From Chlorobiota bacterium (GTDB lineage Bacteria; Bacteroidota; Ignavibacteria; Kapaibacteriales; NICIL-2), in the NCBI GenBank assembly GCA_026416585.1, contig JAOAEV010000057.1:1-33479 (forward strand): a stretch of DNA of 33,479 nucleotides, read 5' to 3'. This document shows, piece by piece, positions 1 to 33,479 of this stretch (position 1 is the stretch's first letter; each line of letters begins with the position of its first letter). The notes beneath the pieces are model-generated. The model did no database searches, had not been told where the DNA came from, and worked only from the letters and a program-made list of their open reading frames with translations. Both the position numbers and the translations under genes were made by a program.

Positions 1-19
1 AGATGTGTATAAGAGACAG
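1..19. other. Tn5/Nextera mosaic-end adapter remnant (not genomic)
   Basis: The first 19 bases read AGATGTGTATAAGAGACAG, identical to the Tn5 mosaic end used in tagmentation libraries. Read in frame with the following gene they give the artefactual N-terminus MYKRQ from a GTG at position 5. Genomic sequence therefore begins at position 20, and the contig end lies inside lpxK. Confidence 0.97.
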
Positions 20-943
20 GTTCCTATCCCAGTGATCAGCGTTGGCAATATTACAACGGGTGGAACAAGTAAAACGCCAATGGTCATTGCACTGGCAGAA
101 ATGTTAGATGCATGGGGACTGCGAGTTGCGATCGTCAGTCGTGGATACAAACGCCGCCGTGGTACAGCAGTACAGGTTGTTTCCGATGGTCGTGGCTATC
201 GCGCTCCAGTCGAAGTCAGTGGGGATGAGCCGAGTCTTTTAGCTGAGCGGCTTCCGAGAGCTGTCGTCATTGTTGCAAAGCGTCGGTACAACGGTGCAGT
301 CCTGGCACACAAGCAGTTCGGCGCCGATGTAATTCTTCTCGACGACGGATTCCAGCATCGTAGCCTGTACCGACAGATTGATGTTGTCATGGTAGACCGT
401 GCAACACTCGATCGGTACAATGCACTCCTGCCAGCAGGAACGCTTCGCGAACCACTAGCGAGTTTGCGGCGTGCTCATGTGCTCTGTGCCATTGGTGTGG
501 ACCGCTCACATGTAAATGCAAGGGCTGCGTGTGGTACAGTAGTCATCGGTGCCCGCAGCCGTATTTCACAATGGCGTACACTCGACGGTGAGCAGAGTGA
601 ACCGCCATCCGGCTCAGTGGTGGTAGTGTGTGCGGTTGCACGTCCGGAACGGTTTCCGCAGATGCTCGAGGAGGAGTTTACCGATCTTCATGTTGTGCAG
701 TTTCTGTCGTGGCGTGATCATCATTGGTTCACTGAGCAGGACGTTCGACGAATTATCACAGTTGCGCAACCGGTTCGCCGTATCGTTACCACCGAAAAAG
801 ATGCTGTCAAGCTCAGTCGCTTTGCGGAACAATTCAAACAAAACGGCTGCGTCGTGTACATTGCATGCTTATCGTTAGAGATTCCCAACGCTGAGCATCG
901 AATGCTCGAGAGCTTGCTGTGGAACTTACGAAACACACGCTGA
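20..943 (+). CDS. lpxK: Tetraacyldisaccharide 4'-kinase (lipid A 4'-kinase), 5'-truncated
   Basis: LpxK phosphorylates the 4' position of the tetraacyl-disaccharide-1-phosphate lipid A precursor at the inner face of the inner membrane. The fragment opens with VPIPVISVGNITTGGTSKTP, the usual LpxK P-loop region, followed by the VSRGY motif, DDGFQHR, an LPAG-x-LRE segment and a C-terminal TTEKDAVKL, all family hallmarks. The E. coli protein has roughly 45 residues before the P-loop, including the membrane-associated N-terminus; these are missing because the contig starts in an adapter. The P-loop reads GGTSKTP where most members have GGTGKTP or GGNGKTP, so the glycine before the lysine is serine. 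The stop codon overlaps the start of the next gene by one base (TGATG), which suggests coupling. The family call is secure; the start is unknown. Confidence 0.95.
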   Translation, partial: VPIPVISVGNITTGGTSKTPMVIALAEMLDAWGLRVAIVSRGYKRRRGTAVQVVSDGRGYRAPVEVSGDEPSLLAERLPRAVVIVAKRRYNGAVLAHKQFGADVILLDDGFQHRSLYRQIDVVMVDRATLDRYNALLPAGTLREPLASLRRAHVLCAIGVDRSHVNARAACGTVVIGARSRISQWRTLDGEQSEPPSGSVVVVCAVARPERFPQMLEEEFTDLHVVQFLSWRDHHWFTEQDVRRIITVAQPVRRIVTTEKDAVKLSRFAEQFKQNGCVVYIACLSLEIPNAEHRMLESLLWNLRNTR

Positions 944-1731
944 TGAAAATAGCAGTATCGAAAGGAAATGGTTCGCCGAAATATCAGCTTTACGCTGATT
1001 GGCTCAGCAGAATCGAGCCATCGGTCGAGGTTGTGGATCTATCCAGCGAGGGGTACAACGTGAAGCGTGCGCAGGAATTGCTTCAAGAATGTGTGGGTAT
1101 TGTTTTCACAGGTGGCGCTGATCTCGATCCAGTACTTTACGGAGCCGAGGAGTATCGTTCTCTCTGCGGTGTGATCGAACGGGATCGGGATGATTTTGAG
1201 CTTGCATTGTTCGAACATGCACGCCGGCGCTCGATGCCAATACTGGGTATCTGTCGAGGTTTGCAACTGATCAACGTTGCTTGTGGTGGCAGTCTTATTG
1301 CCGACATTCCGAGCCAAATCACTTCAGCGATTCACCATGAGAAAATGGGTAAGCACGATAGTGAACATGCTGTCGAGATAGAAGGAGGAACAGTGCTGAG
1401 TAAAATCTTACGTACCTGGGATGGAATGGTCAACAGTGCTCACCATCAAGCGGTGGAGCGACTTGGAGAAGGATTAACCAGCGCGGCCCGCTCCGAGGAT
1501 GGTATCGTCGAAGCGATTACCTGGCAACATCCCGACACCACCGGTTTTATGGTCGCTGTTCAGTGGCATCCCGAGCGAATGCGTGAGCGGGACGTTTCAC
1601 CACTGGCACGTAAGCTGGGCGAGCATTTTGTTTTCGAGTGTCAAAGCTATGCATTGCTCATGCATGGTCGCTCGTACGATCGCGAGCAGTTTATGGCGCC
1701 ACCAGAGGGTCCCTCTGATGCCGGGTACTGA
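943..1731 (+). CDS. Peptidase C26 / gamma-glutamyl-gamma-aminobutyrate hydrolase family protein
   Basis: A class I glutamine-amidotransferase-fold hydrolase of 262 residues. The nucleophile elbow is GICRGLQLINV with the cysteine near residue 104, and the His-Glu pair of the triad is in QWHPE (about H209 and E211). An FTGGADLDP segment near residue 55 and a HHQAV segment near 168 are typical of the PuuD/C26 group, whose members cleave gamma-glutamyl amide bonds, for example gamma-glutamyl-GABA in putrescine breakdown. No synthetase partner or other putrescine gene is nearby, so the substrate is not known. I chose ATG 943 because it overlaps the lpxK stop by one base and begins directly with the first beta strand (MKIAVSKG); an in-frame ATG at 919 would lie inside lpxK. 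It probably shares a transcript with lpxK and the following membrane-protein gene. Confidence 0.85.
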   Translation: MKIAVSKGNGSPKYQLYADWLSRIEPSVEVVDLSSEGYNVKRAQELLQECVGIVFTGGADLDPVLYGAEEYRSLCGVIERDRDDFELALFEHARRRSMPILGICRGLQLINVACGGSLIADIPSQITSAIHHEKMGKHDSEHAVEIEGGTVLSKILRTWDGMVNSAHHQAVERLGEGLTSAARSEDGIVEAITWQHPDTTGFMVAVQWHPERMRERDVSPLARKLGEHFVFECQSYALLMHGRSYDREQFMAPPEGPSDAGY

Positions 1732-2410
1732 ATCTTGGACGCAGTGGATCCGTTCACTGTGGAGCAGCACACCGGTTCCACTCAGAGATATTACACCCCT
1801 TGCACGAGTGCAAGTGATGTTTGCTGCTGCGATGGTTGCAGCACTCCTTGATGTTGCAGCGGCAGGAATCGGGTGGTTCAGTCCTGTTCTACGGCAGCAG
1901 TACGCAGAGATCAATGCACGCGCCGCCGAGCGCTTGGGTTACACAGCACAGCCTGTCGAGTTCTCTCCACTTGGGATATTTGCTTCCTCGCTGTTTGGCG
2001 GAGCAGTAGGTGCGATGCTTTTGTGGGGACTATCTGGGATAGTAGTGATACGTGGTGTTGCTCGTATGCCTACTGAGCTGGGAAACATTGCTGCTGCAGC
2101 TGTTGTTCCGTTGCCGCTTGTCAGCACCATCAGTGTAGTAGTCTCGCTTCTTCAGGCGTTAGTTGGCTCGGTGCGTGTTACACCATCGCTTAGTCTGCTT
2201 TTTGACCCTACCGCGACTGATCTGCGGTTGTTTGCTATTGTATCGCGAATTGATTTGGGCTCTGCCGTACATGCCATAGCGATGGTGCGGCTGCTCCTGC
2301 CACATATTCAGTGGAACCGGATCGCCCTGCTTTCATTTGCTGCGTTTGTGGTACGCAGCGCGATAGTTGCTGGTGGTATCGTGCTGATTGCGCGAGTTAG
2401 CAGTTTATAG
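1718..2410 (+). CDS. Yip1-family-like integral membrane protein
   Basis: A 230-residue protein with about five hydrophobic segments: roughly residues 28-47, 85-110, 125-150, 175-195 and 205-228. A short polar N-terminus with a WIRSLWSSTP stretch precedes the first segment, and a hydrophilic loop (about 48-82) separates the first two. The layout and a late aromatic/acidic segment resemble bacterial Yip1-domain proteins, but no diagnostic motif is strong enough to be certain, so treat this as a membrane protein of unproven role. ATG 1718 was chosen because it follows an AGAGGG ribosome-binding sequence at about 1704-1709 and overlaps the preceding gene by only 14 nt; the frame stays open further upstream inside that gene. 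Its stop overlaps the 3' end of the convergent methyltransferase gene by 6 nt. Confidence 0.6.
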   Translation: MPGTESWTQWIRSLWSSTPVPLRDITPLARVQVMFAAAMVAALLDVAAAGIGWFSPVLRQQYAEINARAAERLGYTAQPVEFSPLGIFASSLFGGAVGAMLLWGLSGIVVIRGVARMPTELGNIAAAAVVPLPLVSTISVVVSLLQALVGSVRVTPSLSLLFDPTATDLRLFAIVSRIDLGSAVHAIAMVRLLLPHIQWNRIALLSFAAFVVRSAIVAGGIVLIARVSSL

Positions 2411-3790
2411 CCGTCGCAGTCGTGCGATGAAGAATCCATCAGTGCCATGCTGGTGTGGCATCAGGCGAAGCTGCCACTGGTGGTCATCTGCTGCAAGCGG
2501 TATGTTCTGCTGGGCCAGCACTGGTGCGACAGGGTCAGGCACAAACTTATTGCTACTATTAAGAAAGCGTTCGATGACACGTTCGTTTTCTTCGTGCAAC
2601 AGCGAACAAGTAGCATAGAGCAGTATCCCGCCTGACCGTACAAACGGAGCATATGTTTCGAGAATGCGCAGCTGTTTGGTTACCAGCCGTTCTACTCGAT
2701 GTGGATGCAACCGCCATTTGATTTCCGGTGCACGTCGGACAGTGCCGAGTCCACTGCATGGGACGTCGAGAAGTACGGCATCAAAAGAACTGTGAAGGCG
2801 GCGTTGCTCGCTAAGTGCAAGACGCGGGATTGGAGAGACACGAATGGAGCGCAAACGATGCCGCACCAAGCGACGCCGCAAAAGCGTCAAGCGTTCTGGT
2901 GCGATATCGGATGCGATAATCTCGCCGCGATCGCGCTGCATAGCTGCCAGATGAAGTGCCTTGCCGCCTGCTCCAGCACACGCATCAAGTATGCGCCACC
3001 GCTCGTGAGGGGATAGCGCAAAGGCAACAAGCTGACTACCTTCATCTTGTACCTCGATGATACCGCGACGGTACAGCACGTGGTCGAGTAGCTGAACGCG
3101 ATGGTCAACGATGATTCCGTCCGGTGAAAACTGTGTGGGGCGCACGCTGAGACCCTCATTCGCAAAAGCCGTGATAACGCTCTGGCGCGATTGATTTAAT
3201 GATGCGACACGCAACACCAGTGGGGCAGGTTCGATCAGTGCTCGACCAAGCGAGCGAATCTCAGAACGCTCCATCCCTGCATCTTCAAAATGCGCGACGA
3301 TCCATTCTGGTAAACACGCAGCATACGCTGTTGTTGTTGTCGTATCAATTCGGTCAAGATCGTGCAGTAGTTCAGTAGCCCGGTGATGCCAATTGTCCGG
3401 GAGAGGCTGACCAGTCGAGTCTCGATATATTGTGGCAAGTGTTTCGATTAAATCAGTTGCCGCGTGCGCTGCTGCATTGAGAAGCGATGTTCCATCGAAG
3501 CCAGTCCATAGTGGTGCGACGGTCGAGATCGCAGCAATCAAAGCAGCAACCGATGATGGCGGCATCGGATTCCCGCTGGACGCAACAAGCGATTCGAACA
3601 CACGAATGGCTGTATTCCGAGTCCGGAGTGTTGCGAACACAATCTCCGAGAGTGCACGCCGTTCTTTTGCGCCGAGATATTTATGTGTACGAGCGTAGTG
3701 GCTCGTCAGTGTATCGGCCGGTGTTGCGCGCGAGCGTTCAATCCACTCGAGCAGTTCGGTGCAGTGTCCGAGCAACGATCGCGGGTTCAT
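2405..3790 (-). CDS. rsmB: RsmB/NOL1/NOP2-type rRNA cytosine-C5 methyltransferase
   Basis: A 461-residue S-adenosylmethionine-dependent RNA m5C methyltransferase; the E. coli homologue RsmB methylates C967 of 16S rRNA. The N-terminal ~150 residues form a helical NusB-like RNA-binding region. The Rossmann methyltransferase domain has the SAM motif ILDACAGAGGK, motif IV LLDVPCSGLGT with the product-release cysteine, and motif VI YATCSLLHEEN with the catalytic cysteine. The C-terminal GTDGFFIARL ending is also typical. I used ATG 3790, which gives the usual length; an in-frame extension to 3997 would run into the divergent ABC ATPase gene and lacks family character. The gene is divergent from lolD (49 nt between starts) and overlaps the upstream membrane-protein gene tail to tail by 6 nt. 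Confidence 0.9.
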   Translation of the reverse strand: MNPRSLLGHCTELLEWIERSRATPADTLTSHYARTHKYLGAKERRALSEIVFATLRTRNTAIRVFESLVASSGNPMPPSSVAALIAAISTVAPLWTGFDGTSLLNAAAHAATDLIETLATIYRDSTGQPLPDNWHHRATELLHDLDRIDTTTTTAYAACLPEWIVAHFEDAGMERSEIRSLGRALIEPAPLVLRVASLNQSRQSVITAFANEGLSVRPTQFSPDGIIVDHRVQLLDHVLYRRGIIEVQDEGSQLVAFALSPHERWRILDACAGAGGKALHLAAMQRDRGEIIASDIAPERLTLLRRRLVRHRLRSIRVSPIPRLALSEQRRLHSSFDAVLLDVPCSGLGTVRRAPEIKWRLHPHRVERLVTKQLRILETYAPFVRSGGILLYATCSLLHEENERVIERFLNSSNKFVPDPVAPVLAQQNIPLAADDHQWQLRLMPHQHGTDGFFIARLRRL

Positions 3791-3808
3791 CGCTAGTGAA
3801 GTATGCGG

Positions 3809-3816
3809 TAATTTTG
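3809..3816 (+). promoter_or_regulatory. Candidate -7 promoter box (TAATTTTG) for lolD
   Basis: TAATTTTG matches the Bacteroidota -7 consensus TAnnTTTG exactly and lies about 24 nt before the chosen lolD start, in the 49-nt gap between divergent rsmB and lolD. No clear TTTG -33 box is present at the expected distance. The same octamer precedes queF on the other strand. Confidence 0.45.
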
Positions 3817-3839
3817 CCTGGCATGACGATAGAATACCC

Positions 3840-4535
3840 TTGACGATACTTTCAGCAGAAAATTTGCATAAGGCGTATTCGCTCCGTTCAACCAATGATA
3901 CGGTTGTGCTGCGTGGAATCTCGCTCACAGTCGAACAGGGCGAATATGTTGCGCTCGTGGGTCCGTCAGGAGCGGGAAAAAGCACACTGTTGCACATCCT
4001 TGGAGCGCTCGATATGCCCGATAGTGGCGACGTCTATTACTATCTCGATGGGGAAAATCAATCGATGCGGCTTTCGACACTCAACGAATCAGGACGTTTA
4101 TGGATACGATCGTACGGTATTGGGTTCGTGTTTCAGTTTCATCATTTGCTTCCAGAATTTTCTGCATTGGAGAACGTTATGCTTCCGCTGCTGTTGCGGG
4201 GTGAATCGCGCAGCCGCGCTCGGGAAAATGCGCAACGGATGCTCGATGCAGTCGGCCTCTCGCATCGGTTTGACCATCAGCCGATGGAACTGTCAGGCGG
4301 AGAGCAGCAGCGTGTTGCGATAGCGCGTGCCCTTGTGATTTTGCCACGTATTCTGCTTGCTGATGAGCCGACGGGTAATCTTGATTCAGTAAATACAGCA
4401 CAGGTGCTGGATTTGATTGCTTCATTGCGTCGTCAGTACAGCCTGACAGTGGTTGTTGCGACTCACAGCTCCGACGTAGCGCAGCGTGCCAATCGTATTG
4501 TCATGCTCCGTGATGGTCGCATTGCCTCAGGATGA
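3840..4535 (+). CDS. lolD: LolD/MacB-type ABC transporter ATPase
   Basis: A 231-residue ABC ATPase. Walker A is GPSGAGKST (about 41-49), then the Q-loop in FVFQFHHLLPEFSALENV, the signature LSGGEQQRVAIARAL (from about 151), Walker B LLADEPTGNLD (D175/E176) and an H-loop histidine in VATHSSD. LPEFSALENV and DEPTGNLD are characteristic of the LolD/FtsE/MacB subgroup; LolD powers extraction of lipoproteins from the inner membrane for delivery to the outer membrane. No ATG is available near the conserved start, so TTG 3840 (giving MTILSAENLHKAY) is proposed. An ATG at 3759 would lie within rsmB and upstream of the candidate promoter. No LolC/E permease is adjacent, so the partner is unknown. Its stop overlaps the next gene as ATGA. 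Confidence 0.82.
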   Translation: MTILSAENLHKAYSLRSTNDTVVLRGISLTVEQGEYVALVGPSGAGKSTLLHILGALDMPDSGDVYYYLDGENQSMRLSTLNESGRLWIRSYGIGFVFQFHHLLPEFSALENVMLPLLLRGESRSRARENAQRMLDAVGLSHRFDHQPMELSGGEQQRVAIARALVILPRILLADEPTGNLDSVNTAQVLDLIASLRRQYSLTVVVATHSSDVAQRANRIVMLRDGRIASG

Positions 4536-4885
4536 GCATAGTGAAATCTGCAATCGTTAGCTGTATAGTTATTGTGTATGGTTTTGCATTGATGGCGGTC
4601 GGCATCACGATAGCCGTTACGGGGCAGCACTATGCTCCAATTGTAATGCTTGGCGGCATCGGTGGTGGAATCCTCGTTATGATATTGGGTGCGATGTGGC
4701 GCAGACGAATTCTCTGGAGCAGAGCTGCTTTAGCAACTGCAGTAGGCATTTTCTCACTCAGCTTTGTTTGGCGTGCTATCGAAGCTTGGCTTCATCAGTC
4801 CACTGGAAGCGGTCTGCTGCTATTGGTTCTGGCAGTAGTTTCGATACCGATTTTTATTCTTCTTGTTCGTCATAGAAACCAATGA
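4532..4885 (+). CDS. Small four-helix membrane protein, unrecognised
   Basis: A 117-residue, strongly hydrophobic protein with four predicted transmembrane helices (about residues 6-30, 35-55, 62-83 and 93-113). A basic patch (WRRR, about 56-59) lies between helices two and three, and the C-terminus is basic (VRHRNQ). No family was recognised. It is coupled by ATGA overlaps to both neighbours, the LolD-like ATPase upstream and hslV downstream, so it is almost certainly translated from the same message. It is too small to be a LolC/E or MacB permease and lacks their large periplasmic domain. A helper role for the ATPase is possible, but only gene position suggests it. Confidence 0.7.
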   Translation: MSIVKSAIVSCIVIVYGFALMAVGITIAVTGQHYAPIVMLGGIGGGILVMILGAMWRRRILWSRAALATAVGIFSLSFVWRAIEAWLHQSTGSGLLLLVLAVVSIPIFILLVRHRNQ

Positions 4886-5430
4886 AGCATCATTCGAGCA
4901 TTTGTTACGGTACGACAGTAATTGCGGTTTTGCGCGATGGGAAAGCATGCATCGGCAGCGATGGTCAAGTATCGCTTGATGCAACGATCGTCAAAAGCGG
5001 TGCGCGAAAAGTCCGACGGCTGTACAACGACACTGTGCTTGCAGGTTTTGCTGGTGCGACAGCAGATGCGTTTACGCTGCTGGAACGCTTCGACGAACAG
5101 CTTGGTGCTCACCGTGGCAATCTTGCCCGCAGTGCGGTCGAGCTCGCGAAAGCATGGCGCACGGACCGATTCCTGAGACGGTTAGAGGCAATGCTCGTTG
5201 CGGCAAACAAAACAGAAATCGTGCTCATTAGTGGCAATGGCGATGTCATTGTACCCGACGACAACATCGCAGCGGTTGGCTCTGGTGGCAACTATGCCCT
5301 TGCTGCAGCGCGTGTTTTGATGCGTCATACCAACATGAACGCACGTCAAATCGTCGAGGAATCCCTCCGTGTTGCATCGGAAATTTGTGTATTTACCAAC
5401 GATCGCTTCACGATCGAAGAATTGCCATGA
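4882..5430 (+). CDS. hslV: ATP-dependent protease peptidase subunit HslV
   Basis: HslV (ClpQ) is the proteasome-like threonine peptidase that stacks as two hexamers capped by HslU in the cytoplasm. The 182-residue product carries a ten-residue propeptide ending in glycine, after which mature TTVIAV begins with the catalytic Thr11. Conserved segments follow: [50 protein letters not shown], and [14 protein letters not shown], ending with the usual TIEELP. Many HslV proteins from other phyla also carry a short propeptide, whereas E. coli loses only its initiator methionine. The start overlaps the preceding stop (ATGA) and the stop overlaps hslU (ATGA), as expected for a two-subunit complex made in fixed proportion. 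Confidence 0.97.
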
Positions 5431-6791
5431 CAACAATACAACCGTCTATTCTCACCCCCCGACAGATCGTCGCTGAGTTAGACAAGTACATCATCGGTCA
5501 GCACGAAGCCAAACGAGCACTCGCGATCGCACTCCGCAATCGGTGGCGGCGTCGGCGAGTCGAGGGTGCATTGCGCGATGAGATCATGCCGAACAACATC
5601 ATCTTGATTGGTCCAACGGGTGTTGGTAAGACCGAATTGGCTCGACGTCTGGCGCGATTGGCCGGTGCACCATTTGTCAAAGTCGAAGCGACGAAATTCA
5701 CCGAGGTTGGATACGTTGGTCGAGATGTCGAAAGCATGATCCGCGATCTGGCAGAAACGGCAGTAGCACTGGTGCGTCAGGAAAAAACAGAGGAGAAACG
5801 ACGTGATGCTGCAACTGCAGCAGAGGAACGTTTGCTCGATATCCTGGTGCCGACACCCCGTAGTGGGGTCTCCTTCGACTTAGGTTCGGCGGCAGAGCTC
5901 GAGCGATATACCGAACACCGTGCGCAAATGCGCTATCGGCTCAGTACTGGTGAACTCGATGATACTATGATCGAAATCGAGCAGTCTGTGCCACAGATGC
6001 CTATGCTACAAGTGATGGGTCCAGTAGGACTTGACGATCTTGGCATCAACGTGCAAGACATGCTTGGGCGTTTTCTACCGAAAACGACAAAACGTCGCAA
6101 AGTCACCGTTGCACAAGCACGAACGCTGTTTCAGCAAGAAGAAGCTGAAAAGCTGATTGATATGGATGCCGTCGTTCGTGATGCGCTCACCAGAGCAGAG
6201 ACGATGGGAATTGTTTTCATTGACGAAATAGATAAGATCGCTGTACGCGGGCAGTCGAGTGGACCAGATGTTTCGCGCGAGGGTGTCCAGCGTGACTTAC
6301 TCCCGATCGTCGAAGGATCGACAGTAAACACCAAATACGGTCCGCTGCGGACAGACCATGTGCTGTTTATTGCCTCCGGTGCATTTCACATCAGCAAGCC
6401 ATCGGACTTGATTCCTGAATTGCAGGGGAGATTCCCGATTCGTGTCGAGCTGCACTCGCTCACGGAGCAAGATTTTGTGCAGATCCTGACATTGCCCGAA
6501 AACGCGCTGATCAAACAGTATCGCGCACTTCTTGAGACCGAAAGCATCTCTTTGGAATTCACCAATGATGCCATCGAGGAAATTGCAGCCATTGCAGCGC
6601 AGGTCAACGAAACAGTATCCAACATCGGTGCGCGGCGCTTGCATACGATTCTGACTGCGCTGCTCGACGATGTGCTCTTCGACGCACCGGACGCGACGAC
6701 CGACAGCCATATCGTGGTGGATGCATCGTATGTTCGTGCGCGACTCGAGCAGCTCGCCCATGATGTGGATCTAAGCAGGTATATGCTCTGA
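5427..6791 (+). CDS. hslU: ATP-dependent protease ATPase subunit HslU
   Basis: HslU (ClpY) is the AAA+ unfoldase that feeds substrates into HslV. The 454-residue protein begins with the HslU-typical [19 protein letters not shown] region. Walker A is GPTGVGKTE (62-70), followed by the [15 protein letters not shown] pore-loop region containing the GYVG motif, an intermediate domain (about 110-230), Walker [11 protein letters not shown], and an arginine-finger/sensor region around [12 protein letters not shown]. The C-terminus LSRYML matches the conserved HslU tail that inserts into HslV to activate it. ATG 5427 overlaps the hslV stop; the 14-residue in-frame extension upstream lies entirely within hslV and is not conserved. 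The next gene, for a VWA protein, overlaps by one base. Confidence 0.97.
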
Positions 6792-7885
6792 TGCTCAGCA
6801 TTCGTTATACAGCCTGGCACGACGGTGCAGCGACTGCTGAAGAACAGCTCGAGCGGTTGCTGAAACTATTTCGCGTTGTACTGCTCAAAGCCGATATGGA
6901 CGTTACCGAGGCGCTTGAGCTGATTGAACTGCTCGACGAGCGCTATGGCGTACTCGGCTCCATGAGCATGGAGGATTACATCGCATTGCTCCGTGCTGAG
7001 GGATTGCTCGAAGAACGTGACGGACAACTCCGACCAACCGCAAAAACAGAACGCTTATTGCGAACTGACGCTCTCGACGAAATCTTTCGCACCCTCAAAA
7101 AAGGCGAGCTCGGGAATCATGACATCCCACACAATGGTGAGGGTAGCGAGCCTCTTCCAGAAACACGACGCTTCATGTTTGGTGACCCCATAAACTTGAT
7201 CGATCCAACCGAAACGCTGCAAAACGCATTGATCCGCGACTACACGCTTGATCAATTTTCCCTCCATGAAGACGACATCAGCGTTCACGAGACCGAACAT
7301 GCAACGAGTTGTGCAGCCGTACTGGCGATAGACATCTCGCATTCGATGGTGCTCTATGGTGAGGACCGCATCACTCCTGCAAAATGCGTCGCACTGGCAC
7401 TGGTGGAGCTTATCACCACCAAGTATCCTACTGACCAATTAGATGTGATCATTTTCGGTGACGAAGCGCAACGTATCGAGCGGGGGTTGATTCCATACAT
7501 CAGTGTCGGACCGTTTCACACCAATACTCGTGATGCGCTTCGCTTAGCACGTCAGCTTCTGCGACGGATGCGCGGTGCCAACAAACAAATTTTGCTCATC
7601 ACTGATGGTAAACCATCGGCGATTTTCGATGATGCAGGACGACTCTACAAAAACCCATTCGGACTCGACCCGCGAATAGTCAACAAAACACTCGACGAAG
7701 CCGTAGCGTGTCGGCGCGATGGTATCACGATTAGCACCTTCATGATCGCACGCGATCAGTACTTGCGGGGATTTGTCGAAGAGCTCACGCGTGCCAATCG
7801 GGGGCGAGCATTCTACAGCGAACTTGACCAGCTTGGGAAAATGCTGATAGTGGACTACGTCCGCAATCGCCGTATGTACCGTTGA
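6791..7885 (+). CDS. VWA-domain protein, MoxR-partner type
   Basis: A 364-residue protein with a helical N-terminal half (1-170) and a C-terminal von Willebrand factor A domain (about 176-355). The MIDAS metal site is visible as DISHSM (DxSxS) near residue 182, with a threonine-bearing loop around FHTNTRDAL and a later ITDGKPS motif supplying the aspartate. No signal peptide or transmembrane helix is seen, so it should be cytoplasmic. Proteins of this shape usually work with a MoxR- or Mg-chelatase-type AAA+ ATPase, often encoded next door. Here the adjacent AAA+ gene is hslU, which overlaps it by one base (TGATG), and no MoxR gene is in the window. The biochemical role is unknown; the domain call is firm. 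Confidence 0.85.
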
Positions 7886-7931
7886 GAGTACTGTATTTTG
7901 GCGTCATGTTCGTAAAAGTGTCGAGCAGAGA

Positions 7932-9716
7932 ATGACACCACTTCTTCGTGTCGAGCATCTTGTAACCGAGTTCCGCACTGAAGACCGCATCGTTCGTGCT
8001 GTCGATGATGTTTCATTTGTTATACCGCGTGGAAAAACAGTTGGTATTGTGGGCGAATCTGGATCGGGAAAATCTGTAACTGCTCTTTCGATTATGCGAT
8101 TGATACCGACACCGCCTGGTCGCATTGTGAGCGGTGCAGTGCTGTTTCGCGATGGTGACGGAACGGAGCAAGATCTGCTGTCGCTGTCAGAAGAACAAAT
8201 GCGCTATTATCGCGGCAATAGAATCGGGATGATTTTTCAAGAGCCAATGACGTCGCTCAACCCGGTGTTTCGCTGTGGTGACCAGGTTGCTGAAGCGCTA
8301 CGAATCCATGTAGGCATGGATACAGAGCAAGCACGCCAGCGCACGCTCGAACTATTCGAGGAAGTGCAGTTGCCACGCCCAGAGGTCATGCTCAACCAAT
8401 ATCCGCACCAGCTTTCCGGGGGTCAAAAGCAGCGGGTAATGATCGCCATGGCGATGGCATGTAATCCTGATCTACTTATTGCCGATGAGCCGACCACAGC
8501 CCTGGATGTGACAGTACAAGCGACAATACTTGACCTCATTAAGCGCCTGCAGCAAACGCACGGAATGAGTGTACTCTTTATCACGCACGATTTAGGCGTT
8601 GTTGCTGAAATAGCCGACGAGGTCGTGGTAATGTATCGCGGGCGCATTGTTGAGCAGGGAAGCGTTCTCGATGTATTTGCACGTCCGCAGCATCCGTACA
8701 CAAAAGGGCTGCTGGCGTGCCGTCCGCGATTGGATGTCCGCTTGCGCGTACTCCCGACAGTCCACGATTTTATGGAAGAACAGCCTGATGGTACGATTGC
8801 GGAGCGAATCAGCGGGGATGTCGAGATGATTATTCGGGAGCGCGCCGAAACCGACGCTGACCGTTCAGAGCGCCGCCGACGCATCGAGCAAAGCGATGTG
8901 CTCTTGGAAGTAGAAGATCTGGCGGTGCATTTTCCGATTCGTACAGGCTTGTTCAGTCGTGTGTCCGGGTGGGTTAAGGCTGTCGATGGCGTCAGCTTCA
9001 GCGTTCGCCGTGGGGAAACCCTTGGGTTGGTTGGTGAATCAGGCTGTGGAAAGACAACCACCGGTCGAGCCGTCTTGCGTTTGATTGAGCCGACTGCCGG
9101 ACGTGTTGTTTTTGACGGACACTCCGTGTTGTCGCTATCCAAATCGGAGCTGACATCGCTTCGACGACACATGCAAATCATTTTCCAGGATCCGTACTCA
9201 TCGCTCAATCCACGGTTAACCGTCGGTAGTGCGATGATGGAGGTACTCAAAGTGCATGGTCGGTTTTCCAGCGACAGCGAGCGACGCGAATACATCGAAG
9301 AATTGCTCGTCAAGGTTGGATTGGAGCCGCATCATTACCATAATTATCCACACGAATTCAGCGGCGGCCAGCGTCAGCGCATCTGTATTGCTCGGGCATT
9401 GGCACTGGAGCCGAAGTTGCTCATTTGTGATGAATCAGTCTCAGCGCTTGATGTCAGTGTCCAGGCACAAGTGCTCAACTTACTTGTGCGGCTCCGCGAC
9501 GAATTAGGGCTGACCTACATTTTCATCTCCCATGATCTGAGTGTGGTCAAATTCCTCAGCGACAGAATTGCAGTCATGCACGCTGGTAAAATCGTCGAAA
9601 TTGGCGATGCAGACGAGCTCTATCGCCATCCGCGAGAGGAATACACACGCAAACTCATTAGTGCAATTCCCACCCCGACTGTGGAGACAATTCGTCACCG
9701 CTACCAAGCTGCATAA
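7932..9716 (+). CDS. Tandem ABC ATPase, dipeptide/oligopeptide importer type (DppD-DppF fusion)
   Basis: A 594-residue protein with two complete nucleotide-binding domains, as in GsiA or YejF. Domain 1 (about 4-265) has Walker [10 protein letters not shown] (41-49), Q-loop [11 protein letters not shown], signature LSGGQKQRV and Walker [13 protein letters not shown], with an HPYTKGLL tail typical of DppD/OppD. Domain 2 (about 318-590) has Walker [10 protein letters not shown] (368-376), Q-loop [11 protein letters not shown], signature FSGGQRQRI, Walker [13 protein letters not shown] and an OppF-like ending. The second Walker B has DES rather than DEP, a common OppF variant. Such fusions energise import of peptides or nickel, but no permease or binding-protein gene is in the window. 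An AG-rich ribosome-binding sequence precedes ATG 7932, and 46 nt separate it from the VWA gene. Confidence 0.92.
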
Positions 9717-9719
9717 GCG

Positions 9720-10511
9720 ATGATCGTTGTTGAACAGGTTCACAAAGCATTCGGTCCCAAGCAGGTGCTCCGCGGAGTTAGCTTGCAAATTCCAGAGGGG
9801 CAAACTACCTGCATTATTGGCAAATCCGGTTGCGGTAAAAGTGTGCTACTCAAAATTATTGTCGGTCTGCTGTTGCCGGATCAAGGAGCGGTGCGAATTG
9901 ATGGTGTTCCAATTAGTGAGCTTGGACGTGAGCAGTTGTACCAAGTCCGGCGACGTATTGGGTATGTGTTCCAGGGTGCTGCACTGTTCGATTCGCTGAC
10001 TGTGTGGGAAAATGTCGTTATCAGCTTGTACGAACATGGTGAGCGTCGCGTCGAGGTGCTTGACAGCGAAGTGCGTCGTGTCCTTGAAGCTGTCGGGCTC
10101 ATTCCTTCCGTTGAGCAGGTCGGGACAGCAGCCTACGAACGAGAATATGCGCTTCTGTGTGCCAGAAAGCCTTCAGATCTGTCGGGTGGTATGCGAAAGC
10201 GTGTCGGGGTAGCGCGTGCCTTGGTTGGGAGCCCAGAATACATTCTCTACGATGAACCGTCAACTGGTCTTGACCCAGTCACCTCGGAACAGATTGATCA
10301 CCTCATCAGAGATTTACAGCAGCGGTTGGGAGTAACAAGCGTTGTGATCACACACGATATGTTTTCAGTGTTCAATGTCGCTGATCGCGTTGTCATGCTC
10401 CATGATGGTGTTGTGTACTTCGAAGGCACCGTTGAGCAGCTTCGCGCATCGTCTGATCCTGTTGTGCAGGAGTTTATCGAACGATTTGTTGCACCGTATC
10501 AACAGGCGTAA
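9720..10511 (+). CDS. mlaF: MlaF-type ABC transporter ATPase
   Basis: A 263-residue ABC ATPase with Walker A GKSGCGKS (34-41), Q-loop VFQGAALFDSLTVWENV, signature LSGGMRKRVGVARAL (from about 154) and Walker B YILYDEPSTGLDPVTS. The LSGGM(R/K)RV signature and the LDPVTS extension after Walker B mark the MlaF/Ttg2A group, which powers phospholipid movement between the inner and outer membranes with MlaE permease and MCE-domain proteins such as MlaD. Neither partner is in this window. The gene starts 3 nt after the stop of the double-ABC gene and ends 1 nt before the adenosyltransferase start, so all three are probably cotranslated. The subgroup is clear, but its transporter partner cannot be shown. 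Confidence 0.85.
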   Translation: MIVVEQVHKAFGPKQVLRGVSLQIPEGQTTCIIGKSGCGKSVLLKIIVGLLLPDQGAVRIDGVPISELGREQLYQVRRRIGYVFQGAALFDSLTVWENVVISLYEHGERRVEVLDSEVRRVLEAVGLIPSVEQVGTAAYEREYALLCARKPSDLSGGMRKRVGVARALVGSPEYILYDEPSTGLDPVTSEQIDHLIRDLQQRLGVTSVVITHDMFSVFNVADRVVMLHDGVVYFEGTVEQLRASSDPVVQEFIERFVAPYQQA

Positions 10512-10512
10512 T

Positions 10513-11079
10513 ATGTCGCTGCGGATTTACACAAAAACCGGAGATCGCGGTACAACAGCTCTTTTTGGTGGAGGTCGCGTTCCCAAGTACGACGTGCGCA
10601 TCGAAACGTACGGTACTATTGATGAGCTCAATAGTACGATTGGTGTGGTGATCGCGCACGAACAGACGCCACAAGAGATTCGAATAGTGCTGATGGAGTT
10701 GAGCGCGTTCTTGCTTGTGCTTGGCAGTGATCTGGCGACTCCCGATCAACAGTCCTCACGTATGGTGGTGCCGCGAATCGAACCAAAACATGTGACATGG
10801 CTCGAGGAGTGGATTGATCGGTGGGATGAGAGTTTGCCGCCCTTGAAGAACTTTATCTTGCCTACCGGTAGCATGCCGAGTGCCCTACTGCATGTAGCAC
10901 GGACGATTTGCCGGCGTGCTGAACGTCGAGCTGTCGAGCTTGCAGAACGCGAACACATTGGCGAGGCGATCATTCCATTTCTCAATCGGTGCTCGGACTT
11001 TTTGTTCGTCGCCGCACGAAAAACGAATGCCTTGCTTGGCAGCGAGGATGTCCTGTGGCGTACACCACATGCTCAGTGA
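10513..11079 (+). CDS. PduO-type cob(I)alamin adenosyltransferase
   Basis: This 188-residue enzyme transfers the adenosyl group of ATP to cob(I)alamin, making coenzyme B12 in the cytoplasm. The N-terminal ATP-binding motif is TKTGDRGTTALFGGG (7-21), followed by IDELNSTIG. The conserved RTICRRAERR motif (about 130-139) and the late LNRCSDFLFVAAR segment complete the PduO/ATR signature. The start at ATG 10513 gives the standard MSLRIYTKTGD beginning; an in-frame extension to 10375 lies inside mlaF. Its presence implies use of a B12-dependent enzyme such as methylmalonyl-CoA mutase or class II ribonucleotide reductase, but none is seen here. The last codons overlap the convergent response-regulator gene by 7 nt. 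Confidence 0.93.
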   Translation: MSLRIYTKTGDRGTTALFGGGRVPKYDVRIETYGTIDELNSTIGVVIAHEQTPQEIRIVLMELSAFLLVLGSDLATPDQQSSRMVVPRIEPKHVTWLEEWIDRWDESLPPLKNFILPTGSMPSALLHVARTICRRAERRAVELAEREHIGEAIIPFLNRCSDFLFVAARKTNALLGSEDVLWRTPHAQ

Positions 11080-12449
11080 TCACGATACTGCTTGGGGGCG
11101 ATGCCGTATATGCTCATTTTCTGGTAGAGACTTTCACGGCTGATTTTCAGGGCCGCTGCTGCTTTAGTGACATTGCCTTTGTGAATTTTGAGCTGAGTCA
11201 CGATAGCTTCTTTTTCGGCTTGTGCCGCGGCGTCACGGAGTGTCGCCAGTGGTGACGGACCTGTCGAACGAGACGACGGAGGGCATTGAGTTACGCTCAC
11301 CACGTCAGCTTCTTTGATAAACTCGCAATCGACTGCGATGGCATAGCATCGGCGAACAGTGCTGATGAGTTCACGGACATTGCCCTGCCACTTGAGAGAG
11401 CGTAGAAGTTCGAGTGCTCCAGGTGTGAATGCTTTCTCGGGTTGGTGATTTTCGCGACAGAGTCGGCACAATTCGGATTGTGCGATTAGTGGGATATCTT
11501 CCGGACGTTCGCGCAGTGGCGGCAACATTACTTCCACGTCGCGCAGCCTGTAGAAAAGTTGCTCCCGAAAGCTACCATTTTCGACCATTCTTGCCAGATC
11601 GCGGTCGGTCGCTGTGACGAATCGGATATCAACCTCTTCGTACTCCGTTGAGCCAACACGACAGAATCTTTTTTGCTCAACGGGTATCAGAAGACAAGCT
11701 TGCAGGTCTGGTAGGAGCTCGCCAATTTCATCCAAAAACAACGTGCCACGATGTGCAGTTGCAAAGTAGCCGCGTCGGTCCTGCAGTGCGCCGGTGAATG
11801 CACCACGTACGTGTCCGAACATTTCGCTTTGGAACAGCTCCCGAGCAATGTTGGGGATATCCACATGCACAAACGGACCCTTATTACGGGTACTGGTCGT
11901 GTGGATTGCTTTCGCAACAAGCCCTTTGCCGGTGCCTGTTTCACCAGAGATGAGGATGTTTAGATTCGTACGAGCATAGCGGAGAATATCTTCGGCGACG
12001 GCGAGCATTCGTGGGCTCTGCGTGATGATACCGTGTGAGGAAAGAAATTTGATCAACTGTTGCTCGTTTCTCGACAGTTTGTTGTTGGCGTATGCTGCAA
12101 CCAGCTCTATGAGCCGATCAGTCGTCATCAACGATTTTTCATAGAAATTCTCTGCGCCCAGTTTAGTTGCTCGCACTGCAGTATCGAGCGATCCCTTCCC
12201 CGTTATCATGACGACTGGTAGCAAGGGGTAATGCTTTCGTGAGTACGCTAAAACGTCCATCCCTGACTGTTGCTCACCATTGAACTCGATATCGAGTAAC
12301 ACGAGGTTGAGCGTATCGTGGTGTGCATTAATTACAGCAGTTGCATCTTCGATCGTGTTAGCAAGAAGTACTCTCCACCCTTTCGCAGAGAGGCACTCCT
12401 TGACTGTTTCGCAATAGGGGATATGGTCATCAGCGATAAGAATTTTCAT
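11073..12449 (-). CDS. Sigma-54-dependent response regulator (NtrC family)
   Basis: A 458-residue activator in three parts. The receiver domain (1-120) has acidic residues D7/D8, phosphoacceptor D53, T83 and K105. The AAA+ domain (about 140-375) has Walker A GETGTGKG (169-176), the sigma-54-contacting GAFTGA loop (216-221) and Walker B GTLFLDEIGEL. The C-terminal Fis-type helix-turn-helix (about 425-450) contains NVTKAAAALKISRESLYQKM. It should activate sigma-54 promoters after phosphorylation by a histidine kinase; no kinase is nearby. The residue after the P-loop lysine is glycine where most relatives have glutamate. The start lies 20 nt inside the upstream lipoprotein gene, so the two are coupled, and the 3' end overlaps the convergent adenosyltransferase gene. 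Its targets are unknown. Confidence 0.93.
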   Translation of the reverse strand: MKILIADDHIPYCETVKECLSAKGWRVLLANTIEDATAVINAHHDTLNLVLLDIEFNGEQQSGMDVLAYSRKHYPLLPVVMITGKGSLDTAVRATKLGAENFYEKSLMTTDRLIELVAAYANNKLSRNEQQLIKFLSSHGIITQSPRMLAVAEDILRYARTNLNILISGETGTGKGLVAKAIHTTSTRNKGPFVHVDIPNIARELFQSEMFGHVRGAFTGALQDRRGYFATAHRGTLFLDEIGELLPDLQACLLIPVEQKRFCRVGSTEYEEVDIRFVTATDRDLARMVENGSFREQLFYRLRDVEVMLPPLRERPEDIPLIAQSELCRLCRENHQPEKAFTPGALELLRSLKWQGNVRELISTVRRCYAIAVDCEFIKEADVVSVTQCPPSSRSTGPSPLATLRDAAAQAEKEAIVTQLKIHKGNVTKAAAALKISRESLYQKMSIYGIAPKQYRDH

Positions 12450-12882
12450 CGTTACCGATTGAGTGGTTCAACCACCGAAAAATAGCACGAAAATGTCTGC
12501 TACCGTACGTTTCGTATCGCGCATCCCAGGTGGCACGCAGTGCCGCAGTCGGTGTGTTATACTCGACGTAGTGTGAAATAGGACCGATAACCGTATATGC
12601 TTGATTGTGGATAAATGCTGAGCGAAGTGCGTCAGCGATGCGGCAGTGTGTGTCCGCGTTGATCCTAACAGGAAGCGTATCGAGTGTTTCATCAGATGTT
12701 GCAGTGTATGCACGGCGATACCGCTGTACTGTTCCATCGGGGAATAGTTGATAGCCGGTTAGCAATCCGAGTGAGTCATTCCAAACGCCCCAACGGATCA
12801 CATGTCCCTGGGGAATTGTACAGGGAGGAGGTGTCGGTGCGCACGAACACAGAAAAACGGCAATGCTAAGCGTGCGCCACAC
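12430..12882 (-). CDS. Small putative lipoprotein, unknown function
   Basis: A product of about 150 residues starting, in my reading, at GTG 12882 (MWRTLSIAVFLCSCAP). The hydrophobic stretch ends in the lipobox-like LCSC, so it is probably exported and lipid-anchored. No domain was recognised in the remainder, which contains a WGVWNDSLGLLTGYQLFPDG segment. A frame extension to ATG 12930 would overlap gltX by 65 nt and put extra polar residues before the signal peptide, so the shorter form (17-nt overlap) is preferred. It lies between gltX and the sigma-54 regulator, overlapping both, and is presumably cotranscribed. A link to sensing for that regulator is conceivable but rests on position alone. 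Confidence 0.6.
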   Translation of the reverse strand: MWRTLSIAVFLCSCAPTPPPCTIPQGHVIRWGVWNDSLGLLTGYQLFPDGTVQRYRRAYTATSDETLDTLPVRINADTHCRIADALRSAFIHNQAYTVIGPISHYVEYNTPTAALRATWDARYETYGSRHFRAIFRWLNHSIGNDENSYR

Positions 12883-14338
12883 GTTCGGAGGTCCAGCGTA
12901 GGAATGTACGCAAGCGTCGAACGGTTTCATCTTTGCCCAGTAGTGCGATGGTGTCCATCATACCTGCACCAACTCGTCTGCCGGTTACTGCAAGACGCAG
13001 TAAGGTTCCAATGATTCGGAACGGAACGCCATGAGCCTGAGCCAGCGTGCTGATTCTGTTGTGGAGCGTTTCGGCATCCCACGGTTCCAGTGACTCGATG
13101 AGCTGCGTGCATTCTTCGATCAGCTGGGCAGCATCATCAGTCCAGACGCTCCGAAAGAAGTCGTCGTCGTACTCTGGTGGACTGAACATGTAGGGTGCGA
13201 AATCGATCAATTCAGGCAGTCGATGGATGCGCTCGTGGACAAGAACGATAACGCGTGCGATGTAGTCGTCCGAGACATTCCATCCACGTTCTTCCAGGAA
13301 GGGTCGTATGTGTGCCACTAAGCGTGGCAAATCGCGTACAACAAATTGCTTGAGATATTGTGCATTCATCCAGTCGAGCTTGGCGATATCAAAGACGGCT
13401 CCTGCTTTGTTGACGCGCTCAAGCGAAAATGCCTCGATCAGCTCGTCAAGCATGTAGAGTTCACGGTCGCCATCGGGATTCCAGCCAAGCAGTGCGATGA
13501 AGTTGACAAGTGCTTCGGGGAAGTAGCCTTTGGCAATGTAGTCGCGTACTGCAACGTCCCCGTGACGTTTACTCAATTTCGAGCGATCGGGATTGAGCAG
13601 TAACGGTAAATGAGCAAACAGTGGTGATTCCCACCCGAAGGCGTGATAGAGTAAGACGTGCTTCGGTGTTGATGGAAGCCATTCTTCACCCCGGATAACA
13701 TGCGTGATTCCCATCAAGTGGTCATCAACGACGTTAGCAAGGTGATAGGTCGGGAAGCCATCGCTTTTCAGGAGAATTTGGTCGTCAACGTCTTTGCACG
13801 GGACAACGATTGTTCCGCGAATGATATCGTCGAACTTTACCTCACCGTGTAACGGAACTTTCAGGCGTATTGTAGCTGGGGAGCCGGCTACAAGCAGGCG
13901 CTGCGTTTCTTCCTCACCGAGTGTGTACTGATTGCGCATCGAGCTTCGGTCGTAATGCGGGGCGATACCTGCGGCTTGCTGACGCTGACGCATGCGTTCG
14001 AGTTCTTCCGGTGTATCGAATGCATAATATGCCGTACCGCGCTCGACGAGTAATCGAGCATGATGACGATAAATGTCGGTGCGTTCACTTTGCGTATAGG
14101 GACCATAGTTGCCGCCATGAACAGGTGATTCGTCAGGTTCAATTCCTGCCCAGCGAAGCGAGGCAAGAATGTCTTCGACTGAACCTGGTACATACCGCGT
14201 TTGGTCAGTATCCTCAATGCGGAGAATGAAACGTCCGCTGTGGTGACGTGCAAAAAGGTAGTTGTACAGCGCGGTGCGCAGCCCTCCAATATGGAGAAAG
14301 CCAGTTGGTGAGGGAGCGAAACGGACCCGAACGCTCAT
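12866..14338 (-). CDS. gltX: Glutamyl-tRNA synthetase
   Basis: A 490-residue class I aminoacyl-tRNA synthetase that charges tRNA-Glu. The HIGH-type motif is in RFAPSPTGFLHIGGLRTAL (residues 6-24), the KMSKS-type loop is KLSKRHGDV (near residue 250), and the intervening GluRS segments RIEDTDQTR and HLANVVDDHLMGITHVIRGEEW are intact. The C-terminal helical anticodon-binding region (about 330-490) is present, so this is a full GluRS and not the shortened GluQ-RS that modifies queuosine. It lies 3 nt downstream of queD in the queF-queD-gltX order, and its 3' end overlaps the lipoprotein gene. No sign of damage. Confidence 0.97.
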   Translation of the reverse strand: MSVRVRFAPSPTGFLHIGGLRTALYNYLFARHHSGRFILRIEDTDQTRYVPGSVEDILASLRWAGIEPDESPVHGGNYGPYTQSERTDIYRHHARLLVERGTAYYAFDTPEELERMRQRQQAAGIAPHYDRSSMRNQYTLGEEETQRLLVAGSPATIRLKVPLHGEVKFDDIIRGTIVVPCKDVDDQILLKSDGFPTYHLANVVDDHLMGITHVIRGEEWLPSTPKHVLLYHAFGWESPLFAHLPLLLNPDRSKLSKRHGDVAVRDYIAKGYFPEALVNFIALLGWNPDGDRELYMLDELIEAFSLERVNKAGAVFDIAKLDWMNAQYLKQFVVRDLPRLVAHIRPFLEERGWNVSDDYIARVIVLVHERIHRLPELIDFAPYMFSPPEYDDDFFRSVWTDDAAQLIEECTQLIESLEPWDAETLHNRISTLAQAHGVPFRIIGTLLRLAVTGRRVGAGMMDTIALLGKDETVRRLRTFLRWTSERVAHA

Positions 14339-14341
14339 TGA

Positions 14342-14782
14342 TTAGTTGCGGTGTGGTGGTACAACGGTGCACTCGGCATAGGCGGTAGAAGTTTCATACA
14401 GCCGTACCCGAAGCAACTGAACGGTCGAGTAACGCGCCAGCTGTCCAGCAAGATGTTCGGCAATCCAGCGGCAAAGATTTTCGACTGTTGTTGTAAATGG
14501 AACAACCACGACTTTGAACTCCGGATTATCACGGAAAAATCGCTGCATGACTTCGTCTCCACTATCGCAGACGAATCCGTGATCGAGCATCGCAACGATC
14601 GGCTCGACAATGCGCGCAAGGTCGTAGAAATCCATCACCATCCCATTAGCATCAGGAATACCTTCGATCTCCACCCGCATCCGGTACGAGTGTCCGTGGA
14701 GATTGCGGCAGTGTCCACTATGGAAGGGCAACCGATGCCCCATTTCCCAGCGAAATTCTTTGGCGATAGCAACCGTGTTCAT
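14342..14782 (-). CDS. queD: 6-carboxytetrahydropterin synthase QueD
   Basis: A 146-residue member of the 6-pyruvoyl-tetrahydropterin synthase family. QueD converts dihydroneopterin triphosphate to 6-carboxytetrahydropterin, an early step in making the 7-deazaguanine precursor of queuosine. Zinc ligands H16, H29 and H31 and catalytic C25 fall in GHRLPFHSGHCRNLHGHSY, the family signature, with a later VMDFYDL and LDHGF motif and a late glutamate in RLYETSTAYAE. I chose ATG 14782 because it overlaps the queF stop by one base; an upstream in-frame start at 14845 would lie within queF. Neighbouring queF supports queuosine synthesis rather than biopterin. Confidence 0.93.
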   Translation of the reverse strand: MNTVAIAKEFRWEMGHRLPFHSGHCRNLHGHSYRMRVEIEGIPDANGMVMDFYDLARIVEPIVAMLDHGFVCDSGDEVMQRFFRDNPEFKVVVVPFTTTVENLCRWIAEHLAGQLARYSTVQLLRVRLYETSTAYAECTVVPPHRN

Positions 14783-15141
14783 CAGGACTGAGAGTGTTTG
14801 TACGTCGCTTCGATGGTGGAATGAATACCACCGCGGGTGCGCCACTCGGTGATGATGGTCATTTCTTCAGGATCGCATGCAGCAACCAGGTCGTCGAGGA
14901 TTTTATTGGTAACCGCTTCGTAAAAGATGCCTTCGTTCCGATAGCGGAGAAAATAGTACTTGAGCGATTTTAGCTCCAGGCACAACTGGCGTGGAACATA
15001 CCGAATCGTAACGGTACCAAAATCCGGTAATCCCGTTTTGGGACACACCGATGTAAACTCAGGATTGATGTGGGTGATGACATACCGCCGCTCAGGAGCA
15101 GGATTGGGAAATGTCTCAATTGCAACAGGTGTGCTCATCAT
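14782..15141 (-). CDS. queF: NADPH-dependent preQ0 reductase QueF (type I)
   Basis: QueF reduces the nitrile of 7-cyano-7-deazaguanine (preQ0) to the amine preQ1, the last free-base step before insertion into tRNA. The 119-residue length fits the unimodular type I enzyme. Catalytic cysteine and aspartate lie in FTSVCPKTGLPDFG (about C33 and D40), and the QueF motif ELKSLKYYFLRYRNEGIFYE follows. Three start codons are stacked (GTG 15144, ATG 15141, ATG 15138), so the exact start is uncertain; no Shine-Dalgarno sequence decides it. A TAATTTTG promoter box on the same strand lies about 30 nt upstream. It heads the queF-queD-gltX set. Confidence 0.94.
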   Translation of the reverse strand: MMSTPVAIETFPNPAPERRYVITHINPEFTSVCPKTGLPDFGTVTIRYVPRQLCLELKSLKYYFLRYRNEGIFYEAVTNKILDDLVAACDPEEMTIITEWRTRGGIHSTIEATYKHSQS

Positions 15142-15152
15142 CACTGGGTGAT

Positions 15153-15170
15153 ATTACGTAATCACGGTGA
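15153..15170. promoter_or_regulatory. Adjacent dyads in the queF-rpsF gap
   Basis: ATTACGTAAT (15153-15162) is a perfect 10-bp palindrome, and TCACGGTGA (15162-15170) is a 4+1+4 inverted repeat that shares its last base. They lie between the queF start and its candidate promoter box, where an operator or short leader structure could act. No known regulator site was recognised. Confidence 0.3.
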
Positions 15171-15178
15171 CAAAATTA
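15171..15178 (-). promoter_or_regulatory. Candidate -7 promoter box (TAATTTTG) for queF-queD-gltX
   Basis: On the minus strand this reads TAATTTTG, an exact match to the Bacteroidota -7 consensus TAnnTTTG, about 30 nt before the queF start. It follows TGCG, much as the lolD copy follows TGCGG. No convincing -33 box was found. Confidence 0.45.
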
Positions 15179-15186
15179 CGCAGGGC

Positions 15187-15199
15187 TCAGCACTGCTGA
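15187..15199. promoter_or_regulatory. Perfect 6+1+6 inverted repeat in the queF-rpsF gap
   Basis: TCAGCACTGCTGA is a perfect dyad with one central base, lying just upstream of both divergent candidate -7 boxes (15171-15178 on minus, 15225-15232 on plus). This is a reasonable operator position, but no regulator is known for it. Confidence 0.35.
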
Positions 15200-15224
15200 T
15201 AGGCACTCTAAGTATGTTCTTCCG

Positions 15225-15232
15225 TATTTTTG
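15225..15232 (+). promoter_or_regulatory. Candidate -7 promoter box (TATTTTTG) for rpsF-rplI
   Basis: TATTTTTG matches TAnnTTTG exactly on the plus strand. A start of transcription near 15239 would leave a leader of about 70 nt before rpsF. No clear -33 box is visible. Confidence 0.4.
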
Positions 15233-15243
15233 TGCTCCATTCT

Positions 15244-15268
15244 GCCGGCGCTGCTCTGCGGTGTCGGC
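15244..15268 (+). promoter_or_regulatory. Possible hairpin in the rpsF leader
   Basis: GCCG (15244-15247) pairs with CGGC (15265-15268), and CGC (15249-15251) pairs with GCG (15258-15260) around a TGCTCT loop, leaving an asymmetric internal loop of G opposite GTGT. In many bacteria the S6:S18 complex represses its own message through a leader hairpin, so this position is suggestive. I cannot confirm that it fits the known motif. Confidence 0.3.
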
Positions 15269-15309
15269 TAGTCGAACGATATGTTCTACTATCCACAGGA
15301 ATTGCTGAT

Positions 15310-15717
15310 ATGAGCAACCGTCGGTTGTACGAGACGGTTTATATCGTCAACGCCACGCTCGAGGACGCTGAGATCGAGGAGGCAATCAACCGTATTAACG
15401 AGTACATTGTTCACCACGGTGGAACAATTCAGGAAGTCAATCGCTGGGGGCGTCGGCGTTTGGCATACCCGATTAAAAAGCGGTATAATGGTTACTATGT
15501 CCATTGTACCTTCGAGGCATCTCCCAGTTCGATTCCAATCATCGAACGTTATTTAGTTCTCGACGACAGTGTCTTGCGCCATTTGACTGTCCAGCTCCCG
15601 CAACGACTCATCGAGTATCGTGCGCAGCGTGCAGTAAATAGTACGCAGCAGGCGCCAGCCCCTGTTGCTGAGCCAACAGCGGTGCCAACTGAACAAGAAA
15701 ACGCTGAGCAGAATTAA
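15310..15717 (+). CDS. rpsF: 30S ribosomal protein S6
   Basis: S6 sits on the platform of the 30S subunit and binds 16S rRNA together with S18. The 135-residue protein starts RRLYETVYIVNATLED and has the S6 hallmark WGRRRLAYPIKKRYNGYYV (about residues 44-62) and ERYLVLDDSVLRHLTVQL. The final ~30 residues form a low-complexity Ala/Pro/Glu/Gln tail, as in many S6 proteins. ATG 15310 follows CACAGGA by about 9 nt; an in-frame extension upstream to 15070 would pass through queF and is not conserved. Normally rpsR, often with ssb, lies between rpsF and rplI; here only 23 nt separate the two. Confidence 0.97.
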   Translation: MSNRRLYETVYIVNATLEDAEIEEAINRINEYIVHHGGTIQEVNRWGRRRLAYPIKKRYNGYYVHCTFEASPSSIPIIERYLVLDDSVLRHLTVQLPQRLIEYRAQRAVNSTQQAPAPVAEPTAVPTEQENAEQN

Positions 15718-15725
15718 CGCAACAA

Positions 15726-15737
15726 TGAACGGGTTCA
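15726..15737 (+). promoter_or_regulatory. Inverted repeat just upstream of the rplI start
   Basis: TGAACGGGTTCA (TGAAC-GG-GTTCA) ends 3 nt before the rplI ATG and fills about half of the 23-nt spacer. There is no purine-rich Shine-Dalgarno sequence here. The repeat could fold over the initiation region or be chance. Confidence 0.25.
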
Positions 15738-15740
15738 CCA

Positions 15741-16187
15741 ATGAAAGTGATTCTCCGAGAGCATATTCCGCAATTGGGCACCGTCGGCGATGTCGTCGAG
15801 GTGCGTGACGGATTTGCACGCAACTACCTAATTCCACGCCAGCTGGCGTACTATGCATCGCCATCGGCGCTTAAGCGCATCGAATTTGAGCGCCGGAGCT
15901 ACGAGCGTAAGCAGCAACGATTCCGTGAACAAGCCGAGCTGACCGCAGCCCAACTTGCTGAACTACAGATTTCCATTCCGATGCGTGTCGGCGAAGAAGG
16001 CAAATTGTTCGGTTCGGTTACCCCACAAATGATCGCTGATGAATTGGCTCTACGTGGATTCCAGGTTGACCGACGGTCGATTATCATCGAGGAACCGATC
16101 AAGACGCTCGGCATTTACGAAGTAAAAGTGCGCCTGTTCCAAGACATCGTCGGCACACTCAAAATTTGGGTCATCAGCCAGGAATGA
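15741..16187 (+). CDS. rplI: 50S ribosomal protein L9
   Basis: L9 is a two-domain protein of the large subunit near the L1 stalk that helps keep reading frame. The 148-residue product has the full N-terminal signature MKVILREHIPQLGTVGDVVEV followed by RDGFARNYLIP. A long basic connecting helix spans about 45-75, and the C-terminal domain has GEEGKLFGSVTPQMIADEL. Length and motifs are standard. It follows rpsF directly and is followed after 37 nt by the exported TldD-like gene, which may be read through from the same promoter. Confidence 0.97.
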   Translation: MKVILREHIPQLGTVGDVVEVRDGFARNYLIPRQLAYYASPSALKRIEFERRSYERKQQRFREQAELTAAQLAELQISIPMRVGEEGKLFGSVTPQMIADELALRGFQVDRRSIIIEEPIKTLGIYEVKVRLFQDIVGTLKIWVISQE

Positions 16188-16224
16188 GCCACCGCGTGTT
16201 GGATCTCTACCGCGGGTGGACACG

Positions 16225-17940
16225 ATGAATGTGCGCGCGATCGTAGTCGGTGTGCTGTGCTGCTCAGTGGTTGTTACTGCATCGAGCAGAGGTGATTCTG
16301 TCGCGACAGACGATGTTGTGCTCGATGCACTCCGCACCGAGCTTGGACGTTGGTATTCGGCTTTAGCATCTGCTAAGCCATCAGCATACTTCATCGGGTA
16401 TTGGGTATACGACCAGCAGTCACTTGTGTTAACAGCCAGCGATGGTGCACTGATAAGGTCGGAAGCGTTACGTCGCCGTACGCTTGATGTGAGTGTTCGT
16501 GTCGGGAGCTACCAATTCGATAATACCCACATTCTCCGCGGTTCGAGCAGCATCCAATTCGGCAGTGCAAAAAATTCTACTGAGTTGCCGTTCGACGGTG
16601 ATGCTGTGGCACTTCGTCAAGCTGTCTGGATGGCAACTGATAATGCCTACAAAACAGCTGCTGAACGCTACGAAAAATTGCTCACCAATCGAGCTGTCAA
16701 GGTACGAGAAGAGGATAGTTCTGCTGATTTCACACCGTATCCTCCTCAACGTAGCTATCAATCACCAATTGCGTTGACGTGTGATACTGCATCCTGGGCA
16801 GAACGATTGCGGCGGTGGTCGGCGCTTCTGACAGCAGCATCACATGTGTTGAGCGGCCAAATCACACTTTCGGCAGTGGTCAGTCGAAAGTACCTGGTTA
16901 CCAGCGAAGGAACCGAGCTGGTGACGACAGAGCCACAATGGCGGCTGACAGTTGCCGCATATGCAAAAGCCGATGACGGTATGACGTTGCCGCTTTACCG
17001 CACCTACATGAGTCGGAGTTCCGGAGGACTCCCCACGCCTGATTCCATTGAGCGTGATATTTCCGGGGTCGTTCAGCTTCTCGGAGAATTGGTGCGGGCG
17101 CCGGTTCTGGAGTCCTATGCTGGACCTGCACTGCTGTCTGGACGTGCTGCCGGAGTGTTTTTTCATGAAATATTTGGACATCGTGCCGAAGGGCATCGCA
17201 TCAAAGATCCGAATTCGAGTCAGACGCTCAAGCCATTTGTCGGTAAGCAGCTGTTACCCACGTTTTTGGATGTCGTTTTCGATCCAATGATTGAACGCTA
17301 TGCAGGTGTCGAACTAAGCGGAAGCTATCGCTTTGATGATGAGGGGGTCCCTGCACAGCGGGTTGTCAGTGTTGCGAGTGGCATCTTCAAAAATTTCCTT
17401 ATGTGCCGCTCACCAATCGAAGGATTCCCTCAGTCGAATGGTCACGGTCGAAAACAAGAGGGATACTCACCGGTGGCTCGCCAGTCGAATCTCCTTGTCA
17501 TCGCACGTCATACTGTTCCGTTTGACTCGCTAAAAGAATTGCTCCGTGCCGAATGCCAACGTCAAGGCAAACCGTTCGGTCTGTATTTTGATGAAATTGC
17601 GGGTGGCTTTACATTTACCTCGCGCACAATTCCCAATGCGTTCACAGTACAGCCACTGGTCGTCTACAAAGTGTTTGCTGACGGTTCGCCTGATGAGTTG
17701 ATTCGTGGGGTGGATTTTATCGGCACGCCACTGGCTACGTTTGCCAACATTGTCGTAGCATCGGATCGTGTAGGTGTCTTCAACGGGATCTGTGGTGCTG
17801 AATCGGGATCGGTCCCAGTATCTGCGTGCTCCCCAGATTTGCTGGTGTCGAAAATTGAGGTGCAGAAAAAAGCCAAGTCACAGTCGAAACCACCGCTGCT
17901 CCCAGCGCCATCGTACACCACCGATGGACAGGTGCCATAA
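16225..17940 (+). CDS. Exported TldD-like metalloprotease, active subunit
   Basis: A 571-residue TldD/PmbA-family protein with an N-terminal signal-like segment (about residues 3-20, ending TASS). The zinc-protease motif HEIFGH (HExxxH, H314-H319) is complete, preceded by YAGPALLSGRAAGVFF. The third TldD zinc ligand is expected in the GICGAESGSVPV segment near C523. The C-terminus has a PPLLPAP tail. Cytosolic TldD/TldE in E. coli cleaves unfolded peptides such as microcin B17 precursor and CcdA; here both members appear exported, so the substrate would be in the periplasm or at the surface. ATG 16225 follows GGGTGGA; a GTG at 16216 is also in frame. The stop overlaps the next gene's start by one base (TAATG). 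Confidence 0.88.
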   Translation: MNVRAIVVGVLCCSVVVTASSRGDSVATDDVVLDALRTELGRWYSALASAKPSAYFIGYWVYDQQSLVLTASDGALIRSEALRRRTLDVSVRVGSYQFDNTHILRGSSSIQFGSAKNSTELPFDGDAVALRQAVWMATDNAYKTAAERYEKLLTNRAVKVREEDSSADFTPYPPQRSYQSPIALTCDTASWAERLRRWSALLTAASHVLSGQITLSAVVSRKYLVTSEGTELVTTEPQWRLTVAAYAKADDGMTLPLYRTYMSRSSGGLPTPDSIERDISGVVQLLGELVRAPVLESYAGPALLSGRAAGVFFHEIFGHRAEGHRIKDPNSSQTLKPFVGKQLLPTFLDVVFDPMIERYAGVELSGSYRFDDEGVPAQRVVSVASGIFKNFLMCRSPIEGFPQSNGHGRKQEGYSPVARQSNLLVIARHTVPFDSLKELLRAECQRQGKPFGLYFDEIAGGFTFTSRTIPNAFTVQPLVVYKVFADGSPDELIRGVDFIGTPLATFANIVVASDRVGVFNGICGAESGSVPVSACSPDLLVSKIEVQKKAKSQSKPPLLPAPSYTTDGQVP

Positions 17941-19727
17941 TGAGGCAGATACTTGCGTTTGTGGTATTCGCGATCGGTACGTCTGTGTGGGCAGCGAACA
18001 TGCCGCCATGGGTCGGCGATGTTCAACGTGCGTTCCGGGATGAACTACGCCGTTCTGTGGATAGCCTTTCGATTCCCTCGCTGAAGCGACCGTATTACAT
18101 CGAGTACACGTTGCGCTATCGCTGGACTACGCGAGCAAAAGCATCCTTTGGTGGCTTACTCGATAGTGCACGAGCCGAGTCCGCACGGTTGACTGTTGGC
18201 ATACGAGTCGGTTCGCCAGAGCGCGACAATACAAATTTTTTTGATGCTGCACTTTTGTTCTTCGGCGGAGATGATCGGGAGGAAAACTACCGCAATCGGC
18301 TCGTTCCGTACCAGCTGGACTATCGAGTAGTGCGTCGAAATCTGTGGTTGGCAACCGATGCGGCGTTCAAAGCGGCGGTCGAGCAGTATGCCAAAAAAGA
18401 AGCGGCGCTGAAAAATCGTGTTCAGCAGGATACGACACCAGATTTTGTTTTGCTTCCGCCAGTGACGCTTGCCGATACCACTGACCCGATTCCAGAGGTG
18501 AACCTGCAACACGTTGCAGAGCAGATTCAGCGTGTATCGGCGATTGCTCGGCACTATCCTGCTATCCAAAACGCAACTGTAACCTTCGAACACTTACCAG
18601 AGCTTGTCATCTATGCCAACAGCGAGGGGCGGACATTTGTCAAACTTTATCGTCAGGCTGGCATTGAAATCATCGCAACGGCGCAATCCCCCGATGGCAT
18701 GCCTCTGGCGCAGACTTACGCTGCCTATTCCCGAACACTCGACGAGCTGCCAGCGTGGGATTCGCTTGAGCGTGCCATGCATCACGTCGCCCAGCGGCTA
18801 AGTACTCAAGTTGCGGCAGTGCCGATGTCCGAAGCGTATTCGGGTCCTGTACTCTTTTGCAGGCAAGCAGCAGCAGAACTGTTTGCGCAGGTGTTTGCTC
18901 CGAACCTGGTAGCACAGCGGACATGGCTCACCGAGCGTGGCGTGCAGGAACAGGAACGCTATACAGCGCTCCAGAACAAGATTGGTGCTCGTGTCACCGC
19001 GGAGTTTCTCTCGGTCGAAAGCACTCCAACTCTTGCCTTTATTGGTAAAACGGCCGCTGCTGGTGCCTATCACATTGACGACGAAGGAGTCGAGCCAACG
19101 CCTCTGACCCTGGTGCGAGGTGGTTATCTGGAAAATTTGCTCAGTTCACGGGTTCCCACACGTCGTGTTCGCAGTTCGAATGGGCGCATGCGAGGTGGTG
19201 GAGCAATGTATGATGTACTTCAGGTTCGATGCAACGACCGTCGGCGGGCTGTCGGTGAGCGAGAGCTTATTGCTCGCATGATAGAGATTCTCGATCGTCG
19301 TGGTTTGCAATATGGCTACATCGTCAGTGAAGTGCTCGATCAGAATCTACTATACACAGCGGTCTATTCTCAGACAAACGGTACCTTCCCTGTGGGTAGT
19401 GAGGATCAAATTCCTGCACTGGAGGTGGAGCGCCTTTGGCGAAATGGCAAACGCGAACGAGTTCGCGGAGTTTTCATCGCTCCTGGCGGATATCGTGTGT
19501 TTCGTGATGTTATTGCGGTCGGCAAGTCAACATATGTCCATAATTTGCTAGCTCCATCGGTAATCTCGCCATATCGAACTGGTGGTGCGCAGTACGTCAT
19601 TGCGACCGTTGCATCACCAGACATACTCGTTGAGGACGTCGAGCTGCGACCTGTCGAAGGCGGCTATCCTACACCGCCATTGATTGCAAGCCCGCTCCAG
19701 GAGCAGGTCGAGCGTAAGCAGAAGTAA
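17940..19727 (+). CDS. Exported TldE-like partner lacking the zinc site
   Basis: A 595-residue paralogue of the preceding protein with a clear signal peptide (MRQILAFVVFAIGTSVWAA). The family fold is recognisable: YSGPVLFCRQAAAELF lines up with YAGPALLSGRAAGVFF of its neighbour, and SSNGRMRGG resembles the SNGHGRKQEG region. At the catalytic position the protease motif HEIFGH is replaced by AQVFAP (residues 316-321), and the cysteine of the GICG segment is absent. It also ends in a proline-rich PPLIASP tail. This mirrors the TldD/TldE heterodimer, in which only TldD carries zinc. One-base overlap with the upstream gene supports a complex made in equal amounts. Whether it has any activity of its own is unknown. 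Confidence 0.83.
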   Translation: MRQILAFVVFAIGTSVWAANMPPWVGDVQRAFRDELRRSVDSLSIPSLKRPYYIEYTLRYRWTTRAKASFGGLLDSARAESARLTVGIRVGSPERDNTNFFDAALLFFGGDDREENYRNRLVPYQLDYRVVRRNLWLATDAAFKAAVEQYAKKEAALKNRVQQDTTPDFVLLPPVTLADTTDPIPEVNLQHVAEQIQRVSAIARHYPAIQNATVTFEHLPELVIYANSEGRTFVKLYRQAGIEIIATAQSPDGMPLAQTYAAYSRTLDELPAWDSLERAMHHVAQRLSTQVAAVPMSEAYSGPVLFCRQAAAELFAQVFAPNLVAQRTWLTERGVQEQERYTALQNKIGARVTAEFLSVESTPTLAFIGKTAAAGAYHIDDEGVEPTPLTLVRGGYLENLLSSRVPTRRVRSSNGRMRGGGAMYDVLQVRCNDRRRAVGERELIARMIEILDRRGLQYGYIVSEVLDQNLLYTAVYSQTNGTFPVGSEDQIPALEVERLWRNGKRERVRGVFIAPGGYRVFRDVIAVGKSTYVHNLLAPSVISPYRTGGAQYVIATVASPDILVEDVELRPVEGGYPTPPLIASPLQEQVERKQK

Positions 19728-19755
19728 CGATACCGACACAGCATATCTACGTCCC

Positions 19756-21102
19756 ATGGCACAGACACTTGCGGTAATCGGCACAGGATACGTTGGGCTC
19801 GTCTCTGGAGTCTGTTTTGCTGAGCACGGCAACACCGTGTGGTGTATGGATGTGGATCAGGACAAAATCGAGCGACTCCGGCGCGGAGAAAGTCCGATCT
19901 ATGAACCAGGATTAGAACCGTTGCTTCAGCGGAATCTCCACGAAGGGCGATTGATTTTCACCGAGGACTTGCGTCAAGCAATTCACCATGCAACGGTCGT
20001 TTTTCTCTGCCTGCCAACACCACCGGATCAGGATGGCTCGGCTGATATTCACTACGTGCTCGATACAGCTCGTGCAATAGCTGAAATCGTTGCTCACGAT
20101 GGTATTGACCGACTCCGCATTCTAGTCAATCGAAGCACCGTACCAGTCGGAACGACTGAGCAAGTGCAAACGCTCGTTCGCCAAGTAGCGCCGTCTGCGG
20201 ATATCCGGGTTGCCAGTAACCCTGAGTTCATGAGCGAAGGTAATGCCGTCCAACAAACGCTGAATCCTGATCGTGTGGTAGTCGGCAGTAGCGATCCTGA
20301 CGTCATCACAGTATTGCGTGAGCTGTACCAACCGTTTGTGGACGATTACGATCGTCCACTTCTGGTGATGGATGATAAAAGTGCAGAGGTGACCAAATAT
20401 GCGGCGAATGCATTTTTGGCACTTCGTATCTCGTTCATGAATGAATTGAGCCGATATTGCGAGTCAGTTGGTGCTGATATCGAGTTGGTCCGTACTGGAA
20501 TTAGTTTAGATCCTCGTATCGGACGCACGTACTTGCACCCTGGTATAGGGTTCGGTGGTAGCTGTTTGCCGAAGGACATCCGTGCACTTGTGCGATCGGC
20601 GCACCAGGTGGGAATGTCGCTCCAACTGGTGGAGGCAACAGCGAATATCAACGCTGAGCAGCTTCATCGGTTCGTCGAACGCATTCGGCACCGCTTCGGT
20701 GGCTCGCTGGCTCGGCGACGATTTGCAGTGTGGGGGCTGGCATTCAAACCGAATACCGACGACGTGCGCGAGTCTCCGGCGCATAAACTTATCAGTGCAT
20801 TGCTCGCAGACGGTGCCACGATCACTGCATACGATCCAGAAGCAATGGATACAACACGGCGTGTCTTGGGGGATCGTATCGAATATGCACGTGATATGTA
20901 CAGTGCTCTCGATGGCGCTGATGCGCTGATTGTTGCAACCGAATGGGCGGAGTTCCGCATGCCCGACTGGGACAACATCAAGAGCCGTTTGCAAGAAAAT
21001 GTTATTTTTGACGGGCGTAATCTCTGGCATCCCAATATGATGCAAGTGCTTGGCTTTGAATATCACTCGATCGGACGCCGGAGCGTTTTCCCGGGAGTAT
21101 GA
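19756..21102 (+). CDS. ugd: UDP-glucose 6-dehydrogenase
   Basis: A 448-residue NAD-dependent enzyme that oxidises UDP-glucose twice to UDP-glucuronate for capsule, exopolysaccharide or LPS sugars. The Rossmann motif GTGYVGLVSG is at the N-terminus, followed by NRSTVPVGT and SNPEFMSEGNAV. The catalytic cysteine (about C270) is in GFGGSCLPKDI, and the C-terminal NAD-domain motif FKPNTDDVRESPA is present. The start at ATG 19756 gives the conserved AQTLAVIGTGYVG beginning; the frame also opens upstream inside the tldE-like gene. No glycosyltransferase or polysaccharide cluster is adjacent, so the destination of UDP-glucuronate is not shown. A perfect inverted repeat spans its stop codon. Confidence 0.95.
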   Translation: MAQTLAVIGTGYVGLVSGVCFAEHGNTVWCMDVDQDKIERLRRGESPIYEPGLEPLLQRNLHEGRLIFTEDLRQAIHHATVVFLCLPTPPDQDGSADIHYVLDTARAIAEIVAHDGIDRLRILVNRSTVPVGTTEQVQTLVRQVAPSADIRVASNPEFMSEGNAVQQTLNPDRVVVGSSDPDVITVLRELYQPFVDDYDRPLLVMDDKSAEVTKYAANAFLALRISFMNELSRYCESVGADIELVRTGISLDPRIGRTYLHPGIGFGGSCLPKDIRALVRSAHQVGMSLQLVEATANINAEQLHRFVERIRHRFGGSLARRRFAVWGLAFKPNTDDVRESPAHKLISALLADGATITAYDPEAMDTTRRVLGDRIEYARDMYSALDGADALIVATEWAEFRMPDWDNIKSRLQENVIFDGRNLWHPNMMQVLGFEYHSIGRRSVFPGV

Positions 21103-21108
21103 CTCCCG
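21092..21108 (+). terminator. Hairpin across the ugd stop codon
   Basis: CGGGAGT-ATG-ACTCCCG is a perfect 7-bp stem with a 3-nt loop that contains most of the ugd stop codon TGA at 21100-21102. No T-run follows, so it is not a standard intrinsic terminator. A second, competing stem GACTC-CC-GAGTC (21101-21112) uses the right arm. Confidence 0.3.
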
Positions 21109-21149
21109 AGTCGATAGATCTGTGGTGAGACACGGTGCAAAGGAGTGCT

Positions 21150-21521
21150 ATGCGCATACTGGTAGCGGAGGATAATCCCGTGACAGCGACATATCTCCGA
21201 ACCGTATTTGAGCGGAAGGGGTGGTCTGTCGAAGTTGCGCTCGACGGCGCGTGTGCGCTCGAATTCATCGAGCGTGAGCGTTTTGATGCGATACTTGTTG
21301 ACTGGATTCTCCCACGTTTCGATGGGATTGATGTGCTCAATGCTGTACGGCAGCAACAGCATGCGGTGCAGCCATACATTGCAATCGTGACAGTGGTTGA
21401 CTCACCTGCCGCACAACAATATTGCTTAGCGTGTGGTGCCAACGGCTACTTTGTCAAGCCGATCGATCCTGATGCAGTAATCAAGAGCATCGAGTCGTAT
21501 TACCATTCGCTCAACCAATGA
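21150..21521 (+). CDS. Single-domain response regulator (receiver only)
   Basis: A 123-residue CheY-like receiver with acidic pocket E7/D8, phosphoacceptor D51 in ILVDWILPRFDG, T81 and K103 in YFVKPID. There is no output domain, so signalling must pass by protein contact or phosphotransfer. ATG 21150 follows a strong AAAGGAG four bases upstream; a GTG at 21135 is less likely. The stop overlaps the next gene, an MDR-family oxidoreductase, as ATGA. No kinase is in the window. The domain call is firm; the pathway is unknown. Confidence 0.92.
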   Translation: MRILVAEDNPVTATYLRTVFERKGWSVEVALDGACALEFIERERFDAILVDWILPRFDGIDVLNAVRQQQHAVQPYIAIVTVVDSPAAQQYCLACGANGYFVKPIDPDAVIKSIESYYHSLNQ

Positions 21522-22519
21522 ACGCACTCGTACTGGAATCTTTAGGACAGCTCGTACTCAAGACCATCGAGCTGGGCCCGCTTCCGGAAGGGTATGCCCG
21601 TCTTCGTATGCTGACAGCCGCGCTTAATCACCGTGATGAATGGATTGTCCAGGGACAGTATGCCAAGATTCAGTATGGCGTTGTTTTGGGGGCAGATGGT
21701 TGTGGTATTGTTGTCGAGATCAATGCTGCTGACCGTCGATTGCTTGGTCAGCGCGTGGTGATCAATCCCAATCAGAACTGGGGTGCAGACCATCGGGTAC
21801 AGGGCAACTCTTATACGATTTTGGGAATGCCGACGCACGGGACGTTCGCAGAATATCTTGATGTTCCTCTCGATAGGCTCTATCCTGTGCCAGCACATTT
21901 GAGCGATGAGGAAGCTGCTGCGTTTCCACTTGCGGGGTTGACGGCGTACCGTGCTCTCTTTGTTCAGGGACAGTTCCACCAATCCAATACAGTTCTGGTG
22001 ACAGGAATTGGTGGAGGAGTTGCACTCTTCGGTCTGCAATATGCCAAGGCAAGCGGTGCGTGTGCAATTGCAGTCACCAGTGGCGCCCAATGGAAGCTCG
22101 AACGCGCTCAGCAGCTCGGTGCAACAGTTGGTGTGCTATATACAGGTGATGCATGGGAACAGGAACTTCGTCGTCGGCTCGGCGGCGGCTTCGATCTGTG
22201 CCTTGATGGTATATGCGGAGAGCCATTCAACCGCCTCATTGCAGCAGCTAATCCCGCTGCACGTATAATTGTGTACGGAGCAACGCTCGGTGTGGTGCCG
22301 AAACTGGATGTGCATCGGATCTTTTGGAAACAGCTTCACATTATCGGGAGCACGATGGGAAGTGATGCAGACTTTGAGGCAATGTTGCGGTTTATCGCCG
22401 AGCATCGTATATCGCCAGTTGTTGATGCAGTTTTTCCATTGGAGCGCTACCAAGATGCCTTCGAACGTATGCGGAAACGAGAACAATTCGGGAAAATCGT
22501 TTTGCGCATTGCTGAGTAA
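21518..22519 (+). CDS. MDR-family NAD(P)-dependent oxidoreductase, YogA/quinone-reductase-like
   Basis: A 333-residue medium-chain dehydrogenase/reductase. The N-terminal GroES-like domain contains ALNHRDEWIVQGQY and VVLGADGCGIVVE, and the Rossmann domain (about 145-290) has TGIGGGVALFGLQYAKASGA. The usual catalytic-zinc pattern GHExxG is replaced by GADGCG, so it looks like the zinc-independent group with YogA and quinone reductases. The substrate is unknown. ATG 21518 overlaps the receiver-domain gene's stop (ATGA). A hairpin starts 2 nt after the stop codon, probably ending the transcript. Confidence 0.88.
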   Translation: MNALVLESLGQLVLKTIELGPLPEGYARLRMLTAALNHRDEWIVQGQYAKIQYGVVLGADGCGIVVEINAADRRLLGQRVVINPNQNWGADHRVQGNSYTILGMPTHGTFAEYLDVPLDRLYPVPAHLSDEEAAAFPLAGLTAYRALFVQGQFHQSNTVLVTGIGGGVALFGLQYAKASGACAIAVTSGAQWKLERAQQLGATVGVLYTGDAWEQELRRRLGGGFDLCLDGICGEPFNRLIAAANPAARIIVYGATLGVVPKLDVHRIFWKQLHIIGSTMGSDADFEAMLRFIAEHRISPVVDAVFPLERYQDAFERMRKREQFGKIVLRIAE

Positions 22520-22520
22520 T

Positions 22521-22544
22521 CGGTAAAAGAAGATTCTTTTTCCG
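22521..22544 (+). terminator. Near-perfect hairpin after the MDR oxidoreductase gene
   Basis: A 24-nt stem-loop: CGG pairs with CCG at the base, with a T-T mismatch, then AAAAGAA pairs with TTCTTTT around a tiny loop. The 3' arm is T-rich and is followed by TTTAG. It begins 2 nt after the stop, a typical terminator position, though the stem is AT-rich. Confidence 0.5.
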
Positions 22545-22573
22545 TTTAGTCGGCAAAAAACGGGGGTAAATGT

Positions 22574-22606
22574 CGTAAGTTACGTGTAGCATATTGTTCC
22601 ACAATA
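22574..22606 (+). promoter_or_regulatory. Two dyads upstream of the aldo-keto reductase gene
   Basis: CGTAA-G-TTACG (22574-22584) and TATTGT-TCC-ACAATA (22592-22606) are perfect inverted repeats 7 nt apart, ending about 15 nt before the start codon. They could be operators or leader hairpins. No consensus TAnnTTTG promoter box was seen in this gap. Confidence 0.35.
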
Positions 22607-22607
22607 C

Positions 22608-22621
22608 GGCGGAGAGTCGCC
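22608..22621 (+). promoter_or_regulatory. Ribosome-binding site in a small stem-loop
   Basis: GGCG and CGCC can pair around GAGAGT, placing the purine-rich GGAGAG (22611-22616) in and beside the loop, directly before ATG 22622. It sets the start of the aldo-keto reductase gene; a regulatory role is speculative. Confidence 0.4.
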
Positions 22622-24130
22622 ATGAGCTTGACCGAAGAATACGCCGAGCGTTTCCCCGCAATGCCGTTTACACGCTGGCTGAACGGTATTGTTGCTTCCC
22701 CAATCGGAATCGGCACCTATCGGATGAATCTCCACGAGCCGGAGCATATTGCAGCACTGAAGAGTGCTTTTACCAGCGGTATCAATGTGGTCGATACCGC
22801 TACTAACTACAGTGATGGCAACGCTGAAGAGCTTATCGGGCACGCGCTGCGGCAAGTTGCTGCCGAAGGATTTGAACGGGGGAATTTTGTGGTTATCTCT
22901 AAAGCTGGCTATGTTCAAGGGCGCAATCTCAACCGCGCCATCAAACGCGAACATCAGGGGCACGCATTCCCGCACATGGTCAAGTACGACGACGCATTGT
23001 GGCACTGTATCCACCCGGAGTTTCTTCAAGACCAGCTCGACCGATCACTTCGACATCTGCAAACCCCGTATGTAGATGCATACCTTCTGCACAATCCAGA
23101 ATACTTTTTGCTTGATGCTGTACGCAAGCAGATCCCACTCGATGAAGCCCGGGCGGAATTCTACTATCGAATCGAACTTGCTTTTCGCTATTTGGAAAAC
23201 GAAGCGCGGGCTCGGCGTATTAGTTGGTACGGCGTGTCGTCGAATTCTTTTGGCTTACCTGCCCATGATGAACGATTTGTTAGTCTAGAACAATTGTGGA
23301 ATATCGCAACTGACGTTGCAGGTGATGGACATCATTTCCGTGTTGTTCAAGCTCCACTGAATCTTCTTGAACCTGGAATCGCAGCCGAACCGAACTGCAG
23401 TGGGCAGACTTTTCTGCAGTGTGCCCAATCATATGGTATGGTTGTGATGGTTAATCGTGTTCTCAACGCGATTGTACAGAATACGCTTGTACGACTGGTA
23501 ATTCATGCAGCCAGCTCTGAGCCTGCACCATCGGGCAGCGACATTGCAGCACGTCTTGCCGATGTTATGCAGCGCGAAGATCACTTTACCACCGAACTCC
23601 TCCCGACATTACCGTTTGATGACGAAAGCAAGGAATTACTCGCAGACTTCCTTTCCCCTGCGGCACAGCTTGCGACGCTGTGGGATCACTTTGATAACAT
23701 TGAGCAATGGCATGAAGCTGAGACGCAATATTTCATGCCACGCATTCGCGAAGCCATTGAAGCAATCATGCGTCACCCGACTGATGAAGTTCGTCTCTGG
23801 ATAGAAGAGTACCGGACTGCCATCGAGCAACTTTTCGGCATGCTTACACGCTACTATGCGCATCGAGCGCTGCCACGATTAGCTGCGATCGAAGAGCGTA
23901 CAAAGCAAGCGTTGGGAGCGCCGTTTACAAACCTCAGCATCACTGAGCTGGCTATAAGTGTTCCTGTTGCAACACGTGGAGTAACTTGTACGCTGATTGG
24001 AGCACGTCGGCGCTCCTACGTCGAAAGTGCGCGTACAGTTGTACAACGAACCCTCCCACTGCTTGATCGTCAGCAATGGGAATCGTTACTCTCGCTCGAT
24101 CGAGTTACGGGTTGGGCGCAGCACTTGTGA
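22622..24130 (+). CDS. Aldo-keto reductase with a large helical insertion
   Basis: A 502-residue protein, against about 300 for ordinary aldo-keto reductases. The catalytic tetrad is intact: D58 and Y63 in VVDTATNYSDGNAE, K94 in VISKAGY and H157 in AYLLHNPE. Barrel strands continue through ISWYGVSSNSFG and FRVVQAPLNLLE to GMVVMVNRVLN. About 140 mainly helical, acidic residues (roughly 300-440) then intervene before the closing segment TNLSITELAISVPV and the NAD(P)-binding-type TCTLIGARRRSYVESA. The enzyme should use NAD(P)H on a carbonyl or sugar; the substrate is unknown. The start has a good GGAGAG ribosome-binding site. Its stop lies 1 nt from the stop of the convergent giant gene. Confidence 0.85.
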   Translation: MSLTEEYAERFPAMPFTRWLNGIVASPIGIGTYRMNLHEPEHIAALKSAFTSGINVVDTATNYSDGNAEELIGHALRQVAAEGFERGNFVVISKAGYVQGRNLNRAIKREHQGHAFPHMVKYDDALWHCIHPEFLQDQLDRSLRHLQTPYVDAYLLHNPEYFLLDAVRKQIPLDEARAEFYYRIELAFRYLENEARARRISWYGVSSNSFGLPAHDERFVSLEQLWNIATDVAGDGHHFRVVQAPLNLLEPGIAAEPNCSGQTFLQCAQSYGMVVMVNRVLNAIVQNTLVRLVIHAASSEPAPSGSDIAARLADVMQREDHFTTELLPTLPFDDESKELLADFLSPAAQLATLWDHFDNIEQWHEAETQYFMPRIREAIEAIMRHPTDEVRLWIEEYRTAIEQLFGMLTRYYAHRALPRLAAIEERTKQALGAPFTNLSITELAISVPVATRGVTCTLIGARRRSYVESARTVVQRTLPLLDRQQWESLLSLDRVTGWAQHL

Positions 24131-24131
24131 G

Positions 24132-27100
24132 TCAGTGCAGAACGACAACCATTCCGGATGCTCGAACGACTCCCGCAGAGACGATAACACGATAGACACC
24201 GGTCGGAAGTTCGGCAGTCGAAATCTCCAGTGTATGAACGCCTGGAGCCAGCGTACCGAAGTCACGAGCGTATATACTCCGATTCCCGCTGATCGAGAGA
24301 AATTCAACCGTCGGGCTGGTGTATTCTTCGAGTGCGATGCTAAGCCGAACACGATTGTCGGCAGGATTCGGCTCGACGATCAAAAAGCCACCGGGTGTTC
24401 CGGGTCGTGCGATCGTCACGCCACACTTCCCACCAGCGAGAGTCGGCGTTGTACTACCAAGTAGCTGTACATCCAGAAACAGAAGCGAATCTGTTTGCAC
24501 CGGGGCGGTTGGTTCGATAACTAAAACGTCGCTAATTGTATCGGGGACAGCTATGCGGAATCGCAACAATGCGAATGTATCTCCTCGCATTGTGGGTACA
24601 CGGTGGATTCCGGCGTGCAGTGTTGCCGGAAAGCCAAACGTATCTCGGAGCACTCCATTGGGTAGTCGAGACTCGATACCAAGATACTTGAGCATGGTCG
24701 GATTCCACTGCACGCGAAAGCCAAATGAAAATGCTTCGAGCCAATACGTCGTTCCGTGGTAGGAAGCTGCTACATCGCGGTCCAGCAGTAGTGGGATTGT
24801 GATGGTATCGCCAAGCGTTCCACCACGGGCAGAAGGATTTGCTGGATTGCTTGGGTCGGTGGTGATCCGAAGGGGGAACGGCGGTGCATATCCTTTACCG
24901 AGTATTCGTAGTGTGTCGGCGCACCGACAGGGATTAGTGCTGACAATTACTGATAATGTATCAACATGTGAAAAATCACGCGGGCAGTATTCGATTGTGA
25001 CAATGGTTTCTTCGCCAGGCAATCGTGGTACACTCCGATCCGGCACAAAAGCAATTGCGCGCATTGTCGGTGGTAGGTTCAGAAGCGAGTCAATCGTCAG
25101 GGGTACATCCCCAGTGTTACGTATGACAATCTGGCGTTGGTCGCAGTCGAGGACACGAACACTGTCGAACGAAACCACACCCTGTGATGGAGGACTCATA
25201 AGGGTTATTGTGGCAGCTTCGATGATGACAAGCGCACGATCACCACGTGTGGTGCTGAGGTCATATCGCAAAATTTCGGTTGTGTTGAAATCGAATTCAC
25301 CTATTTCGATTGTCGCGGTATCGCGTTGCCGACGGAGAGGAATAAAATGTGCAATCAACATGCGCCCCAGGGAATCAACGTCAAGCAATTTCTCGAGCCG
25401 AGCGACGGCGCCAGCGCTGTCGTAGGTGAGCGTTTGTAGTGTCGCATTGTATCCGGGAGTTACGCCGATCAATTTCAGCTTTGTTGTGTCGTATGTGAAC
25501 CGGCAGGCAAAATCAATCAAGCTGCGTTGAGCTGAGGTCTTAGGAAGTGCGCGCGATGCATACACTGGGACGTGAAGTGTATCGCACGAGATAACGCGAA
25601 ACGTATCGAGTGCAACACCGCTGGAATCGAACTGAAGATACATTGCATACGGGAAACCCGCTGCACCAATGCCTACCAAAAAAATGGTCGTGTCCAGATC
25701 AATGCATGGTTTGCTGTAGTAAATGCCAACGCGTGCCCGATACGTTCGCGGTGCACGTGGGCGAAAGTCGAAGCGAATGTTCAGTGATGCTGATGTACCT
25801 GGAATCAGGCGATATGGGAGTGTTACTGGGCGATTGCGTTCGTCGGTCAGTGTGTATCGAAATACCCGCTCATCTGGAATAAACGTGATGGAATCTATCT
25901 GTACAGTGTCTTGAAATGGATTCCACGTTAGCGAAGGAATTGTCAGACGCGATACGGGTGGTGAATTGGGATTTACCGCAGCATCAACATCAACCAGCGT
26001 GATCGGGAATGAAAATTGCGTCGGCGATGGGCGAAACGTCAATGCTCGTCGCCCAATAAGGTACACGTCGTAGCGATCATTCCACCCCACACCGTGTGCG
26101 ACGATACGCAGACGTGCGCTGGCGACGACCTGCGATGTATCGGCAGCGGTTCGCGGACAAAAGACAATGCGCAGTGTATCGGTGGTCTGGGGCGGTATTG
26201 TGTAGGGAAGGTTGCGACTATTCTGCTCGTAGTACGTCGAGGTGAATGTAAAGAGTTGTGGTGTGGCATTAGGTATGCCGATGGAGTCTATCACGAGCGA
26301 ATCGATCGTCATTGGATGCACAACAGAGTTATTCGCAAGCGGTATCTCTCGAACAATGCATTCACAGGGTCGCACATAGCTAAAATTCTGAATGCTGATT
26401 GGTGCATCAAGACGGTAAATAATTGCCCGTCCGCGAAGTTCTCCGTTGCTTCTGATTGCCACGCACGGCGAATCGCTTTCTACCGTGATAGGTGCATTGA
26501 ACGTACCGACAGCCGCCGGCGCAAATCGCACAATGACCATCAGTGAGTCGCGCTGGCTAAGCACCACTGGTAGCGGAGGTGATATGCTTTGAATCGTAAA
26601 TCCGATGGGAACATTGACACGGTCGATCCGAACCGGCACAGGCGAAATGTTCTCGATTGCCACCAGATTATCGCGTACCTCTCCGACTTCGATTGTTCCG
26701 TAATCTGTTGTCGGTGTGACGTAGAGTTTTGGTGTAATGGAGTTCGCACGTACTTGTACCATCCAATCTTCCCCAGACGCCGAGCGGTATCGGATGAAGC
26801 CAACAACAGCGATATCGTTGCCGCGACTGGATGGGACAAAACGAATTGCAATTCGTACACGCCCACCTGGAGAAATCCGAAGCGAGGGTGGTAGTTGAAT
26901 GCGTGCCCCAGTTATTGTGTCGATGGTAAAGAGCGTTCCTGATGGATCGTCGAGTCGCAAGTTGGTCAGTTGTTGTTCGATGCTCGACTCGTTGATGATT
27001 TCGATAATTGCCGAACTCGAATCGCACGAGAGTACTCGCTCAACCTGTAATACGGGTGGCTCATAGCGAAACTTTTCGATAATCCCGCGTCCACGAATAG

Positions 27101-29225
27101 GGATGCAACCACTCATGTAACACCGCTGTTCAAATAAGCATAAAGTGTCGGTGTAGTCAACAGCATTAGTAGGGCGAAAAGCTAAGATGTTTGTCAGTGT
27201 GCGAGTCTGGAGTGGGGCTACTTGTACATTCCGTTGGAGTAGAACGAATTCTTCTCCACGTTTGAGGTAGAGCGAGACTGTCAATACATCGGTGCTGCTA
27301 TTGTTGCGCAGCACGACATCGCGCCGTGCTTCTTGCCCGACGATAACATTCCCAAAGTCTATTGCCGTTGCTGCAAACTCGACGTCTTTGTCGAGACCTC
27401 GCCCCGTCAATGGTATAACGATGACAAACTGGCATGGCTCACCAGGTAGTCGTGCATAAAACACAACCGAATCGCGAACCACCCCCGGCTGAAGCGGGCG
27501 GAAACGGAAATACTTTTCAAACTCCCCCGTTTGGTTCGATGGCGGCAGTGTGTACGGAAAGCGTGGCATGCGTACCGCGACCAAAACACGAGGATAGACA
27601 ACGCTATCAATGATGAGATTTCGTCCTGTCATGTTGTACCAGTTCCACGCCTGCGGGGAGGATAAATCGCCAGGACATGTACCAGGAAACTGAAAAGAAG
27701 TGATCGGGGTGCTGCCATTGGGTCGTCGAATTGCGAATACTTGCTGGGTCTGTCCCGATAGTGGAATAATTCCATTCCCCGGGCACCGATCAGTCGAGAG
27801 AATAAAAAGCGTGTCGAGAAACAGCAGTGTTGTATCCTGTGCTGAGAAACGCACAACGATGTCGGCACACTCACCCGGTTGGAGTACAAGTGGAAATGTG
27901 CGTCCGCCAGCAGGAAAAGCTCTGAAGACCGATGTAAGCCGTGTCAACGCGCCAGTGATAGTCACAGCTCTGGCAGTGCCGAGCAATGCACTTTCATTAC
28001 AGATACGGATGGTTGTATCAAGGTACGCACGACTTGGACATCGCGCAAACAGAGTGTCGAAGGCAATGCGTGCCGGTGTGTATGCAAGCTCGGTGCGACG
28101 AGTCAATTGGAATCGGATAGTGTCGCTGTACGAACAGCGATTGCCACCAACAATTCGGACGAATGCTTGAATTGTACCGGTTAGATACCCGTTGTAGCTC
28201 ACAGTGGCGGTCATCGGCACACCACCGGGTGGCAGCATGATGGTGTTGGGCACGACTCGGAAAAACGAGCGATCACGCCCGCCAATGGATAGGGAAACTG
28301 TGCTACCACACTCAGTGGTATCTGCAAGAGTCAGTGTCCACGTACGTGACGAGTCGCAATCGAGTTGCTCGTTGATCGCTTGCGGAGCCATTGTGACTGA
28401 GCGTGGTATTGTGCGTGCTGGGGATGGTGGACGACATGTTGCACCGCTGAACAGTCGTCCGTTGTTGCCGTTCCCCGAGGCATCACACAGTGGGGTGAGG
28501 AAATCATTTTCTTGCTCGTTGCAACGGAAATAGAGAACCAGACCTGGCTCATTTCCTTCCAATGACCGAAAACGATTGCATGCAATTTCCTGGCGCTGGA
28601 GCGTGCGAGTCCAGATGCGGATTTCGTCGAGTTGCCCAATGAAGGCACGGTTGCTCGGTGAGTCGAAGAAACCATTGATGCTGCCGATTTTCAGTGCAGA
28701 GGAGGGATTCCTCGGTTGCCGTACCTGCGTCGCAGGGTACTGCTGATTGTATGCTGAATCTTGCAAGACACCATTGATGTACAGCCGGACGGTGCCGGCA
28801 TCGAACGTTGCAGCAATATGTGTCCAGCGCCCGTAATAAGCGACAAATGGCGCACGTGCAATCGTGTTGTCGAGCGCTCCGCGATCGAGCGGACCGTTTA
28901 CTTCGAACGTCAGCTCGTCGCTCGGCGAAATGTAAAGAACCCATACGTCATTATCGTCGGTGTATGGACCCCAGATGCCAGCGATCAACACACGTCCACC
29001 ACTTTGACGAGAGGCATTGATCCACATTTCCACAGTCATTTGTGCAGAGATGCCTCTTAGCGATGGAGATGCAGCGACATTGACGTAGTGGTGATTTTGA
29101 CCAGTAGCGACCGAGGCTGTATATGCCCGACCAATACAGGCTTTGTTCCCATCACACGCTCCGATAGCCGGAGCAATACTGGTACAGAAGCACGACATTG
29201 CAAATACGACAAGTAGCAACGCCAT
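24132..29225 (-). CDS. Giant secreted LamG/ASH-repeat protein with type IX secretion sorting domain
   Basis: A 1,697-residue exported protein. A signal peptide (1-23) leads to a LamG/concanavalin-like domain (about 45-262) with AQMTVEMWINA, GRWTHIAATFDAGTVRLYINGV split over the usual strands, and IGQLDEIRIWTRTL. From about 280 to 1300 come Ig-like ASH/choice-of-anchor-D repeats recognisable by recurrent VxxCDS, IxNxS and IxIRFxP motifs. Two cohesin-like segments follow, with DFACRFTYDTTKLKLIGV and FGFRVQWNPTMLKYLGI. The last ~85 residues (VEPNPADNRVRLSI through PTGVYRVIVSAG) form a type A T9SS sorting domain, predicting passage through the outer membrane and surface attachment. Ligand and role are unknown; adhesion or matrix structure is plausible. 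It diverges from the phosphatase gene. Confidence 0.88.
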   Translation of the reverse strand: MALLLVVFAMSCFCTSIAPAIGACDGNKACIGRAYTASVATGQNHHYVNVAASPSLRGISAQMTVEMWINASRQSGGRVLIAGIWGPYTDDNDVWVLYISPSDELTFEVNGPLDRGALDNTIARAPFVAYYGRWTHIAATFDAGTVRLYINGVLQDSAYNQQYPATQVRQPRNPSSALKIGSINGFFDSPSNRAFIGQLDEIRIWTRTLQRQEIACNRFRSLEGNEPGLVLYFRCNEQENDFLTPLCDASGNGNNGRLFSGATCRPPSPARTIPRSVTMAPQAINEQLDCDSSRTWTLTLADTTECGSTVSLSIGGRDRSFFRVVPNTIMLPPGGVPMTATVSYNGYLTGTIQAFVRIVGGNRCSYSDTIRFQLTRRTELAYTPARIAFDTLFARCPSRAYLDTTIRICNESALLGTARAVTITGALTRLTSVFRAFPAGGRTFPLVLQPGECADIVVRFSAQDTTLLFLDTLFILSTDRCPGNGIIPLSGQTQQVFAIRRPNGSTPITSFQFPGTCPGDLSSPQAWNWYNMTGRNLIIDSVVYPRVLVAVRMPRFPYTLPPSNQTGEFEKYFRFRPLQPGVVRDSVVFYARLPGEPCQFVIVIPLTGRGLDKDVEFAATAIDFGNVIVGQEARRDVVLRNNSSTDVLTVSLYLKRGEEFVLLQRNVQVAPLQTRTLTNILAFRPTNAVDYTDTLCLFEQRCYMSGCIPIRGRGIIEKFRYEPPVLQVERVLSCDSSSAIIEIINESSIEQQLTNLRLDDPSGTLFTIDTITGARIQLPPSLRISPGGRVRIAIRFVPSSRGNDIAVVGFIRYRSASGEDWMVQVRANSITPKLYVTPTTDYGTIEVGEVRDNLVAIENISPVPVRIDRVNVPIGFTIQSISPPLPVVLSQRDSLMVIVRFAPAAVGTFNAPITVESDSPCVAIRSNGELRGRAIIYRLDAPISIQNFSYVRPCECIVREIPLANNSVVHPMTIDSLVIDSIGIPNATPQLFTFTSTYYEQNSRNLPYTIPPQTTDTLRIVFCPRTAADTSQVVASARLRIVAHGVGWNDRYDVYLIGRRALTFRPSPTQFSFPITLVDVDAAVNPNSPPVSRLTIPSLTWNPFQDTVQIDSITFIPDERVFRYTLTDERNRPVTLPYRLIPGTSASLNIRFDFRPRAPRTYRARVGIYYSKPCIDLDTTIFLVGIGAAGFPYAMYLQFDSSGVALDTFRVISCDTLHVPVYASRALPKTSAQRSLIDFACRFTYDTTKLKLIGVTPGYNATLQTLTYDSAGAVARLEKLLDVDSLGRMLIAHFIPLRRQRDTATIEIGEFDFNTTEILRYDLSTTRGDRALVIIEAATITLMSPPSQGVVSFDSVRVLDCDQRQIVIRNTGDVPLTIDSLLNLPPTMRAIAFVPDRSVPRLPGEETIVTIEYCPRDFSHVDTLSVIVSTNPCRCADTLRILGKGYAPPFPLRITTDPSNPANPSARGGTLGDTITIPLLLDRDVAASYHGTTYWLEAFSFGFRVQWNPTMLKYLGIESRLPNGVLRDTFGFPATLHAGIHRVPTMRGDTFALLRFRIAVPDTISDVLVIEPTAPVQTDSLLFLDVQLLGSTTPTLAGGKCGVTIARPGTPGGFLIVEPNPADNRVRLSIALEEYTSPTVEFLSISGNRSIYARDFGTLAPGVHTLEISTAELPTGVYRVIVSAGVVRASGMVVVLH

Positions 29226-29361
29226 ATTGCAGCAAAAGCATTATGATACGAGATGTCTATGCAAAAAGTGGACCGTGCATTTGCCAAAACTCGGCTTGGT
29301 GGCAATAATACGTTCGATATTCCATCGTAACAAGATGTGGATAGCTTATCGTAGGCTTGAT

Positions 29362-30404
<1,043 letters not shown>

Positions 30405-30440
30405 AGTGATGGCGCAAAAATACTGTGGTTGCTGGCGTGC

Positions 30441-31976
30441 CTAATGTCGAAAGTGACGCATACCGGTGAAGATCATCGCCATATTCCGCTCGTTTGCTGC
30501 GGAAATGACTTCCTCGTCACGTATTGAGCCTCCCGGTTGAATAATTGCAGTTGCACCTGCTTGGGCGCATTGAACGACGCCGTCAGCAAATGGGAAGAAC
30601 GCATCGCTGGCGACTGCTGAGCCATGAAGGTTGATACCGAACTGTTGCGCTTTCCACGCTGCAATGCGAGCACTGTCAACGCGCGACGGCTGACCAGCAC
30701 CAATAGCGAGCGTACGATCTGGTGCAGCGTAAACAATTGCATTTGATTTGACGTGCTTGGCTACTTTCCACGCGAACATCATTGCTCGCAGTTCATGGTC
30801 TGTTGGCTCGCGTTCAGTTACCACACGCAATTCGCCGGGATGATACAACTCTGTGTCAGACTTTTGAAGCAGAATTCCACCGAGAAGCGAACGCAGCGAC
30901 GGCGTTGCGATGAGATCGGCAAGTGCAGGTGGATTGTAGCGGACCAATCGCCGGTCGCGTTTTTTTGACAGTATCGCATACGCGGCATCATCGAAGTCCG
31001 GGGCGACGATGATTTCCGTAAACAGTGGATGAATCTGTGCTGCGGCAGCTTCATCGAATGCGACATTCGCCACAACAATACCACCGAATGGCGAAACAGT
31101 ATCCGTGGCGTATGCTTTTTCCCATGCCTCGAGAAGAGTAGGTCCAGAGCCAACACCGCAGGGGTTCGTGTGCTTGACGATTGCAACAGTTGGCTCAGCA
31201 AATTCGCTGATTAGATGAAGCGCCGCGTCCAGATCGAGTAAGTTGTTATAGGAAAGCTCTTTGCCATGAAGTTGTTGAATGTACTGTTGCACTGAACCGA
31301 AGAGCACCGCACGCTGATGTGGGTTTTCACCATACCGAAGTTCAGTGCTATGCGCAGCTGCTACCGTCAACAATCGCCGATCAAATGGCGATGGCTCAAA
31401 GTAGTCTGCGATGTGTGCATCGTACCAGGCGGTGTATTCAAATGCGCGAGCGGCTAATTGCCGGCGCAGCGAATATGGCACATCGCCGCTTGCACGGAGA
31501 TATTCCACGACACGTGTGCAGTCGTCTGGTGAGACAATTGGGACGACCCACTTGTGATTTTTCGATGCAGCCCGCAGCAATGTTGGACCGCCGATATCAA
31601 TCATCTCGATCAGTTCGTTGTCGTCGCTGGTTCGGCTGAGCGCGTCCGTGAATGGATACAGGCTAACGTACACAAGGTCGATTGGTGTGATGCCGTACTG
31701 ACGAAGTTGCTCCAGATGCTGTGGATCATCCCGACGTGCCAGGATTGCTGCGTGAATAAATGGATGCAGTGTTTTCACTCGTCCGTCGAGCAGCTCTGGC
31801 GTACTGGTGAGTTGCTCGATGCGGGTAACAGCGATACCATTGGACTGCAGCGTAGTCGCAGTGCCTCCAGTGGCAATGATTTCGACGTCAAGTTCAGCAA
31901 GTGCGCGTGCAAAATCTACAAGCCCAGTTTTATCCCATGCGCTGAGCAGAGCGCGTCGAATTGCTGGTATGTGCAT
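30441..31976 (-). CDS. purH: Bifunctional AICAR transformylase/IMP cyclohydrolase
   Basis: PurH carries out the last two steps of de novo IMP synthesis: formylation of AICAR with 10-formyl-tetrahydrofolate, then ring closure. The 511-residue protein begins with the cyclohydrolase (MGS-like) domain: RALLSAWDKTGLVDFA, IATGGTA and TPELLDGRVKTLHP (about 59-72). The transformylase domain has LRYGENPHQRA, IVKHTNPCGVG (Lys-His of the active site, about 265) and DTVSPFGGIVV, and ends with RDEEVISAANERNMAMIFTG. Length and motifs are normal. ATG 31976 lies 39 nt after glnN, and a promoter-like TAATTTCG lies 27 nt upstream. Confidence 0.97.
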   Translation of the reverse strand: MHIPAIRRALLSAWDKTGLVDFARALAELDVEIIATGGTATTLQSNGIAVTRIEQLTSTPELLDGRVKTLHPFIHAAILARRDDPQHLEQLRQYGITPIDLVYVSLYPFTDALSRTSDDNELIEMIDIGGPTLLRAASKNHKWVVPIVSPDDCTRVVEYLRASGDVPYSLRRQLAARAFEYTAWYDAHIADYFEPSPFDRRLLTVAAAHSTELRYGENPHQRAVLFGSVQQYIQQLHGKELSYNNLLDLDAALHLISEFAEPTVAIVKHTNPCGVGSGPTLLEAWEKAYATDTVSPFGGIVVANVAFDEAAAAQIHPLFTEIIVAPDFDDAAYAILSKKRDRRLVRYNPPALADLIATPSLRSLLGGILLQKSDTELYHPGELRVVTEREPTDHELRAMMFAWKVAKHVKSNAIVYAAPDRTLAIGAGQPSRVDSARIAAWKAQQFGINLHGSAVASDAFFPFADGVVQCAQAGATAIIQPGGSIRDEEVISAANERNMAMIFTGMRHFRH

Positions 31977-32002
31977 GTGCCTTATGGTGTGGTGTACGGT
32001 TG

Positions 32003-32010
32003 CGAAATTA
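32003..32010 (-). promoter_or_regulatory. Weak candidate -7 box (TAATTTCG) for purH
   Basis: On the minus strand TAATTTCG differs from TAnnTTTG by one base and lies 27 nt before the purH start, close to the spacing of the exact lolD and queF boxes. It may give purH its own promoter, separate from glnN. Confidence 0.3.
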
Positions 32011-32015
32011 CCGGT

Positions 32016-33479
32016 TCACTTGAGCCAAAGCAGTTGTTGGTAACTCGGCAGTTGCCAAAGGTGGTCGGGAACAAGACGTTCGAGTTGGTCGGCTACCTGC
32101 CGCACAAGTTGCATCGCTGGCAGAACATTCCGTGCCATATGGTATGCTTTCTCCCGTGCAGTCTCGCCGCCAAGTTCACTATTCTGTTGCCGCAACTCCG
32201 TTGTTGCATCACCGAATTGGTCAATCAGTGCGATAACTTCACGGTCGAGTATGGTGGCGGTGCGGAGTGAACTCAGCTTTTGCAACGATTCAACGTATGC
32301 AAGTGCAGCAGGCAGTAGCTGGGTTAGTGCGATACGCTCGGTTGTTTCAGCTTCGATGTTGATGGTCTTGAAGTATTGCGTGTAGCCGATCTCCAGCCTT
32401 GAGAGCACTTCGCGCTGATTGAGGATACCCAAACGTGAAAAAAGTTCAATATTCTTTGCCGTAGCAACATGTTCGAGTGCATCGAGCGTGCTCCGGAGGT
32501 CCAGAAGACCGCGGCGAGCAGCTTCGGCATGCCACTGGGGGGAGTACCCATCGTCATTGAAGATGATCGCACGGTGCTCATTGATTGTACGCGCAATGAC
32601 CCGCTCGAGAGCTTTCGGCAGTGGATCACCACTCGCTATGTTGCTTTCGAGCTCAGCGGTCAGTTGTTCGATTGCGTCTGCCGCAATAGCGTTGAGTATC
32701 GTTGCTGGCAACGAGACGCTCTGCGATGCACCGACAGCACGGAATTCGAACTTGGTTCCGGTAAATGCAAACGGTGATGTACGATTTCGGTCGCTTGTAT
32801 GGCGTGGCAGATTGGGAAGAACAGCCGCTCCCAGTTGCAAAAGGCTTGTGCTCGAAACAGACCTGTCGCCGGGACCACCAGCAGCGATATCGTCGAACAT
32901 TGTTGTCAGTGCTTCACCTAAGTACATCGAGATAATCGCCGGCGGTGCTTCGTGAGCCCCCAAGCGATGATCGTTGGCGGCAGATGCAACACCATAGCGA
33001 AGCAAATCTTGATGCCGATGGACTGCTGCAATCATCGCCGCGCAGAAGAACAAAAACACCATATTTTGTTGCGGATCAGAACCGGGGTCAAGGAGGTTCA
33101 GTCCAGTGTCGGTTGCAATAGACCAGTTGAGATGTTTACCACTTCCGTTGACACCAGCGAATGGCTTTTCGTGAAGGAGACAGATCAATCCATACCGCCG
33201 TGCAGTTGAACGCAATACGTTCATTACCAGGTGCTGATGGTCAGCAGCGGCATTCGCATGTTCGAAAATCGGGGCGATCTCATACTGAGCAGGTGCAACT
33301 TCGTTGTGGCGTGTCTTGATTGGAACGCCGAGTCGATAGAGTGTGTGCTCAACCTCGGTCAAGTAGGACAGAACGCGGTCTGGAATCGTGCCGAAGTAGT
33401 GATCTTCTAATTCTTGCCCACGTGGTGGCTTGGTGCCAAAAAGCGTTCGCCCCGTCAGGTACAGGTCGGGACGGCGAAG
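32016..33479 (-). CDS. glnN: Type III glutamine synthetase, 5'-truncated
   Basis: GSIII makes glutamine from glutamate, ammonia and ATP in the cytoplasm. The visible 487 residues stay open to the window edge and begin within the conserved [11 protein letters not shown] and [13 protein letters not shown] region. Then follow [16 protein letters not shown], the glutamate/metal region [11 protein letters not shown], and [13 protein letters not shown], all characteristic of GSIII rather than the smaller GSI. The remaining ~300 residues include the GSIII-specific C-terminal extension ending LLWLK. Members are about 700 residues long, so roughly 200 N-terminal residues are outside the window. An apparent TTG start at 33362 is internal. 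It is followed by purH after 39 nt. Confidence 0.95.

Follow-up and report, generated by a model that had tools for sequence, protein, structure and literature searches.

Two genes in the window, here called A and B, probably encode an extracytoplasmic, and most likely periplasmic, heterodimeric zinc peptidase that works in the manner of TldD/TldE. The window is the whole stretch of DNA analyzed, 33,479 nucleotides of contig JAOAEV010000057.1 from a Kapabacteria-like genome (2.06 Mb in 131 contigs), and A and B are the sole PF19289-type genes of that genome. The genes rpsF and rplI lie 5' of A, and a UDP-glucose dehydrogenase gene lies 3' of B. The layout, predicted leaders and key sites of the pair are the following:

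16225 to 17940, plus strand: gene A, predicted exported TldD-like zinc metallopeptidase subunit, 571 aa (PF19289, E = 3.3e-22)
16225 to 16281, plus strand: predicted Sec signal sequence of A, about residues 1 to 19, with a V-x-A cleavage site (rule-based)
17164 to 17181, plus strand: HEIFGH of A, the zinc-binding motif, residues 314 to 319, aligned with residues 262 to 267 of E. coli TldD
17791 to 17793, plus strand: Cys523 of A, aligned with Cys454, the third metal ligand of TldD
17940 to 19727, plus strand: gene B, predicted exported, catalytically dead paralogue of A, 595 aa (PF19289, E = 1.6e-13)
17940 to 17993, plus strand: predicted Sec signal sequence of B, about residues 1 to 18 (rule-based)
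18885 to 18902, plus strand: AQVFAP of B, a degenerate site, residues 316 to 321, where A has HExxxH

The start codon of A is the ATG at 16225, with a GTG in the same frame at 16216; that of B lies inside the stop codon of A (TAATG), which confirms the one-base overlap described in the original prediction. That prediction had singled out an exported TldD/TldE-like pair with one inactivated subunit. Both properties are supported here; the dead partner in itself is ordinary, since canonical TldD/TldE, too, has an inactive half in TldE (PMC5810440).

Fold and catalytic residues

Canonical TldD/TldE is a hollow heterodimer in which metal is bound by TldD only; its cleft takes up substrate strands irrespective of their sequence, and unfolded N-termini are proposed to be threaded in and trimmed (PMC5810440). 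Both A and B match the C-terminal domain of TldD/PmbA (PF19289), with 79.2 and 50.8 bits against a curated cut-off of 22, and this domain was matched in all 77 family members. The Pfam scan found no match to the TldD N-domain (PF01523) in A, B or anywhere in the genome, and A reaches 37.3 of 513 and 67.6 of 635 bits with the NCBIfam equivalogs NF008006 and NF040952, so that it is assigned to neither. The family databases thus place A and B in the broad superfamily only, far below the TldD/PmbA equivalog cut-offs.

Structure prediction with AlphaFold2 from family alignments, run on A and B as separate chains, gave models with a pLDDT of 86 and a pTM of 0.83 for A and with values of 92.6 and 0.90 for B. 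In these models the two-domain TldD/TldE fold is predicted to span the whole chain of either protein, and the N-domain of A aligns structurally with that of TldD although PF01523 goes undetected. The best Foldseek matches have E-values of 1.9e-30 (A) and 2.4e-26 (B), and all 16 matches at E ≤ 0.001 are TldD/TldE-family entries. The E. coli TldD chain (5nj5 chain A) aligns with the A model at Z 29.6 over 443 aa and with the B model at Z 30.2 over 440 aa; TldE/PmbA chains score lower (Z 23.2 to 26.6 with A, 23.0 to 26.5 with B). B is like TldE/PmbA (5nj5 chain B; Z 24 over 426 aa) in its fold and in being a dead paralogue of an active subunit, but it is closer to TldD chains (Z 30.2) than to TldE chains (24.4) and has residues at the Cys454 segment, where TldE has a gap. 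Since B is structurally nearer to TldD, a TldE-like role as one half of a shell would be a role by analogy. Modeling of the complex based on the fusions described below was also attempted; in the alignment that combined a fusion with separate A and B chains, the B rows had apparently been placed on the A half (23 to 29% identity to the fusion), and that alignment was dropped.

A is like TldD (MEROPS M103) in its HExxxH-plus-cysteine site as well as in its full-length fold. Its HEIFGH motif and Cys523 align with the metal ligands His262, His267 and Cys454 of E. coli TldD, and the counterparts of Glu263, Glu270 and the brace Arg362 in the alignment are Glu315, Glu322 and Arg419. The motif and cysteine that had been read in A proved invariant (H314, E315, H319 and C523 in 77 of 77 relatives); E322 and R419 are also invariant in A and are lost in B. 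The reading of AQVFAP and of a missing cysteine in B was equally borne out: none of 59 B relatives has both histidines or the cysteine, none retains HExxxH, and the glutamate found at the second motif position in seven of them stands without the ligands. A differs from TldD in being about 90 aa longer, in its Sec signal sequence, in its N-domain undetected by PF01523 and in the absence of the K456/D272 tether pair. The latter is replaced by Ala525 and, mostly, His324, so that the clamp of A would be held differently. The proline-rich PPL(L/I) tail that had been noted in both proteins is common, but not universal, a PP(L/I/V/M/F) ending being present in 57 of 77 A and 29 of 59 B.

Export signals of the two chains

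Both chains appear to be exported. The N-termini of A (MNVRAIVVGVLCCSVVVTA) and B (MRQILAFVVFAIGTSVWA) each display a basic n-region, a hydrophobic core and an A-x-A-like c-region. Signals in the family were called by a rule-based prediction, made independent of the choice of start codon by seeking the hydrophobic core upstream of the mature domain. Such a core was found in 76 of 76 A and 59 of 59 B relatives, as against 205 of 511 N-termini of neighboring genes and 26 of 680 internal windows; the first control is perhaps high because many neighbors are envelope proteins, and the internal windows are the fairer one. The n-region, core and A-x-A-like site are all present in 68 of the 76 A and 56 of the 59 B. 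Thus, the signal sequences originally assigned to both proteins withstand closer analysis across the family. A lipoprotein reading of A, from an LCC in its sequence, was discarded, as inspection revealed no lipobox.

In contrast to cytosolic TldD/TldE, then, every relative scored has by these rules a signal-like N-terminus, whether it is an A or a B chain. The open literature that we searched contained no paper on an exported TldD pair. A Leptospira exoproteome does list a TldD, which may come from lysis because HslU, ClpP and methionine aminopeptidase are listed alongside it.

Twin-arginine-like leaders are found in two places. The B of L102 starts with MRRRDFAGLLPMAALAQ, a leader of this kind, whereas most other B have Sec-type leaders. 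RRDF or RKDF leaders also occur on the TldD of several Bacteroidota (loci L165-L169 and L105; genomes G145, G077, G149, G148, G133 and G018); the adjoining TldE is without a leader in those checked, which could reflect hitchhiker export through Tat. In L165-L169 an Asp is aligned with the third ligand Cys. These proteins are like A in that a TldD-family enzyme bears an apparent export signal, but they differ from the A/B pair in that typical examples have the leader (RRDF type) on one subunit only and in that they group with canonical TldD.

Pairing and descent

The original proposal of a heterodimer is supported by natural fusions of A and B and by their co-retention even when unlinked. The two genes are adjacent and on the same strand in the 57 loci in which both were read, mostly overlapping or close. 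They are fused in a single frame in one Kapabacteria genus (L104/G024, L045/G063 and G064) and also in an Eisenbacteria MAG (L103). L045 matches G063 at 93%, and the G064 fusion is 60% identical to that of G024. In the fusions that were read (L104, L045 and L103), B begins at its mature domain and the internal signal sequence is gone. Sequencing error is an unlikely origin of the fusions, given that G064 is fused at this level of identity and that the internal signal is lost.

Among 80 genomes of the order that are at least 95% complete, A is present in 80 and B in 79, with B matching at E 1e-120 or better, and genomes of 1.8 to 2.0 Mb are included in this order-wide presence. G041, the sole genome without a B match at this level, has an A match that ends before the C-terminus of A. 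The pair is thus core to the order. Several genomes have A and B unlinked (150 kb apart in G021, on different contigs in G035), and three (G059, G167 and G186) have two pairs each. Some loci (L050, L052, L054, L060, L062, L067 and L072) show a gap of about 525 to 570 bases between A and B. In L050 this gap holds a gene (7637 to 8170) for a 177-aa membrane protein, weakly DUF6141-like (Pfam match under the cut-off, E 0.0047), of a cluster common to eight loci; it occurs in some Kapabacteria and is absent elsewhere.

The nearest relatives of A, 69 to 76% identical, come from Kapabacteria/Kapaibacterium MAGs. The pair is distributed across Kapabacteria, other Ignavibacteria, Bacteroidota, Acidobacteria, Aminicenantes, Eisenbacteria and a Phycisphaerales MAG. 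Among 99 Bacteroidota genomes drawn evenly, A/B-type matches were limited to the order of the window, and the others had canonical matches or none.

In a tree of A, B, canonical TldD, Tat-type TldD and TldE built on 309 columns of the C-domain, A and B each form a group, and A+B is split from TldD, Tat-type TldD and TldE with support of 100/100. A tree that forces the actives (A with TldD) apart from the inactives is rejected (delta lnL 60.7, p-AU 0.00013). With the active-site and tail columns removed, A+B still receives 100/100, and B is not clearly monophyletic. Profile comparison gives E = 5e-113 for A against B over 548 columns, 3.5e-28 for A against TldD and 5.6e-16 for B against TldE. 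These trees rule out B as a TldE orthologue and point to an independently inactivated sister of A. As HExxxH and the cysteine are common to A and TldD, the losses in B and TldE would be separate wherever the root lies; that B lost its catalytic site independently of TldE is the parsimonious reading of a divergent alignment with long branches.

Substrates and wider significance

The conserved parts of A and the fold of B make TldD/TldE-like working, moved outside the cytoplasm, the most likely function. Each subunit would be exported by its own Sec signal, and the two would assemble outside the cytoplasm into a hollow TldD/TldE-like shell. A would furnish the metal site (His314, Glu315, His319 and Cys523) and may depend, as TldD does, on its inactive partner, with B being the half that would close the chamber. 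The chamber would take in short peptides or unfolded N-termini by threading and trim them, which is the mode of action proposed for TldD/TldE. Our best guess, given the core status of the pair in the order and its lack of a dedicated cluster, is a general envelope role, such as the clearing or trimming of unfolded exported peptides.

Clustering of neighboring genes of at least 90 aa yielded no common partner gene and pointed to no substrate; the clusters differ by clade and comprise gpmA, NTP transferase, panD, Wzz/O-antigen ligase/PBP, LptF/G, ccmF and BatA-like genes. In Acidobacteria (L091, L093, L095, L096, L101 and L102), a gene of about 780 aa from the LptF/LptG cluster lies directly 3' of B, with a gap of -37 to 19; in L091 and L101, which were scanned with Pfam, it has two LptF_LptG stretches, and a possible LPS-export operon may be seen here. 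Elsewhere in the window, at positions 4882 to 6791, a proteasome-type gene adjoins an AAA_2/ClpB-small-domain gene in an HslV/HslU-like pair, and a VWA-domain protein is encoded after them. The protein encoded on the minus strand at 24132 to 29225 (1697 aa) combines a Laminin_G_3 domain with several Ig-like repeats of the ASH/HYDIN type, which match the Cep192, HYDIN and DUF1573 families.

An envelope substrate of another kind must be weighed, namely a non-peptide one (for example N-acyl groups on polysaccharide, LPS or fragments of the cell wall), on which the pair would act as an extracytoplasmic amide hydrolase. We retain this reading because LPS-export and exopolysaccharide genes adjoin the pair in some clades, as with the UDP-glucose dehydrogenase of the window, LptF/LptG in Acidobacteria, and Wzz, O-antigen ligase and PBP downstream of B in some Kapabacteria; moreover, the superfamily has been reviewed as holding N-deacetylases beside peptidases (title of Vobruba 2022, as cited in PMC10885120). 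However, the variation of neighbors among clades (gpmA, NTP transferase, panD, ccmF and others) makes the association a weak one, and A keeps the core metal-site and brace residues of TldD (H262, E263, H267, E270, R362 and C454), so that we regard it as unlikely. The known role of cytosolic TldD/TldE, which matures microcin B17, suggests another possibility, in which A and B would process one specific exported peptide, RiPP-like or signaling. The documented substrates of E. coli TldD/TldE are CcdA and a modified microcin precursor before its export, both inside the cell. Processing of a single peptide seems to us quite unlikely, as the same neighbor clustering gave no consistent small-peptide, modification-enzyme or peptidase-containing transporter gene and the pair is found throughout the order, in its 1.8 to 2.0 Mb genomes too. 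That A and B are unpaired homodimers, B being a non-catalytic binding protein, is very improbable: TldE alone does crystallise as a homodimer (PMC5810440) and the genes are unlinked in some families, but A and B are fused in two separate lineages, overlap or lie close in most others and are strictly co-retained.

As regards the heterodimeric peptidase that we favor, TldD/TldE with its inactive TldE was already known, and the dead partner is an ordinary part of such a system. What is new, as read from the genomes, is that both chains are apparently exported, that A+B forms its own clade, that natural fusions exist and that the pair is core to the order. On balance, we are inclined to see in it a second, independently evolved TldD/TldE-type heterodimer outside the cytoplasm, the dead partner of which arose by its own duplication, and which would serve Kapabacteria, Acidobacteria and other phyla as a general ATP-free chamber for peptide trimming in the envelope. 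The single-chain natural fusions offer a convenient protein for structure and assay. Being core to an entire order of uncultured bacteria, the pair would point to a step of peptide processing in the envelope of which we found no description. If the heterodimer reading is right, self-compartmentalised proteolysis of the TldD type would also take place outside the cytoplasm, and the combination of an active with a dead subunit would have evolved twice in the same fold.
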